Positions 1 to 64,000 of a stretch of 64,000 nt of DNA are shown one piece after another. Source of the stretch: an uncultured Caulobacterales bacterium (GTDB lineage Bacteria > Pseudomonadota > Alphaproteobacteria > Caulobacterales > Maricaulaceae); contig CANNER010000001.1 in NCBI GenBank assembly GCA_947503715.1, forward strand, positions 620,001 through 684,000, written 5' to 3'. The notes under the pieces are model-generated. The model ran no database searches and was not told the origin of the DNA. It saw nothing but the letters and a program-made list of their open reading frames with translations. A program made the position numbers and the translations under genes. Numbering within the stretch: the stretch's first letter is position 1; the number at the start of each line of letters is the position of its first letter.

Positions 1-1254
1 TTTGTCGGCATTCCGGTTTTGATGAGTGAGTATATTATTGGTCGAGCCGGTAATGCCGCGTCTGCGGTAGGGTCAAGCAATGATCTTGCGGACCGCTCCG
101 GTGTTTCGAAATTGTGGAGTTCCGGTGCTTGGTTTGGGATGACGGCCTCCTTCCTGATTGTCAGCTTCTACTGCGTCGTCGCGGCGTGGGTGCTAGCCTA
201 CATCCCAAAATTCGTCTTTGGCGAATTTGCGGGTATGGACGCGCAGGGCGTAAAAGGTGTTTGGGATGGTATTGTTGGCAATGCGGACGCAGGAATCGCG
301 CCCAATCCAAGTTCCGTCATCGTCTATTTCTTCATTTTTGCGGGTATTACAGCATGGCTTGTCGCACGTGGCGTCAATAAAGGGATTGAGCTGGCAGCAC
401 GCCTGCTAATGCCGATTTTCTTTATTTTATTGCTCTGTATAGCAGCCTATTCAGTGTTCAGTTCCATCGAATCCGGCGGTACATCTGAGGCGCTTGGCTT
501 TATGTTTACCCCTGATTTCTCGAAAATCACACCGCAAGTGGCGCAGTCCGCACTGGGTCAGGCCTGTTTCTCCATCGGTATCGGGAATGCTATCATGATC
601 ACTTACGGGTCCTATTTGCCTCGTAATGTAAGTATTCCAAAGTCGGCGGTGACGGTGAGTCTCGTTGATACGCTCGTTGCGATTTCGGCGGGTCTAATGA
701 TCTTCCCTATTTATTTCGGCAATAATCTGCAGTCTTATAATGAAGCTGGAGAGATCGTTGTCGAATCCGGCACAGGCCTATTTTTCAAGGCGCTGCCAAC
801 CGCTTTGGCCAATGTGCCGGGCGGCATGATTGTTGGTGCGGCGTTCTTCTTCCTCGCCTTCTTTGCCGCCATCACGTCTTCCGTGTCACTGTTAGAGCCG
901 TCTGTGGCCTATCTGGCGGAGAAAACGGGCTGGAAGAAAGCCAAGGCCGCTTGGGTCACGGGTGGTGCAATCGCACTATTGGGGCTCGTTTCGCTATATT
1001 ACAGTAGCTTCTTCGATTTCATTGACACTGGATTGACTGGGCCTATTTTGGCGCCGCTCTCGGCTCTGCTTATCGTACTCTTCACGGGGTGGCGCTTGAA
1101 TAAGGCGATTCTTGCGCAGGAACTTGATGGACCGGGTCGGGCTTTGGGTCAGTTCATCATGATCTTCGTGAAATATGTCGCACCGATCTTTATGGGGCTC
1201 GTTCTTATATTGGGCATCTATGGTAAGTGGATTGCGCCGCTCTTCGCGGGCTAA
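1..1254 (+). CDS. Sodium:neurotransmitter symporter (NSS/SNF) family transporter, 5' end outside window
   Basis: The frame is open from base 1, so the gene begins upstream; 417 residues are visible. The protein is a string of hydrophobic segments typical of the LeuT-fold NSS family, which couples uptake of an amino acid or similar solute to the sodium gradient across the inner membrane. The first visible residues (FVGIPVLMSEYIIGR) match the conserved Gly-Pro...Glu...Gly stretch at the end of helix 1, so roughly 50 residues are missing. The ATG at 19 lies inside that conserved helix and is not the true start. The substrate cannot be told from sequence. Confidence 0.88.
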   Translation, partial: FVGIPVLMSEYIIGRAGNAASAVGSSNDLADRSGVSKLWSSGAWFGMTASFLIVSFYCVVAAWVLAYIPKFVFGEFAGMDAQGVKGVWDGIVGNADAGIAPNPSSVIVYFFIFAGITAWLVARGVNKGIELAARLLMPIFFILLLCIAAYSVFSSIESGGTSEALGFMFTPDFSKITPQVAQSALGQACFSIGIGNAIMITYGSYLPRNVSIPKSAVTVSLVDTLVAISAGLMIFPIYFGNNLQSYNEAGEIVVESGTGLFFKALPTALANVPGGMIVGAAFFFLAFFAAITSSVSLLEPSVAYLAEKTGWKKAKAAWVTGGAIALLGLVSLYYSSFFDFIDTGLTGPILAPLSALLIVLFTGWRLNKAILAQELDGPGRALGQFIMIFVKYVAPIFMGLVLILGIYGKWIAPLFAG

Positions 1255-1459
1255 ATCCGAGTTTCAAATCTCACAGTCTTTTAACATGCAAGCTGCAGTC
1301 TATCGCTTGCAACGGACTGTGGGGTTGTTAATCAAAGTATAGAGATGTTGATCTGAATGGGGCGTTCAGGGTTTATTCAACATGTTCGACATATCTAAGG
1401 GGTGTGTCGGGACCGCCATGCCATAGGGGTGATGGGGGTTTCTTTCGGGGAATCAATTT

Positions 1460-2074
1460 ATGCGTCTACACGGAATGTGTTTGACTAGCGTTATTGCTGC
1501 ATCGCTCGCTACAGGTTGCGCGACCGTGGATATGACCGATATGGCAACGCCAATGGCGTCCAAGGCCGAAGCGCCTGCGGAGAAGAATATTGTTCAACGC
1601 GCGGCAGCCAAACTCTATGCCGCTTTCACAAATCGCGGTTTTGTCGCAAAGTCTTCCGGCAAACGTGTTCAATCCGCAGCCTCAGTCTTGCTGAATGGTT
1701 TGGAAGACCGTGACCTGACGGACACCGAAGTGGTTTACGCCAACCAAGATCTGCCAGAGTCTGTTGTTGAAGCTGACATTCGGTTCGCGTCCAAACATGT
1801 CCGTCAGACGACAAAGGCGGCCGAAGTATTCCTCGAGATGGCCGATATAGACCGCAACATGCGCGAGGAGCTTGAAAGCCTTGAACAGGCACTTTTGGCG
1901 GCCCGCGAAGCCTCTGATGCTTTTTCGAAATCGACAGAGCGTGAGGGATCTGACTTTCAGGTACTTGAGACAGAAATAGCGGCTCTCACGCGCGTCACGG
2001 ATCGTTTCGGCGAACGCGTTCGCTTATCCGCTGCCAAGGATATGGCAGCACGCCGGGCGGAAGAGCGCTCCTAA
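1460..2074 (+). CDS. Predicted lipoprotein of unknown function
   Basis: A 204-residue protein with a lipoprotein signal peptide: a short hydrophobic stretch and a lipobox (LATGC, lipidated Cys at residue 20), so it is probably anchored in the envelope facing the periplasm. The rest is charged and mostly helical, with a likely coiled coil over about residues 115-170. I recognise no domain. A G-rich stretch (ttcgggg) about 9 bases before the ATG may be the ribosome binding site. It ends convergently against the dipeptide epimerase with a 4-base overlap. The start is well supported by the signal peptide; the function is unknown. Confidence 0.72.
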   Translation: MRLHGMCLTSVIAASLATGCATVDMTDMATPMASKAEAPAEKNIVQRAAAKLYAAFTNRGFVAKSSGKRVQSAASVLLNGLEDRDLTDTEVVYANQDLPESVVEADIRFASKHVRQTTKAAEVFLEMADIDRNMREELESLEQALLAAREASDAFSKSTEREGSDFQVLETEIAALTRVTDRFGERVRLSAAKDMAARRAEERS

Positions 2075-3039
2075 CTCCAGAGGTCAGGCGTCGGCGGATG
2101 AACCGTTGGACCTTCATATTTTAGGCCATTCGTAATATCCTCCTTGAGCAAGAGCGGCCCGTCCAAGTCGATCACATCGCAGAGGCTCTCGGCCACCATC
2201 ATCGGGGCCATGGCCAATGAACTGCCGACCATACAGCCCGCCATAACGCGGAAGCCCATCTCTTTGGCCTCGCGCATCAAGGATACACCCGCGCGTAATC
2301 CTCCGCATTTATCCAGCTTTACATTCACCGCACGGTAGCCCTGTTCCCAAAGGGTTGTCAGATCATCCGCCGTATGAAGTCCCTCATCCGCGCAGATTGG
2401 AAACAGGCTTTCGGGGAGTCGCCCCGTATGACCGGCGGGCAGGGGCTGTTCGATCAGCGCAATATTCAGACCGGTGAGGGCGTCCAGAAAATCTGGTAAC
2501 GCGTTCAAGGTCAGGGCTTCATTCGCATCCAGAATGAGCCTCGCCTCCGGTCTCGCATTTGCTACGGCCAGAACCCGATCCAAACCGCCTTCACCAATTT
2601 TCAGCTTCAGCCAAGGGTAAGCGGCCGCCTCACGTGCGGCATCCGCCATGATTTGCGGTTTGTCCCATGAGAGGGTGAAAGCCGTTTCCCGCGCGGTAGG
2701 TTGTATAAGGCCGAGCTGTTGCCAAACTGGCACGCCCGTTTTTTTAGCCGCGAAATCCAACCAGGCCGCGTCGAGAACATTCCGCGCGGGCCCGGGCGGT
2801 AAGCTCTCATAGGCGGCTTCTATATTTCCAGCTGTAACCCAATGCTTGAGCGCTTCCAGTTCGGCCGTGACGCTCTCGACGGTGTCGTTATATCTAGCAT
2901 AAGGCCGGCATTCTCCGCGACCCAGATATTGCCCGTCAGATAGATGTAGCTCGACGACCTCGACTTGGCTGACCGTGCTGCGGGATATTTTGAATTCACC
3001 GCGCGTGGGATAGCTCTTGGCTTGAATATCCATTTTCAT
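2071..3039 (-). CDS. Dipeptide epimerase (L-Ala-D/L-Glu epimerase type, enolase superfamily)
   Basis: A 322-residue enolase-superfamily protein. The muconate-lactonizing subgroup signature is present: a KxK motif (WLKLKIG), metal ligands in DANEA, EQPL and CADEG, and a second catalytic lysine in VNVKLDKCGG. In this family the two lysines epimerise an alpha-carbon of a dipeptide, commonly L-Ala-D-Glu from peptidoglycan turnover. I chose the ATG at 3039, preceded by AAGGAAA; an upstream in-frame start at 3123 would run into the divergent mlaE gene and adds residues unlike the family. The exact dipeptide specificity cannot be read from sequence. Confidence 0.85.
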   Translation of the reverse strand: MKMDIQAKSYPTRGEFKISRSTVSQVEVVELHLSDGQYLGRGECRPYARYNDTVESVTAELEALKHWVTAGNIEAAYESLPPGPARNVLDAAWLDFAAKKTGVPVWQQLGLIQPTARETAFTLSWDKPQIMADAAREAAAYPWLKLKIGEGGLDRVLAVANARPEARLILDANEALTLNALPDFLDALTGLNIALIEQPLPAGHTGRLPESLFPICADEGLHTADDLTTLWEQGYRAVNVKLDKCGGLRAGVSLMREAKEMGFRVMAGCMVGSSLAMAPMMVAESLCDVIDLDGPLLLKEDITNGLKYEGPTVHPPTPDLWS

Positions 3040-3062
3040 GCTAAAGTGTTTTTCCTTACCCA

Positions 3063-4244
3063 ATGAAGACGAAGCCGCTTGACCTTCCGGTCTTAGCTTT
3101 GCACCGTGTCCCCATGTTGGCAACCACCGCAGAATATAGTTTGGAGATGAAGGGCGAAACGCTCATCGTGCATCCCTGCGGTCGCTGGACAATTGAAGAA
3201 GCCGGGCAGCTGGATGGTCGTCTGGCCAAGGAGGTTTCGAAGCTCACCTATCGGCACGTCGATTATGATATGTCGCGTGTGGAGGAACTCGATACCTCCG
3301 GCGCTTATCTCCTCGCGCGGGCCATTCGATATGGTGTGACAGAGGCCGAAAGCTGGAATGTTTGTACGGGAAGCCAGGGTCAGAAAACGCTCATGAGCGC
3401 TGCGACCTCAGCCGTTCTCGGGCAGGAGCCCGTTGCCGGACGTCAATGGTATGACGCTTTCGCACGCGTTGGCCAAGCGACCCTTCGTTTTTGGAATGAG
3501 CTCGTGGAGACAATGGCCTTTCTTGGCCATTTCTTCGTTGTCTTTGCCAAGGTCCTGGTCAAACCGAAGCGATTGCGCGGCAAGGCCATCGTCAGTTTAA
3601 TTGAACAGGTTGGATTGGATGCCGCCCCCATTGTCATGACTCTCTCCTTCTTCATCGGCGCGGTTATCGCCTATATGGGGGCGAATCTGCTGGCGAGTTT
3701 TGGCGCAAGTGTCTTTATGGTCGATCTTGTCGGGTTCTCTGTTTTGCGAGAGCTGGCTGTGATCATAACCGCTATATTACTGGCGGGACGGTCTGACTCG
3801 GCCTTTACCGCTTCCATTGGATCGATGAAAATGCGTCAGGAAATCGATGCGATGACTGTCATGGGGCTTGATACCTACGAAGTTCTCGTCGTGCCGCGTG
3901 CGATTGCCTGTCTCGTCGCAATGCCAATCCTGACGTTCCTCGCCATGATGAGCGGTCTTGCCGGAGGTCTGATCGTGGCTTGGGCGACGGCGGATATTTC
4001 GCCGATACTCTTTCTCAACCGTTTGAATTATGCGGTTGGTGTCGAGAATATGTGGGTTGGCTTGGTTAAGACACCGTTCTTCGGATTAATCATCGCTGTC
4101 ATTGGCTGTCGCCAAGGCTTGGCTGTAAGCGGCAGTGTTGAGAGCCTCGGTCAGCGAACAACGACGGCGGTCGTACAGGCGATCTTCGCCGTGATTTTCG
4201 TGAATGCCATGTTCGCAATTCTCTTCTATCAGTTGGGAATCTAA
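3063..4244 (+). CDS. mlaE: MlaE-type ABC transporter permease with N-terminal STAS domain
   Basis: A 393-residue fusion. Residues about 25-120 form a STAS-like domain and about 150-393 are the MlaE/Ttg2B permease with its membrane helices (for example around GAVIAYMGANLL and AILLAGRSDSAFTASIG). In this family the permease forms the inner-membrane core of a phospholipid transporter for outer-membrane lipid asymmetry. N-terminal STAS fusions are common in alphaproteobacteria, whereas E. coli has a separate STAS protein (MlaB). It heads a four-gene operon. The start is uncertain: 3063 lies only 23 bases from the divergent epimerase ATG and has no clear binding site; ATGs at 3114 and 3147 (after GGAG) are alternatives. 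Confidence 0.9.
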   Translation: MKTKPLDLPVLALHRVPMLATTAEYSLEMKGETLIVHPCGRWTIEEAGQLDGRLAKEVSKLTYRHVDYDMSRVEELDTSGAYLLARAIRYGVTEAESWNVCTGSQGQKTLMSAATSAVLGQEPVAGRQWYDAFARVGQATLRFWNELVETMAFLGHFFVVFAKVLVKPKRLRGKAIVSLIEQVGLDAAPIVMTLSFFIGAVIAYMGANLLASFGASVFMVDLVGFSVLRELAVIITAILLAGRSDSAFTASIGSMKMRQEIDAMTVMGLDTYEVLVVPRAIACLVAMPILTFLAMMSGLAGGLIVAWATADISPILFLNRLNYAVGVENMWVGLVKTPFFGLIIAVIGCRQGLAVSGSVESLGQRTTTAVVQAIFAVIFVNAMFAILFYQLGI

Positions 4245-4250
4245 GACATT

Positions 4251-5051
4251 ATGCCAGACGCTCACATCAATTCCGACGCACCACCTATGGAGGCCAGGGG
4301 CATCCTGACTCAATTTGGTCCGAACGTCATTCACGAAAACTTGGATTTCATGGTTCATACGGGCGAGATTGTCGGCCTGGTCGGAGGGTCGGGGTCGGGT
4401 AAATCCGTGCTGCTGAATACGATGTTAGGATTGAAAGAACCGGAAGGCGGGGTCGTAAGATATTTCGGGCAGAACCGGGATGAGCTTGACCCGGAGACCC
4501 GACGCGCAATCAATAATGAAATGGGCGTGTTGTTTCAGGGCGGAGCGCTTTTCTCCTCCATGACTGTCCGCGAGAATATTATGGTGCCCATGCGGGAGCA
4601 TACGGATATTTCTCCGGCCCTGATGCGCGAGCTTGCGGATATGAAGATCCACATGGTGGGGTTGCCACCCGAATCCGCCATTCTCTACCCCTCTGACTTG
4701 TCGGGCGGGATGAAGAAACGGGCGGGGCTGGCGCGGGCTTTGGCGCTGGACCCGAAACTTTTATTCTTGGACGAACCCACCGCAGGATTGGATCCGATCG
4801 GGGCCAATGCTTTCGATGAATTGATCCTCGGCCTGCGGGAAGCCATGGATCTGACTGTCCTGATGGTCACCCATGATCTCGACAGTCTTTATGCCATCTG
4901 CGACCGGATTGCTGTTTTGGTTGATAAACGCATTGCTATCGCCGATAGTTTGGCCGTGGTGAGCGAATATGATCACCCTTGGGTGCAGGAATATTTTGGT
5001 GGTCCGCGGTCTCGTGCAGCATTGTCTGCTGGCGGCAAGAAGAGCGATTAG
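4251..5051 (+). CDS. mlaF: MlaF-type ABC transporter ATP-binding protein
   Basis: A 266-residue ABC ATPase that powers the lipid transporter encoded by this operon. Walker A is GGSGSGKS (residues 45-52), the signature motif LSGGMKKR is at about 150-157, Walker B LLFLDE ends at about 175, and the switch histidine follows in MVTHDL near 208. The GG-MKKR form of the signature motif is typical of MlaF rather than of other importers. It starts 6 bases after the permease stop and its own stop is immediately followed by the mlaD ATG, so translation is probably coupled. Confidence 0.93.
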   Translation: MPDAHINSDAPPMEARGILTQFGPNVIHENLDFMVHTGEIVGLVGGSGSGKSVLLNTMLGLKEPEGGVVRYFGQNRDELDPETRRAINNEMGVLFQGGALFSSMTVRENIMVPMREHTDISPALMRELADMKIHMVGLPPESAILYPSDLSGGMKKRAGLARALALDPKLLFLDEPTAGLDPIGANAFDELILGLREAMDLTVLMVTHDLDSLYAICDRIAVLVDKRIAIADSLAVVSEYDHPWVQEYFGGPRSRAALSAGGKKSD

Positions 5052-6029
5052 ATGGAAAATAGAGCTAATTACGCTTTAATCGGGATTTTCGTCCTCGTGG
5101 TTTTCACGGCTTTCGCGGGCTTTTTGTTGTGGCTGTCGGGTGCGCAACTGAACAAGCAGTTTGATAATTATGAAATCTCATTTCAGGGCGGTGTCAGCGG
5201 CTTGAGCAAGGGGAGCGAAGTACGCTTTAACGGTCTGCCGGTTGGTGAAGTCTCTGATCTTCGCTATGACGAAGATGACCCCAATCTCGTTCTCGCAGGC
5301 ATACAGGTTATTGAGAATACGCCCATTGATACGGGTGCGACGGCGCAGCTCGCTCCACTCGGCCTGACGGGATTGAACTATATCGAAATCACGCCCGGTA
5401 CGGCGATTGATCCGGTTATGTTGGACGATATGCCGGGCCGGACCAAACGCATTGTCGGGGAGGCCAGTGCGGTTGATGAACTTCTGATGGGCAGTGGCGA
5501 CGTCGTTGTAGAAGCGCAGACAGCGTTACGGCGGGCGAACCTTCTCCTCTCGGATGAGAATCTGAAGACCTTTGCCGGTATCTTGAAGAATGTTGAAACG
5601 ATTACGGCCTCTGTTGATGTGTCGGAACTCGATGCGACGAAGCTTAATGATATGATGGATAGTTTCACGAACGCGGCAGATGCCATCGCGGAGACGGCGC
5701 GGTCAATTGAGGGAACATCCGCAACAATTGACTCTGTCGTTGCCAAGGACCTTTCATCCTTACTGACCAGTGCTGAAGAGACATTGGGCGGTGTGGATAC
5801 GACCATTTCGAGTTTCGGCGAAACGGCAGAAGGCGTGGACGACCTCATCGTGGATGCCCGCGATGCTGTGAATCGTCTGTCCAATTCAGGCCTGACCGAC
5901 CTCGAGGAAACCGTGGATGCTATCCGTCGGCTCGTCACGACATTAGGCCGTGTGGCGGATAATCTTGAACAGAGTCCGGCCCAGTTCATAGCCGGTGCCG
6001 AACGCGAAGAAGTGGTGCTGCCGCAATGA
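5052..6029 (+). CDS. mlaD: MlaD-type MCE domain protein
   Basis: A 325-residue protein with one N-terminal membrane helix (about residues 8-28) and an MCE domain over about 36-115 (GVSGLSKGSEVRFNGLPVGEV region). The MCE domain forms a hexameric lipid-carrying ring in the periplasm, attached to the MlaE-MlaF complex. The long C-terminal part (about 130-310) is predicted helical, as in the PqiB/MlaD-like proteins of alphaproteobacteria that are longer than E. coli MlaD (about 183 residues). It abuts mlaF with no gap and overlaps the next gene by 4 bases. Confidence 0.92.
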   Translation: MENRANYALIGIFVLVVFTAFAGFLLWLSGAQLNKQFDNYEISFQGGVSGLSKGSEVRFNGLPVGEVSDLRYDEDDPNLVLAGIQVIENTPIDTGATAQLAPLGLTGLNYIEITPGTAIDPVMLDDMPGRTKRIVGEASAVDELLMGSGDVVVEAQTALRRANLLLSDENLKTFAGILKNVETITASVDVSELDATKLNDMMDSFTNAADAIAETARSIEGTSATIDSVVAKDLSSLLTSAEETLGGVDTTISSFGETAEGVDDLIVDARDAVNRLSNSGLTDLEETVDAIRRLVTTLGRVADNLEQSPAQFIAGAEREEVVLPQ

Positions 6030-6646
6030 CATCGAAGCTGATAATTTCCGCACTCCTCACGGCGGCTCTGGCCACCGGATGTGTATCCATCCTGCCCGAT
6101 CCTGCGCCGCCGCCTTCCGTCTACCGTCTGGAGACAAGCGCAACGGTGATGGACAAGGTCGCTAACCCGGAAATTATTCGCGTGGACCGTCCCGGTTCGC
6201 CGCAGATTTTCAACGCCAATGATATCGTTGTGACAATGGACGGTCAGAAACTGTCCGCCGTGGCGCAGGCCAACTGGTCCGATGCAACACCCATTATCAT
6301 TCAGAACGCAATGATTGATGCCATCTCTGGGTCTCGCAGTTTTATCGGTCTGCTGCCCACATCGGGTGCGCGAACCGAAACGCGCTTGCATCTCTCTATT
6401 CAGAATTTTGAGGCCAGCTTTGATCGCGGCGCTGAGTCTGCTCCGCTGGCCGTCGTGCAATATCGTGTGACATATGCCCGCGCAGATGACCGCAAATTGC
6501 TGGGTACGCATGTGGTGCGCAAGACGACACGCGCAGACTCGATTGCAGTCCCATCCATCGTTGCAGCCATAGAGATGGCCAATGATGCGGCGATGTCCGA
6601 CATTGTGACCTGGTTGGAAGGCCAAAGCGCTGCAGCCCCGTCCTAA
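6026..6646 (+). CDS. ABC-type transport auxiliary lipoprotein (PqiC-like)
   Basis: A 206-residue lipoprotein with the lipobox LATGC (Cys 19). The body matches the ABC_trans_aux/PqiC family: a beta-rich domain with the PSVYRLE opening and the IRVDRPGSP...NDIVV pattern. These lipoproteins sit in the outer membrane as partners of MCE systems. Position as the last gene of the mla operon, overlapping mlaD by 4 bases, supports that role. It ends convergently on the DedA gene with a 4-base overlap. Confidence 0.85.
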   Translation: MTSKLIISALLTAALATGCVSILPDPAPPPSVYRLETSATVMDKVANPEIIRVDRPGSPQIFNANDIVVTMDGQKLSAVAQANWSDATPIIIQNAMIDAISGSRSFIGLLPTSGARTETRLHLSIQNFEASFDRGAESAPLAVVQYRVTYARADDRKLLGTHVVRKTTRADSIAVPSIVAAIEMANDAAMSDIVTWLEGQSAAAPS

Positions 6647-7191
6647 TCCTCGTCTCGGTTCCTCCACCTCTTCCACCCCAACGCGAGCCCGCCAATGACG
6701 ACGACAATCGCTGCGAGGATGAAGACGACAATCTCGATCCGCTCGCCAAACATCTCGCCCAGCCAATGGATGATCGCAAACAGGATCGCGCAATAGAGCA
6801 GGGCCGTCCCGAACATGATTGCGCAGAACTTCCCGTAGTGAATCTTGAAATAGCCGCAGGCAATATAGACCGGAACACGGGCGAGGGGGATAAACCGCGC
6901 GAGTAGGAGTGTCTTGAGCGGATTGCGCTCGACCTTGTCCTGCATCGCGATGACCTTATCTTTTTCCGCCCAGCGTTTCAGACGCGGATGTTTATGTGCG
7001 TGATAGCCGATCCAATATTTCCATATATCCGAGGCAAAGAGGCCGAACAGAATCACAAAGAAGACGACCGGAAAATGTTTCGGGTCCGCCGCACTCAATG
7101 ATGCGGCCGCAATCACGGCGGCGTCTTCCTGCACGAATGGCCCGACAAATATGCCGAGATAGAGCAGCCAGATTGGGTCCATCATATCCAT
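6643..7191 (-). CDS. DedA family membrane protein
   Basis: A 182-residue inner-membrane protein of the DedA/SNARE-associated (VTT) family. The features seen are GPFVQEDAAVIAAA near the start, the F/ARFIPLARVPVYIACG core motif with its conserved arginines, and several hydrophobic segments. DedA relatives include undecaprenyl-phosphate and phospholipid translocases. Its place next to the mla operon may be coincidental because it is on the other strand. The start is the ATG at 7191; a second ATG two codons later is possible. Confidence 0.8.
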   Translation of the reverse strand: MDMMDPIWLLYLGIFVGPFVQEDAAVIAAASLSAADPKHFPVVFFVILFGLFASDIWKYWIGYHAHKHPRLKRWAEKDKVIAMQDKVERNPLKTLLLARFIPLARVPVYIACGYFKIHYGKFCAIMFGTALLYCAILFAIIHWLGEMFGERIEIVVFILAAIVVVIGGLALGWKRWRNRDED

Positions 7192-7350
7192 AGAGTTTTA
7201 GCTTCCACCACAGGGTTGAGGGCAGGTCAACTGCACTGAAATAACCCATATCTCCCCGTTGCTCTTGTCCGTCTGCCGTGACATAAGGCGCGAAATTTTC
7301 AAACCCGCGGACGGGTGTTTTTCGCTTGTCCTAACATTGGTGACTTCATC

Positions 7351-8691
7351 ATGCAGATCAAAGAGCTCAAGGCCGAAGGCCTGTCCAAGACTTACGCCGT
7401 GACTATCCCGAAAGAGGATTTGGCCACGAAGCTTGAGGCGAAAATCAAAGAGATGCAGCCGCAAGTCTCCCTCAAAGGCTTCCGCCCCGGTAAAGTGCCC
7501 GTGGGCCATATCCGCAAGATGTTCGGCCAGTCCATCATGAAAGATGTCGTCGAAGCGGAAATCAATGAGAGCTCCCAAAAGGCGATCAATGACAATAAAA
7601 TCCGTCCGGCGGGTCAGCCAAAGATCGACCTGCGCGCCAATGGCGAAGAGGTCACCAAGGGCGAAGCTGACCTGGAATACACGTTGACCGTCGAATCGAT
7701 TCCTGATTTCGATCCGGTCGACCCAGAAACGCTCAAATTCACACGTCTCGTCCATGAAGCCACGGATGCTGAATTGGAAGAGCGTCTGAAAGAGCTCGCG
7801 TCCTCGCAGAAGACTTACAAGAAGAAAGCCAAGACGGCCAAAGCCAAGAAAGACGATGCGGTCCTGATCGATTTCGTCGGCACAGTTGACGGCGTCGCCT
7901 TTGACGGCGGCACAATGGAAGGCCATCAGCTCGTCCTCGGCTCTGGCACATTCATTCCAGGCTTTGAAGACCAGTTGATCGGCGCGAAAGCCGGTGACGA
8001 AATCGACGTCAAAGTCACATTCCCCGACCCGTATCAATCCGCAGACCTCGCGGGTAAAGACGCCGTCTTCGCGACGAAAGTTGTCGAAGTTCAGGGTGCG
8101 AAAGACAGCGAAATCGACGATGACTTCGCCAAGAAATTCGGCATGGAAGACGCGGAAGCGCTCAAAACTGCTGTTAAAGAGCAATATGAAGCCGAGTTGG
8201 AAGGTCAATCCCGCCTCCGCCTCAAGCGCGCAATTCTGGACGAACTGGACAGCAAACATAAATTCGATCTGCCGCCTGGCATGGTTGAAGCTGAATTTGG
8301 CAATATCTGGCAACAGGTTCAGTCCGAGAAGGAAGCTGGAAATCTTGACGAAGATGATGCCAAGAAATCCGACAAACAACTCGAAAAAGACTACCGCAAA
8401 ATTGCGGAACGTCGCGTGCGCCTTGGCCTCGTTCTGGCCGAGATGGGTCAGAAACACGAAATCCAGATCACGAATGAAGAGCTGCAGCAGGGCATGATCG
8501 CAGAAGCGCGTCAATATCCGGGTCAAGAGCAGCAGGTCATCGAATTCTATCAAAAGAACCCGCAAGCCATCGCCCAACTTCGCGCGCCGATCTATGAGGA
8601 AAAGGTCGTCGACCTGATCGTCGAGAAAGCGACCATGAAGGATAAAAAGGTCGATAAGGACACACTCTATGAAGATGACGGGATGATCTAA
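7351..8691 (+). CDS. tig: Trigger factor, ribosome-associated chaperone
   Basis: A 446-residue trigger factor that binds the ribosome at the exit tunnel and shields nascent chains. The ribosome-binding signature GFRPGKVP lies at residues 43-50. An FKBP-type prolyl isomerase domain follows (about 160-245, with AVLIDFVG and GTFIPGFEDQLIGAKAGD), then the helical C-terminal domain. I start at the ATG 7351 (MQIKELKAEG), the usual family beginning; an in-frame ATG at 7315 would add 12 atypical residues. No clpP-clpX follows, unlike in many proteobacteria. A strong terminator ends the unit. Confidence 0.96.
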   Translation: MQIKELKAEGLSKTYAVTIPKEDLATKLEAKIKEMQPQVSLKGFRPGKVPVGHIRKMFGQSIMKDVVEAEINESSQKAINDNKIRPAGQPKIDLRANGEEVTKGEADLEYTLTVESIPDFDPVDPETLKFTRLVHEATDAELEERLKELASSQKTYKKKAKTAKAKKDDAVLIDFVGTVDGVAFDGGTMEGHQLVLGSGTFIPGFEDQLIGAKAGDEIDVKVTFPDPYQSADLAGKDAVFATKVVEVQGAKDSEIDDDFAKKFGMEDAEALKTAVKEQYEAELEGQSRLRLKRAILDELDSKHKFDLPPGMVEAEFGNIWQQVQSEKEAGNLDEDDAKKSDKQLEKDYRKIAERRVRLGLVLAEMGQKHEIQITNEELQQGMIAEARQYPGQEQQVIEFYQKNPQAIAQLRAPIYEEKVVDLIVEKATMKDKKVDKDTLYEDDGMI

Positions 8692-8720
8692 GCATCTCCT
8701 TCGAGATTTGAATTTGAAGC

Positions 8721-8751
8721 CCGATTGCAGCGATGCAGTCGGGTTTTTTTT
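8721..8751 (+). terminator. Rho-independent terminator of tig
   Basis: A 10-bp stem (CCCGATTGCA / TGCAGTCGGG, one G-U pair) with a GCGA tetraloop followed by seven T residues, 29 bases after the trigger factor stop codon. Confidence 0.92.
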
Positions 8752-8801
8752 ATGCGCGGAATGCCCGCAATCGACCCTGCGAGTGGATTGTAGTGTAGCG
8801 C

Positions 8802-8851
8802 CGAAGGGTTATGCCCTTCGGTTCCTCAGCTATTTGATTGATAATCAAATA
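8802..8851. repeat. Two small perfect palindromes beside repeat B1
   Basis: Two hairpins lie just after the tig terminator. CGAAGGG-ttatg-CCCTTCG occupies 8802-8820, and TATTTGATT-gat-AATCAAATA occupies 8831-8851. Neither has a T-run that would make it a normal terminator. They lie directly before the larger family B palindrome at 8857, so the 310-base gap between tig and the next gene is almost entirely inverted-repeat DNA. Their function is unknown. Confidence 0.6.
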
Positions 8852-8856
8852 TCTTC

Positions 8857-8957
8857 GTCATCCCGCACGCAGGCGAAGCCGGAGATGCGGGACCTATCGT
8901 CTGCTTTCTCAAACCTGCGTTCACAAACGATAGGCCCCGGCTCAAGGCCGGGGTGAC
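8857..8957. repeat. Palindromic repeat family B, copy B1 (intergenic)
   Basis: A 101-bp element bounded by GTCATCCCG and CGGGGTGAC (inverted ends, one mismatch). It carries the family core ATGCGGGACCTATCG and, on the other arm, CGATAGGCCCCGG, so it can fold on itself. Related copies lie at 9932-10045 and 55663-55779. It contains no plausible gene. Confidence 0.82.
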
Positions 8958-9001
8958 AAATGTATGTCACGCAAGAGCTGTCATGCGTTTCTTACATGGC
9001 T

Positions 9002-9415
9002 CTAATCCCCATGATAATCGGCTATAGCTTTCCGTGCGCGGTCCATCAGCGCCTTATATTCAGGATCCGTTGCTTCATTCGGATGTGGCGGCTCCGGGAC
9101 AAATACGGGTGGGGGTTCCTGCGCTGTCTCTGCCTCCGCATCCTCCATATCCTCAGCAGGTGGCGCGAGCCCTATCCGACGGGCATAGTCCAACTTCTTC
9201 CGATGATATGCATTGCCCTCAATATCGAGCTCCGGCGGCACGCGCAGATGAACGAGCGTATCATCAGGCAGGGGTGTGAAGCTGCCAATGACGTGAATGG
9301 GGGCTTTCCATTCCGCCATTCGAAGTTTCACCTGTTCCGCGCGGAGTTTTACCGCAAGAAGTTGGGTTTTGAGAGACTCAATTGATTGAGGCTTTGAAGT
9401 TTTACGTCGGGGCAT
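9002..9415 (-). CDS. Hypothetical protein
   Basis: A 137-residue soluble protein I do not recognise. The N-terminal third is basic (MPRRKTSKPQ...), the middle contains VHLRVPPELDIEGNAYHRKK, and the C-terminal part is acidic and proline-rich (AEDMEDAEAETAQEPPP). Codon use and amino-acid composition favour this strand over the open frames on the opposite strand, which give Cys/Trp/Arg-rich nonsense. It is isolated between repeat copy B1 and a 500-base stretch without a gene. Confidence 0.6.
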   Translation of the reverse strand: MPRRKTSKPQSIESLKTQLLAVKLRAEQVKLRMAEWKAPIHVIGSFTPLPDDTLVHLRVPPELDIEGNAYHRKKLDYARRIGLAPPAEDMEDAEAETAQEPPPVFVPEPPHPNEATDPEYKALMDRARKAIADYHGD

Positions 9416-9931
9416 ATGATCTCGCGGCAGGGGGACAGGTGCGACCGCCCATCATGGGAACGGCATCTCGGCATTGTCCGTTAAAAAGGCAGGACTGTCC
9501 GCGTGGTGGCCCTCCGCGATGGAGTACCAAAGTAGAAAAATGTTTTACGCAGGGGCCATATGCGTGAAAGATGATAGTTGAAGGTCGGCGATACCGTTAC
9601 CCTCACATCTCTCTGTCAGTACGTTTTACACCCGCACCAACCGCGCATAATGGTATCCACGCGGCAACGGTTTTTGAGAGAGCGGCCGGTCGAATAAACC
9701 CCGGAGTCCACCCACTTGGAATGGCCGGTCGGCTCTCACTCTCAAAGCTCCGGCACAGGTTTGGGACTTCATCCAAACTGCTCAACCCCGCTGTCCCTCA
9801 GACCAATCAGTAAGCGCTAATCTGTCCTGTGTCTGAAAGAACGGGAGGAATATGGCATGGGGTAGGGAAGGTGGGGATACGATTGTTTATAATGGGGGAT
9901 TGCGCGTGGCGGGTAGCGTATTTCTCCAACT
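9416..9931. other. Gene-poor stretch, possible structured RNA
   Basis: No open frame here has convincing coding character. Around 9674-9742 the arms GAGAGAGC and GCTCTC can pair, enclosing a repeated GGCCGGTCG, so a long imperfect hairpin is possible. I looked for tmRNA, RNase P RNA, SRP RNA and 6S RNA signatures by eye and found none I would call. The part next to 9415 must also hold the promoter of the 9002-9415 gene. Confidence 0.3.
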
Positions 9932-10045
9932 GTCATCCCGCACGTAACGCAGTGGAGATGCGGGACCTATCGGCTGCCAACCCAAGCTAAAGCTCTGAAA
10001 ACGTTAGGTCCCGCATCAGCGGGCTTTGCCCTTGTGCGGGATGAC
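9932..10045. repeat. Palindromic repeat family B, copy B2 (upstream of crtB)
   Basis: A 114-bp element with perfect 12-bp inverted ends (GTCATCCCGCAC / GTGCGGGATGAC). It holds the shared core GGAGATGCGGGACCTATCG near the left end and a complementary TTAGGTCCCGCAT on the right, so the whole unit can form one long branched hairpin. It is intergenic, 117 bases before the crtB start. Confidence 0.88.
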
Positions 10046-10162
10046 ATCGGATGTAAGCATTGCTACAGTCTGACGATGCGAAAGCGCGGATTAAAATCGT
10101 CTTTCCCGAGGATTAAGTTTTCAAACCTTCCCTCGCGCCGCGTTTCACCCTAACCCCGCCTC

Positions 10163-11086
10163 ATGGATACTGTCACCGCCCACGGCCATGCCTCGATCAA
10201 AAAAGGCTCCAAATCTTTCGCGCTGGCCAGCCGTGTTTTGCCGCCCAGCCTACGCGATGATGCGTCCATGCTCTATGCGTGGTGCCGCTATTGCGATGAC
10301 GTCATCGATGGGCAGGAAATGGGCCATGGCCAGATTGCGGATTATAAAGACGGGCAGGGCGAACGGCTGGAAATGCTGCGCGAAAAGACCTCCAATGCGT
10401 TGGCCGGGAAACAGACCGATAATCCGGTTTTTGCGGGCCTTGCACGTGTCATTAAAACGCATGAGATCGATCACCGGCATCCGTTTGATTTGCTCATGGG
10501 CTTTCAAATGGATGCCGAAGAGCGTGTCTATGAAACGGTCGAGGATTTGCTCGATTATTCCTATCATGTTGCGGGGGTCGTGGGCGTGATGATGGCCAAT
10601 ATTATGGGCGTGCGCGATGAGGCGACCTTGGACCGCGCAAGCGATCTGGGGCTGGCCTTCCAACTCACGAATATCGCGCGGGACGTGATAGAGGACGCCC
10701 GCGCCGACCGCGTGTTTGTCCCGAAAGATTTCCTGCTGAAACACAACGCGCCGATAGAGGCGGAAAAAATGACCCACCGCGAAAACTGGCCCGCCATTCA
10801 TGCCGCCGCCTGTGAGCAGTTGGACATCGCGGAGCAGTATTATGCGAGTGCAAAAGTCGGGATCAAAGAGCTCGATTTCCGTTGTGCTTGGGCGATTACG
10901 GCGGCCCTCTCGGTTTATCGTGAGATTGGCGAGGTTCTGCGAGCGGGCGGACCGGCGGCTTGGGAAGGCCGCGTGGGGGCCGGGACGGGACGGAAGCTAA
11001 GGTTGGCCTTGGGAGCGATGGGGCCTGCGATGGGGCGGAAACGTGTGGAGGTGACGGGGAGAGATGGGTTTTATGAGAGGCCTTAG
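10163..11086 (+). CDS. crtB: Phytoene synthase
   Basis: A 307-residue squalene/phytoene synthase family enzyme that condenses two geranylgeranyl diphosphates to phytoene, the first committed carotenoid step. The first Asp-rich motif is in YAWCRYCDDVIDG (DDVID at residues 45-49); the second is LAFQLTNIARDVIEDA around 165-180. Both closely follow CrtB rather than HpnC/HpnD of hopanoid synthesis. No other carotenoid gene is in the window, so the rest of the pathway must lie elsewhere. The C-terminus is Gly/Arg-rich. Confidence 0.85.
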   Translation: MDTVTAHGHASIKKGSKSFALASRVLPPSLRDDASMLYAWCRYCDDVIDGQEMGHGQIADYKDGQGERLEMLREKTSNALAGKQTDNPVFAGLARVIKTHEIDHRHPFDLLMGFQMDAEERVYETVEDLLDYSYHVAGVVGVMMANIMGVRDEATLDRASDLGLAFQLTNIARDVIEDARADRVFVPKDFLLKHNAPIEAEKMTHRENWPAIHAAACEQLDIAEQYYASAKVGIKELDFRCAWAITAALSVYREIGEVLRAGGPAAWEGRVGAGTGRKLRLALGAMGPAMGRKRVEVTGRDGFYERP

Positions 11087-11097
11087 TATTTTCTCTC

Positions 11098-11178
11098 CGT
11101 CATTACCGTCCTTTTGGCGGTAATCCACACCCAAGTTGCGCCATCGCATGGATTACCGGGACAAGCCCGGTAATGACG
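11098..11178. repeat. Palindromic repeat family A, copy A1 (left of GIY-YIG gene)
   Basis: An 81-bp element with perfect 11-bp inverted ends (CGTCATTACCG / CGGTAATGACG). Each half is itself a hairpin (ATTACCG...CGGTAAT and ATTACCGGG-acaag-CCCGGTAAT), separated by a variable middle between GGTAATCC and GGATTACC. It begins 12 bases after the crtB stop and ends 19 bases before the nuclease start. Copy A2 has the same orientation and length. Confidence 0.9.
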
Positions 11179-11197
11179 AAGAAGGGGAGAATGGGAA

Positions 11198-11500
11198 ATG
11201 AGAAAAGGCTACGTCTATCTCATGGCATCAAAGAAGAACGGCACGATTTATCTCGGCATCACGAGCGACCTCCCGCGTCGTGTTTTTGAACATAAAACCA
11301 ATCATGATCCGAAGAGTTTTACAGCCCAACACTCAGTATACAAACTCGTCTGGTTCGAAGATTACGACCTAATAGTCGACGCAATACAGCGGGAGAAGTC
11401 GATGAAAAAATATCACCGTCAGTGGAAAATCAATTTGATTGAGGAATTGAATCCAGATTGGAAAGATATTGATCCTGTAACGGGTGCGTTTTTGGAATAA
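11198..11500 (+). CDS. GIY-YIG endonuclease domain protein
   Basis: A 100-residue single-domain nuclease of the GIY-YIG family (UPF0213/YhbQ-like size). The motif is spread over YVYLMASKKNGTIYLGIT (residues 5-22), followed by the catalytic-region arginine in DLPRRVFEHK (24-33) and a glutamate in QREKSMKKY (66). The domain cleaves DNA through a single metal ion. The gene sits precisely between two direct 81-bp palindromic repeats (A1 and A2), 19 bases from one and 12 from the other, which suggests a connection. A binding site is weak (ggggagaatggga). The physiological role is unknown. Confidence 0.85.
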   Translation: MRKGYVYLMASKKNGTIYLGITSDLPRRVFEHKTNHDPKSFTAQHSVYKLVWFEDYDLIVDAIQREKSMKKYHRQWKINLIEELNPDWKDIDPVTGAFLE

Positions 11501-11512
11501 ATCATATCATAT

Positions 11513-11593
11513 CGTCATTGCCGCCCTTGTGGCGGTAATCCATGCGATGTCGATAGTGTGGAGTGGATTACCGGGACAAGCCCGGTAATGACG
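11513..11593. repeat. Palindromic repeat family A, copy A2 (right of GIY-YIG gene)
   Basis: An 81-bp element, CGTCATTGCCG at the left and CGGTAATGACG at the right (one mismatch between ends). The right 29 bases are identical to copy A1; the left arm is ATTGCCGCCCTTGTGGCGGTAATCC. It lies 12 bases after the nuclease stop, in direct orientation relative to A1. Confidence 0.9.
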
Positions 11594-11628
11594 GAATTAA
11601 GATGTTCATTTTGAAGTCGCTGAGATTT

Positions 11629-11865
11629 TCAACAATATTTCGAAAAAATCTTCTCTAGGTAGTTTCTATGATCTGAATATTTAACACTGAGTCCTTCGGC
11701 ATATAAAACAGCATCAGCAAATGTTTTGGCAGAGAGAGATCTGCCATATTTTTTGAGAAGCGCGTCCCCCGTCAATCTCGTACAAAAACCACCTTTTGAA
11801 CCTGCTTCTTGTAGAGCTTTATCTATCTGACTTGCATCCAAAACTAATCCTTCTCCGCCAACCAC
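11629..11865 (-). CDS. Small hypothetical protein downstream of accC
   Basis: A 78-residue protein I do not recognise, ending in IFSKYC. A GTG at 11865 overlaps the end of accC by 22 bases. A TTG at 11841, preceded by GGAGAAGG, is an equally likely start and would give translation coupled to accC. It is AT-richer than accC and sits next to repeat A2, so it may be recent DNA. It reads plausibly as a compact helical domain, but the evidence that it is expressed is thin. Confidence 0.45.
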   Translation of the reverse strand: MVGGEGLVLDASQIDKALQEAGSKGGFCTRLTGDALLKKYGRSLSAKTFADAVLYAEGLSVKYSDHRNYLEKIFSKYC

Positions 11866-13226
11866 TTCTCCAGCCAGTGGATATTATACTCCCCTGCCTT
11901 AAAATCCTCATTCTCAATCAATTCCCGGTGCAGCGGCATGGTCGTTTGCACGCCCTCAATCACCATCTCGCCCAGCGCGCGGCGCAGGCGTAGGATTGCG
12001 CCTTCGCGCGTATGGCCCCAGACGATGAGTTTGCCGATGAGGCTGTCATAATAAGGCGGGATTGAGTATCCGGCGTAGAGCGCTGAATCCAAACGGGTAT
12101 TCATGCCGCCCGGCGCGTGAAAGTCTGTGACTTTGCCCGGGCTTGGGGCGAAAGTACGCGGGTTTTCGGCATTGATCCGGCATTCAATGGCGTGGCCTTT
12201 AAACTCAATATCCTTTTGTTCGTAATTCAACTCGAGTCCCGCCGCGACGCGGATTTGTTCGCGGACGAGATCTATGCCTGTGATCTCCTCGGTCACGGGA
12301 TGTTCAACCTGTAGGCGGGTGTTCATTTCGATGAAGAAAAACTCGCCGTTCTCATAGAGGAACTCAATCGTGCCCGCGCCGCGATAGCCGATCTTACGGA
12401 TGGCGGTCGCGACGATCTCGCCAATATCTTCGCGCTCTTTCGCGGTGAGGGTCGGTGAGGGGGCTTCTTCGAGGACTTTCTGGTTTCGCCGTTGCAGCGA
12501 GCAATCCCGCTCGCCCAAATGGACGACATTGCCATGCGTATCGGCGAGGACCTGGATTTCGATATGACGGCCACCCGTGAGGTAGCGTTCCAGATAGACC
12601 TCGCCATTGCCAAATGCCGCAATCGCTTCCTGTTGCGCGGCAGACAGCGCGCTTTCCAATTTGTCCGCCGTTTCGGCCAGACGCATGCCGCGTCCGCCGC
12701 CACCCGCGGCGGCTTTGACGAGGAGGGGGAAGCCGACTGTCTTGGCGACGTCTTTGGCTTCTGCGTAAGTCGTGACCGACCCGTCAGAGCCCGGAACGAC
12801 GGGAATGCCCGCCGCCATGACGGTTTCCTTGGCCGTGATTTTATCGCCCATGATGCGGATATGTTCCGCCGTCGGGCCGATAAAGGCCATGCCGTGGGCT
12901 TCGACAATTTCCGCGAAACGGGCGTTCTCGGACAGGAAACCATATCCCGGATGGACGGCATCGGCGTCCGTGATTTCACAGGCCGCGATAATGGCGGGAA
13001 TGTTGAGATAGGAATCCGTGGCGCTATTCGGCCCGATACACACGCTCTCATCCGCGAGTTTGACATGCATGGCGTCCCGGTCAGCCTCTGAATGCACGGC
13101 CACCGTATTGATGCCCATTTCCTTACAGGCGCGATGGATGCGCAGGGCGATCTCGCCGCGATTGGCAATTAGGACCTTTTTGAAAAGTCCTTGATTGCTC
13201 GAATTCGATTTACCGGATTTAGGCAT
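11844..13226 (-). CDS. accC: Acetyl-CoA carboxylase, biotin carboxylase subunit
   Basis: A 460-residue biotin carboxylase: [16 protein letters not shown] opens the N-domain, [13 protein letters not shown] is the ATP-grasp glycine-rich loop, and [14 protein letters not shown] carries the catalytic residues. With bicarbonate and ATP it carboxylates the biotin on AccB, the first step of malonyl-CoA synthesis. About 15 extra polar residues precede the usual start. Its ATG overlaps the accB stop (TAATG), so the two are translationally coupled in the common aroQ-accB-accC order. Confidence 0.96.
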
Positions 13227-13714
13227 TAGACGATGATGAACAGCGCTTCGCCGAATTCGACGGCGGAGGCATCTTCGACTAGCATGTCTTCGATCTTGCC
13301 GGATTTCGGCGCGACAATCGGGTTGAAGGTCTTCATGGCCTCAATCAGCATGACCGTGTCGCCCTCTTTGACCTTATCGCCGACTTTGACGAAAACGTCC
13401 GCATCGGGCGAGGGACGGGTATAGGCCGTTCCGACCATCGGGGATTTGACCGCGCCCGGATGGGCAGCCGCATCGGCGGGCGATTCTTTCGTTGCCACGG
13501 GTTGTGACGGCACGGCGGGGGCGGGCGCAGCAGCAGGCGCAGCGGCCATGACATGTTGCATCGGCGCGGCAGCGGGACCGGATTTGGACAGGCTGATTCC
13601 CAAATCACCCTTTTGGAAATCAATTTCCATCAAGTTTGAGTCTTCGAGCAGTGACATGAGTTCCTTGACGAACTTCAAATCTTTTGCGGTTGGCTCGCTA
13701 TTGTCCTTTGACAT
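13226..13714 (-). CDS. accB: Acetyl-CoA carboxylase, biotin carboxyl carrier protein
   Basis: A 162-residue protein with a helical N-terminal segment, an Ala/Pro-rich flexible linker (about 48-90) and a C-terminal biotinyl domain. The biotinylation motif is EAMKTFN, with the target lysine at residue 128. Most family members have EAMKMMN, and the TFN variant is a minor difference. It carries carboxyl-biotin from AccC to the carboxyltransferase. It overlaps accC by one base and follows aroQ by 30 bases. Confidence 0.95.
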   Translation of the reverse strand: MSKDNSEPTAKDLKFVKELMSLLEDSNLMEIDFQKGDLGISLSKSGPAAAPMQHVMAAAPAAAPAPAVPSQPVATKESPADAAAHPGAVKSPMVGTAYTRPSPDADVFVKVGDKVKEGDTVMLIEAMKTFNPIVAPKSGKIEDMLVEDASAVEFGEALFIIV

Positions 13715-13744
13715 GGTCTCTCCCTCATCCGACCGGTGAATCGG

Positions 13745-14191
13745 TTAATTGTCTGTTTCTAGCAGATTTGACAGCGCTTGCAGCCCTAAAACATAAGAGT
13801 CTGCGCCGAATCCGCTAATCGTGCCATGAACGGCCTCTGAAACATAGGATCGGCGGCGAAAACTTTCGCGTTTGGCAGGTTGCGAGAGATGGATTTCCAC
13901 ACTCGGCACGGACACGGCTTTTAACGCGTCATGTAGGGCGATGGATGTGTGCGTGTAGGCGGCGGGGTTGATCACAATGCCCGCGCCGTCCCGTCCGGCT
14001 TCCTGAATGAAATCAACGAGTTCGCCCTCTATGTTCGACTGTTTAAAGACGATGGCGTGGTCCAAAGCTTCTGCCACCTCTTCGCAAATGACCTCAATAT
14101 CAGCCAAGGTCTGCGTCCCGTAAGTCTCAGGCTCCCGCGTGCCGAGCAGGTTCAGGTTGGGACCATTGATGATGTAAATGGGCTTCGTCAT
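13745..14191 (-). CDS. aroQ: 3-dehydroquinate dehydratase, type II
   Basis: A 148-residue type II dehydroquinase of the shikimate pathway (3-dehydroquinate to 3-dehydroshikimate). The family opening INGPNLNLLGTREPETYG is at about residues 8-25 and includes the catalytic tyrosine; NPAAYTHTSIALHDAL and PSVEIHLSQPAKRESFR carry the substrate-binding loop and active-site histidine. It is the first gene of the aroQ-accB-accC unit. Confidence 0.95.
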   Translation of the reverse strand: MTKPIYIINGPNLNLLGTREPETYGTQTLADIEVICEEVAEALDHAIVFKQSNIEGELVDFIQEAGRDGAGIVINPAAYTHTSIALHDALKAVSVPSVEIHLSQPAKRESFRRRSYVSEAVHGTISGFGADSYVLGLQALSNLLETDN

Positions 14192-14253
14192 TGCACTCTC
14201 TCTTCACGCCGTGGTAACGCGCGGTGAAGCGGACTTCAACAAGAGGATGACCC

Positions 14254-14457
14254 GTGCATCTCATCATTAATGGCAAAGATCACGATGACCTGCCGGACGG
14301 ACTGACCGTCGCGGGATTGATCGCGCGTCTGGAATTGCCGGAACGCAAGATCGCGGTTGAACGCAATCGCGAAGTCATCCCGAAATCCACCTATTCCGAG
14401 ACGCCGCTGAACAATCACGACGTCCTCGAAATCATACATTTTATCGGAGGCGGCTAG
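14254..14457 (+). CDS. thiS: Sulfur carrier protein ThiS
   Basis: A 67-residue ubiquitin-fold protein that ends in Gly-Gly-Gly (IIHFIGGG); the terminal glycine is adenylated and thiocarboxylated to donate sulfur for the thiazole ring of thiamine. The start is a GTG at 14254 preceded by AAGAGGATG at good spacing; the nearby ATG is out of frame. thiG begins one base after its stop. No thiamine riboswitch is visible in the 62 bases before it. Confidence 0.88.
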
Positions 14458-14458
14458 T

Positions 14459-15229
14459 ATGTCCGATCCTATGGTCATAGCCGGCCGCAGCTTTAACTCC
14501 CGCCTGATTATCGGGACGGGGAAGTTCAAAGATTACGAAGAGAACGCTGCCGCATTGGAAGCGTCCGGCGCGGATATGGTCACGGTTGCCATTCGTCGTG
14601 TGAATCTGGACCAGCCGGATGCCCCGCTGCTGACCGACTCAATCGACCCGAAGACGACGACTTACCTGCCCAATACGGCGGGATGTTTCACGGGCGAAGA
14701 TGCCGTGCGGACATTGCGATTGGCCCGGGAACTGGGCGGATGGAACCTCGTGAAACTCGAAGTGCTCTCCGATGTGCATCTTTACCCGGATATGGCGGAA
14801 ACACTGGCCAGCCTAAAACTCCTCGTCGCGGATGGTTTCGATGTCATGGTCTACTGCACGGATGACCCTGTCTATTGCCAGAAGCTACAAGACGCAGGCG
14901 CCGCCGCGATCATGCCGCTCGCCGCGCCGATTGGGTCGGGGCTGGGCCTGCTCAATCCGACAAATATCCGCCTCGTGCGCGAAGCCGTCACGGTTCCCGT
15001 CATAGTCGATGCGGGATTAGGCACAGCGTCCGAAGCCGCAGCCGCGATGGAACTCGGTGTGGACGGCATCATCGCGAATACGGCCATAGCGGGCGCAAAA
15101 GACCCTATCCGCATGGCGCGGGCGTTTAAACATGCGGTGATTGCGGGCAGAGAAGCGTATTTGGCGGGACGGATAGAGCGGAAACAATATGCGGTTCCGA
15201 GTAGTCCGATGAGCGGGATGATTGAGTAA
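14459..15229 (+). CDS. thiG: Thiazole synthase ThiG
   Basis: A 256-residue TIM-barrel enzyme that builds the thiamine thiazole from deoxyxylulose phosphate, dehydroglycine and ThiS thiocarboxylate. The Schiff-base lysine is K99 in [11 protein letters not shown], the phosphate-binding segments are [10 protein letters not shown] and [20 protein letters not shown], and RLIIGTGKF near the start is typical. It is coupled to thiS. No thiC, thiE or thiO is adjacent. Confidence 0.96.
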
Positions 15230-15249
15230 GATTTAGATTTAGAAGTTTT

Positions 15250-15330
15250 CGCCATTACCGGGCTAGTCCCGGTAATCCATACTGAATTTTCGATATCGTA
15301 TGGATTACCGCCACAAGGGCGGTAATGACG
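15250..15330. repeat. Palindromic repeat family A, copy A3 (thiG-secG gap)
   Basis: An 81-bp copy running from CGCCATTACCG to CGGTAATGACG. Its arms are swapped relative to A1 and A2 (ACCGGGCTAGTCCCGGT on the left, ACCGCCACAAGGGCGGT on the right), so it is inserted in the opposite orientation. It starts 20 bases after the thiG stop. Confidence 0.88.
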
Positions 15331-15437
15331 GCATAAAAAAGTAAGATGGGCTTCACAGCCACACCACTTGCAATCCGCTCTTCCCATCCCAACCTATTTC
15401 GTCTATCCGCCGCGCTTGAAATTACCGGAAATACCTC

Positions 15438-15827
15438 ATGTCGACCGTTCTGCTCATTATCCAACTCATCATCTCCGTCATTTTGACGGGTTTGATTCTG
15501 ATTCAACGCTCTGAAGGCGGCGCGCTCGGTATTGGCGGCGGGGGCGGCGGTGGGCTAATGTCCGGTCGGTCCGCGACAACATCTATCGCCCGCATGACCG
15601 GGATTATCGGCGCGGTTTTCGTGGTCAATTGCTTGGCGCTTTCCGTCGTCTATCAGATCGAAACACGGGATAACTTGATTATCGATGATGTAACTGTCTC
15701 GCAGCCCTTGACGGCCCCGACCGATTCACCCGAAGGAACGGTCCCGTTGGTTGATGAAACTCCGGCAGTGGAAAACACTGACTCCGAAGCGGACTCAACA
15801 CCAGATGCGGACACGCCGGAGCTGTAA
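15438..15827 (+). CDS. secG: Preprotein translocase subunit SecG
   Basis: A 129-residue SecG: two membrane helices (about 4-22 and 52-72) separated by the conserved cytoplasmic loop ([20 protein letters not shown]). SecG associates with SecYE and aids preprotein translocation. The C-terminus adds about 45 acidic, Pro/Thr-rich residues, common in alphaproteobacteria. pyrG follows, a frequent neighbour. Confidence 0.9.
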
Positions 15828-15865
15828 AACTCCGACGACGCCCGCCAAGACTTAAGGCGGGATTC

Positions 15866-17496
<1,631 letters not shown>

Positions 17497-17497
<1 letters not shown>

Positions 17498-18438
17498 TGC
17501 GCTATTCTCTTATTTTTGCGGGGGCTTGTTTCGCTTTATCCGCCTGCCAGACTGTTCCGAGTGTCACCCCTGATGTCGATACACCTCTTGGGATATTCGA
17601 AACGCTAGCCTCTGACGAAATGGAGGGGCGTCGGACGGGGACGGATGGTAATCGGAAAGCGCGCGAGTTTTTGTATCAGGAGGCCAGCTATGTGGACTCG
17701 TTCAAAAGCGTCATAATCGACCGCTTTAGTTTTGAACGCCCGATCCGAAATGCAGAGCGGGAAGTCACGGGATCAGAACGCCTCGATGGTTACAATATTG
17801 AGGGTCTTATTGTGGGCGAGACGCCGGATAGCGGCCCACTGCTCGTTATCACGGCGCATTATGATCATCTTGGTGAGAGGGACGGAAAAATCTGGAACGG
17901 TGCGGATGATAATGCGTCGGGCAGTGCGGCGCTCTTCGCGATTGCTGAGAGCTTTGAAGCCAAGCCTCCGAAACATGACGTCTTGGTCGTCTGGCTGGAT
18001 GCCGAGGAAATGGGTCTGAGTGGGGCCAAGGCTTTGCTCGAGGCGGAGAAGAATTTTGAGGGCCGCGCGGTCTTTAACCTCAATCTGGATATGATTAGCC
18101 AGAATGAGAATGAGCTCTATTTCGCAGGCGCTTATCACACGCCAGCGCTAAAAGACCTTATCGCCCCCGCAGCCTCCGGCCTGACCCTCTCCTTCGGCCA
18201 TGACGCGCCGGAAGACGGTAGCGATGATTGGACAATGCAATCCGACCACGGCCCGTTCCACGCAGTAGGCATCCCGTTCGGCTATTTCGGGGTGGAAGAT
18301 CATCCGCATTATCACCGCGATACGGACGAGTTCGAGACAATCCCGCAGGAGTTTTATGCGAGCAGCGTGCAAACGGTCGTGAATGCTGCGCATATTCTGG
18401 ATGAGAATTTGGGGGATTTGGCGCGGGTTGCTGAGTAG
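17497..18438 (+). CDS. M28 family metallopeptidase, lipoprotein
   Basis: A 313-residue secreted aminopeptidase-like protein with a lipobox (ALSAC, Cys 17). The zinc-binding residues of M28 are recognisable: histidine and aspartate in TAHYDHLGE, aspartate in NGADDNASG, glutamates in LDAEEMGLSG, aspartate in NLDMISQNE, and a histidine in HYHRDTDEF. These enzymes trim N-terminal residues from peptides; being lipidated, it probably works in the periplasm. It overlaps pyrG by one base. Confidence 0.87.
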
Positions 18439-18553
18439 GTTTGTTTCAAGGAAAACCTCTTGGCTACTCTATTGCTATCAGATCGCTAAGTGTAGGTATT
18501 GATACCTGACAGGCTTTTCATTTTGTCAATCTTTTGATCGTTATTGGTGAGGG

Positions 18554-18760
18554 ATGATTTTTCTTACTATACCTGAATGGGTCAAAAGCATTCCAAGTTT
18601 CATATTCACAGCCTTGTTTTTGGTCTTGGCGTTCTTTTTAAGTGCTCTTTTTCAGAATTTTAAATATCGTTTCTCTTTAAAAAATAAGTCGGCCCAAATA
18701 TCAGATGAGGAGGTGTCTTACGTCAAAGAACGGGCACGGCAAGTGGTTCGACTTGGATAG
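18554..18760 (+). CDS. N-terminal piece of an interrupted DUF6891-like gene (membrane segment)
   Basis: A 68-residue open frame with one strong membrane helix (about 12-33) and a charged tail ending YVKERARQVVRLG before a TAG at 18758. The next ATG in the same frame (18776) opens the protein that follows, and the joined reading (…VRLG-x-DTYEIMWDSIEDA…) resembles the usual continuous start of the DUF6891-like family. I read this as the 5' half of one gene split by a nonsense codon. A genuine separate small membrane protein is the alternative. Confidence 0.5.
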   Translation: MIFLTIPEWVKSIPSFIFTALFLVLAFFLSALFQNFKYRFSLKNKSAQISDEEVSYVKERARQVVRLG

Positions 18761-18775
18761 GATACTTACGAAATT

Positions 18776-19291
18776 ATGTGGGATTCTATTGAAGACGCTG
18801 CACTCGACAGCGGCGTTAACAGAGTGCTTGCTAAGTCAATTCTTGATACAGAAATATCAAACTTAAAGTCCGAACAAGTTAATTGGCCACCTGTAACAGA
18901 TAATGATCATCTGGAAGCCGCATTTACTGAATTGAAAAAGATGGGGTATCATACAGGAACAGGTATAGTCGAAGATCCAAGTTATGAAATATCCTTGGCT
19001 CGTAAAGCTGCTAAAAGTACAAAGCTTCATGGTCTCAGTATTCTTGGATACGTCTTCTTTACTTGCGAAAATGCGGAAGATGCTATGTCTGGATCGCCCA
19101 TAGAATTTTGGTATGGGTCTGTAAGAAAAAGGTCATCAGCTGCCGAAAACATAAAAATTGCGAATGACCTAAACTTTGTATTGCAAGAACAAGGTTTGAG
19201 AACCAATTGGGATGGCAGTGAAAAGTCTCAAATTACGCTCAATATAGACTGGAAGGTTCGTTGGGATGAAGTGAGGATGGTGTCTAATTAA
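18776..19291 (+). CDS. DUF6891-like protein (C-terminal part of interrupted gene)
   Basis: A 171-residue protein. WPPVTDNDHLEAAFTELKK (about 41-59), the segment GYVFFTCENAEDAMSGSPIE and the end LRTNWDGSEKSQITLNIDWK resemble the layout of DUF6891 proteins, whose function is unknown. It lies in frame with the 18554-18760 piece, 15 bases beyond its stop. Base composition and codons are AT-rich compared with the genes either side, which suggests acquisition by transfer. It ends convergently with erpA (4-base overlap). Confidence 0.6.
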   Translation: MWDSIEDAALDSGVNRVLAKSILDTEISNLKSEQVNWPPVTDNDHLEAAFTELKKMGYHTGTGIVEDPSYEISLARKAAKSTKLHGLSILGYVFFTCENAEDAMSGSPIEFWYGSVRKRSSAAENIKIANDLNFVLQEQGLRTNWDGSEKSQITLNIDWKVRWDEVRMVSN

Positions 19292-19632
19292 ATCCCAAAA
19301 CTCGTCCCGCAGCCGCAATTTGCCGTCGCGTTCGGGTTCGTGATTTTAAACGCTGAACCAATCAGCTCATTTGTGTAGTCAATTTCCGACCCCGTTAGGA
19401 ACTCCAAACTCATTTCGTCAATCAAAACCCGTGCGCCGTCGCGTTCGATGAGCAGGTCGTCGTCATTGGCGCTTTCCGCGAAATCGAACTTATAGGAAAA
19501 GCCGGAACAGCCGCCGCCTTCGACGGCAACGCGTAGGTAATCCTGCTTGCCCATCTTGGCCATGATCGCGTTGATTTGCGTCGCGGCGGAGGCGCTCAAT
19601 GTTACGGGAGTTTCGGTGGTAATCTCGGTCAT
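19288..19632 (-). CDS. erpA: Iron-sulfur cluster insertion protein ErpA (A-type carrier)
   Basis: A 114-residue A-type Fe-S carrier with the three conserved cysteines: one in GGGCSGFSYKF and two in NCGCGTSFGI at the C-terminus. It accepts clusters from the assembly scaffold and passes them to apo-enzymes. The gene is divergent from dgt with a 44-base gap, a common alphaproteobacterial pairing. Confidence 0.9.
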   Translation of the reverse strand: MTEITTETPVTLSASAATQINAIMAKMGKQDYLRVAVEGGGCSGFSYKFDFAESANDDDLLIERDGARVLIDEMSLEFLTGSEIDYTNELIGSAFKITNPNATANCGCGTSFGI

Positions 19633-19676
19633 GGAATCTATATAGGGGCGCAGCCCTGATTTGGAAAGATTCTAAC

Positions 19677-20867
19677 GTGGTCAAATACCCTTCCGTGCGT
19701 CCCCTCGCGATTTATGCGTCCAACCCGAATACGGCGCGGGGGCGAAAAATCCCTCAGCCCAGCGCGTCAGAGCGCAGCCCGTTTCAACGGGATAAGGACC
19801 GGATCATCCATTCCTCCGCCTTTCGCCGCCTGAAAGGCAAGACACAGGTTTTTGTCGCGCATGAAGGTGATTATTACCGCACGCGCCTGACGCACAGTCT
19901 CGAGGTCAGCCAAATCGCACGGTCCATCGCGCGGGTGCTGGGACTGGATGAGGATTTGGCAGAATGTCTCGCTTTGGCCCATGATCTCGGCCATCCGCCT
20001 TTTGGTCATAGTGGCGAATATGCGCTGGCGGCCTGTATGGAAGGTTATGGCGGGTTTGACCATAATGCGCAGACCCTGCGAATCGTGACGCATCTGGAAG
20101 GGCGCTATGCCGAATTTGACGGGTTGAACCTGACCTGGGAGACGCTGGAGGGGATTGCGAAACATAATGGGCCGTTGGTCGAAAAACCGTCCGATGTCGC
20201 GGCGCTGCCTTGGGCCCTGAAAGCGATAGATAACTGGCAGGCGCTGGAACTGGAAACCTTTGCCGGGCCGGAGGCACAGGTCGCGGCGCTGGCCGATGAT
20301 ATTGCCTATAATAATCATGATCTGGATGATGGGTTGCGAGCCGGGCTCTTCACCGTCGACGAAGTGACGCAAATTCCGTTTGTGGGCGAGATGTTTGCCG
20401 ATGTCCGCCGACGCTATCCCGATATTTCAGAGGATCGCCTGATCCATGAGGCTGTGCGGGATATGATCGGCTATATGGTGGCAGATGTCCTGACCGAGAC
20501 GCGCAAACGCATCGCCGCTGCCAATCCCCAAAGTGCGGATGATATTCGCGGGTTGGACCACGCGGTCGTCGACTTCTCGGAAGAGTTTCGCGCAAAGGAA
20601 AAGCCGCTTCGCGATTTCCTGTTCAAGAACATGTATAAACATTACAAGGTGAACCGCATGATGAGTCAGGCGAGTCGGGTTGTGACGGAGCTGTTTGAGT
20701 TGTTCATCAAAGAGCCTGAACTCCTGCCGGATGATCTGTTTGTGATGACGGAGGGGCCAGAAAACGATGTCACGGCGCGGGTCGTCTGCGACCATATTGC
20801 GGGGATGACGGATATCTTCGCGATTACGGAACATAAGAAGCTGTTCCAGCCCACGGGATATCTGTAA
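19677..20867 (+). CDS. dgt: Deoxyguanosinetriphosphate triphosphohydrolase-like protein
   Basis: A 396-residue HD-domain protein. RRLKGKTQVFVAHEGDYYRT (about 51-70), the RLTHSLEV histidine and LALAHDLGHPPFGHSGE (the HD pair) form the metal site; a further histidine/aspartate follows in DIAYNNHDLDDG. The family hydrolyses dNTPs to deoxynucleosides and triphosphate and helps control dNTP pools. The start is a GTG at 19677, which gives the usual family N-terminus (VKYPSVRPLAIYASNP...). Confidence 0.92.
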   Translation: MVKYPSVRPLAIYASNPNTARGRKIPQPSASERSPFQRDKDRIIHSSAFRRLKGKTQVFVAHEGDYYRTRLTHSLEVSQIARSIARVLGLDEDLAECLALAHDLGHPPFGHSGEYALAACMEGYGGFDHNAQTLRIVTHLEGRYAEFDGLNLTWETLEGIAKHNGPLVEKPSDVAALPWALKAIDNWQALELETFAGPEAQVAALADDIAYNNHDLDDGLRAGLFTVDEVTQIPFVGEMFADVRRRYPDISEDRLIHEAVRDMIGYMVADVLTETRKRIAAANPQSADDIRGLDHAVVDFSEEFRAKEKPLRDFLFKNMYKHYKVNRMMSQASRVVTELFELFIKEPELLPDDLFVMTEGPENDVTARVVCDHIAGMTDIFAITEHKKLFQPTGYL

Positions 20868-20974
20868 GCGTTTATTAACCTCATTTTTTGATCTTGTGGG
20901 CCATGTTCCTGTGTGACGGGGTTTTTTCGCCTCCGGAATTGCGATAGCACCTAATAAAGTTCGAAGAGTTTCTA

Positions 20975-21703
20975 ATGTCAGATACGCCCCCACATGAAGA
21001 ATTCTCGCCGCATCTCCAAGCGGGCGAAGATGTGTTGCAACCCTATGACGCGCGGGAGCGGGAGGGTCTGCCGCCCATGATTAAACTCGCGCTGGTCGCG
21101 ATTGGTCTGCTTGTGATAGCCTTTATTGTGATGAAGCTCTATCAGCCGGGTGTGCGGGACCGTTCCGACCCGCCGCGCATCACGGCGGATAATACGCCGT
21201 TCAAAATCCCGCCAAAAGACGCGGGCGGCACGCAGACGCCCAATCAGGACAAGGTCGTGTTTGACGTCATGGACGGTCAGTCGCCGACGACGGAGGCTGA
21301 CCCAAAGCCTCTTCCGGAAGACCCAATCAAGATCGAAGCGCCTGATCCGGTTGAGTTAAAACCCGTTGAACCTGTGCCCGAAGTCAAGCCTGATCCCGTA
21401 CCGCAACGGCCAGTCGTGACCCGGCCGACTGTAACGGCTCCGGCCTCCGGCAATTCCGATTGGGTTGTGCAGGTCGCCTCTGTCCGTGCGGAAAGCGATG
21501 CCGCGAATATTTGGTCGCGTATTCAGCAGAAATTCCCGACATTGGTCAGCGGCGCGTCCTCCGATGTGAAACGCGTCGATTTGGGCGATAAGGGTATTTA
21601 CTACCGTCTGCGCGTGGCAGGACTGGCCGATAAATCCGCGGCGCAGAGTATGTGCACAAGTTTGAAAGCGGGCGGGCAGGATTGCCTCGTCACGAAGAAA
21701 TAG
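20975..21703 (+). CDS. SPOR domain-containing inner-membrane protein
   Basis: A 242-residue protein with a cytoplasmic N-terminus, one membrane helix (about 34-52), a long Pro/acidic periplasmic linker, and a C-terminal SPOR domain (about 165-242, beginning DWVVQVASVRAESDA). SPOR domains bind denuded glycan strands at division sites. It precedes nagZ by one base and lies in the typical dgt-SPOR-nagZ-scpAB order, so a role in septal peptidoglycan is a reasonable inference. Confidence 0.87.
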   Translation: MSDTPPHEEFSPHLQAGEDVLQPYDAREREGLPPMIKLALVAIGLLVIAFIVMKLYQPGVRDRSDPPRITADNTPFKIPPKDAGGTQTPNQDKVVFDVMDGQSPTTEADPKPLPEDPIKIEAPDPVELKPVEPVPEVKPDPVPQRPVVTRPTVTAPASGNSDWVVQVASVRAESDAANIWSRIQQKFPTLVSGASSDVKRVDLGDKGIYYRLRVAGLADKSAAQSMCTSLKAGGQDCLVTKK

Positions 21704-21704
21704 G

Positions 21705-22712
21705 GTGTCCACGCCGCTCTCCTGCATTCTCGGGGTTTCGGGCCTGCGGCTGAAAAAATCCGAATCCGTTTTTCTGCGCGATGCCAATCCGTGGGGCGTT
21801 ATCCTTTTTGGGCGGAATGTGGACACGCCTGATCAATTGCGAAAGCTGACGGGCGATATTCGCGATGCTATGGGGCGGGAGACGTTGATCTTTGTTGATC
21901 AGGAGGGTGGACGTGTTCAACGGTTAAAGGCCCCGCATTGGCCCGCCTATCCTAGTGGCGATAAATATGCGTCACTGTTTCGGCAGGATAGAGGGCAGGG
22001 CTTGCGTGCCTGCTATCTCGGCCATCGCTTGATTGCTCATGATCTTCGTGCTGTGGGTATTACGGCGGATTGTGCGCCCGTGCTCGACCTGCCGCAACCC
22101 GATGCGGACCCGATTATCTCGGACCGAGCGCTGGGGAACTCCGTCGAAGACATAATCAATATGGCTCATTCTGCCATGGCGGGCTTGATGTCCGGCGGTG
22201 TGGCGCCCGTCGTGAAACATATCCCAGGACATGGTCGTGCAACGGTGGACAGTCACATAGCCCTGCCAAAAATTGACGCGAGTCGCGAAACGCTTGAGGC
22301 CACAGATTTCGTCCCGTTCCGTAAACTCAATGACGCCCCCATGGCGATGACGGCCCATGCTGTTTACTCGCACAGTTCCAAATCCGCCGTGACGGTGTCG
22401 AAGAAATCTCTCACCGATATTATTCGTAAAACCATCGGATTTGACGGCCTGTTGATGAGTGATGATCTGGATATGAAAGCCCTCGCGGGTGATTTGACAC
22501 GGAAAACGGAACGCGCACTGGCGGCGGGGTGCGATATCGCGCTGCAATGTTCTGGCGTGCTGACTGATAGTGTTCAGGTCGCGAAAGGGGCGATGCGTCT
22601 CTCCGGTGAAGCATTGCGCCGTGCCACGGTCGCGGATTTTTGTTCCGACCATATCACAGATTTTGATATCCAAGCCGCCCGTGGTGAATTTACGGAATTG
22701 ATGTCGCAATGA
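21705..22712 (+). CDS. nagZ: Beta-N-acetylhexosaminidase NagZ
   Basis: A 335-residue glycoside hydrolase family 3 enzyme. KHIPGHGRATVDSH contains the general-acid histidine loop diagnostic of NagZ, and LMSDDLDMKAL contains the nucleophile aspartate. It removes GlcNAc from anhydro-muropeptides during cell-wall recycling in the cytoplasm. The start is a GTG at 21705, one base after the upstream stop; it overlaps scpA by 4 bases. Confidence 0.93.
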   Translation: MSTPLSCILGVSGLRLKKSESVFLRDANPWGVILFGRNVDTPDQLRKLTGDIRDAMGRETLIFVDQEGGRVQRLKAPHWPAYPSGDKYASLFRQDRGQGLRACYLGHRLIAHDLRAVGITADCAPVLDLPQPDADPIISDRALGNSVEDIINMAHSAMAGLMSGGVAPVVKHIPGHGRATVDSHIALPKIDASRETLEATDFVPFRKLNDAPMAMTAHAVYSHSSKSAVTVSKKSLTDIIRKTIGFDGLLMSDDLDMKALAGDLTRKTERALAAGCDIALQCSGVLTDSVQVAKGAMRLSGEALRRATVADFCSDHITDFDIQAARGEFTELMSQ

Positions 22713-23542
22713 ATGAGGAGTTTCAGGAAGATCTGAAATTCGACGCCGTGATGGACGCGGCGGATGAGGGCGAGTCGCTCGTCCTTGATCTGGACGGCTA
22801 TGAGGGCCCGCTCCATCTCCTGCTCGAACTCGCGCGGAAACAGAAAGTTGACCTCGCGCGGCTGTCCATTCTCGACCTAGCAGAACAATATATCGCCTTT
22901 ATCAAACAGGCGCAGGACCTGCGCATTGAACTCGCAGCGGATTACCTCGTCATGGCGGCGTGGCTGGCTTACCTGAAATCCAAACTCATCATCCCGCGAG
23001 AGCAGGGCGAGGGTGAACCCGAAGTCGAAGAAATCGCCGCGCATCTGGCGTTTCGTCTGGAACGATTGGAAGCGATGCGCCGCGCCGTGGACGGGTTGAT
23101 GCGTCTACCGCAAATGGGCGAAGATATCTTTGCACGCGGTGCGCCGGAAGGTTTACGCAGTCGAACCTCGCCGATTTTCGAAGCCGAGATTTTCGACCTC
23201 CTAAAAGCTTACGGTACATCGCGCAGTCGTGCCGCGATCCGCAATCACAAACTCCCGCGCCCGCGCGTGATGAGCCTGGATGATGCCCGCAATCGCCTTA
23301 GACGGGCCTTGACCGCAACAGGGATAGATATCGCCGATTGGGTCCAATTGGATATGTTACTGCCGGACGGCGCAGAGATTGGCGCGGACGGCGTGCCGCA
23401 AGCGTCCGTTCGCGCGAGTTCGCTCTTGGCCGGATTGGAATTGGCCAAGGAAGGTCATATCGAATTGCGGCAGTTAAAGGCGTTTGCCCCGATCTTCCTG
23501 CGCGGTGTGGAACAAGATGAGAGCAAGGATAAGGCAGAATGA
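22709..23542 (+). CDS. scpA: Segregation and condensation protein A
   Basis: A 277-residue kleisin that bridges the SMC heads in the bacterial condensin. The N-terminal segment LDGYEGPLHLLLELARKQKVDL is the classic ScpA opening; DLRIELAADYLVMAAWLAYLKSKLI follows. The C-terminal winged-helix part ends near ELRQLKAFAPIFL. It overlaps nagZ and scpB by 4 bases each, so translation is coupled. Confidence 0.94.
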   Translation: MNEEFQEDLKFDAVMDAADEGESLVLDLDGYEGPLHLLLELARKQKVDLARLSILDLAEQYIAFIKQAQDLRIELAADYLVMAAWLAYLKSKLIIPREQGEGEPEVEEIAAHLAFRLERLEAMRRAVDGLMRLPQMGEDIFARGAPEGLRSRTSPIFEAEIFDLLKAYGTSRSRAAIRNHKLPRPRVMSLDDARNRLRRALTATGIDIADWVQLDMLLPDGAEIGADGVPQASVRASSLLAGLELAKEGHIELRQLKAFAPIFLRGVEQDESKDKAE

Positions 23543-24282
23543 GCAAGACATCCGACCGGATCAATAAAGCCGCCGCTGGTATTGAAGCGGGCGTCGTCAA
23601 TCTGACCGAACGTTTGAAGACGAGCGGCGATATTGACGGGAATCTCCGTCTGTTGGAGGCGCTGCTCTTCGCCGCTGTTGAACCGATTGATGTTCAGACC
23701 TTGCGGGAACGTCTGCCGGAAGATGCGGATGTCGGTGCACTCCTTGCGCGGCTCGCACGAGATTATGACGGACGCGGCGTGAATCTCGTGCGCGTTGCGG
23801 ATAAGTGGCGGTTTCAGACCGCGCCTGATCTGTCGGATAATCTCGTCGATGTGAAAGAGGCGCGGCGGAAATTGTCCAATGCGGCGTTGGAAACACTCGC
23901 CATTGTCGCCTATCACCAACCCGTCACGCGGGCGGAAATTGAGGATGTGCGCGGTGTCGCGGTGTCCAAGGGGACGCTCGATGTTCTGATGGAACTCGGT
24001 TGGCTACGCCTGCGCGGTCGCCGCCGCACGCCGGGGCGGCCTGTGACCTATGGGACCACGGATGGTTTTCTCGCCCATTTCAATCTGGAAACGATTTCCG
24101 ACCTGCCGGGGCGTGAGGATTTGAAAGCTGCAGGCCTGCTCGATCCTCGCCTGCCGAAAGATTTCGAAATGCCGGAACCGATGCAGATGGATGATCTCTC
24201 CATTGGCGAAGACCCGCTGGATGACGAGGATGATCCGAATTTCTTCGAAGACTTCCTCGAAGACGGGGATGAAGACTCTTAA
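23539..24282 (+). CDS. scpB: Segregation and condensation protein B
   Basis: A 247-residue ScpB with tandem winged helices: the first starts at LRLLEALLFAAVEPI (about 35-50), and the second contains LETLAIVAYHQPVTRAEIE and GRRRTPGRPVTYGTTDGFL. It dimerises and clamps ScpA in the SMC complex. The C-terminus is strongly acidic (PLDDEDDPNFFEDFLEDGDE). It is followed by the tat genes, an order usual in alphaproteobacteria. Confidence 0.94.
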   Translation: MSKTSDRINKAAAGIEAGVVNLTERLKTSGDIDGNLRLLEALLFAAVEPIDVQTLRERLPEDADVGALLARLARDYDGRGVNLVRVADKWRFQTAPDLSDNLVDVKEARRKLSNAALETLAIVAYHQPVTRAEIEDVRGVAVSKGTLDVLMELGWLRLRGRRRTPGRPVTYGTTDGFLAHFNLETISDLPGREDLKAAGLLDPRLPKDFEMPEPMQMDDLSIGEDPLDDEDDPNFFEDFLEDGDEDS

Positions 24283-24362
24283 CGCTAGGCGTATAAGGTG
24301 CTTGTCGCCGCCGCTTTCGCTCTCTATCTCTAACTTCGAACGCTAATTCAGGAATATGTCCC

Positions 24363-24578
24363 ATGCCACATTGGTCCGGTCTTCTTATCATCGCCGTTAT
24401 TGTCCTCGTCATCTTTGGTGGACGCGGAAAAATCTCGTCTATTATGGGCGATATGGGGAAGGGGATTTCATCCTTCCGCAAGGGGTTAAAGGATAATGTT
24501 GAGGACATGAAAGACGCCGCCGATGACGCGTTGGATGTCACGCCGAATAAGGCTGAAAAAGTTAAAGAAAAGCGCTAA
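24363..24578 (+). CDS. tatA: Twin-arginine translocase subunit TatA
   Basis: A 71-residue TatA: a short N-terminal membrane helix ([13 protein letters not shown]), the conserved FGGRGKI hinge and an amphipathic helix ([16 protein letters not shown]), then a charged tail. TatA oligomers form the channel for folded proteins. tatB follows 27 bases later. Confidence 0.93.
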
Positions 24579-24605
24579 GCGACTGTAAGAGAGGGCTTTT
24601 CGCCC

Positions 24606-24965
24606 ATGCTCCCTTCCATTGGATTTATGGAAATGATGGTTCTGGCCCTGCTGGCCATTATCGTCGTTGGTCCCAAGGATCTGCCCAAGCTCATGCGGAC
24701 GCTGGGCCAGTGGACAGCGCGTATCCGCGCCATGGGCAATGAGTTCAAAGCCGCCTTTGACGATATGGATGCCGACGGCGAAGTTGCCGCAATCCGCAAG
24801 GAAATCGAAGAACTGAAGAAGATCGGTAAGCTCGACCTGCAAGAACTCGATCCCGAGCTCGACGGCGAAATGCGCGAATTGGACGCGGAGCTGCGCATGG
24901 GTACAGACATGTCTTCGCCGCACACACCCGAGAAAAGCGATCCGGAAGTTAAGTCAGATGACTGA
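24606..24965 (+). CDS. tatB: Twin-arginine translocase subunit TatB
   Basis: A 119-residue TatB with an N-terminal helix ([19 protein letters not shown]), the conserved [13 protein letters not shown] motif with its Glu/Pro hinge, and a long amphipathic/charged helix. TatB sits with TatC in the substrate receptor complex. Its stop overlaps the tatC start by 8 bases. Confidence 0.93.
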
Positions 24966-25779
24966 GCGGATTGAACAGGACGAAGTCGCGGCCAGCGAGG
25001 CCCCTTTGCTGGATCATCTGCTGGAACTGCGCTCGCGGCTCATCAAGATGTGCGCGGCTCTGGCGCTGGGCTGTATCATCTGCGCGCCATTCCTCCGCCA
25101 GATTATCGCCTTTCTCATGCGGCCTTTTGAAGTGGCGATGGTCAAATATAATGCGGGACTGGTTGAGAAGGGATTGGAACCGATTGATTTGGGCCTGATC
25201 GCGACACATCCGTTGGAGACGTTTTTCGTGAAAATGAAAATTGCGCTTTTCGGCGGGATAATTCTCGCCTTTCCCATCATCGCCTATCAAATCTACCGTT
25301 TCGTCGCGCCGGGACTTTACAAGTCAGAGAAATCAGCTTTTGTCCCTTATCTCATCATGTCGCCTATCTTATTCATCCTGGGCGCAGGCATGGTCTTCAT
25401 GTTCGTCTTCCCTTTCGTCATGGAGTTCGCGCTGAACCAGCAGAGTTTGGGGCAGGGCGAGACCATAGATCTGATGACGAAGATTAGCGACTATCTGTCC
25501 CTCGCCATGACGCTGTTCCTCGCTTTTGGCCTGGCCTTTCAATTGCCCGTCATTCTCTCGCTCTTGGGGCGCGCCGGGATCGTCACGGCGGACGGATTAC
25601 GCGGGAAGCGGAAATACGCCGTGCTCGGCATCGCAGTTTTCGCAGCCTTTGCGACGCCCCCCGACCCGATCACGCAGTTCATTCTTGGTGGGGCGATTTA
25701 CTGTCTCTACGAAATCTCGATCCTCTCTGTCGCCGTACTGCAGCGTCCAAAGCCCGAGGAAGAAACCCAATCGGCTTAG
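24958..25779 (+). CDS. tatC: Twin-arginine translocase subunit TatC
   Basis: A 273-residue TatC with six predicted membrane helices. [14 protein letters not shown] (about 18-31) is the conserved receptor segment, and [11 protein letters not shown] is the periplasmic cap region; [12 protein letters not shown] is the final conserved loop. TatC recognises the twin-arginine signal. At least one protein in this window (the M24 peptidase at 39150) has a Tat-like signal. Confidence 0.96.
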
Positions 25780-25841
25780 GCTTTCATTAATCACGATGGT
25801 TCATAATCACGCAACTTTTAGACTTGCGACAGGATATGACC

Positions 25842-26669
25842 ATGCGCGCCAAAATTCTTCTTTCCGCTGCTGCTTTCACACTCATGGCGACCCCGGCTTT
25901 CGCCCAATCCAGCTATAATGTAGTTGTTGAGCCCGTCGCGCCGACCGTCCAAGACATCATCAATGCGCCCGTCGAGTATGACGAGAACGGCGTTGTGAAG
26001 GCGCAATATTTCAAGGCTGATGATTTATCAGAGGCAGAATATCAAGCGCTCTTGGAAGAGGCGGACCGTATTCGCGCTTACCAAGCTGCGAACGGGACGG
26101 AGACCGTGATTGTGGACGTGCCGCAATCAACGACTACATATGATGCACCGTCTTCTTATGGCTACGAGTCTACAGACACCTATCAAGTTGAGCTTTATTC
26201 TTCTGAGCCTGCGACGAGCGCGCCGACTACTGCGAAAATTCATACTGTGGCGAAGGGCGACACACTCTATAATATCTCGAAACGCTATGATGCGAAGATT
26301 GCGGATATCAAATCCGAGAACGGACTGAACTCCAATGCCCTGTCAATCGGGCAGCAAATCCGGATTCCAGGGGTTGTATCCTCCAGCCTGAATTCAACAA
26401 TTGTTCAGCCCATCTTTGCCAGCACACCAACGCGTGACGGTGTTGTTACCCGACGCGTCGTGCAGAATGCCCCGATGATTGTGAAACCTGTCATCAATTC
26501 CGGGACACAGGTCTATGCGGTGCTGCCAAAGGATACGCTTTATTCCATCTCCCGTCGGACCTGCGTCGGTGTGAAAGATTTGATCGCAACGAACGGGATT
26601 ACAAATCCGAACGCCTTGACCCCAGGGCAGCGTTTGAACTTGCCGGCGGGTCACTGTCTCGCAAAATAA
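25842..26669 (+). CDS. Secreted LysM peptidoglycan-binding protein
   Basis: A 275-residue protein with a cleavable signal peptide (MRAKILLSAAAF...TPAFA). Two LysM domains are present, one near the middle (IHTVAKGDTLYNISKRY) and one at the C-terminus (VYAVLPKDTLYSISRRT), the second with a cysteine pair (T-C-VGV and G-HC). LysM domains bind GlcNAc in peptidoglycan. There is no catalytic domain. I chose the ATG at 25842, which has AGGA at 8 bases and a clean signal; starts at 25824 (TTG) and 25836 are alternatives. Confidence 0.82.
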   Translation: MRAKILLSAAAFTLMATPAFAQSSYNVVVEPVAPTVQDIINAPVEYDENGVVKAQYFKADDLSEAEYQALLEEADRIRAYQAANGTETVIVDVPQSTTTYDAPSSYGYESTDTYQVELYSSEPATSAPTTAKIHTVAKGDTLYNISKRYDAKIADIKSENGLNSNALSIGQQIRIPGVVSSSLNSTIVQPIFASTPTRDGVVTRRVVQNAPMIVKPVINSGTQVYAVLPKDTLYSISRRTCVGVKDLIATNGITNPNALTPGQRLNLPAGHCLAK

Positions 26670-26800
26670 GCAGACCTAGCTGTAAAGATAAAAATTCATC
26701 CCGCCTTTGCGCGTTGCAATGGCGGTTTCGCGCCCTATATAGCAATTTAACTCAAAAAGATGGTCTCGCCATGTGACCAGCATAACGTGGGGACGTTAGA

Positions 26801-27121
26801 ATGATTTCTTTGATTCAACAGACAGCAGGCGGCGGCGGTGCAGCCGGTGGATTCTTAAACTCTCTCCTGCTTTTCGGTCCCCTCATTCTCATCTTTTACT
26901 TCCTGATTTTGCGTCCACAAAATAAGCGGATGAAGGCACATAAAGAGCTTGTGGCGAATGTTCAGCGAAATGATGTGGTCGTCACAAATGGCGGTATTAT
27001 TGGCAAAGTCAAAAAGGTCAGCGACGAAGAATTGACGATCACATCCGGCACATCCGAATTTAAAGTTGCCCGCTCCATGATCGCCGATGTTCGCAATCCC
27101 AAAGCGGCAGCCAACGACTAA
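26801..27121 (+). CDS. yajC: Preprotein translocase subunit YajC
   Basis: A 106-residue protein with one membrane helix (LLLFGPLILIFYFLILRPQ) followed by the conserved RPQNKRMKAHKE and a small cytoplasmic domain (VVVTNGGIIGKVKKV). YajC associates with SecDF. secD starts 34 bases downstream. Confidence 0.94.
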   Translation: MISLIQQTAGGGGAAGGFLNSLLLFGPLILIFYFLILRPQNKRMKAHKELVANVQRNDVVVTNGGIIGKVKKVSDEELTITSGTSEFKVARSMIADVRNPKAAAND

Positions 27122-27155
27122 GTTCATCAAAACTCGGTCGTAAAGGACTGACATC

Positions 27156-28787
27156 ATGTTATTTTTCTCCCGCTCCAAGATTTTGATGATTTGCGGAGCC
27201 GTGCTTCTCGGGCTTTTATTTGCCATCCCGAATGCCCTCAATTCGGACACGCGGGAGAGCCTGCCGGGTATGTTCCAACGCACGATGAACCTGGGTCTCG
27301 ATCTTCAGGGCGGGGCGCATATGCTGTTGGAAGTCGACCTGACATCAGTCTTGGACCAAGCGCTGCAAAATGAACGGACGGCCATTATTGATGCGTTCCG
27401 GAATTCGGAGGACCGCCTTCGTACGGCCAGCGCACCAACGGTCAGCGGGAATAAAATTACACTGCAAATGCGGTCTGCAGAGGATGCAGACAAGGCCATG
27501 CCGCTCTTGCAGGAGCTCTCACAACCGATTGATCCGGCAAACTTGAATACGGCAAAAACAACACGTGTGACGCGGGAAGCGGACCGTGTGATCTCTGTTG
27601 AGATTACAGATGCGAATATTGAATATATTCGGAAACAGACGATTGATAAATCAATCGGCGTTCTAAGGCGGAGGATTGACCCGCAGGGGAATACTGAGCT
27701 TACACTTGCTCCCGAAGGTGACGAGCGCATCCTGCTTCAGGTTCCAGGCGCGAAAGATATCGATACGATCAAATCACGGATAAACCAATCTGCAAACCTC
27801 TCTTTCCATCTCGTCAATGAGCAGGACAGTACGAATCAGGCCGCCCTGACAGATGCGGTTCAAAATAATCGTGTTGGTATCGGGGACGTCTATTACCCTT
27901 ACTCCGAGAGTGAAGGGGCTGGTGGATTGATCGTGAATAAGCGGACGCGGATCACTGGTGATTGTCTGAAGAATTCTGCGGCGGGCCCGCATCCCGAAAG
28001 TGGCGGTGCGGTTGTTAATTTCTCTTTCAACGTGGCTTGTGCACGTGAGTTCGGGACGATGACGGCAAAGAACATCAACAAACGCTTTGCTGTCGTGCTA
28101 GATGGAAAGATCATTACCGCGCCGAATATCCGTTCTCCCATCACGGGCGGGTCGGGCTTTATTGAAGGTGGGTTCACAATGGAATCCGCGCGTGATCTGT
28201 CGCTTCTCCTTAATGCAGGTGCCCTACCGGCCAAGCTGATTATTGTCGAAGAACGGACGGTCGGTCCGGGTCTTGGACAGGACTCGATTAATGCCGGTAA
28301 GATTGCTTCGATTATCGGTTTGGCCGGTGTCGCGCTCTTTATGTGGCTCTCTTATGGCCTGCGCTTCGGCACGATTGCGAATATTGCTCTGGCGACGAAT
28401 ATTATTCTTATTGCGGGTGCGCTCTCGCTCTTTGGTTCAACGCTGACATTGCCGGGGATTGCGGGTATTATCCTGACCATTGGTATGGCGGTGGACGCGA
28501 ACGTGCTAATTTTTGAACGCATACGCGAGGAAACCTATAACGGGAAAACCCCGATTAATGCGATTGAGACTGGCTATAAGCGGTCCCTTGCGCCGATCCT
28601 GGACGCCAATATTACAACGCTGATTGCGGCGATCACCCTTTACTTCGTCGGTTCCGGACCTGTGCGCGGCTTCGCCGTGACGCTTGCCATTGGTATCGTT
28701 ATGTCGGTCTTCACCGCTGTTATCTTCGCCCGTCTGCTGACTGCAACTTGGTTGCGCGGTAAGCGGCCCAAGTCACTCCCGATTTAG
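27156..28787 (+). CDS. secD: Protein translocase subunit SecD
   Basis: A 543-residue RND-type protein: an N-terminal helix, the LGLDLQGGAHMLLEVD segment, a large periplasmic domain, then five membrane helices near the C-terminus (GLAGVALFMWLSYGLRFG to the end) with TIGMAVDANVLIFERIREE, which holds the proton-relay aspartate region. SecDF uses the proton gradient to pull preproteins out of the channel. secF follows by 10 bases. Confidence 0.97.
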   Translation: MLFFSRSKILMICGAVLLGLLFAIPNALNSDTRESLPGMFQRTMNLGLDLQGGAHMLLEVDLTSVLDQALQNERTAIIDAFRNSEDRLRTASAPTVSGNKITLQMRSAEDADKAMPLLQELSQPIDPANLNTAKTTRVTREADRVISVEITDANIEYIRKQTIDKSIGVLRRRIDPQGNTELTLAPEGDERILLQVPGAKDIDTIKSRINQSANLSFHLVNEQDSTNQAALTDAVQNNRVGIGDVYYPYSESEGAGGLIVNKRTRITGDCLKNSAAGPHPESGGAVVNFSFNVACAREFGTMTAKNINKRFAVVLDGKIITAPNIRSPITGGSGFIEGGFTMESARDLSLLLNAGALPAKLIIVEERTVGPGLGQDSINAGKIASIIGLAGVALFMWLSYGLRFGTIANIALATNIILIAGALSLFGSTLTLPGIAGIILTIGMAVDANVLIFERIREETYNGKTPINAIETGYKRSLAPILDANITTLIAAITLYFVGSGPVRGFAVTLAIGIVMSVFTAVIFARLLTATWLRGKRPKSLPI

Positions 28788-28797
28788 GATACGTCCG

Positions 28798-29772
28798 ATG
28801 AAAGATATTTCCCTCGTCCGGTTCCTGCCCATGGTGCCAAGAGTACCTTTTATTAAGGTGCGCATGATTGCAGCCGTGCTCTCCGTTTTAGCGATTATTG
28901 CATCCGTCGTTCTGTTTTCGACAAAGGGCTTGAATTATGGCATCGACTTTACGGGCGGTACAGTCATCGAATTGGATACAGGGGCGGACCCTGACATGGA
29001 CCTTATCCGATCCGTTATGAGCGATCTCGGCTATCCCGGCGCGACAGTCCAGGGAATCGAGCCTGCGGCGGGGCAACCCAATCCGCATAATTATGTCCGT
29101 GTTGGTATTCCGCTTCAATCGGAAGAGGGCGAAGCCGGCGCGCAGGCTCAGCAATTGGCCATGGTCGTTGTAACCGAGGGGTTGGAAGCTGAAATCGGTG
29201 CGTTCGAAATCCGAAATCAGGAGTCCGTTGGGTCGCAGGTTTCCGGTGAATTGCGCCAAAAGGGCCTCATGGCTGTCGGTATCGCGCTGCTCCTCGTCCT
29301 CGCCTATATCTGGTTCCGGTTTGAGTGGCAGTTTGGCCTTGGCGCGGTCATGGCTCTGTTCCATGACGTCATCCTGACCATCGGTGTTTTCAGCCTGACG
29401 CAAATCGAGTTTAACCTGTCCATCATCGCGGCGATCCTGACCATTGTCGGTTACTCGCTCAATGATACGGTGATTGTCTATGACCGAATCCGCGAGAATT
29501 TGCGCAAGTTCAAAAAGATGCCATTGCCCGAGGTTCTGAATGTTTCCATCAATGACACGCTGTCTCGGACGATTATCACGTCATTGACAACACTCCTCGC
29601 ATTGCTCGCGCTCTATATTCTCGGCGGGTCGGGTCTTCGCGGCTTTGCTTTCGCGATGATCTGGGGTGTCTTTGTCGGGACATACTCGTCTATTTTCGTC
29701 GCCTCGCCATTGCTGCTTTTGCTGAAGCTCAAGCGCGGTGCAAATACAGGCGGCGAAGTCGCAACAGTTTAA
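28798..29772 (+). CDS. secF: Protein translocase subunit SecF
   Basis: A 324-residue partner of SecD. NYGIDFTGGTVIELD is the SecF family opening after helix 1, and the C-terminal bundle contains IVGYSLNDTVIVYDRIREN (the SecF counterpart of the relay motif). Its end overlaps the convergent sodX-like gene by 4 bases. A strong hairpin with T-run lies about 190 bases further on, inside that gene. Confidence 0.97.
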   Translation: MKDISLVRFLPMVPRVPFIKVRMIAAVLSVLAIIASVVLFSTKGLNYGIDFTGGTVIELDTGADPDMDLIRSVMSDLGYPGATVQGIEPAAGQPNPHNYVRVGIPLQSEEGEAGAQAQQLAMVVVTEGLEAEIGAFEIRNQESVGSQVSGELRQKGLMAVGIALLLVLAYIWFRFEWQFGLGAVMALFHDVILTIGVFSLTQIEFNLSIIAAILTIVGYSLNDTVIVYDRIRENLRKFKKMPLPEVLNVSINDTLSRTIITSLTTLLALLALYILGGSGLRGFAFAMIWGVFVGTYSSIFVASPLLLLLKLKRGANTGGEVATV

Positions 29773-30062
29773 AGGCGCTTTATCCCTGACGGACTGATGC
29801 GCCATATGGCGCGTCCTGATATGCATGATGTCGGCGTTGCGCCTATCCGGTCTGATGACGTGCTCGCAGAGTTATCGCCGGACCACTGGCAAGAATCATT
29901 CTCCAAAACAGACAGGCGCTTGACGATCCGGCCTAACCGCTCATGTTTCAGGACATAAATAAACCCCGGTCGCAAGCGCCGGGGTTTTAACGTTAGAATA
30001 TAGTCGCCGTCTTCCAAAGTGGGGGACATTGATTGCCCCCGAACACGGATCAGGCGAGGCAT
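29769..30062 (-). CDS. sodX: S26-family peptidase, probable nickel-SOD maturation protease
   Basis: A 97-residue signal-peptidase-like protein. The nucleophile serine is S11 in VRGQSMSPTLEDGD and the general-base lysine is K48 in GRIVKRL, the Ser-Lys dyad of S26 peptidases. It lacks a membrane anchor and is far shorter than LepB. It lies 6 bases after sodN on the same strand, which is the arrangement of the dedicated protease that exposes the nickel-binding N-terminus. The last 45 residues are low in recognisable motifs. Confidence 0.8.
   Translation of the reverse strand: MPRLIRVRGQSMSPTLEDGDYILTLKPRRLRPGFIYVLKHERLGRIVKRLSVLENDSCQWSGDNSASTSSDRIGATPTSCISGRAIWRISPSGIKRL
29961..29988 (+). terminator. 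Probable terminator of yajC-secDF, inside the antisense of sodX
   Basis: AAACCCCGG and CCGGGGTTTT pair in a perfect 9-bp stem with a 9-base loop. It lies about 190 bases beyond the secF stop and within the coding region of the oppositely oriented sodX gene. The T-run is short, and bidirectional action is possible. Confidence 0.5.
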
Positions 30063-30068
30063 GACGGC

Positions 30069-30560
30069 CTAGAGATCAGGTTCGACAACTTCGACATTCG
30101 GCGCATAAGGCGTTGTGACCATCTTGGTCTTCACGCCTTTGGAGGCCCAGAAGATTTCCGAGAACGTATTCGCAGCCGCAACAAGTTTCTCGCCATCTTC
30201 GCGGTGAAGGTCTTGTTTGACGGCGGAACCGGCCAGCATGATGGCATGCGCGGCTTCGTGACATTTCACCATGTCTTCCTGATTTTTTGGCTTCATGAAA
30301 TCGCCCCAGATGATGCGTGTCTGGTGCTTGCAGTTTTCAGCCATTTCTTCTTTTTTTGCCGTGTTACGGGCAACTTGCATAGTGAAGGCTGTCTCGGACA
30401 GACCTTTGTCTTTCAGGCCGAGAAGGATGTCGATTTGGCGTAGAGCGGAGACAGCGTAATAGGTAACGATGCGGGCGTCATAAATACCGCAGGGAATATC
30501 GCAATGCGCGTCGGCTGTGTCGAGCTGTGAGTCAAATTTTGAAATAATATTGTGCAACAT
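30069..30560 (-). CDS. sodN: Nickel-containing superoxide dismutase
   Basis: A 163-residue NiSOD. The nickel hook HCDIPCGIYD lies at residues 19-28; H19, C20 and C24 are the metal ligands once the 18-residue propeptide is removed so that H19 becomes the N-terminus. The helical bundle follows (IWGDFMKPKNQEDMVKCHEAAHAIMLAG is near the middle). The enzyme dismutates superoxide and is found mainly in actinobacteria, cyanobacteria and some marine proteobacteria. The protease gene next to it (6 bases) fits the required maturation. Confidence 0.94.
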   Translation of the reverse strand: MLHNIISKFDSQLDTADAHCDIPCGIYDARIVTYYAVSALRQIDILLGLKDKGLSETAFTMQVARNTAKKEEMAENCKHQTRIIWGDFMKPKNQEDMVKCHEAAHAIMLAGSAVKQDLHREDGEKLVAAANTFSEIFWASKGVKTKMVTTPYAPNVEVVEPDL

Positions 30561-30572
30561 GATCGGCTCTCC

Positions 30573-30770
30573 TTACGCTTTGCGGCGTTTGATGATGTAG
30601 GCAACAGTGACAAGCGCGACGAGCGCGAGAATCGTTCCGCCGCTGTGAATCGGGCTGCTGAGCCAGTGCGTGATTTCAGTCATAACGCTTTTGCCATGTG
30701 CGCCGGTATGCGCCGCGGCGGGCGTTGCGAGGGCGACGGCTGCCAACCCTGTGAGAAGTGTACGTGTCAT
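30573..30770 (-). CDS. Small secreted/membrane protein of the nickel-SOD operon, HupE-like N-terminus
   Basis: A 65-residue protein with a signal peptide cleaved after TPAAA, leaving a mature N-terminus HTGAHGKS, then HWLSSPIHSGG and a single C-terminal membrane helix ending IIKRRKA. The His-Thr-Gly start and following PIHSGG recall the N-terminus of HupE/UreJ nickel permeases, but the six-helix permease body is absent. I start at 30770 (AAAGGA 6 bases upstream); a longer frame from 30923 overlaps the divergent gene. It precedes sodN by 12 bases. Function unknown; nickel handling is an inference. Confidence 0.7.
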   Translation of the reverse strand: MTRTLLTGLAAVALATPAAAHTGAHGKSVMTEITHWLSSPIHSGGTILALVALVTVAYIIKRRKA

Positions 30771-30885
30771 AAAACGTCCTTTCGTGAACCAATGAAGAGT
30801 ATTCCTCTTATGAACAGGCATAAGCAGATTGCCAAACCGCATCAAGCCGCGCAAAGGGTTGGCGCGTAGAAACTTGTTCTTGGTT

Positions 30886-31644
30886 ATGACAGACTTACTC
30901 CCTACAACTTTACAGGCCCTCAAATCCGCTGACCCCGATAGGTACCGTGCCGCCTTAATGGCGGAGGAACAGGGACGTCGGGATTTGTTGACGCTATATG
31001 CTTTTCATTACGAGTTGGCGAAGGTGCCGGATGTGACAACGGAGCCGATGCTGGGCGAAATCCGCTATCAATGGTGGCGGGATGCCGTGGACGAGATTTA
31101 CGGCGAGGGAGAGGTCAGGCGGCACGAGGTCTCGACCCTGTTGTCTGAAATGGTCAAGCGCCGAGATATTCCCCGATTCTGGATAGACCGGTTGATTGAC
31201 GGGCGTGCGCGGGATCTCGACCCGCGTCCTTTTGCCGATCTGGAGGAAGCGCGTGAATATTGCCGTCAGACCTCCGGCATCTTGATACAGATCGCGGCGA
31301 AGACACTCGGCGCGGATGCGGGTGAGGGCGTGTTGAAAGCGGGCGAGGCGTGGGGCCTGACCGGATTGGCGCGGGCCTATGGATATTATCATGACCGGAT
31401 GCTGTCTGAATTGAAGTTCGAAGATTTGGTGAAGGTGGCGGGGAACGCTCATGGTGAGGCGAGGGCACAACTTGCGCAGAGTCCGGCGGAGATATTTCCC
31501 GCCATCGCCTATGCCGCCCTGATACCCGGATTTGTGAAACGCCTGTCAAAATCCGGTTTCGACCCAAAGGTTGAAAAAGTTGACTACAGCCCGGTCGCCA
31601 AGCAGGCTCGCCTCATGATGGCGGGATTGCGGGGGAAGATATGA
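30886..31644 (+). CDS. Squalene/phytoene synthase family protein (NDUFAF6-like)
   Basis: A 252-residue member of the isoprenoid synthase fold family. The LLTLYAFHYELAKVPD and LGEIRYQWWRDAVDEI segments are typical of the NDUFAF6-like branch. The two Asp-rich motifs of true synthases are missing here: ELAKVPD stands where CrtB has DDVID, and GLARAYGYYHD where CrtB has the second. It is thus probably not a prenyl synthase. Eukaryotic NDUFAF6 helps assemble respiratory complex I; that role here is only an analogy. The start at 30886 gives the family N-terminus. Confidence 0.8.
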   Translation: MTDLLPTTLQALKSADPDRYRAALMAEEQGRRDLLTLYAFHYELAKVPDVTTEPMLGEIRYQWWRDAVDEIYGEGEVRRHEVSTLLSEMVKRRDIPRFWIDRLIDGRARDLDPRPFADLEEAREYCRQTSGILIQIAAKTLGADAGEGVLKAGEAWGLTGLARAYGYYHDRMLSELKFEDLVKVAGNAHGEARAQLAQSPAEIFPAIAYAALIPGFVKRLSKSGFDPKVEKVDYSPVAKQARLMMAGLRGKI

Positions 31645-33365
31645 GTTTTCTGAAACGACTGGGCGGACGGTTGCCGGATTTCGGCGAGGTCGTGAAACGG
31701 TTTCCTGTCGCGACAGTCATCATGGCATTGTTCACGCTCTGGCTGATTTATGAGAATTTTCGGTCCACATGGTTTGACGACGATTACATTTTCGGCGCTT
31801 TCATCCTGTCCGGCTATGTCGCGGTTATTCTCCGTCTCATCGGAGAGGTTCGGGCGTGGGCTTTTGCCAAGACAACCCTGATCCAGATTGTTCTGGCCGG
31901 CATAGCTTTCGGTCTCGCGGCATTCGGAGAGAGGTTGGGGTTCAACATTCCCATGGCTGTGGCCGCAGCGATTCTCTTTCTCGGCAATGCTAGCCTCTGG
32001 CGGTTGTCTCGCGATGATATGCGGGTCTGGAATTTCACGCAGAAACTCTGGACCGGCGCGATTTTTGCGACTGTGGGGTCGATTATATTTGTGGCGGGCG
32101 TGTTCGCCATCACCTCCGCGCTAAGTATTCTGTTCGATATCAGAGTCGATAATCTGACCGAGGATATTATTATCCCGATTGGGCTGGGTTTCCTCGCCCC
32201 GCTCTACTGGCTGGGCACTTTGCCGAAGACGGATGCGCCGGAAGGGATCGAGGCGTTATCTTTCGAAGCACGGGCGCTGTCTTTTCTCGGGACTTGGATG
32301 CTCGCGCCCTTGCTCTGTATCTACGCGCTGATTGTGCTGGCCTATGGCATCAAAATCCTGGTGCAATGGGATTTTCCAAAAGGCGAAATCGCGACGCTCG
32401 TCACGCCATTTCTTGGTATTGGAATGCTGGTCTGGTTGATGTTGACGCCGGAAATATTGAACAAGAACGGTTTTGTGAGGTTCTATCGCAAGGTCTGGCA
32501 TTGGGTCATGATTCCTGCGGCCATTATGCTCGGCCTTGCTGTTTTCGTGCGAGTGGGAGCTTACGGATATACGGTCGACCGCCTGTTCCTGATGCTCGTT
32601 TTCGTGTGGGCCCTTATCCAAGGTCTGTCCTTCACGGTTATGCCACGTGCCGCGCGTGACATTCGAATTCCGACAGGCTTTGCAGCTATTTTATTGGCCA
32701 TCGGGGCGGTCATTGCAGAGCCGCTCTCTGTGCGCAGCCAGTTTAACAGCGCAATGGAGGCGAAGCAGAAGCTTCCTGAATTCACGGCAGAGAATTTGAA
32801 AAACAATCCGGACGTTGCGAAGCAATTTCTGGGCGGTGTCGAATATCTGATCAAGGCTGAAGACGAGGCAAGGTTCAAAACTCTCCTGCCAAATTACGAC
32901 ATGCCGAAATGGATTTATTCTGACGAGTGGCGGACGATCAAAACGGAACTTGGGCTTAATGAAGTCGGAGAAGAGCTCCCTTACAGGACCGCCTATTCCA
33001 TCCGTTTCGAAGGGCCGTTGGATATTCCAGAAAATAACCGCTTCTTTGGACCCTACAAAATCACCCTGTCAGAGAATAATGACCGCATTTTCGAAGATAG
33101 CATCATTCAGGTGAAGAACGGGTTTGAAGCTACATTTGACGTCGGGGAGCGGACATATATCGTGGATTTCGGAGGGATTTTCGACAGCGCCGATCTTCGG
33201 GGTGGAAATAGTTCCAGCGAGAATATTCAAATTCCGGTGCAACCCGTCAGGGCGACTGATGGGACGGAGGCGGCACTGCTCATCCTGAGCGGATATTTTG
33301 CAGATTACAGGGAGGATAATATTCGGGATGCGAATGTGGAAATCGCCCTCATCGTTCCAAACTAG
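31641..33365 (+). CDS. DUF4153 family membrane protein
   Basis: A 574-residue protein. The N-terminal two thirds contain about ten membrane helices with [20 protein letters not shown] and the downstream [15 protein letters not shown] stretch characteristic of DUF4153. The last third (about 380-574) is soluble and probably extracytoplasmic, not seen in every family member. The function of DUF4153 is unknown. It overlaps the preceding gene by 4 bases and ends convergently on trmFO (4-base overlap). Confidence 0.8.
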
Positions 33366-34765
33366 GCCGCTTTCACCCAGGGCTTTATATCCTCCAACGC
33401 CCGCGCGGCGAGGAGGCTCTTGCGGTATCGCGTCTTGTCCTTGCCGCGACGCCGCTTGCCGTTGAGCTTCGGATAGACGATCTCGCCCTCAATTGGCGGG
33501 AAGAGGCCGAAATTGACATTCATCGGTTGGAACTTGGCTTTCGGTCCCGTCATGTATCCGCCCGTAACATGTTCCACGAGGGAGCCGAGTGCCGTCGTCA
33601 GGGGCGGGGCCGCAACCTTTTCACCGCGCGCCTGTGCCGCCGCCATACGGCCTGTAATCATACCGAGCGCGGCACTTTCGACATAACCCTCAACGCCCAT
33701 GATCTGACCGGCAAAACGGATGTCAGGACGGGATTTGAGTTGCAGGTCCTTGTTCAGCAGGACTGGTGAATTAATGAATGTATTTCGGTGAATACCGCCA
33801 AGTCTTGCGAAGACAGCCTTCTCCAATCCGGGAATAGTGCGCAGTATTTCTGTCTGCGCGCCATATTTCATCTTCGTCTGGAATCCGACCATATTATAGA
33901 GCGTGCCGAGCGCATTATCCTGACGCAGTTGAACAATCGCATGGGCTTTCACCGTCGGATTATGCGGGTTGGTCAGGCCGACAGGCTTCATCGGACCCCA
34001 ACGCAAAGTCTCTGAGCCGCGTTCGGCCATGACTTCGATGGGCAGGCAGCTCTCGAAATAAGGCGTGTTCTTCTCAAATTCCTTGAACTCAGTTTTTTCC
34101 GAATTCACGAGTGCTTCGATAAAGGCCTCATATTGATCTTTGTCGAGCGGGCAGTTGATATAATCCGCCCCGTCGCCGCCCGGACCTTTTTTGTCATAGC
34201 GCGATTGCATCCAGGCTTTATCGAAGTCGATGGAGTCCTTGTAAATGATCGGCGCGATGGCGTCGAAGAAGGCGAGGGAGTCTTCGCCCGTTTCGGCCAG
34301 AATGGCTTCGGCGAGGGATGGCGCAGTCAGCGGTCCCGTCGCTATAATCGTGTTTTCCCAATGCTTCGGCGGCAGGCCTTTAACCTCGCCATATTCAATC
34401 GTGACGAGCGGGTGCGCATGAAGAATCGTCGTGACGGCCTCGGAAAACGCATTTCGGTCGACGGCCAATGCGCCGCCCGCGGGCAGTTTTGTCATATCGC
34501 CCATCCCCATGATGAGGGAACCGGCCATCCGCATTTCTTCATGCAAAACCCCGACCGCATTCCCCGTTTTGTCATCTGACCGGAAGGAATTGGAGCAAAC
34601 GAGTTCCGCAAACCCACCCGTCTCATGCGCATCCGTCATGCGCGTCGGTCGCATTTCATGGAGCACTACAGGCACACCGCGCGACACACATTGCCAAGCA
34701 GCTTCCGAGCCGGCGAGGCCCGCGCCGATGATGTGAACGGGTTTGATATCGGATTTATTTGCCAT
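33362..34765 (-). CDS. trmFO: Folate-dependent tRNA (uracil-54-C5-)-methyltransferase
   Basis: A 467-residue flavoprotein with an N-terminal FAD-binding motif ([13 protein letters not shown]) and the conserved [19 protein letters not shown] and MEGRxxF-type [12 protein letters not shown] segments. TrmFO methylates U54 of tRNA using methylenetetrahydrofolate, unlike E. coli TrmA which uses S-adenosylmethionine. It is widespread in alphaproteobacteria. C-terminal [15 protein letters not shown] is basic and may contact RNA. Confidence 0.94.
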
Positions 34766-35072
34766 GGGCGTGACCTAAGCAAAGACGCCTGTTTTCGCAA
34801 TGGCGTAAGACTGTGTTTAACTGAAAATTCTGCCCATAAAGTCACTTCGAAAGTAAGCGGAGATATAAGAAACTAGAGAGGTCCAGACCATAGTGCTAGC
34901 GCTTGGCCTAGTCCCCCTTATTGGCTGTGAGAACTACAATTCTTGTTCTTCTTTCTGAATTTTTATGGCTCAAGATTGTGGTTTGCCTGCTGGTTTTTAA
35001 CCCTATTTCAAAGTCTTATTTCAACATTGATTTTCCATGGCCCCAGCATGTTTGAGTTGGGGCGGGAAGAAA
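34766..35072. other. Intergenic stretch upstream of TadG remnant
   Basis: About 300 bases, AT-rich compared with its surroundings. I see no gene, tRNA or strong repeat. It presumably holds promoters for trmFO (reading left) and for the tadG-like remnant (reading right), but I cannot place a -35/-10 pair with confidence. Confidence 0.4.
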
Positions 35073-35649
35073 GTGTTAGATAGTTTTATAAAAAATGAGG
35101 CAGGTTCCGTTGCTGCGCCGCTCGTCATTTGTTCTTTTGCGATCATTGTCGCGCTTGCGGCGGGCGCAGACAATACACTCTGGAAATCACAGCAAAGTAA
35201 ACTTCAAGATGCCGCCGATAGTGCATCAATCAGCGGTGCGATCATGCTGGGCAGTGGTGGGCGCAATGTTGAGAAAAGCTCAAAAGCTCAAGCCCGGACA
35301 TTCGCTGAAGATGTAATTGAAAGAACTTTGAATGGTTTTTAAGAGTGAAGCGACCGTAGATGCGGAAGCGGAAACTGTTCAGGTTAATTTATCTGTTGAA
35401 GTTCCAAGAATTTTTGCAGGAATCATTATGGATTCCAATCCGCGTATAAGTGTTTCCTCCGTCTCTAAAATTGTCCGCAATGATATTTACTGCGTTTATG
35501 CGTTAAACCCCACTGCCTCAGGCGCGATTGATGGTAATGGTAACGCCATTCTTCAGGGCGATATTTGCTCGATTTATACCGCGTCATCCTCGGCCTCGCC
35601 GACTACGAATTCCGGCGCGATTTTCATTTTCGCAGGACTATCTGATTAG
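35073..35649 (+). pseudogene. TadG/TadE-like Flp pilus assembly protein, frameshifted and truncated
   Basis: From a GTG at 35073 (GGGAAG upstream) the protein runs FIKNEAGSVAAPLVICS with a membrane helix and QSKLQDAADSASISGA, the standard TadE/G-like N-terminus. It stops at 35342. Removing one T from the T5 run at about 35337-35341 gives an uninterrupted join, ERTLNGF-KSEATVDAEAE, to the second half, which has the TadG pattern (DIYCVYALNPTASGAIDGNG) and stops at 35649. An intact TadG is usually several hundred residues long, so the gene is also cut short. I call it broken rather than two genes; a programmed slip at the T-run is the other possibility. Confidence 0.7.
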
Positions 35650-35880
35650 ATGAATGGCAGCACGACGATTTCTATTTTCAATCCGACACAAACCGGGCAA
35701 ATCGACGTCACACAAAAAATGCTGACCATGCTCAATGAGTTGGAAAAAGCGCATATCTACATCGCTGAGCTGAACGAGGATAAGAAGGCACTAGCACAGG
35801 CCTTGGAGACCGATCGCCAGAGCCGCGAAGCTATTTTATCACGGCTTGAAGTTTTGGAGGCGAGATTGTCGGAGAAGTAA
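35650..35880 (+). CDS. Small coiled-coil protein
   Basis: A 76-residue protein beginning directly after the TadG-remnant stop (TAG|ATG). Residues about 22-74 look like one continuous coiled coil (MLTMLNELEKAHIYIAELNE, then LSRLEVLEARLSEK). There is an AGGA 14 bases before the ATG. I do not recognise it. Whether it is a real gene or the reused tail of the damaged tadG cannot be told. Confidence 0.5.
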   Translation: MNGSTTISIFNPTQTGQIDVTQKMLTMLNELEKAHIYIAELNEDKKALAQALETDRQSREAILSRLEVLEARLSEK

Positions 35881-35957
35881 TGGTCACGAGAAGAAAGGTG
35901 CCTTTGATTGCTAGATGAAAGTCATCTACGGTTTCAAAAACAAGACGGGACCTGACG

Positions 35958-37472
35958 ATGCGCAACGACCTATATTATGAGGGACAAAAACTAGAGCGAG
36001 GCCAGTTCTTGCATCGTGCCAAATGTCTCGCGACGGTCTTGAAAGACCATGGTGTCGGAGAAGATGACTCCGTTGCCGTTTTGCTCCGAAATGATGTCTT
36101 TTACATGGAGGTTATAGAAGCGTGTCGACATGTCGGGGCGCGTTTTGTAACGCTGAACTGGCACGGTGCTGCGTCCGGCATTGTGGAAATTGTAAAAGAC
36201 GCAAAGGCTAAAATCCTGATTGGTCATAGTGACCTTACGGCAAAATTGACGCCGGATGTTGGACTTATGATCCCGATTCTTGCGGTCCCAACGCCGTCTG
36301 AAATCATGACGGCTTATAAGCTCGAATCCTTGTCTCTGGAGGGGCAGACAAACCTGAATGAATTAATCGATTTGGCGTCCCCCATAGAAACAGATGCGCT
36401 CAGATTTCGCGGGATGCTGGCCTATACATCCGGGAGTACAGGCCGTCCGAAAGGAATACGGCGAGAGGTCGATCTGGCAAAACCGGACCCGTATCAGGTC
36501 TATAAGGGCTTGGCGGCGGCTCTATTGCAACTGACGCCCGGGGACCGCTTCTACACCTCTGCGCCCCTATATCATAGTGCGCCCAATGCACTTTCGACAA
36601 TGTCAATCGCGAGTGGATATGCGGAGTTATATATCGCGGCGAAATTCGATGCCGAGGGATTCCTGAGAGATATTGAACGGTTCGGCATCACGCATTGCTA
36701 TATTGTGCCGACGATGATGGTGCGATTACTCAAACTTCCGGAAGAGATACGCAATAAATATGATACGTCCACATGGCGGTTCAGTATATCGACGGGCTCG
36801 GCGTGGCCACAAGATGTGAAACGCGCGATGATTGATTGGTTTGGACCGATTTTTTATGAATCTTACGGCGCGAGCGAGATCGGTTTCATCACGCTGATTT
36901 CATCTGCGGAAGCCTTGGAGAAGCCGGGTTCTGTTGGAAAAGTCCTCGAAGGCGGCTCGATCAAAATTTTAGATGATGACATGAATGAATTGCCCGTTGG
37001 TGAACCAGGGGCGATCTATATTGACCTGCCTCAGTTCGGAGATTTCACCTATTCCAATACGGAGGGTGATTTGAAGGGGCAGCGCAAGGGCGCGCATGCA
37101 ACCGTTGGTGATATTGGCTACCTTGATGAGGACGATTATCTTTATATTAGCGACCGAAAAAAGGATATGATCATATCCGGCGGCGCGAATATCTTCCCGG
37201 CCGAGATTGAAGCGATCCTCATCGATATGCCGGAAATTTTCGATTGTGCGATCTTTGGTGTGCCACATGAGGAATTCGGAGAAATGGTTGTCGCTGCCGT
37301 GCAAACTGTTCCCGGAGAAAACGTTGATCTCGCAGATGTGCAGGCTTTTCTAGACGGTCGAATTGATCGGTTTAAATGTCCACGACAGGTTGATGTTCAT
37401 GCGCAATTGCCGCGTGAAGACAGTGGAAAAATTTTCAAACAGCGGCTTCGGGATTCTTACAGAAAGGGATGA
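35958..37472 (+). CDS. AMP-forming acyl-CoA synthetase
   Basis: A 504-residue ANL-superfamily enzyme that activates a carboxylic acid, probably a fatty acid, with ATP and CoA. The phosphate-binding motif is MLAYTSGSTGRPKG (about 151-164), FYESYGASEIG is the adenine-binding segment, and YISDRKKDMIISGGANIFPAE contains the hinge and gate residues. The final K in EDSGKIFKQRLRD is the catalytic lysine. The exact substrate is unknown. Another acyl-activating gene follows 88 bases later. Confidence 0.87.
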   Translation: MRNDLYYEGQKLERGQFLHRAKCLATVLKDHGVGEDDSVAVLLRNDVFYMEVIEACRHVGARFVTLNWHGAASGIVEIVKDAKAKILIGHSDLTAKLTPDVGLMIPILAVPTPSEIMTAYKLESLSLEGQTNLNELIDLASPIETDALRFRGMLAYTSGSTGRPKGIRREVDLAKPDPYQVYKGLAAALLQLTPGDRFYTSAPLYHSAPNALSTMSIASGYAELYIAAKFDAEGFLRDIERFGITHCYIVPTMMVRLLKLPEEIRNKYDTSTWRFSISTGSAWPQDVKRAMIDWFGPIFYESYGASEIGFITLISSAEALEKPGSVGKVLEGGSIKILDDDMNELPVGEPGAIYIDLPQFGDFTYSNTEGDLKGQRKGAHATVGDIGYLDEDDYLYISDRKKDMIISGGANIFPAEIEAILIDMPEIFDCAIFGVPHEEFGEMVVAAVQTVPGENVDLADVQAFLDGRIDRFKCPRQVDVHAQLPREDSGKIFKQRLRDSYRKG

Positions 37473-37560
37473 TTTGAACCGTTTTTTTGCGCTGGCTGAG
37501 AAACTGCGCTAGCGTCTTCTAAAATGCGGCCAAAGAGTCGCGCATAGAAGGGGAAACGGC

Positions 37561-39153
37561 TTGAACACCGAGATTCTACATTCCGAGGCGTTCTCGAAAA
37601 AAGGGCAAAAGCGAACACGGCGAAGCCTGTTTGAAGCCTTTCTCTCCGCTTGCAAAACGCATGGGGCGAAGACTGAGATTGTCACGGATGGAGACGGGAC
37701 GAAGTTCACCTATGCGCAATTGCGGCAGGCGGCCTTTGCGCTCTCTGCGCCGCTGCGCGACCGGACCAATGACAATGATAATATCGGAATTTTCCTGCCG
37801 ACGGGGGCAGGGTCCGTCATTGCGTTTTTGGCGATACATGCGGCAGACCGAAATCCGGCCATGCTCAATTTCTCAGCCGGGATTAAGAACCTGAAAGCTG
37901 CGGCGACTACGGCTCCCGTAAAAACGATTTTAACCGCAAAGAAATTTATCGATATTGCTGGCTTATCCGCTCTTATTACAGAATTGGGAGAAGTTGCAGA
38001 GATTATCTATTTGGAAGATCTCAAGGAGCAGATTGGCGCTAAAGGTAAAATGCGGGCAGTCATTGGCCCCATAATGCCGCAACTCTTTATGACGCACGAT
38101 TCGCCTGATGATCCCGGCGTCGTATTGTTTACATCCGGCACGGAGGGCAATCCGAAAGGCGTCGTGTTGAGCCATGCCAATATCCTCGCCAATATTGAGC
38201 AGATCGAAGAACATGTTAAATTGGAGCCGACGGATATTTTCTTCAACCCGCTGCCGACCTTTCACTGTTACGGCCTGACGGCAGGGACGCTCTGGCCGAT
38301 TTTCAGCGGTCATCCCGTTGTGTTGCATCCGTCACCCTTACAGACAAAGACGATTGCGAAAAGGATTTTCAAGACGAAATCGACGGTGCTTTTCGCGACG
38401 GACACATTCCTCCAGCAATATATGCGGGCCAGTGCGGATGGTGGCCTTAGCTCGTTGAGAATCGCCGTGTGCGGGGCGGAACGCGTGCGCGAGGAGACGC
38501 GCAAGACGGCGGAGGAGCGTTTCTCCTTCGAGGTCTTGGAGGGTTACGGCGTGACGGAATGTGCACCTGTCCTCGCCGCGAACCAACCGGGCGACATTCG
38601 CGCGGGGACTATCGGCAAAATGCTGCCTGGGATTGAGACCCGCATCGAACCTGTTGAAGGTCTGAGTGAGGGCGGACGTCTCTGGGTGCGCGGTCCGAAC
38701 ATCATGAAGGGTTATATCCGCCCTGAAAATCCGGGCCAGATTGAAGAATTGAACGAAGGTTGGCACGATACGGGCGATGTCGTCTCCGTCGATGCGGAGG
38801 GCTATTACGTCATTCGCGGGCGATTGAAACGATTTGCCAAAATCGGCGGCGAAATGGTGTCACTGACTGTGGTTGAAAATTGCGCCTCCGCCGTTTGGCC
38901 CGACCATATGCATGCCGCCGCGATTGTGCCGGATAAGCGCAAGGGTGAGCAGATTGTCCTTATCACCGATCATCAGGACCCGGACCGCGGCGAACTTCTC
39001 CGCTGGGCGCAAACGCATGGGGTCGCAGAATTGGCGGTACCAAAGAAAATCGTCTCGGTTCCCACTGTGCCGGTTTTAGGCACGGGCAAGCTGGATTATG
39101 TCGCTGTCACCCGCACAGCCAAGGAAGCACTGGGAATTATTGAGCCTGCTTAG
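37561..39153 (+). CDS. AMP-binding acyl-[ACP]/acyl-CoA synthetase (Aas-like C-terminal half)
   Basis: A 530-residue acyl-activating enzyme. VLFTSGTEGNPKGVVLSH is the phosphate loop, and the segments FFNPLPTFHCYGLTAGTL and STVLFATDTFLQQYMRAS match the synthetase half of E. coli Aas, which recycles lysophospholipids. No acyltransferase half is fused here. The start is a TTG at 37561 preceded by GAAGGGG. It ends convergently with the M24 peptidase gene. Confidence 0.85.
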   Translation: MNTEILHSEAFSKKGQKRTRRSLFEAFLSACKTHGAKTEIVTDGDGTKFTYAQLRQAAFALSAPLRDRTNDNDNIGIFLPTGAGSVIAFLAIHAADRNPAMLNFSAGIKNLKAAATTAPVKTILTAKKFIDIAGLSALITELGEVAEIIYLEDLKEQIGAKGKMRAVIGPIMPQLFMTHDSPDDPGVVLFTSGTEGNPKGVVLSHANILANIEQIEEHVKLEPTDIFFNPLPTFHCYGLTAGTLWPIFSGHPVVLHPSPLQTKTIAKRIFKTKSTVLFATDTFLQQYMRASADGGLSSLRIAVCGAERVREETRKTAEERFSFEVLEGYGVTECAPVLAANQPGDIRAGTIGKMLPGIETRIEPVEGLSEGGRLWVRGPNIMKGYIRPENPGQIEELNEGWHDTGDVVSVDAEGYYVIRGRLKRFAKIGGEMVSLTVVENCASAVWPDHMHAAAIVPDKRKGEQIVLITDHQDPDRGELLRWAQTHGVAELAVPKKIVSVPTVPVLGTGKLDYVAVTRTAKEALGIIEPA

Positions 39154-40424
39154 AGCGCAAACGGGTCGTCGATAGATTTGGAGAGTGGTGAAAACAGGAC
39201 GGGTCCGTCCTCACTCATATAGAGACAGTCTTCCAACCGGATGCCAAATTTACCCGGAAGATAAATGCCGGGCTCATTTGAGAAACACATACCCTGCGCC
39301 AGCGGCGTCGTTTCTCCACGCACGAAATTGACGGGCTCATGGCCATCTATCCCGATACCGTGGCCCAAACGATGGGTAAGTCCCGGTGTCGCATAGTCGG
39401 GGCCAAAGCCTTCTTTGGTGTAATACTCTCGCACAACCTCATCCACACGGCCCGCAGGCGTTCCGATTTGCGCCGTTTCCAGCGCCAATTCCTGTCCACG
39501 TTTGACAATGTTCCAGACGCGCCGTTGTTCCGCATTGGCTTCGCCCATGACCCATGTGCGGGAAATATCTGATTCATAATCATGCACGCTGGCCCCGCAA
39601 TCCATCAGGATGACTTCGCCCTCTTTGACCGTATATTCGATTTCGCTGCCATGCGGGAAGGAACTGGACGGGCCGACGAGGGCCATTGAAAATTGCACTG
39701 AGCCGCCGAGTTCCGTCGTCGCTTGGCTCATCATCGCGGAGATGTCGCGGCGGGTCATCCCGACTTCGACCTTCGGATAGATATGGCGATAGGCGGCCAA
39801 GGTCACGTTATTAGCAGTCTGCATCAGGGCGAGTTCGGCGGGGGATTTAAACATGCGACAGCCGCGTGTAATGGGCTGACCGGAGACGAGTTTAATGTCA
39901 GCATTTTCAGATTTAATGCCCGTAGGAATAAAGTTCCGAACCGTCTCTTCCACAGCAACAGGTTTGTCCAACACCTTGTTTTCACGCAAATAATTAACAA
40001 TCCGTTTGAAGGGGGACTCGTCCTCATGCCATGTGCGGACATCGTCGCCGAAGCTCATACTTTCGCGGATGGACGGTTCCTCGAAATAGGGTGTGATGAT
40101 CGCGAAGCCACCATCGGCAAGAATGACCGCGCCTGTAAATCGTTCGGACCGCCACCAACGAACGCCCGTGAAATAGATGAGGGCAGAACCTGCCTCAATG
40201 ATTAATGCGCCGATGCCACGGTCGCGCATGAGAGCTTGTGCTTTCGCGATACGGGCTTGACGTTCCGTAACTGAGATGGGTTGCGCGTTGGTTGTGAGAG
40301 ATTTGAGCGTAGTCACGGCAGGGGTCGCGCTTGCGGGTTGCGCTGCTTGCTGACATCCAAGTAATCCGCTTAGACCAACAGCGCCCGCGCCGATGAGAAG
40401 CTCTCGTTTGGATAAAACTGTCAT
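39150..40424 (-). CDS. M24 family metallopeptidase (Xaa-Pro aminopeptidase type), exported
   Basis: A 424-residue protein. The metal ligands are visible: two aspartates in MDCGASVHDYESDISRT, a histidine in RLGHGIGIDGHE, and glutamates in CFSNEPGIY and IRLEDCLY. The N-terminus SKRELLIGAGAVGLSGLLGC resembles a twin-arginine signal with Lys-Arg in place of Arg-Arg, followed by a lipobox cysteine near residue 24. It is therefore probably a Tat-exported lipoprotein. TatABC is encoded in this window. Confidence 0.86.
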   Translation of the reverse strand: MTVLSKRELLIGAGAVGLSGLLGCQQAAQPASATPAVTTLKSLTTNAQPISVTERQARIAKAQALMRDRGIGALIIEAGSALIYFTGVRWWRSERFTGAVILADGGFAIITPYFEEPSIRESMSFGDDVRTWHEDESPFKRIVNYLRENKVLDKPVAVEETVRNFIPTGIKSENADIKLVSGQPITRGCRMFKSPAELALMQTANNVTLAAYRHIYPKVEVGMTRRDISAMMSQATTELGGSVQFSMALVGPSSSFPHGSEIEYTVKEGEVILMDCGASVHDYESDISRTWVMGEANAEQRRVWNIVKRGQELALETAQIGTPAGRVDEVVREYYTKEGFGPDYATPGLTHRLGHGIGIDGHEPVNFVRGETTPLAQGMCFSNEPGIYLPGKFGIRLEDCLYMSEDGPVLFSPLSKSIDDPFAL

Positions 40425-40450
40425 ATCACGCCTGCTTTGCCGAATGTGGA

Positions 40451-40798
40451 TTAGGTCGATTTAGATTGTTCCATTGTATAAACCAAAGCCGTACCAATCG
40501 CCAAGCAGACGAATGTGATAGGAATAAACCAGCCGGGGTGTTGGAAAGACAGAACATTGATGAGCATCAGCCCCACAAAAAGCGCTCCCATAATAAGGCC
40601 CAGATATTTGGATTTCCCGAAGTGAACCGCGACGTTTCCGCCGACAATATTACCAATGCCCAACCCAACGGACGATGCCATGAAGGCTGCGTCATCTGTG
40701 AAAAGACGATACCCCAATATGCCTATGAGGGTCGCGAGGAGCGCCCCGGCGATAAAACCTGCCACGGCAGACCGTATGAGCACGCCTCTACCCGACAA
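40451..40798 (-). CDS. Small membrane protein of unknown function
   Basis: A 115-residue protein with about four membrane helices (AVAGFIAGALLATLIGILGY, MASSVGLGIGNIVGGNVAVH, LGLIMGALFVGLMLINVL, PITFVCLAIGTALVYTM). I recognise no family. It is 33 bases after the rnr stop on the same strand and so may be cotranscribed with it. Confidence 0.65.
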   Translation of the reverse strand: MSGRGVLIRSAVAGFIAGALLATLIGILGYRLFTDDAAFMASSVGLGIGNIVGGNVAVHFGKSKYLGLIMGALFVGLMLINVLSFQHPGWFIPITFVCLAIGTALVYTMEQSKST

Positions 40799-40831
40799 GA
40801 TAACGCCCTGATCGTTTCAAAACCCGCAAAC

Positions 40832-43075
40832 CTAACGCCGCTTGCGTTTATGTTTCGCCCCGCGTGACCGACCTGAACTGGCGGAACGATGATTGCGTTT
40901 TGGCGGTTTACCTTTTTCGGGCTTGCTGACCATTTCGAAAATCAATCCGCCGGTAACCGGAGTTGCTTCTTCGAGTTTCACCTTTATCGCGCGACCGAAT
41001 TTATAAGTGTCGCCACTCTCCACGCCGACGAGAGCTTTGGTTTTCTCGTTAAAGGCAAAATATTCATGACCGAGTGAGCGAGCGGGGATGAGGCCGTCTG
41101 CGCCTGTTTCCTTCAGCGTGATGAATAGGCCGAATTTTGTCGCGCCCGTAATCCGTGCGTCAAATTCTGCCCCGACACGGTCCGCGAGATAAGCGGCGAC
41201 ATAACGGTCTTTCGCGTCGCGTTCCGCCACCATCGCTTTGCGTTCCGTCGCGGAGATATGTTCGGCAATTTCCTGCAAGCGAGATTGGCTTTCTTTGTCC
41301 ATCCCGTCCTCGCCGAGATCGAATGCATCAATCAGGGCGCGGTGAACGATCAGGTCGGCATAGCGCCGGATGGGCGAAGTAAAATGCGTATAATGCGTCA
41401 GGTTCAGGCCGAAATGCCCACCTTTGCCGACACTATAATTGGCTTGGGATTGGCTCCGCAGGACCGCCATACTGACCGTCTCAGACAAGTCTTTCTGTTC
41501 AGCCTGTTCCAGCAATTTATTAAACCGCGCCGTGGTCGTCCGTTCGCCAAGTGAGAATTTCAAGCCGAGTGCGGGCAGGAAATCCACTAACCCGCCGAGT
41601 TTTTCGCGGGAGGGTTCTTCGTGCAATCGTACAATGCTCGGCGTCTTCTTCTCCGACAGGCTTTCCGCCGCGCAGACATTAGCCTGCACCATAAATTCCT
41701 CAATCAGTTTATGCGCGTCGAAACGATCGCGCAGCGTGATCTTGGTGACTTCGCCCTTATCATTCACGTGGACGCGACGTTCGGGCAATTCAATTGCGAG
41801 CGGCGCGCGGGTGTCACGGCCTTTTTTGAGTGTTGCATAAGCCGCATAGATATTTTGGAGGATGTCCAGCACGGGTTCCGCCTCATCGCCTGCACGCCCT
41901 TCAAACGCGTCCTGTGCCTGTCGATAGGTCAGGCGGGCATGACTGCGCATGATGCCGCGTTTGAACGTGTGGCGTAGCTTCACGCCCGTCTTATCAAACA
42001 CCATCCGCACGGCGAGGCACGCGCGGTCCTCATGCGGGCGGAGGGAGCAGAGGTCTGATGAGAGTTCATGCGGGAGCATCGGCACGACCGCATCGGGGAG
42101 GTAGACGGAGTTCCCGCGCCGCCGTGCGGTCTTGTCCAACTCGCTGCCCGTCGTAACAAAGGCCGACACATCGGCAATCGCGACCCAGCAAATCCAACCG
42201 CCCTTATTCTTGCCGCTCTCATCAGGCCGCGCGAAAATGGCGTCGTCAAAGTCCTTCGCATCAACGGGGTCAATCGTGACAAGGGGCAGATCGCGCAGGT
42301 CTTCGCGCGGGCCACCGATTTCGGGCAGGGTGAGGGATTTGGCTTCCTCAATCACGGCATCCGGGAATACGGTTTCAATATCGTTTTCGTGGAGGCTGAT
42401 AATGCTCGCGGATTTTCCGCCGAGAGCCGAGCCGATAATTTCCGTGATTTCTGCCAGACGGAGATCGCCTTGATTTTTCCGGCTCGACCGGAATTTGACG
42501 AGGTCCTGATCTTCCGCATCATCCTGTACGCGAACGGGTTTGTAATCGTGGCGCGCTTTCTTTGAAACGGGCTGAATGCGCCACCCGCGTCCGCCCTTGT
42601 AAAGAACGCCAAGATTTTCAGTCGGACCCGCGCCGAGCTTTTTCATAACTGAGGCGATGATATCGCCGTTCTCACGAACCTTGATCCGGCAGAGCGCGCG
42701 GTCGCCGACGCTCAACGTGTCGCGTTGGTCCCGCTTACCGCGCTTGCCCCCTGCGGGACCGGAATCCCGAATAAGGAGTTTCGGCGCCGCGCCGTCGCCC
42801 TTCCAACTCTCAGGCTCCCCGAAAAGGTCCCCATCATCCAGATAGGTGGCCTTAATGACCATAACACCGGGCAAGGCATCAGCCTCACGAAATGTCTTGC
42901 GGTCGGATTTTTTCAGTGCGCCGTCCTCGACAAGCGTGCGCAGGAGCTGCCGCAATTCGCGGCGGTCATCGCCCTTCACGCCAAGGGCACGGGCCAGTTT
43001 CTTGTTATCGTAAAAGTCAGGGCGTTCTCGAACCGTGTCGAGTATTGTTTTTTTCGTTAATTTCATGGCCTGCAT
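40832..43075 (-). CDS. rnr: Ribonuclease R
   Basis: A 747-residue 3'-5' exoribonuclease that degrades structured RNA. After a winged-helix N-terminus and cold-shock domain, the RNB catalytic domain contains the metal-binding aspartates in TIDPVDAKDFDDAIFA; the C-terminal S1 domain ends in a Lys/Arg-rich tail (RSRGAKHKRKRR). The length matches E. coli RNase R. The start is either the ATG at 43075 or the one at 43066 (MKLTKKTIL). It is downstream of topA with repeat A4 between. Confidence 0.94.
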   Translation of the reverse strand: MQAMKLTKKTILDTVRERPDFYDNKKLARALGVKGDDRRELRQLLRTLVEDGALKKSDRKTFREADALPGVMVIKATYLDDGDLFGEPESWKGDGAAPKLLIRDSGPAGGKRGKRDQRDTLSVGDRALCRIKVRENGDIIASVMKKLGAGPTENLGVLYKGGRGWRIQPVSKKARHDYKPVRVQDDAEDQDLVKFRSSRKNQGDLRLAEITEIIGSALGGKSASIISLHENDIETVFPDAVIEEAKSLTLPEIGGPREDLRDLPLVTIDPVDAKDFDDAIFARPDESGKNKGGWICWVAIADVSAFVTTGSELDKTARRRGNSVYLPDAVVPMLPHELSSDLCSLRPHEDRACLAVRMVFDKTGVKLRHTFKRGIMRSHARLTYRQAQDAFEGRAGDEAEPVLDILQNIYAAYATLKKGRDTRAPLAIELPERRVHVNDKGEVTKITLRDRFDAHKLIEEFMVQANVCAAESLSEKKTPSIVRLHEEPSREKLGGLVDFLPALGLKFSLGERTTTARFNKLLEQAEQKDLSETVSMAVLRSQSQANYSVGKGGHFGLNLTHYTHFTSPIRRYADLIVHRALIDAFDLGEDGMDKESQSRLQEIAEHISATERKAMVAERDAKDRYVAAYLADRVGAEFDARITGATKFGLFITLKETGADGLIPARSLGHEYFAFNEKTKALVGVESGDTYKFGRAIKVKLEEATPVTGGLIFEMVSKPEKGKPPKRNHRSASSGRSRGAKHKRKRR

Positions 43076-43142
43076 GTCGGCGGTGCGGGGGAAAAGGTCA
43101 AGGGAGGCGGAGTGCGCCGCTATGCCATAATATACTATTTAT

Positions 43143-43224
43143 CGTCATTACCGGGCTTGTCCCGGTAATCCATGAGATGCTCGAAAGTTCAGTGTGGATT
43201 ACCGGGACAAGGGCGGTAATGACG
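43143..43224. repeat. Palindromic repeat family A, copy A4 (topA-rnr gap)
   Basis: An 82-bp copy bounded by CGTCATTACCG and CGGTAATGACG (perfect inverted ends). Left arm ACCGGGCTTGTCCCGGT, right arm ACCGGGACAAGGGCGGT; the right arm looks like a hybrid of the two arm types. It lies between the topA stop and the rnr start. Confidence 0.88.
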
Positions 43225-43242
43225 GAAAATGGAAATCAATTA

Positions 43243-45840
43243 TTACTTTTTCACGGCAGGTTTCTTTGCCGGAGACTTTTTCTTAGCAGGCGCTTTCTTC
43301 TTTGCAGCGGGCTTCTTTTTCGCCGCTGCTTTCTTCCGCGCTGGTTTTTTCTTCGGCGACTTCGCCTCTTTCTCCGCGATATATTCCAGCGCCATATCGA
43401 TATTCACATCCTGCGGGTCTTGGCCCTTCGGGATGGTCGCGTTGATCTTTTCGTATTTTACGTAAGGACCATAACGGCCTTCCATGATCTGGACGGGCTT
43501 CTCTGTTGACGGGTGTTTGCCGAGGTCTTTGAGGACTTTGGCGGCACTGCGGCCACGGCCCGGATTGGCGATTTTATCGGCGATGCGCGACACGGCGTCA
43601 TTCATCCCGACCGTGAACATCTCGTCCGGGTCCTTCAAACTGACATAGGTCGTGTTATGTTTAATATAGGGACCAAAGCGACCGAGGGCGGTGATAATCT
43701 GGTTGCCGTCTTCGGGATGTTGCCCGATTTTGCGCGGCAGATTGATGAGCATGATCCCTTTTTCGAGGTCCATCGCGTCGGGTGGCCAAGTCTTGGGAAG
43801 GCTCGTGCGCTTCGGCTTTTTCTCGGTTTCCATCTCGACATAGGGTCCGAAACGACCGGATTTCAGGACGATATCTTTTTCCGTTTCGGGATGCTGGCCG
43901 AGGACGATGTCCTCAATCGTTTCCTGCTCCTCTCCGCCAAAAGGACGGGTCATTTTACATTCGGGATAGTTGGAACAGCCGACAAAGGCGCCGAATTTGC
44001 CGAGTTTTAGCGACAATTCGCCCGTCTCGCATTTCGGACATTTTCGGGCGGGGGTACCATCTTCCTTCTCGGGGAAGACAATATCTTTCAGCGAGTCATT
44101 CAGCGCGTCGAGCACATGCGTCACGCGCAATTCTTTCGTGCCGTCCACAGTCGCGGAGAACTCGGTCCAAAAATTATTGAGCAAGGTCAGCCAGTCGAGG
44201 TCACCGGCGGAGACTTTATCTAGCTGTTCTTCGAGATCGGCGGTATAATTATACTGCACATATTTGTTGAAAAATTCTTCGAGGAAGGCCGTCAGCAGGC
44301 GTCCCTTGTCTACGGGTGTGAAGCGGCGCTTGTCGAGTGTGACATAGCCCCGGTCCTGCAGAACTTTCAGGATAGACGCATAGGTCGACGGACGGCCAAT
44401 GCCGAGTTCTTCCATCCGCTTGACGAGGCTGGCTTCTGAATAGCGGGGCGGGGGCTGCGTGAAATGCTGGTTCGCTGCGACGTCGGATTGTTTAACGGAT
44501 TGTCCGGCCTCAACGGCGGGCAGATCATTATCCGTCTCGTCGCCGTCGTCCTTCTTGGCCTGGGTTTCTTCATAGACTTTCAGAAACCCGTCAAAGCGGA
44601 CGACTTGGCCCGTCGCGCGCAGGCCCACGGTTTTGGCGCTGTCCTCAATCGTGACCGTCGTGCGTTCCAACTTGGCAGAACTCATCTGGGACGACATGGC
44701 GCGTTTCCAGATCAGGTCATAGAGTTTGGCCATATCGCCGGAGAGTTTTAGCGAATCCGGTGTGCGGGCAAATCTGGTCGGGCGGATGGCCTCATGGGCC
44801 TCCTGTGCATTCTTGGCTTTGGTTTTATAAACGCGGTGCTGACCGGGCAGGTACGGTTCGCCATATTCATTCTTGATGGTCGCGCGGCAATCGCTAATGG
44901 CTTCGCCGATCATGGAGATCCCGTCGGTTCGCATATAGGTGATGAGACCCGTCGTCTCGCCGCCAATATCCACACCCTCATAGAGTTTCTGCGCTGTGCG
45001 CATGGTCTGCGTGGCAGAGAAGCCGAGCTTGCGTGAGGCTTCCTGTTGCAGGGTAGATGTCATGAACGGCGCGGACGGATTGCGGGTGAGGGGGCGCGCT
45101 TCGACATTGGTAATCGAGAGAGTCGCCGTGTCGACGGCGGTTTTCGCTTTCATCGCCAGCGTTTCATTATTCAGTGAGAATTTATCGAGCTTATCACCGT
45201 TCAGCGTTACGAGACGTGCTGGGAAGTTCCCGCCTTTCGCGGTCATCAGGCCTTGGACGGTCCAATATTCGCGCGGATCGAATTTCTCGATCTCCGTCTC
45301 GCGTTCCGTGATGAGTTTCAGCGCAACAGATTGCACGCGTCCGGCAGAGCGTGCGCCTGGCAATTTCCGCCACAGAACGGGGGACAGCGTAAAGCCGACG
45401 AGATAATCCAAGGCCCGACGCGCGAGATAGGCATCCACAAGTTCCTGATCCAATTGACGCGGGTTCGCGATGGCATTGGTGACGGAAGTTTTCGTGATAG
45501 CGTTGAACACGACGCGCTCGACAGGCTTGCCCTTAAACGCTTTCTTCTTGGACAGCACTTCCAGCAAATGCCACGAAATCGCTTCACCTTCCCTATCCGG
45601 GTCGGTCGCGAGGATGAGTTTGTCGGCATTGCCGAGCGCAACTTCAATATCCTTGATGCGCTTCTTGGACTGCGTATCGACGGACCAGCTCATCGCGAAA
45701 TCGTTTTCGGGGTCCACGGATCCATTTTTGGACGGCAGGTCGCGGACATGGCCGAAACTGGCGAGGACTTTGTAATCCTTGCCGAGATATTTTTCGATGG
45801 TCTTGGCCTTGGCGGGCGACTCGACGATGACGAGATTCAT
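43243..45840 (-). CDS. topA: DNA topoisomerase I (omega protein)
   Basis: An 865-residue type IA topoisomerase that relaxes negative supercoils. The TOPRIM domain starts LVIVESPAKAKTIEKYLG with ATDPDREGEAISWH, and the active-site tyrosine is Y302 in GLITYMRTDG. One four-cysteine zinc ribbon follows (CPKCETGELS...VGCSNYPEC), then further topo-C repeats, and the last about 40 residues are a Lys/Ala-rich tail common in alphaproteobacteria. Confidence 0.96.
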   Translation of the reverse strand: MNLVIVESPAKAKTIEKYLGKDYKVLASFGHVRDLPSKNGSVDPENDFAMSWSVDTQSKKRIKDIEVALGNADKLILATDPDREGEAISWHLLEVLSKKKAFKGKPVERVVFNAITKTSVTNAIANPRQLDQELVDAYLARRALDYLVGFTLSPVLWRKLPGARSAGRVQSVALKLITERETEIEKFDPREYWTVQGLMTAKGGNFPARLVTLNGDKLDKFSLNNETLAMKAKTAVDTATLSITNVEARPLTRNPSAPFMTSTLQQEASRKLGFSATQTMRTAQKLYEGVDIGGETTGLITYMRTDGISMIGEAISDCRATIKNEYGEPYLPGQHRVYKTKAKNAQEAHEAIRPTRFARTPDSLKLSGDMAKLYDLIWKRAMSSQMSSAKLERTTVTIEDSAKTVGLRATGQVVRFDGFLKVYEETQAKKDDGDETDNDLPAVEAGQSVKQSDVAANQHFTQPPPRYSEASLVKRMEELGIGRPSTYASILKVLQDRGYVTLDKRRFTPVDKGRLLTAFLEEFFNKYVQYNYTADLEEQLDKVSAGDLDWLTLLNNFWTEFSATVDGTKELRVTHVLDALNDSLKDIVFPEKEDGTPARKCPKCETGELSLKLGKFGAFVGCSNYPECKMTRPFGGEEQETIEDIVLGQHPETEKDIVLKSGRFGPYVEMETEKKPKRTSLPKTWPPDAMDLEKGIMLINLPRKIGQHPEDGNQIITALGRFGPYIKHNTTYVSLKDPDEMFTVGMNDAVSRIADKIANPGRGRSAAKVLKDLGKHPSTEKPVQIMEGRYGPYVKYEKINATIPKGQDPQDVNIDMALEYIAEKEAKSPKKKPARKKAAAKKKPAAKKKAPAKKKSPAKKPAVKK

Positions 45841-46012
45841 AACAGTCTTCTTGATTTAGGAGCGTCGCGGCATTTGGGGGAGGGACAATATAATGTCAAC
45901 CGACGCGAAAATGGGAGATGTCGTGACCCCCTACATTCGTACAGTTCTCGCTTGCATAGATGCAATCCTCATTTATACAACTTTTGAACGTGATTAAGTT
46001 GAGGGGAAAACC

Positions 46013-46210
46013 ATGGTCGGACAGGACAATACTCAGACAACCCATGCCGCAGAGCCGGCGGCCGCTGCGGGTAAGACCAGCAAGGAAGTGGCCGAATATG
46101 TGCTGAACCTGCTCTCGGGTCTCGCCACAATGTCGGACATGGCCGGACATACGCAATTGGCCAGCGATATTGAAGACGTTCTGTCCGGTCACAGTGTCGA
46201 GGATTACTGA
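46013..46210 (+). CDS. Small hypothetical protein
   Basis: A 65-residue soluble protein with GAGGGG 7 bases before the ATG. The N-terminus is Ala/Thr-rich and disordered; the remainder (EVAEYVLNLLSGLATMSDMA...LASDIEDVLSGHS) is predicted helical. I recognise no family. It is on the opposite strand from topA and dprA. The clear binding site and balanced codons support a real gene. Confidence 0.6.
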   Translation: MVGQDNTQTTHAAEPAAAAGKTSKEVAEYVLNLLSGLATMSDMAGHTQLASDIEDVLSGHSVEDY

Positions 46211-46315
46211 TATCTGATATGCATTTATGTGGCTGCCCGTTAAGTCTGCTGTGTGTATGTATTCCGTCAAGACGTTACGCGGGGTATCTGCGTCACAAAT
46301 GACGACACGGAAAAT

Positions 46316-46708
46316 ATGTCAAACAAAACGCCCATCCAGATCGTTTATGACGGAGAATGCCCGTTCTGTACCCGCTATGCGAAGATGCTTCGTCTCAGGG
46401 AATCCTATGATGTCGACCTGATAGACGCGCGCGGCGATCATCCGATTATTGCCGAGATAACGGCGCGGAAACTCGACTTGGACGAAGGCATGGTCGTGAA
46501 ATTGGACGGACAGTATTTCTATGGCGGTGACGCGGTGAACCGTCTGGCGATCCTGACGGATGAACGTGGGGCGTTTCGCACATTGGGGAAATGGGTGTTT
46601 GAGAGTCCGACGAGGAGCAAGTTCCTCTATCCGTTTTTGCGATTTGGTCGGAATACGACGCTGAAGCTTATGGGCTCCAAAAAGATTAATAATATCGCTG
46701 AGGATTAA
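46316..46708 (+). CDS. DCC family (DUF393) thiol-disulfide oxidoreductase-like protein
   Basis: A 130-residue protein starting IQIVYDGECPFCTRYAKML, the DCC family signature with its CPFC motif, followed by the DARGDHPIIAE segment. Members are thioredoxin-fold proteins of unclear redox function. I chose the ATG at 46316, since an in-frame ATG at 46253 adds 21 atypical residues. It ends convergently on dprA with a 4-base overlap. Confidence 0.78.
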   Translation: MSNKTPIQIVYDGECPFCTRYAKMLRLRESYDVDLIDARGDHPIIAEITARKLDLDEGMVVKLDGQYFYGGDAVNRLAILTDERGAFRTLGKWVFESPTRSKFLYPFLRFGRNTTLKLMGSKKINNIAED

Positions 46709-47802
46709 CCCAGCGCGACGCGACCATCCGGCTCCACAACAATCTCGCCGTTCAAGTCCATTTCCAAGAGCACGGCATTGACGATGGGTGTCGGCAATCC
46801 TGACGCCCTGACAATATCATCTCGCGGCGTCGGTGTGGGTGAGAGCAGGGCGCGAATGACCGGACCGGCTTTGCGAATATCGGCTGCGGCGGCTTGCACA
46901 TCAAAGCGCGGCGCATCGAATCCGTTGCGCGGCTCCTCCATCTCCAATGTTCTTAGTCCACTAAGAATATTGAGCACATCCTCCGCGCTCTCAATCAAAT
47001 GCGCGCCCTGCCGGATGAGGCGGTTACAGCCCTTTGTGCGCGGGTCTAGTGGGGAGCCGGGGGCCGCCATGACTTCGCGGTTTTGTTCCAGCGCATAGCG
47101 CGCCGTGATGAGTGTGCCCGACCGTTCCGCCGCTTCAATCACCACGACCCCGCGTGAGAGGCCGGAGATAATTCTGTTGCGACGCGGGAAATCGCGGGCT
47201 GTCGCGCGGTAGCCGAGCGGACTTTCACTGACGATCGCGCCGTTTTCGCGAATGGCGTGGTAGAGGTCCGTATTGTCGCGGGGATAGATGTGGTCGACGC
47301 CCCCACCCAGAACGGCGGCGGTCCCCGTTTCAATCGACGCGGCATGTGCCGCCGCATCAATACCGCGCGCGAGGCCGGAAACGACCGTCTGTCCCGCGCG
47401 GCCTAACTCCCCCGCCAGTGTACCTGCAAAGCGTTGTCCAATCGCGGAGGCATTTCGAGACCCGATGATAGCAACGCAAGGTTTGTTGAGGAGGGATGCA
47501 TCGCCCAAGACAGAAATTACGGGCGGCGGCGGGTCGAGCGCGCGTAAATATCGCGGAAAATCCGGCTCCACGGCGCAAATCAGGCGCACGCCCATTTGAT
47601 CGGAATACATCATTTCCCGATCAACCTGCTCATTTGTCGGCACGGAAAGTGGTTTCTTACGGATGAGTGAGGGCAGGGCGTCAATCGCTGTCGCCGCATC
47701 GCCATAGCGGTTGATGAGGTCCCGAAACGCGACGGGGCCGACATTGCGAGTCCGGATCAGGCGCAGCCAGTCACGGCGTTCGGTAAAGGAAAGCTCAGGC
47801 AC
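46705..47802 (-). CDS. dprA: DNA-processing protein DprA
   Basis: A 365-residue DprA that loads RecA on incoming single-stranded DNA during natural transformation. The Rossmann-like core shows VAIIGSRNASAIGQRFAG, VVSGLARGIDAAAHAASI, and PLGYRATARDFPRRNRIISG. The C-terminal winged helix region follows. It is 3 bases after plsY, with topA further downstream, a typical alphaproteobacterial order. Confidence 0.94.
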   Translation of the reverse strand: MPELSFTERRDWLRLIRTRNVGPVAFRDLINRYGDAATAIDALPSLIRKKPLSVPTNEQVDREMMYSDQMGVRLICAVEPDFPRYLRALDPPPPVISVLGDASLLNKPCVAIIGSRNASAIGQRFAGTLAGELGRAGQTVVSGLARGIDAAAHAASIETGTAAVLGGGVDHIYPRDNTDLYHAIRENGAIVSESPLGYRATARDFPRRNRIISGLSRGVVVIEAAERSGTLITARYALEQNREVMAAPGSPLDPRTKGCNRLIRQGAHLIESAEDVLNILSGLRTLEMEEPRNGFDAPRFDVQAAAADIRKAGPVIRALLSPTPTPRDDIVRASGLPTPIVNAVLLEMDLNGEIVVEPDGRVALG

Positions 47803-47805
47803 GAC

Positions 47806-48405
47806 TTAGCTTTGCTCTTTTGTCTTCTTCTGGCCAATCTTGCTTTCCTCACCGCGGATGAGACGTCCCATATTTTCGCGGTGCCGCCAGAGAATAACGA
47901 CCGCCATAAAACTGGACATGATTGCGGCCGCATTTGGCACGAGGAACCAAGCAGCCGCACTTGCAATCACACAGGCCAGTAAAGCACCGAGTGAGGAGAG
48001 ACGCGTGATGACAGCCGTGCCCAACCAGACAATCGCGGCGACAATGGCTACGGGCCAAGCCAGCGCAAAGAGACCGCCGAAGAATGTCGCAACACCCTTA
48101 CCGCCTTTGAACTTCAACCAGACGGGATAGCAGTGTCCAACTAACGCTGCCGCCGCCGCGATATAGCCCAGCGGTGCACCCATATAATGCTGAACCAGCC
48201 ATCCTGTCAGTCCGGCCTTCGCCGCGTCCAGCAAGAGCGTAATCGCCGCAATATCTTTACGCCCCGTCCGCAAAACATTCGTCGCACCGATATTTCCGGA
48301 CCCAATCTTACGAATATCGCCCTGACCGGATGCCATAGCGAGGAGGAGGCCGAAGGGGATAGAACCTGCGAGATAGCCGATGACAATTGCGATGAGAGTT
48401 TCCAT
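47806..48405 (-). CDS. plsY: Glycerol-3-phosphate acyltransferase PlsY
   Basis: A 199-residue inner-membrane enzyme that transfers an acyl group from acyl-phosphate to glycerol-3-phosphate, the first step of phospholipid synthesis. The conserved loops are present: AGSIPFGLLLA, the GSGNIGATNVLRTG motif and KFKGGKGVATFFG. Five membrane helices are expected. It leads a plsY-dprA unit. Confidence 0.94.
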   Translation of the reverse strand: METLIAIVIGYLAGSIPFGLLLAMASGQGDIRKIGSGNIGATNVLRTGRKDIAAITLLLDAAKAGLTGWLVQHYMGAPLGYIAAAAALVGHCYPVWLKFKGGKGVATFFGGLFALAWPVAIVAAIVWLGTAVITRLSSLGALLACVIASAAAWFLVPNAAAIMSSFMAVVILWRHRENMGRLIRGEESKIGQKKTKEQS

Positions 48406-48788
48406 GGGAGTGAAGTGCTATCCGACGGGAAGGGAGTCAACTTTTGTGTTCAAGGTGAGCTTAGGCTTATTTTCCAGGTTCCCATTGTATAGTAAAAGCA
48501 GATCTAAGCTGAGTGTCTTAAAACACCCAAAATACGCCGCTGGTAAGGTTTGCTGCTACCCTTGATTCTCTCAGAATTGACTATTCAATACACCTCCAAC
48601 GCGCTGACGCCAGACACAGAGCGCTGTGGCAATTACCTGCGGGGAAGTAATTCGTCGAGTTATGGATGCAGAACATTGACATTCTCCAATCGGGATATCT
48701 ACGAAGGCATTCTTCAGCATAGGAAGCCAAAATAATCCACCTCCGCTCCCTAACGAAACGCATCCGTGATCAACTAGGAGTATAGGAT
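48406..48788. other. Intergenic stretch without a recognised gene
   Basis: About 380 bases between plsY and the unknown secreted protein. Short open frames on both strands lack binding sites and have implausible composition. I see no tRNA, terminator or repeat. Together with the transposase scrap at 49784 it frames the 48789-49775 gene, so this whole stretch may be imported DNA. Confidence 0.4.
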
Positions 48789-49775
48789 TTAAGGTGTTGG
48801 GCATGGATCGGTAATTTGTATGAAGCTTCCCTGCGTCTTACGGCAAGTCATGGCTATCTCATAGCGCGTTAAAAAGCGCTCAAATTGTAACAATTGCAAC
48901 TCCGTATGGGACTGAATGTCGTCAATATCGGTAATCGTCCCGTCATCTGGCAAAGCCAATTGAGCCTGCATATAAGGCTTGGCCCGCTCTACGCTGGCGG
49001 CGGCCTTTTCAAAGATCGGCATACTCGCCAGGTCTCCTCGATACTTTTGGGCATCATTGCCCGCTGAGATCAGTTGCGTGGCGGCTTTTTTGTATAGCTC
49101 TCCAAGCGCAGATGTCAGACGCGCATTTTGCTCGGTACAGACTTTTTTAAGGGCCTTAATCCTATCCGCGACGGCTGTGATCTCCTTAGGTTTCATACCA
49201 TCTGCGGAATCTTCTAGGAAATCGGCCTCATTTGCTGCGCGCTCTTGCTGATCTTGGGCATAGGGACAGCTTGTCATATCCGGCGCGATTAAAGCTGACA
49301 TGTCCTCGCCAGAGGCGGCCAATTTAACAAAAGCCGGCGCGATAACATCCTCTAAATATCCGGTCACCCTGAAATGGGTATAAAGAGGTTTTGTGCTGCC
49401 ATCCGGTTGTTTAATCAGTGTTTCCTTTGATTTATCATAGTTGAGATCGTTCAAGGACACGGCCCTCATGACATATTGCAAGATGTCTTTTTTCTGTTTT
49501 GGGGTTTGCGCAGCGGCATAGACCCGCAAGAGTAACCCTGCCGCCAGCCCCTGCGCATTGTAACGGTCAGGGCAATACACGCTCGCATCGCGCCCGACTG
49601 CAAAGACTTGGTTTGGATCGAGCTGCTGGCCCGCATCAATTTGTAAGGTCATGTTATAGGCGATTTGCTCGACGGTGACCGGACAATTATCGGTGACTTG
49701 CGCAGGCGCTCTAACAGGCGAAATAGCCACCGCCATGATGGCCAAGCCCGACAGAATAGAGATTTTACGAAACAT
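48789..49775 (-). CDS. Secreted protein of unknown function
   Basis: A 328-residue protein with a signal peptide (MFRKISILSGLAIMAVAIS..., likely cleaved around APAQ). The mature part has several scattered cysteines (DNCPVT, VYCPDRY, TSCPYAQD, KVCTEQ, TCRKTQG, DPCPTP) that could pair in the periplasm, and mostly helical content. I recognise no domain. It stands alone, beside an IS66 transposase remnant and a gene-free gap, so horizontal acquisition is possible. Confidence 0.65.
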   Translation of the reverse strand: MFRKISILSGLAIMAVAISPVRAPAQVTDNCPVTVEQIAYNMTLQIDAGQQLDPNQVFAVGRDASVYCPDRYNAQGLAAGLLLRVYAAAQTPKQKKDILQYVMRAVSLNDLNYDKSKETLIKQPDGSTKPLYTHFRVTGYLEDVIAPAFVKLAASGEDMSALIAPDMTSCPYAQDQQERAANEADFLEDSADGMKPKEITAVADRIKALKKVCTEQNARLTSALGELYKKAATQLISAGNDAQKYRGDLASMPIFEKAAASVERAKPYMQAQLALPDDGTITDIDDIQSHTELQLLQFERFLTRYEIAMTCRKTQGSFIQITDPCPTP

Positions 49776-49783
49776 GTTAGCCC

Positions 49784-49921
49784 CTAAATTTTAACCGTTT
49801 CACCTTCCTCGACATAGTTCCAAGGCATCAGATTGTCGAGGTCTGAGTGTTTGAAGTCTTGAATATTGGCCAAAGTATGTGTCCGCCAGTTTTGTGAGTT
49901 AACTGCGCAAAGTTGAGCGGC
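49784..49921 (-). mobile_element. IS66-family transposase C-terminal remnant
   Basis: In one frame of the minus strand, 45 codons read AAQLCAVNSQNWRTHTLANI followed by QDFKHSDLDNLMPWNY and a short tail. This follows the pattern of the extreme C-terminus of IS66 TnpC (a KLNGVDPQAWLxDVL... then LDxLLPWNW). A stop (TAA at 49922-49924) blocks the frame upstream, and nothing else of the element is recognisable. It is a decayed scrap lying just upstream of the 48789-49775 gene. Confidence 0.6.
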
Positions 49922-49943
49922 TTAAAATCGCTTAAATAAGGAC

Positions 49944-49966
49944 GCTGATCAAATATCAGCTTTTTT
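49944..49966 (+). terminator. Hairpin with T-run, rightward
   Basis: GCTGAT-caaat-ATCAGC followed by six T residues. It has the form of a rho-independent terminator on the plus strand, but no plus-strand gene ends nearby; it may belong to the lost part of the IS66 element. Confidence 0.4.
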
Positions 49967-50072
49967 AAAACCCCATATAAGAAAACCGCGAATTATTCGG
50001 GTGCTTATGCCCAATCTCACGTGGCATCGCACGGCCTTTGGGGCTCGCGATCAATTATGTCATTAAGAAAAT

Positions 50073-50146
50073 TGGAGGTACCACCCGGAATCGAACCGGG
50101 GTACACGGATTTGCAATCCGGTGCGTAACCACTCCGCCATGGTACC
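50073..50146 (-). tRNA. tRNA-Cys (GCA)
   Basis: A 74-nt tRNA on the minus strand with encoded CCA. The acceptor stem GGTACCA/TGGTACC pairs fully, the anticodon loop is TTGCAAA (anticodon GCA), the T-loop is GGTTCGATTCC, and the discriminator base is U, a cysteine identity element. It stands alone, not in a tRNA cluster. Confidence 0.96.
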
Positions 50147-50265
50147 TCGCGTGGTGGGAGGCCAGCCTATAATCAAACCGCCCGTCGTCCGCAATAGCTG
50201 ATTGCGGCCTTTGACGGTGGGGGCTATAGCGCTGTCAAATATTGACCCAAGCGAGTCCCTTTAAC

Positions 50266-50931
50266 ATGACTGATGCCGTTCTTCCCAGAAACCCGATGCG
50301 GGACGCCATGATTGAATCTCAGATTCGCGTGGCCGATGTGACAGAGCTGGATATCTTGCGCGCGTTTCGCCAGACGCCGCGGGAGCTGTTTGTGCCGACC
50401 TCCAAAAAAGCGCTCGCCTATGCTGACCGCAATATTGAAACGGATGAGGGGCGTATCATGTTGGCCCCGCGTGATCTGGCGAAATTGGTACAGGCTGCGG
50501 ATATTGAGGCCACAGATGTCGTTCTCGATATCGCCTGCGGGCGTGGATATTCGACGGCCATCCTGGCACAGCTGGCCGATACAGTTGTTGGCCTAGAATC
50601 CACGGATGAAGCGGTTGACCGCGCGACAGAGCTTCTTGTGGATATTGATATTTCTAATGCCGCCATTGTTAAAGGTGATTTGAAATCCGGTGCCACCGAA
50701 CATGGGCCTTTCAACGTTATTTTCGTAAATGGCGCCCTGCCAGTTGTTCATCAACCGTGGTTCTCGCAACTCGCGGATGGGGGACGATTGGTTTGTATCA
50801 TACAGAACGGGCCAGTTGGTCATGCAACAGTTTTCCGCAAGTCAGGTGAAGCCGTTGGCGAGCGCGTTGTGTTCGACTCCAACGCCTCTTTCCTGCCAGG
50901 TTTTGAGCCTAAGCCCGCCTTTACGTTTTGA
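50266..50931 (+). CDS. pcm: Protein-L-isoaspartate O-methyltransferase family protein
   Basis: A 221-residue class I methyltransferase. MIESQIRVADVTELDILRAF and LFVP form the family N-terminal region, and VVLDIACGRGYSTAILAQL is the S-adenosylmethionine motif I. The alphaproteobacterial members next to tolC often lack proven repair activity, so substrate is unverified. An ATG at 50266 is preferred over a TTG at 50242. It lies upstream of tolC, a conserved pairing. Confidence 0.88.
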   Translation: MTDAVLPRNPMRDAMIESQIRVADVTELDILRAFRQTPRELFVPTSKKALAYADRNIETDEGRIMLAPRDLAKLVQAADIEATDVVLDIACGRGYSTAILAQLADTVVGLESTDEAVDRATELLVDIDISNAAIVKGDLKSGATEHGPFNVIFVNGALPVVHQPWFSQLADGGRLVCIIQNGPVGHATVFRKSGEAVGERVVFDSNASFLPGFEPKPAFTF

Positions 50932-51041
50932 TTTGACCCCTTCAGGACTGCATAGGTGTATTGCTGCAGTCATTAGGTACAATTTAACCGTGATACGATT
51001 ATAGAGGCTTTAAATCCCGTCTGTGTGTCGAAAGCTCTCTC

Positions 51042-52757
51042 GTGTCCTTAAAAATCTGTCTTTCTACTCTTCTTATCAGCACTTGCGCTTTGGTTGCTAT
51101 CCCTGAGACGGCCTCTGCCGAAGATCTGCAATCCGCATTGGTCTCGGTATATAATAAAAACCCGCGACTTCTGGCCGAACGGGCACGCCTGCGCGAGGTC
51201 GATGAAAATTATATTCAGGCCCGCGCGCAGGGGCGTTTTACGATTTCTGGAAGTGGCTCTTATTCTAAGGCCTGGATCGAAACTCCGGCGCAGGACAGTT
51301 TTTTCGGTCCGCCAGCGGAGGGGACAAATACTGAATATGGCGCGCCAAAACAGGGGGCCGTTCAGGTCGTTCAACCGCTTTATCAAGGCGGGCGGGTTAA
51401 AGCCCTGAAGCGTCAGGCGAAACTGGGTATTTTATCCGCCCGCGAAGGTTTGCGGGCACAGGAAAATAATATTTTTACCGCTGCCGCCAATGCCTATGTG
51501 GATGTTTTGCGGGACGAAGAGGCCGCCCGTATCCGTCGAAACAATGTCCGCGTTTTGTCCCGCCAGTTACAGGCCGCCACGGATCGTTTCGATGTGGGTG
51601 AGGGAACGCGGACCGATATTGCGCAATCCGAATCACGACTCGCGCTGTCCGAAGCGGGCCTTGCGCAGGCCGATGCACAACTCGCCGCGTCACGTGCCTC
51701 TTATTTTCGGATTGTCGGACGTTTGCCGCGTGATTTGTCTCAACCTCCAGAATTTATTATACCGCCTACCTTGCAGGACGCCATAACAGCCGCCCGCGAT
51801 AATAACCCGCAGCTGATGGCCGCTTATTACAATGAAGCGTCGTCCCGGGCAGCGATTGACGTCGCCAAAGCAGCGGGTCGTCCAGTGGTCTCTTTGAATG
51901 GTAGCTTATCACGCAGCCGTGATCAGCTCTTAGGATTTAATGAGTCGGATAATGCAGCCCTTACAGCGAATATAACGATTCCGATTTATTCCGGCGGGCA
52001 GAACCAGTCTCGCGTCAGACAGGCCAAACACGCCAAGACACGGCTGGCATTTGAGACGCGTGATACGGAACTCGCGGTGGATCAAACTATCACGCAAATT
52101 TGGGCGCAATTGGAAGCCGCGCGTATCGTTCTTGACACGTCAGAGCGTCAACAGCGCGCTGCCGAAGTTGCTTTTGAGGGTGTGACACTAGAACAAACGG
52201 TCGGGACGCGGACACAACTGGATGTTTTGGATGCGGAGCAGGAAGTGCTGAATGCGCGGCTTTCTGTTGTGAATGCACAGCGTGAACTGAATTCCGCGAC
52301 TTACAGCCTGCTTTCCACAATTGGCGTATTCGATGCTGAGGGCATTCGCTTGGACGTTGACCGTTATCAGCCGGAACAGAATTTAGATGCCATTTCCTAT
52401 GACGGTTTGGCCGAAGCGGCTGATGCTTATGTGCCGGAATTCGTTCAAAAGATCGGACGCCAGGTCCCGAATATTGTGAATGATGCGGTTGGTGTGCCGG
52501 TGACTTTGATTGGAAAATCGGACCTCGGTGAATCTCTGGATAATTTGGGTGATAGGCTTGGCGGTATTGGTACGGATGCCAAGGAAGCGCTGGATTATAT
52601 CAGTAATCAGGATCCCGAATATGACCCGCGCCTGCGCACGGATAATCCTGAGATCATCATTGAACCGATTGAGCCGGCATCGGCACCGCCTTACGATCCG
52701 CTCTTAGACGGGGATGCGGACGGCGTCGTGGATCCTGAGTTTAAAGTTAAAGACTGA
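51042..52757 (+). CDS. tolC: TolC family outer membrane efflux protein
   Basis: A 571-residue outer membrane channel with a signal peptide (cleavage near TASA-EDLQ, about residue 26). The paired helical OEP repeats follow, with QVVQPLYQGGRVKALKRQAK and ANITIPIYSGGQNQSRVRQAK marking the two internal halves. It forms the exit duct for type I secretion and RND pumps. The start is a GTG at 51042. About 100 residues are appended after the second repeat, ending in an acidic/proline-rich tail. Confidence 0.9.
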   Translation: MSLKICLSTLLISTCALVAIPETASAEDLQSALVSVYNKNPRLLAERARLREVDENYIQARAQGRFTISGSGSYSKAWIETPAQDSFFGPPAEGTNTEYGAPKQGAVQVVQPLYQGGRVKALKRQAKLGILSAREGLRAQENNIFTAAANAYVDVLRDEEAARIRRNNVRVLSRQLQAATDRFDVGEGTRTDIAQSESRLALSEAGLAQADAQLAASRASYFRIVGRLPRDLSQPPEFIIPPTLQDAITAARDNNPQLMAAYYNEASSRAAIDVAKAAGRPVVSLNGSLSRSRDQLLGFNESDNAALTANITIPIYSGGQNQSRVRQAKHAKTRLAFETRDTELAVDQTITQIWAQLEAARIVLDTSERQQRAAEVAFEGVTLEQTVGTRTQLDVLDAEQEVLNARLSVVNAQRELNSATYSLLSTIGVFDAEGIRLDVDRYQPEQNLDAISYDGLAEAADAYVPEFVQKIGRQVPNIVNDAVGVPVTLIGKSDLGESLDNLGDRLGGIGTDAKEALDYISNQDPEYDPRLRTDNPEIIIEPIEPASAPPYDPLLDGDADGVVDPEFKVKD

Positions 52758-52908
52758 TTTTTAAACTTTTCAAAATTCTCCACTGAATTGAGTCGAGGCC
52801 CGTCTGGACAAGTCAGACGTGTTGTCTTAACCATTTAGAGATAAATGAGGTTGTCGGGGGACTGCCTTGACGGGCAAATCAGCCTAAAATGCAGGAATAT
52901 GAGGGTTT

Positions 52909-54333
52909 ATGTCTGAACAGACGCCAAGTTCACCGGATAATCTTCAGGATAACGGCGTGTCTTCGGGTGAGCCGAGCATGGAAGATATTCTGGCCTCTAT
53001 TCGGAAAATTATATCTGAGGACGAACCCGTTGCCATGGAGTCGCCGGAAGATGTATTTGTGGACCTGAAATCCGATGCGGAAATTGAGACCGTGGAGGTG
53101 GATTTTGAAGATCTGAATACAGTCGATGATCCGCTTGCCGTGGCCGAGACTGTTGACGCAGAACAAACGCTTGTTGATTTAGATGTAGAAGCGGTTCTCT
53201 CAGATATGAATCTTGCCGACGCGTCAGAGGATGTGAAACCTGACGAAAACATCCTCGATATGCTTGGTATGGAAATTCCGCTGGAAGCCGATGCACCGGA
53301 GGCGGAGATCGAAACTTACACAGCCCGGTCCGAAGACTTAGCGCCACCTATGTCAGATAAGTCTGATACGGATGAGATGGATGCCTTACTCGACGGTATC
53401 CTCCTCGCGCCGGATGAAGATCTGGGCGATGTTGAAGAGACAGCGCCACAGGCCGCAACTGTTGACAATGATCCAGATCTTGAATTGGTCAAAACGCTGA
53501 TGGCGGATCTATCCGATGATCAAGGGCTCGGTCTCGAGACAGATGATGACCTCGATTCGCTTCTCGCTATTCCGGAAATCGAAGCTGAAGCTGTGCAAGA
53601 GCTTGTAGAGTCAGATGAACCTGAGGTCGCAGAGGAAATTGAAGAAGATATTCTCAGCGATATTCTGAATATGACGCTGGATGACGAGATAAAGTCCCAT
53701 CCCGAAGATCTGGACATTGCCACTGATCTCGTGACGCCCGACACTGTTGCGGCGGATGAATTGGCTAATCTTGAAGCCAATGATATTGCTGAGCAGATTG
53801 AAACAGCCGAGACGGCGGACGAGCTTCCATCTCTTGCTGATATTGCCGCGGCGGCCCAAGCCGATGCGGTTGAAGCTGAAACAGCTGCCGTATCTGCGCC
53901 TAACCCCTTGGCTGCGACCGCTGGTCTGGCGGCCGCAGGGGCAGGTCTTGCAGCTTTGGGTGCAACGGCGTTGGGCAATGAGCCCGTTTCCGAAAATGCC
54001 GCTGACCCTCAAGATATTACGCCAACCCTTTCGACTCAAACTGAAACACCAGAACCCGTGCCGCCCTCAAAGGAGCCTTCCATGCCCGTTCAAGCCGTAA
54101 ATACTGATACTATCCTCGACGACGTAACTGAATCCGCCGCCGCTGGCGCTTTCGCGGAACTCAATTCCGTCGTCGAAGAAAAGGCCGTCTTTAACGAGCG
54201 CGGCCCGCGCATCGGCGACCTCGTACAGGAAGCCCTTCGCCCTATGCTCAAAGATTGGCTCGACGCTAATCTGAAAGGCATTGTCGAGCGCGCGGTGGCC
54301 AAAGAGGTCAAACGCATCTCGTCGGGGAAGTAG
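52909..54333 (+). CDS. popZ: PopZ-type polar organising protein (DUF2497)
   Basis: A 474-residue protein with the two conserved ends of PopZ. The N-terminal helix is EPSMEDILASIRKIISEDE at 21-39, and the C-terminal segment (RGPRIGDLVQEALRPMLKDW through VAKEVKRI, about 429-471) drives oligomerisation. Between lies a very long acidic, low-complexity region. PopZ forms a polar matrix that anchors the chromosome origin. Caulobacter PopZ is about 177 residues, so the linker is greatly extended. Confidence 0.88.
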   Translation: MSEQTPSSPDNLQDNGVSSGEPSMEDILASIRKIISEDEPVAMESPEDVFVDLKSDAEIETVEVDFEDLNTVDDPLAVAETVDAEQTLVDLDVEAVLSDMNLADASEDVKPDENILDMLGMEIPLEADAPEAEIETYTARSEDLAPPMSDKSDTDEMDALLDGILLAPDEDLGDVEETAPQAATVDNDPDLELVKTLMADLSDDQGLGLETDDDLDSLLAIPEIEAEAVQELVESDEPEVAEEIEEDILSDILNMTLDDEIKSHPEDLDIATDLVTPDTVAADELANLEANDIAEQIETAETADELPSLADIAAAAQADAVEAETAAVSAPNPLAATAGLAAAGAGLAALGATALGNEPVSENAADPQDITPTLSTQTETPEPVPPSKEPSMPVQAVNTDTILDDVTESAAAGAFAELNSVVEEKAVFNERGPRIGDLVQEALRPMLKDWLDANLKGIVERAVAKEVKRISSGK

Positions 54334-54389
54334 GGGAAAGCCACCCCTTCAATTTTCTGCTGAGGTGGGCTAAGCCCGCCGAAATACTA

Positions 54390-54416
54390 CCCGTTCCTAT
54401 TACAGGGGCGGGTTTT
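54390..54416 (+). terminator. Probable terminator between popZ and valS
   Basis: CCCGTTCC and GGGGCGGG pair in an 8-bp stem with two G-U pairs, a TATTACA loop and a short T-run (TTTT). It lies 57 bases after popZ and just before the valS start, so it may act partially. Confidence 0.5.
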
Positions 54417-54432
54417 GCTTTGGAATTATATC

Positions 54433-57400
54433 ATGCTCGACAAGAACTTCGATCCTCAATCGGCGGAACAACGTCTCTATGAGATGTGGGAGAGCAACGG
54501 CTATTTCAAACCGCGTGCCGCCAAGCCGGGTGACACAAAAGATGATAATTACTCCATCGTGATTCCGCCGCCCAATGTGACGGGCAGCCTGCATATGGGT
54601 CATGCGCTCAACAACACGATCATGGATATCCTGATCCGCTATAACCGGATGAAGGGGAAGGCGACGCTCTGGCAGCCGGGCATGGACCATGCCGGAATCG
54701 CGACGCAGATGGTGGTCGAGCGCAAATTGGCCGCTGAAGGGAATCGCGCCCGCAAGGATATGAGCCGTGAGGAGTTTCTGAACCATGTCTGGTCGTGGAA
54801 AGAGGAATCCGGTGGCATGATCGAGAAACAACTCCGCCGTCTTGGCTCCTCCTGTGACTGGTCGCGCTCCAAATTTACGCTGGGCGAGCGCGAAGGCGGG
54901 CAGATGGCCGATGCCGTGACCAAGGCCTTTGTCGAGATGTATGAGGCGGGCCTCATCTATCGCGACAAGCGCCTCGTGAACTGGGACCCGCATTTCCAGA
55001 CCGCGATTTCCGATCTGGAAGTCGAGAATATCGAGAAGGACGGCCATTTCTGGCACTTCAAATATCCGCTCGCAGGCGGGGAAACCTATACCTATGTCGA
55101 GAAGGACGAGGACGGCAATGTCACTCTGTCAGAAGAGCGGGACTATATTTCCATCGCCACGACTCGTCCAGAAACCATGCTGGGTGACGGCGCGGTGGCG
55201 GTTCATCCCGATGATGAACGCTATGCTCCGATTGTCGGGAAAATGGTGCGTCTGCCACTCGCCGACCGGCTTATCCCGATCATCACGGATGAATATCCGG
55301 ATATGGATTTCGGCAGTGGCGCGGTGAAGATCACGGGCGCGCATGACTTCAACGATTATGAAGTCGCGAAACGGAATGACATTCCGATGTACTCCCTGAT
55401 GGGCCCACGCGGCGAGATGATTGAGAGCGAAATCATGCCCGCAAAATATGTCGGCATGGACCGGTTCAAGGCGCGGAAAGAGGTTGTTGCGGATATCGAC
55501 GCCGAAGGGCTGCTCATTCGCGTCGAAGACAAAAAGATTATGCAGCCCTATGGGGACCGCTCCGGCGTGGTGATTGAACCGATGTTGACGGATCAGTGGT
55601 TTGTGGATGCAGAAAAGCTCGCCGGTGAGGCGATGGGGGCGATATCTCGTTCTTCTCCAAATGTCATCCCGCACAAGGGCGATAGCCCGCAGATGCGGGA
55701 CCTATCGAAACGCGAAAACGCCGGCGATGGAGAGCAGACGTCAGGCCCCGCATCTCCACTGCGTTCCGTGCGGGGTGACAGCGGAGATGTAACCAAAACC
55801 CGCTTCATCCCCGAAAACTGGACAAAAACCTATGACCACTGGATGGAGAATATCCAACCGTGGTGCATCTCGCGGCAATTGTGGTGGGGCCATCAAATTC
55901 CGGCTTGGACTGTTTCAGGTTGGTCAAAAGGAAACCTTTCGTCTGAAACAGTAGAAAGTAAACTAGCGCAGCGTGAAGTGTCGGAACGAGTTTGGAAGCT
56001 CACACTGGCTGGTGAAAGCATAACTGATGCAAAAGAGCGAGGTTTTCACAATCGTTTCCTCGACAACGAATTTTGGGAATTTTCAGAATATTATGAAGTT
56101 GATGATAATTCCTCGGGCGAATTTGATATAAATGCGATTTTCAAAATTAAGGGCAAGATAGCTCAATACTTTAGAGATGCAGAAATCAGAGTTCGTTTTC
56201 GCAGAGACCCCGACGTCCTTGACACCTGGTTCTCCTCCGGTCTCTGGCCATTCTCCACGCTCGGTTGGCCGGACAACACGGAGGAACTCTCCCGTTTCTA
56301 CCCGACCTCCACCCTCGTCACGGCGTTCGACATCATCTTCTTCTGGGTGGCGCGAATGATGATGCAGGGCTTGCATTTCATGGATGAGGTGCCGTTTGAG
56401 GATGTCTATATCCATGCGCTGGTTTTGGACGAGAACGGCAAGAAAATGTCGAAATCCATCGGCAATACGCTCGACCCACTCGACCTTATCGACGGCGTGT
56501 CGATTGACGAACTCGTCGAGAAACGCACACGCGGATTAAAAAACCCCGAGAAAGCCCCGCAAGTCGCCAAGGCGACGAAGAAAGCCTATCCCGACGGGTT
56601 CGAAGCCTTTGGCGCGGACGCGCTGCGCTTCTCCCTCGCGAGTCAGGCCGGGCAGGGGCGCAATATTCGTCTGTCCGTGGACCGCATTGCGGGCTACCGG
56701 AATTTCGGAACAAAGCTCTGGTCTGCCGCGAATTTCGGTCAGATGAATGGCTGTGTTCCAACGGATTTCACGCCAGAAAGTGCGACTCTGAACCTCAATA
56801 AATGGATTATTTCCGAGACGGCGAAAACGGCGGCGGAGATTTCCCGTTGCATCGACTCCTATCGTTTCAACGACGCGGCGGATGCTGCCTATAAATTCAC
56901 ATGGGACACATTCTGTAGCTGGTATCTGGAGCTGTCCAAACCGCTGCTCTCCGGCGAAGACGGGGCTGAGAAAGACGAGACAAAAGCGACCTTTGCCTGG
57001 GTGCTCGACCAAATCCTGAAACTCCTCCACCCGTTCATGCCGTTCATCACAGAAGAGTTGTGGGGCAAGATTGGAGGCACGCGCGAAACACATTTGATCG
57101 TGGCCGATTGGCCGACCTATGGCGAAGACCTCGTAGATGCCGATGCGGTTACTGAACTCACATGGCTGCAAACGCTCATCACAAACATCCGCTCGGTCCG
57201 CGCCGATATGAACATCCCGCCGAGCAAGAAAGCACCGCTCCTCATGTGCGCCAAAACGCTTGACCCACGGCTCGCAACCTACGCCCCGCAACTGTCGCCC
57301 ATGGCGCGGGTGGAGCGTGTCGAACTCGCCGACACAGCACCTGAAGCGTCGCTGCAAACCGTCGTGGACGGCGTGCAATTCGCCATCCCGCTGGCGGGCC

Positions 57401-57606
57401 TGATCGATATGGAGGCCGAACGCAAACGCCTCTCCAAGGAGATCGAGAAAGCCCAAAGCGAGATCGAGAAAATCGACCGCAAGCTCGGCAATGAAGCCTT
57501 TGTCGCGAAAGCGCCGGAAAAGGTTGTGAACCTGCAAAAGGAACGCCGCGCGGGTTACGTCGCCGAGGTTGAAACCTTGCAGGCCGCACTGGACGGATTG
57601 GCATAA
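54433..57606 (+). CDS. valS: Valyl-tRNA synthetase with two insertions
   Basis: A 1057-residue class Ia synthetase that charges tRNA-Val. HMGH (residues 54-57) in [12 protein letters not shown] and KMSKS near 671 mark the active site, and [17 protein letters not shown] marks the editing domain. A C-terminal coiled coil ends the protein. It is longer than the usual 870-950 residues because of two insertions: residues 411-449 are exactly one family B palindrome (55663-55779), and residues 493-591 (99 residues) replace a loop of about 30 in E. coli ValRS and are AT-rich. All catalytic motifs remain. I start at 54433; a TTG at 54415 is in frame. Confidence 0.95.
55663..55779. repeat. Palindromic repeat family B, copy B3 (in frame within valS)
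   Basis: A 117-bp element with near-perfect inverted ends (GTCATCCCGCAC / GTGCGGGGTGAC). The shared core CAGATGCGGGACCTATCG and the opposite arm TCAGGCCCCGCATCTCC are present, as in copies B1 and B2. It occupies 39 codons exactly, in phase 0 with valS, translating as V-I-P-H-K-G...V-R-G-D with no stop. Confidence 0.85.
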
Positions 57607-57631
57607 ACTGAAATTAAGGGGGCGCTACATT

Positions 57632-58579
57632 ATGATTGAATTCAACGAACATCATAAAGAACTCAAAGGGTTCAGCGATTATTATGAAGCTAATATTCTT
57701 CCCGGTTTAGAACGGGATGAAACTGCGCGATTGGCGGCGGTGAAGAAAGCCAAAATGTCATGGCCCTTGATTGCAGCAGGAGCGGCCGCGATTGCAGTTA
57801 TCGCATTTCTGCTCGGCGCGACATTGCCGATCTATATTTTTATCGTCGTTGGGGCCGGCGGCTTCATGGTTGCTGCGTCGCAATATTTTCTCAAAGGAGT
57901 CAAATCCGCAACAAAAGACAATATCATGGGGGGGATATGTCAATTTCTCGGTTGGACATTTACTGAAAAGGTTGAGCATTCGGCGCATCTTGAAACTTAC
58001 ATAGGATTAGACCTTCTTCCGCGAAGCTATGACCGCGTACATTACGAGGACCGCGTCACAGGCGCTGCCCATGGTGCGGAGTTTGAATTCTATGAGGCGC
58101 ATCTTGAAAAGCGCGTGAAAACGAAAAATGGCCACCGTTGGGAAACAAGGTTTCGGGGGCAACTCCTCGTCTTGGACTTTGATCGGAAGTTCCTCGGCCA
58201 GACTGTGGTCCTGCGCGACAAAGGGATGTTTAACCGCAAGAAGAAGGGCGATATGAAACGTGTCGGCCTCGTCGATCCGGTCTTTGAGAAAATCTTTGAA
58301 GCTTACAGCACGGATCAGGTCGAGGCGCGATACCTCCTCACGCCGACATTCATGCAGCGATTGGTGGATTTGGAAACATCTGTCGATGGTAAGGAAATCC
58401 GGTTTGGCTTTACGGGCGGGCAACTCCTCATCGCGGTGGAAACGGTCAATCGCTATGAGGCGGGGTCGATGTTCAAGCCGTTGATAGAGACCGCGCGGAC
58501 GCAGAAAATTCTGGATGAAATCGGCGCGATTTACGATGTGATTGACGGCGTGATGAAACCGGCGGAACGGCGGGTCTAG
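57632..58579 (+). CDS. DUF3137 family membrane protein
   Basis: A 315-residue protein with a short cytoplasmic segment, two membrane helices close together (about 30-75), and a large soluble part. KGFSDYYEANILPGLERDE and the later RYLLTPTFMQRLVDLE and GKEIRFGFTGGQLLIAVE fit the DUF3137 family, whose function is unknown. I start at 57632; a longer frame from 57569 would overlap valS. It ends convergently with the next gene (4-base overlap). Confidence 0.78.
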   Translation: MIEFNEHHKELKGFSDYYEANILPGLERDETARLAAVKKAKMSWPLIAAGAAAIAVIAFLLGATLPIYIFIVVGAGGFMVAASQYFLKGVKSATKDNIMGGICQFLGWTFTEKVEHSAHLETYIGLDLLPRSYDRVHYEDRVTGAAHGAEFEFYEAHLEKRVKTKNGHRWETRFRGQLLVLDFDRKFLGQTVVLRDKGMFNRKKKGDMKRVGLVDPVFEKIFEAYSTDQVEARYLLTPTFMQRLVDLETSVDGKEIRFGFTGGQLLIAVETVNRYEAGSMFKPLIETARTQKILDEIGAIYDVIDGVMKPAERRV

Positions 58580-59376
58580 TTTTCAAACGCCAGAACGTAA
58601 CTCTCATCCAGCCGCTCTGTTGTCTCGAATAATTGCGTCAGCGTCCCGAATGTTGTCGTGAGCACTTTCTCTCCATGGTCATCCAAAATCAGGCGCTCAT
58701 CAATCATCGGGCCGTAATGACGGCGGAGGGGCGAAACTTTTAATTCTGTCGGTGTGATGGTTGTCATCAATTTCTCCAGCAGAACCTGCCGATCTGTCGT
58801 TTCCCAAATCGCGGCGGCAATCGCGTAGAGCATCAATTCGTTACAATTCTGCCAGCGTAGATCGAACGGATTAGAAATCAGGGAATAGTCCGGCTGATGC
58901 ACGGCGTCATATTCCGGACTTTCGAGAAAGTCATAAAGCAGGTATTGGGTCGCGGCATCGGGAATTAAAATCCCCGCATCGCGTTCCTGTAACAGGCGCA
59001 GGAAATCCGCAGGCGTGTCCGTGACGAGCGTGGAGCGCAGGCGGTTCTCCTCGCCGTGATAGAGATTATAGACGTCATAGCCGCCATTCGCATTGCGCCG
59101 GAAAAAGGCGCTATGGGTAAACATCACGCCTTCGGGGAGCTTTTCGCGGGCTTGGCCGGAGCGGGAAATGACGGCGAGTTTCACGTCTTTGTCGTTTAAC
59201 TCATCCAGAATTTGCTGCCCGTAATCTTCCAGCGTGTCGCGCGGGAAGAGGGGGTCGCCGGAATCGGTGGACGCGACATAGCCCGCATAAACGGTGCGAA
59301 TATGCCAGCCATATCCGAACACCGCGATGAGGAGGACGACCGCGACTCCAATCGCAATTTTCCAGCCGAGACTCAA
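58576..59376 (-). CDS. DUF2145-like protein with N-terminal membrane anchor
   Basis: A 266-residue protein with one uncleaved N-terminal helix (IAIGVAVVLLIAVFGYGWHI). VKLAVISRSGQAREKLPEGV followed by FTHSAFF and later VYNLYHGEENRLRSTL fit DUF2145, a family of unknown, perhaps exported, proteins. The rest is acidic and without other motifs I recognise. It overlaps xth by 4 bases on the same strand and so is in its operon. Confidence 0.55.
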   Translation of the reverse strand: MSLGWKIAIGVAVVLLIAVFGYGWHIRTVYAGYVASTDSGDPLFPRDTLEDYGQQILDELNDKDVKLAVISRSGQAREKLPEGVMFTHSAFFRRNANGGYDVYNLYHGEENRLRSTLVTDTPADFLRLLQERDAGILIPDAATQYLLYDFLESPEYDAVHQPDYSLISNPFDLRWQNCNELMLYAIAAAIWETTDRQVLLEKLMTTITPTELKVSPLRRHYGPMIDERLILDDHGEKVLTTTFGTLTQLFETTERLDESYVLAFEN

Positions 59377-60185
59377 AAATCAAACATCCCGATGACGGGC
59401 ACATGGTCGGACGGCTTCTCGCCCTCGCGCACATGTTTGTCGATCTGAATACCCGTCGCGCGGTCTATGGCTTGCGGGGAGCAGAGCAGGTGATCGATAC
59501 GAATGCCGAGATTATTTTGCCACGCGCCGCCCTGATAATCCCAAAATGTATATTGCCCGTCGCGTCCGTCAAATTGATCGAACATATCGTACAGCCCGAT
59601 ATTGCGGAGCGCGTGAAAGGCATCCAGCGTTTCCTGCCGGAACAGCGCATCGCCCCACCACCCCTTTGGGTCATGGGTGTCGCCGGGGCGAGGGATGACA
59701 TTGTAATCCCCTGCAAGGATGAGGCGTTCTTCTAGCGGCAGCAGCGTTTCCGCATGGGCCTTGAGCCGTTTCATCCAGTCGAGTTTATAAGTATATTTCG
59801 GGCTCTCCATCGGATTTTCACCGACCGGATTACCGTTGGGAAGATAGATGGACGCAACTCGCACAGCGCCGCGCTTTGTGCTGACGACGGCTTCGAGGTA
59901 GCGCGCCTGATCTTCCTCCGCGCCTTCCAACAGATCCTGTCCCGGCAGGCCTCTGCGGATATCTTCCAGCGGGAGTTTGGAGAGGATCGCCACGCCATTA
60001 TAGGATTTTTGGCCGTGGGTGATGATATTATAACCGAGCGATTCGATTTCCATGCGGGGAAAGCCCTCGTCGACAGTTTTGATTTCCTGCAGACAGGCAA
60101 TGTCAGGCTGCGCGGATTCTAGCCACGCTGTGACCGCGTGCATCCGTGCTTTGATCGAATTCACATTCCATGTGGCGATTTTCAT
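59373..60185 (-). CDS. xth: Exodeoxyribonuclease III
   Basis: A 270-residue exonuclease/endonuclease/phosphatase-fold enzyme: MKIATWNVNSIKARM, CLQEIKTVDEGFP, GDYNVIPRPGDTHDP and SDHVPVIGMF carry the metal-binding residues and catalytic histidine. It cuts at abasic sites and resects 3' ends in base excision repair. It follows the J-like gene (9-base gap) and overlaps the DUF2145-like gene. Confidence 0.93.
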   Translation of the reverse strand: MKIATWNVNSIKARMHAVTAWLESAQPDIACLQEIKTVDEGFPRMEIESLGYNIITHGQKSYNGVAILSKLPLEDIRRGLPGQDLLEGAEEDQARYLEAVVSTKRGAVRVASIYLPNGNPVGENPMESPKYTYKLDWMKRLKAHAETLLPLEERLILAGDYNVIPRPGDTHDPKGWWGDALFRQETLDAFHALRNIGLYDMFDQFDGRDGQYTFWDYQGGAWQNNLGIRIDHLLCSPQAIDRATGIQIDKHVREGEKPSDHVPVIGMFDF

Positions 60186-60194
60186 GTTTCGGTC

Positions 60195-61097
60195 TCAGGC
60201 TGCGTTGGCAATGAATTGTACGAATTTGGCGAATACGAAGGCGATGAGCAAGAATCCCCAAAGCCATTGAAGACTCATACCACCTGACTCTGATGACGTG
60301 TCCATCGGCTGTTGTACAGGCTGATTCAACCGCAATCCCATCCGGCGTTCCAGCCATTCAATGCGGTAGGCTTGGTGGTTGTTGAACTTGCCGACCTGAT
60401 CCCAGCTCATCGTTTTAAACAGAGAGGCGGTGATCGGCGCGGAGAAGAGTTTCGGCATTTTCTGCGGCTCGTCAAAATGCGGATTATTTTCCTCATAAAA
60501 GCCGTGAATTTCCAAGATGCGGTGGAGCAGCAGATTTTCGAAATCGACATAATCGTCGATGTCGAGTGCGCGAGCTTTTTGGAAGAGTTGATTCCAATTC
60601 CCCCGGTCATTCCGTTTTGCAGGCGTATTTAGGATGTCGAGAATATCTTGGTTCAGCGGCGGCGGCGGCGGCTCGGCTCGCGATTGGACAGGGGCGTCGA
60701 GGCTCGGCGTTGCGCCGATGGCATAGCTCGTCGGGCTCTCAATTTCCGCGTCTGGTGCAGGGGCGTCGAGGGATTGTGTCCGACCCGTTGCATAAGCGGA
60801 CGGGCCCTCTTCCTGTGTATCATCGTCAACCATATCAGCGAATGTGACGCTGGGTATGGCTTCCGCTTGGACAGCCTCTTCCTCGGCCACATAGGCAGCT
60901 TCCTGCGCGGCGTAGGCCAGCATATTCAAGGCTTGGTCATGCGCATCACGCAAGCGCATGAAGCCTTCCGGGTCTTCTTCCGGACGCGTCAGTTTCAGCT
61001 GTTTGGAATAGGCTTTCTTGATCTCCCGCCGGTCTTTTGGCGGCGCGTCCAAGCCGAGGACTTCGTAATAGGATTGTCGCGCCACCTTAGAACACAT
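60195..61097 (-). CDS. J-like cochaperone lacking HPD, partner of HscC-type Hsp70
   Basis: A 300-residue protein. The first 60 residues fit a J domain (YYEVLGLDAPPKDRREIKKAY), but the HPD triplet that stimulates Hsp70 ATPase is RPE (in KLTRPEEDPEGF). A Pro/Ala-rich linker and a helical region follow, and the C-terminus is a membrane anchor (LQWLWGFLLIAFVFAKFVQF). I start at the ATG 61097, which overlaps the hscC stop by 11 bases; a GTG at 61085 is an alternative. E. coli HscC also has dedicated DjlB/DjlC J-like partners with divergent HPD regions. Confidence 0.78.
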   Translation of the reverse strand: MCSKVARQSYYEVLGLDAPPKDRREIKKAYSKQLKLTRPEEDPEGFMRLRDAHDQALNMLAYAAQEAAYVAEEEAVQAEAIPSVTFADMVDDDTQEEGPSAYATGRTQSLDAPAPDAEIESPTSYAIGATPSLDAPVQSRAEPPPPPLNQDILDILNTPAKRNDRGNWNQLFQKARALDIDDYVDFENLLLHRILEIHGFYEENNPHFDEPQKMPKLFSAPITASLFKTMSWDQVGKFNNHQAYRIEWLERRMGLRLNQPVQQPMDTSSESGGMSLQWLWGFLLIAFVFAKFVQFIANAA

Positions 61098-62787
61098 CCA
61101 TGGCGTCGAGATCGTCGAGGAATTTGATGACGCTCTCGCGGGCGAGTTTAATATCGGTGTCGTTTTGTTTGGCGAGGACGGCCTCGAACTGCACAAGATT
61201 ATGTTCAATCGCGTTGCGGATATCGCCGAGATGGTTTTCATAGGCCGCTTTCAGGCGGTTTATGATCGCGGCATTTTCCGCGACATCTTTCGGATGAATT
61301 TTCAGCTTGTCGAGTTCCTTGAGGCGTTTTGCGATGTCGGCCTGTGACAGGCTGCCGGGATTGCCCTCGAGGATGAGTTGCTCCGTCTTGCCCGTCGAAA
61401 TGACGGTGACGAGGACTTCCAGTACGCCGGACACATCATAGGTAAAGCGGATATCGAAATCCTGATGTTTGTCTTTTTCCTTGGGGAACCAGACTTTCAA
61501 ATCGCCCAGCGGGACATTGTCTTCGACGCGCGGGCTTTCGCCCTGATAGACGGAAATGCTGACATGATCCTGCCCCGGACGGATGGTGGAATTGCGGACG
61601 ACGCGGGAGGCGGGGATGACCGTATTGCGTTCAATAATAGGCTGGAAATAACCGCTCTCATACTGGTTCGGCCCGACTTCGCGGGCAATATCTGTACCGA
61701 GGGTAAAGGGGCATACATCGGTCATAACGATATCTTCCAACGCCTCATGCCGTGCGAGAAGGCCTGCCTGCACACCCGTGCCGAGGGCGATGACTTCATC
61801 GGGGTCAAGGCTATGTTCCGGGAATTTCTTGAGCAAGCGCGTCACCATCGCGCGGATGACCGGCATACGCGTCGCGCCGCCAACGAGGATGATCCGCTCA
61901 ATATCCGAACTCCGCAGCCCCGCATCGGAAATCGCGCGTTGCAAGGGCATCCGCATCCGTGACTGGAGTTTTTCCGTCAGTTTTTCGAATTTTTCGCGGG
62001 TGAGTGTGAGTTCCACTTCTTTCGTGCCGTCCAGATACTTGACCGTGATGTCAGGCTTTTCCGACAGGCCGAGCTTGGCCTTATTCGCGAGGTCCCGCAG
62101 ACGTCCCAGTTCTTTCGGCTTCACCTTATCCCGCGTCTTGCCAAGCTGTTCGAGGAAGTTGTCCTCGACCGCTGTTGTGAAATCCTCGCCGCCCAGAAAC
62201 GCGTCGCCGGCGCTGGAGCGGACTTCCATCACGCCGTCAAAAATTTCCAAGATGGACACGTCAAAAGTCCCGCCACCGAGGTCTATGACGAGAAACGTAT
62301 TCTCATCATCTTTGGCGTTCAGACCATAGGCGAGGGCGGCGGCGGTTGGTTCATTGATGAGACGTTCAACTTTCAGGCCCGCCATCTTCCCCGCCGCATA
62401 AGTCGCCTTCCGCTGGATATCGTTGAAATAGGCGGGCACGGAGATAATCGCGCTCTCGACGGGCACACCCAATTCCGCTTCCGCATCGGCTTTCAACGCC
62501 CGGAGGACGAGGGCGGAGAGTTCCTCCGCCTTATAATCTTTCTTGCCAACTTTATGCGTTTTCGTCGTCCCCATGGCGCGTTTGAACCGCGCGACCGTTT
62601 TGTCAGGATGCGTGACGAGGCGGTATTTCGCGGCGTCACCCACGATAATGTCGCCCGTATCATTCACCCCCACCACGGACGGCGTCAGGAATGCTCCCAC
62701 ACCGTTTTTGATCAGTTGCGGCCCGTCATCCGTGAACACGGAAATCAGGGAATTTGTGGTGCCGAGGTCAATGCCGACAAGTGCCAT
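61087..62787 (-). CDS. hscC: Hsp70 family chaperone HscC
   Basis: A 566-residue Hsp70, shorter than DnaK (about 640). GIDLGTTNSLISVF opens the ATPase domain, VIDLGGGTFDVSILE is phosphate loop 2, and IILVGGATRMPVIRAMVTR precedes the linker. The substrate domain is present but the lid is short (ends DDLDAMDVF), as in HscC. Its J-like partner is immediately downstream and overlapping. Function and clients are not known from sequence. Confidence 0.88.
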   Translation of the reverse strand: MALVGIDLGTTNSLISVFTDDGPQLIKNGVGAFLTPSVVGVNDTGDIIVGDAAKYRLVTHPDKTVARFKRAMGTTKTHKVGKKDYKAEELSALVLRALKADAEAELGVPVESAIISVPAYFNDIQRKATYAAGKMAGLKVERLINEPTAAALAYGLNAKDDENTFLVIDLGGGTFDVSILEIFDGVMEVRSSAGDAFLGGEDFTTAVEDNFLEQLGKTRDKVKPKELGRLRDLANKAKLGLSEKPDITVKYLDGTKEVELTLTREKFEKLTEKLQSRMRMPLQRAISDAGLRSSDIERIILVGGATRMPVIRAMVTRLLKKFPEHSLDPDEVIALGTGVQAGLLARHEALEDIVMTDVCPFTLGTDIAREVGPNQYESGYFQPIIERNTVIPASRVVRNSTIRPGQDHVSISVYQGESPRVEDNVPLGDLKVWFPKEKDKHQDFDIRFTYDVSGVLEVLVTVISTGKTEQLILEGNPGSLSQADIAKRLKELDKLKIHPKDVAENAAIINRLKAAYENHLGDIRNAIEHNLVQFEAVLAKQNDTDIKLARESVIKFLDDLDAMDVF

Positions 62788-62852
62788 AGGGGGTCCATGA
62801 GTCTATTATTAGATGTTAGTCCCGCCTGTAATGAGGGCCGTCAACGGGAGGG

Positions 62853-63386
62853 TCAATCCCGCAATACGAATTCCGCAGCGGCTTCAAAAACACTCTCATC
62901 TTTCACGCTATCTGCGACGACGAGGCCACCTTCCAGCATGGCGACAGCTGATTTCGCGCGAGACGATGCCGTACGGTACCCTGCATCAGTATAGGCTTTG
63001 CTCATCCAGTTGATATTGCGTGTGAAAAAGGCGGCAACGGCTGCATTAACCGGCTCGGGCAAGCCACGAGCTTCCGCGCCAAAGACAACGCAGAGGCAGA
63101 GGAGTTTCTGCCGGACCAGAGCATCGCGGTGCAAGTCCACGAAAACGCCGATCCGCTCTTTCGCGGTCATGTTGTCCGTGATGCGATTGGTCAGAGCCTC
63201 GTGGAAGTCGTCGGAATAGCGTTGGACAAGGGCGAGGCCGAGATCCTCCTTCTTCGGGAAATGGTAGTGCAGGCTCGCGCTCTTTATGCCGATATCGCCT
63301 GCAATATCACGAAATGACACGGCATTATATCCCGCGCCGCGCATCCTGCGTTCGGCTGCATCCAATATATGTTCGCGCTGGTTCAT
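62853..63386 (-). CDS. TetR/AcrR family transcriptional regulator
   Basis: A 177-residue repressor with an N-terminal helix-turn-helix domain (NQREHILDAAERRM... ISFRDIAGDIGIKSASLHYHF region) and a variable ligand-binding half. FPKKEDLGLALVQRY is the typical end of the DNA-binding domain. It is divergent from the glutathione transferase gene, with two matching palindromes in between. ATGs at 63386 and 63395 are both possible starts. The inducer is unknown. Confidence 0.88.
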   Translation of the reverse strand: MNQREHILDAAERRMRGAGYNAVSFRDIAGDIGIKSASLHYHFPKKEDLGLALVQRYSDDFHEALTNRITDNMTAKERIGVFVDLHRDALVRQKLLCLCVVFGAEARGLPEPVNAAVAAFFTRNINWMSKAYTDAGYRTASSRAKSAVAMLEGGLVVADSVKDESVFEAAAEFVLRD

Positions 63387-63428
63387 GGGGAACATGTGCA
63401 CAGAAAAAGGTCAAATATCAAGGCTTGC

Positions 63429-63470
63429 CTATCAGGAGATAGAGAGTTAAGGCTATCTATCACTAGGTAG
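63429..63470. promoter_or_regulatory. Two tandem 14-bp TetR operator-like palindromes
   Basis: CTATCAGGAGATAG at 63429-63442 and CTATCACTAGGTAG at 63457-63470, 28 bases start to start. Both follow CTATC-N4/5-(G/A)(A/G)TAG and lie between the divergent TetR and glutathione transferase starts. Their similarity and position suggest that TetR dimers bind both and repress both genes. Confidence 0.6.
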
Positions 63471-63482
63471 ATAATGGAGTTT

Positions 63483-64000
63483 ATGATGAAGATTTATGAT
63501 GTAGAGGGTTTCCCTAACCCCGCCCGTGTGAGGATCGCATTGGCGGAGAAGGGAGCGATGGATCAGGTTGAGTTTTGCACTGTGGATGTGATGGGCGGTG
63601 AACACAGGACAGAGGCTTTTAAGGCGAGAAACCCTGATGCAACGGTGCCATATGCGGAATTACCGTGTGGCACTTGTATATCACAATGTACGGCGATTAC
63701 GGAATATATTGACGGTCATTTTGATGGCCCGTCTCTGATAGGCGATACCCCGACACAACGCGCAAAAACCCAGATGATGAACCTCCGCGCGGAAAGCGGA
63801 TTGGTCGATTCGGTTGGAGCCTACTTCCATCATGCAACTCCCGGCCTTGGACCTGATTTAGAGACGAATCAGAATGCCGATTGGGGCGAGATGCAGAAAC
63901 TTCGCGCCGTGAGCACGATGCGATACTTGGACTCTGTTCTGGCCGAAGCGGAATATCTCGCAGGTGATCAGTTCAGCGTGGCCGATATTACCGCTTTTGC
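63483..64000 (+). CDS. Glutathione S-transferase family protein, 3' end outside window
   Basis: 172 codons are visible and the frame remains open at the window end. The N-terminal thioredoxin-like domain reads KIYDVEGFPNPARVRIALAE, with NPDATVPYAEL (cis-proline) and CGTCISQCTAITEYI, and the helical domain follows (AGDQFSVADITAF). Members conjugate or reduce with glutathione. GGAG lies 3 bases before an ATG at 63483 and 6 before one at 63486, so the second may be used. It is probably controlled by the divergent TetR gene. Confidence 0.85.
   Translation, partial: MMKIYDVEGFPNPARVRIALAEKGAMDQVEFCTVDVMGGEHRTEAFKARNPDATVPYAELPCGTCISQCTAITEYIDGHFDGPSLIGDTPTQRAKTQMMNLRAESGLVDSVGAYFHHATPGLGPDLETNQNADWGEMQKLRAVSTMRYLDSVLAEAEYLAGDQFSVADITAF

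Follow-up and report, generated by a model that had tools for sequence, protein, structure and literature searches.

A palindromic repeat dimer lying in frame in valyl-tRNA synthetase of a Maricaulaceae bacterium, and recurrent inserts in the same loop of its relatives

Selfish palindromes carried in frame within genes are best known from Rickettsia. How does such a repeat come to lie inside the gene for valyl-tRNA synthetase (ValRS) in another alphaproteobacterial lineage, is it part of the enzyme, and has the same place in the protein been used more than once? The window, as the whole stretch of DNA that was analysed is called here, comprises 64,000 nucleotides from a 3.15-Mb, 99.97% complete genome (G000) of an uncultured Maricaulaceae bacterium, presumably marine and free-living. 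The gene and the parts of the repeat are as follows.

54433..57606, plus strand: valS, valine--tRNA ligase, 1057 aa, single copy, no internal stop
55662..55780, no strand assigned: REP dimer in valS, 119 bp including its end bases; 55663-55779 make up 39 codons
55662..55674, plus strand: outer left arm, TGTCATCCCGCAC, with TGTC tag
55691..55703, plus strand: inner left arm, AGATGCGGGACCT
55743..55755, plus strand: inner right arm, AGGCCCCGCATCT
55768..55780, plus strand: outer right arm, GTGCGGGGTGACA

The valS product exceeds the cut-offs of two NCBIfam families (NF004349, 1197 bits; TIGR00422, 1008 bits). An earlier note, made from the DNA letters, had allowed for a second valS elsewhere. 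None was found in the 3.15-Mb genome, in which the four other matches of ValRS are only 26-31% identical over parts of their length. Because ValRS is essential, we infer that this valS must be functional. Codon 411 starts at base 55663, so that 55663-55779 is exactly 39 codons in phase (residues 411-449), free of stops. In an alignment with Thermus thermophilus ValRS (1gax), the insertion point lies between its residues 376 and 380, and the editing-domain fragments 1wka/1wk9 match residues 237-366 of the window ValRS, ending about 45 residues before it. The earlier note had described 55663-55779 as a dispersed palindromic repeat of 39 open codons in the link from the editing to the catalytic domain; the phase and the genome matches agree with the first part of that description and the structure alignments with the second. 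It had also proposed alignment with close relatives, and the repeat is indeed absent from the sister species (G013, joined to G000 with support 1.000), which has a short loop, AKVNDGSTKFVPENW. The window loop is longer than that of the sister species by 47 codons and not 39, i.e., by the repeat plus about eight more.

Two other features of the neighborhood were noted. A second valS loop (window 55900-56205), AT-rich and about 90 residues long, follows WWGHQIPAW; in close relatives this place holds segments of differing sequence, about 25 to 105 residues by eye, and it looks like a swapped module. Directly upstream of valS is a long frame (window 52909-54333), acidic and repetitive by eye, which we take to recall PopZ.

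The symmetric repeat exceeds the 39-codon segment by one base at each end. By its layout the segment is a REP dimer: a pair of short palindromes, one inverted relative to the other, whose tags face outward. As single-stranded DNA, 55660-55790 folds with -31.1 kcal/mol (DNA parameters), and 3 of 200 dinucleotide shuffles are as stable. All nine full copies that were aligned have TGTC as their left outer end and finish with GACA on the right; thus the tags are outside in every aligned dimer of the family, many other matches being single arms. The inner end is CCT in all nine (by eye). The stem, ATCCCGCA/TGCGGGAC, begins with a mismatched pair, and by eye encloses about 16 nt in most copies and 20 in valS.

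An AlphaFold2 model of the window ValRS was computed from 32 aligned sequences, only one of which (L133) carries another insert, and has a mean pLDDT of 82.6. Its best match among solved structures is 1gax_A (TM-score 0.82 by target length, 0.67 by query length). The repeat falls in one weak region of the model:

55651..55788, plus strand: predicted disordered loop, residues 407-452, pLDDT below 50, all coil; helix 393-404 before it and strand 457-459 after it

A second, variable loop of valS, at about residues 481-600, is likewise modelled poorly (pLDDT 49-68). Most likely the repeat encodes a floppy loop on the ValRS fold, low pLDDT being a prediction and not proof of disorder, the more so with a single other insert among the aligned sequences.

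The 117 bp of the valS repeat have at least 40 DNA matches in the genome, itself included (E <= 1e-3; 40 of 55 candidates scored, the 40th being a repeat hit to the L002 copy from the opposite strand). Eight other full-length copies (111-114 bp, 72-77% identity) were aligned with the valS copy, giving nine of 111-117 bp in which outer and inner arms are conserved end to end; one further copy, 70% identical over 1-116, was left out of this alignment. The remaining matches are mostly single arms (77-93% identity). Two relatives of the repeat lie elsewhere in the window:

9931..10046, no strand assigned: full-length copy of the valS repeat family, 75% identical, intergenic as far as examined
8856..8958, no strand assigned: mixed dimer with a left arm of the valS repeat family (8857-8899 matched) and a right arm of another REP sequence, GGCCCCGGCTCAAGGCCGGGGTGAC

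Both places, given as 8857 and 9932, had been assigned earlier to the same family as the valS element. Both do match; at 8857, however, only the left arm belongs to the family.

Within the genus, 5 of 18 genomes (G000 included) have a match, the four others with one or two single arms each, and the sister species has none. Given so few matches in the 17 other genomes and none in the sister, we conclude that the family expanded in the G000 lineage. No direct repeat of 2-11 bp immediately flanks any of the nine full copies; thus there is no insertion scar or target-site duplication. Also lacking from G000 is any match to the Y1 transposase model PF01797, for which 5 of 14 control genomes were positive, Caulobacter vibrioides among them. 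RAYT-driven movement was rejected on this ground.

Only one of the 40 matches lies inside a recognizable gene, and this is the valS copy (surrounding frames of at least 100 residues examined). Six other frames around matches gave no Pfam match, and the remaining short frames were judged by eye. In-frame copies in other genes of this genome, which the earlier note had thought worth looking for, were thus not found in recognizable genes besides valS among the 40 scored matches.

Searches for other identities of the element were negative: there was no match in PLSDB for plasmid relatives, and at gathering thresholds Rfam recognizes nothing in the window but a tRNA (50076-50146). Another REP dimer of classic form, resembling CGTCATTACCGG...CCGGTAATCCA, inversely paired and tagged at its outer ends, is present in four window copies (11094-11182, 11513-11593, 15250-15330 and 43137-43230). 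The CGTC tag itself occurs in a repeat family of the window other than that of valS.

A 141-residue piece of ValRS without the insert, used as query against 137 family genomes, found a match in 122. A large insert at the same ValRS place was identified in 18 of these 122 (G000, G001, G002, G010, G017, G018, G022, G062, G072, G126, G127, G130, G132, G133, G137, G138, G139 and G143). Thus, the valS repeat is not an isolated case: 17 other genomes hold large inserts, mostly other palindromes, in the same loop. The possibility raised in the earlier note, that the same residues stand there throughout the family, is correct as to the position and wrong as to the residues, which differ, and only a minority of the family is concerned. 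By eye, the inserts fall into the following types.

G000: TGTCATCCCGCAC type
Nine genomes: CTCATCCC / CTCATTCCC, the CTCAT type
G010, related in G018: CGTCATCCTCGG / CGAGGGTGACG
G002 and G072: CCTCTCC-rich palindromes
G127: CTCGTCCTTCGAG
G001: CCCTCGGG / CGTCATCCTCGG palindromes

Clear palindromes were found in 16 of the 18, at most 4 of 200 mononucleotide shuffles being as stable; the inserts of G022 and G139 lack a palindrome, 48 and 82 of 200 shuffles reaching their stability. In 17 cases a single open frame takes in both flanks, and in the other, G062, the contig ends just downstream of the site. The coding frame is neither stopped nor shifted in any of the 18 inserts, and the other five frames together contain stops in all 16 inserts counted.

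Strong hairpins could in principle be cleaved from RNA or bypassed by the ribosome, leaving the segment out of the protein. Such a segment need keep neither phase nor a stop-free frame, and the fact that all 18 inserts keep both, with stops in the other frames, counts against this reading, which we regard as very improbable. The repeats are also of a kind prone to misassembly. That separate genomes have unlike inserts at one site, each of them in frame, argues against an assembly error, and the matches of the repeat go far beyond chance similarity; the probability of either is negligible in our judgement.

Twenty-five of the 122 matching family genomes (hand count; e.g., G021, G026, G029, G030 and G031) have a best ValRS match of only 25-30% identity. 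This suggests a divergent or replaced valS in these organisms, which would place them outside the insert question.

Beyond the family, 239 of 240 genomes of the class have a ValRS match. Among the 150 matches listed (one per genome, hand count), 149 continue across the site, adding no more than about 12 codons, and that of G000 alone stops there. In 79 loci of a named collection (80 less L096), spacing is as usual in 76; L138 has 14 extra residues, L066 has 5, and L133 has a REP-like insert whose loop sequence is the same as in G130:C52.

Whole-genome searches for copies covered the elements of three genomes, G000, G017 and G010; many of the relatives are incomplete genomes. In its own genome the G017 element is matched at no fewer than 31 other places, some of them paired arms of a single copy; G000 has no match. 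The same query also matched G130, where the valS insert is among the matches, G132 and G137. For the G010 element there is one match besides itself in G010, whose genome is 75% complete; G002 has nine, G018 has ten (the ValRS insert among them) and G000 has five, while G001 and G062 gave no match.

The history of the loop was followed on a FastTree phylogeny of 59 ValRS sequences, 18 of them filled, with the insertion site left out of the alignment. At least 10 changes between the filled and the short state are required on the tree, or 14 gains if loss is forbidden. No shuffle of the labels among 500 gave as few as 10 changes (mean 15.5), so that filled loops group together on the tree and their state is partly inherited. 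In 16 of the 18 filled loops (G000 and G127 being the exceptions) the insert is preceded by xGH, where most short loops have xxG without the H. Four members of genus g19 and G027 retain a short leftover without a palindrome (AVERGHAGDDSSAKGATKF, AMNAGHSGEDGDKGETRF).

The shared flank may go back to a single early insertion that was afterwards overwritten or lost. An insertion in the ancestor of the group would have opened the loop, REPs that came later would have taken its place through gene conversion or nested insertion, and the species with short loops would have lost it by deletion or recombination. The flank, the leftovers and the clustering on the tree are all as such a history would leave them. 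The sequences at the site are nonetheless of several kinds, and the 5' REP arm is read in three frames: as A-H-P/S (or T-H-S) in the CTCAT type, as V-I-P in G000 and as S-S in G010, G018 and G001. Substitution alone leaves the frame unchanged; therefore at least three separate events, or replacements that changed the frame, are required. The CTCAT type has one reading frame in all nine genomes and is also compatible with common descent. Against a single origin are also the missing GH in G000 and G127 and the nearly private repeat family of G000. We consider one ancestral insertion possible and somewhat doubtful; since it still requires repeated replacement, it alters the history of the loop more than the nature of the element. 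In our reading, the loop may have lengthened early in some lineages and then have been colonized repeatedly.

Other synthetases carry comparable inserts. Five near-full-length matches of the G017 element in its own genome are in frame (40 of 55 candidates scored): one each in valS, leuS and the pyruvate dehydrogenase E2 gene, and two in glyS. The leuS, glyS and E2 genes were named by NCBIfam models above cut-off. Outside G017, in-frame dimers were identified in leuS of G130 and in glyS and leuS of G010. The loci with in-frame REP dimers are:

G017: L251, L260 and L253
G130: L195
G010: L324 and L355

G017 also has paired arms with other spacing (e.g., C1:309745/309811), and single arms in frames of 120-393 residues.

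The LeuRS copy of G017 lies in a loop after PAHDQRD, presumably within the editing domain. Palindromic inserts occupy the same place in G010 and G130, and one of half length in G004 (15 LeuRS aligned; G012 left out). In the GlyRS beta subunit, the loop that precedes A(I/V)xxHYKP is occupied by palindromic inserts in G017 and G010 (19 aligned; five loci left out) and by other palindromes in G037 (L322) and G039 (L320), which belong to two other families of the order. Among the five unaligned GlyRS beta loci, that of G046 has a gap at the insert place. By eye, there is no REP-like insert in 12 IleRS and 7 MetRS aligned, those of G000 included, nor in the LeuRS and GlyRS beta of G000. In five IleRS, 11-19 residues form a variable segment without REP-like appearance.

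A 29-aa REP peptide searched against 136 genomes matched in frames of more than 250 residues only in G017 and G130. A subset of the copies outside valS was checked in G132, G137, G018 and G002, and these are not in frames of more than 170 residues. The apparent bias of the inserts towards synthetases rests on few genomes.

Synthetases do dominate the in-frame copies in named genes, as the list for G017 shows. This could be taken to mean that synthetase loops are preferred targets and not merely tolerant ones: a single loop in each of ValRS, LeuRS and GlyRS beta would attract or retain one repeat after another because an mRNA hairpin or an enzyme loop is useful there. Such a structure might pause the ribosome, stabilize the message or let the synthetase bind its own mRNA and so control its own level, and synthetase genes would be selected targets. 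Most relatives lack an insert, however, and the inserts are alike in neither sequence nor length; IleRS and MetRS have none in the proteins aligned; and tolerance alone would give the same bias in large enzymes with exposed loops. Both the preference for these loops and the retention for function therefore appear improbable to us.

We think it likely that mobile REP dimers land widely, and that the loops of ValRS, LeuRS and GlyRS beta are tolerant sites that keep in-frame, stop-free copies, which are later replaced. The REP dimer would be a selfish palindromic repeat that multiplied in the G000 lineage, one copy of which landed in the valS link between editing domain and catalytic core, in a loop that perhaps already exceeded the usual length. 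With a size divisible by three and one frame without stops, this copy would be translated as a flexible 39-residue loop while the enzyme keeps working. Copies that shift the frame or fall in sensitive places would be lethal, and none are seen. In the ValRS loop, and in the single loops of LeuRS and GlyRS beta, different REP dimers would settle, decay and be replaced across related species.

What these genomes add to the Rickettsia case is presence and absence between sister species of other Alphaproteobacteria, different repeats in one loop, and three affected synthetases. They make it testable how a protein takes in a selfish DNA segment, and whether the new loop ever becomes useful; for ValRS and LeuRS, simple complementation and charging assays exist.

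Among known elements, MITEs are short non-autonomous repeats with inverted ends. The valS repeat is likewise short with inverted ends, and differs in that all nine full copies are without target-site duplication. It shares with the REPIN/RAYT system the inverted pair of short palindromes as a unit. A GTAG tag and a Y1 transposase are typical of that system (in part also PMC3733652), and neither was found here. Rickettsia palindromic elements (RPE) are palindromes of 100-150 bp that lie in frame in genes, as the repeat does in valS. The genome and the sequence are different, and only 1 of 40 matches here is in a recognizable gene; the sequences were compared by the ATGAC end motif, which a paper on R. 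japonica describes as frequent in RPE-4, leaving insertion hotspots possible (PMC3767692).

Closest in form are the CGTC-tagged REPs. These occur mainly in Alphaproteobacteria, have the tag CGTC, or else CCTC, with TGTC as a common variant, and mostly form HH dimers with the tags outside, also with unlike partners and without a known transposase; their stem of 8-9 bp starts with a paired A-T, their loop is 4-5 nt, and their short tail is mostly CCA (PMC3733652). The valS repeat has the GTCAT...ATGAC ends, the TGTC tag and the dimer with tags outside. Unlike them, its arms enclose about 16 nt and not 4-5, its first stem pair is mismatched, and its tail is CCT and not CCA. Because the tag and the dimer form agree and the short loop and the CCA tail do not, we call the repeat CGTC-like and do not file it as a member. 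RPE-6 and RPE-4 of R. conorii have been equated with CGTC-1 and CGTC-4 in that same text (Di Nocera et al. 2013, PMC3733652). The earlier note had likened the repeat to the Rickettsia elements while placing it in a "different lineage and sequence"; this is half right, since the GTCAT...ATGAC ends are shared with the CGTC-tagged group, which by that account holds RPE-4 and RPE-6 (PMC3733652).

The kind of event is known: for free-living bacteria, REPs in frame within genes were reported in 2013, with tRNA synthetases of X. oryzae, E. litoralis and S. alaskensis as examples, and the same study describes different REPs at about one recB site in two xanthomonads (PMC3733652). Among the matches listed from the open-access literature, there is no report of this ValRS loop or of synthetases as hotspots for REPs. 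That different repeats have time and again occupied a single loop of ValRS, of LeuRS and of GlyRS beta appears to be new.
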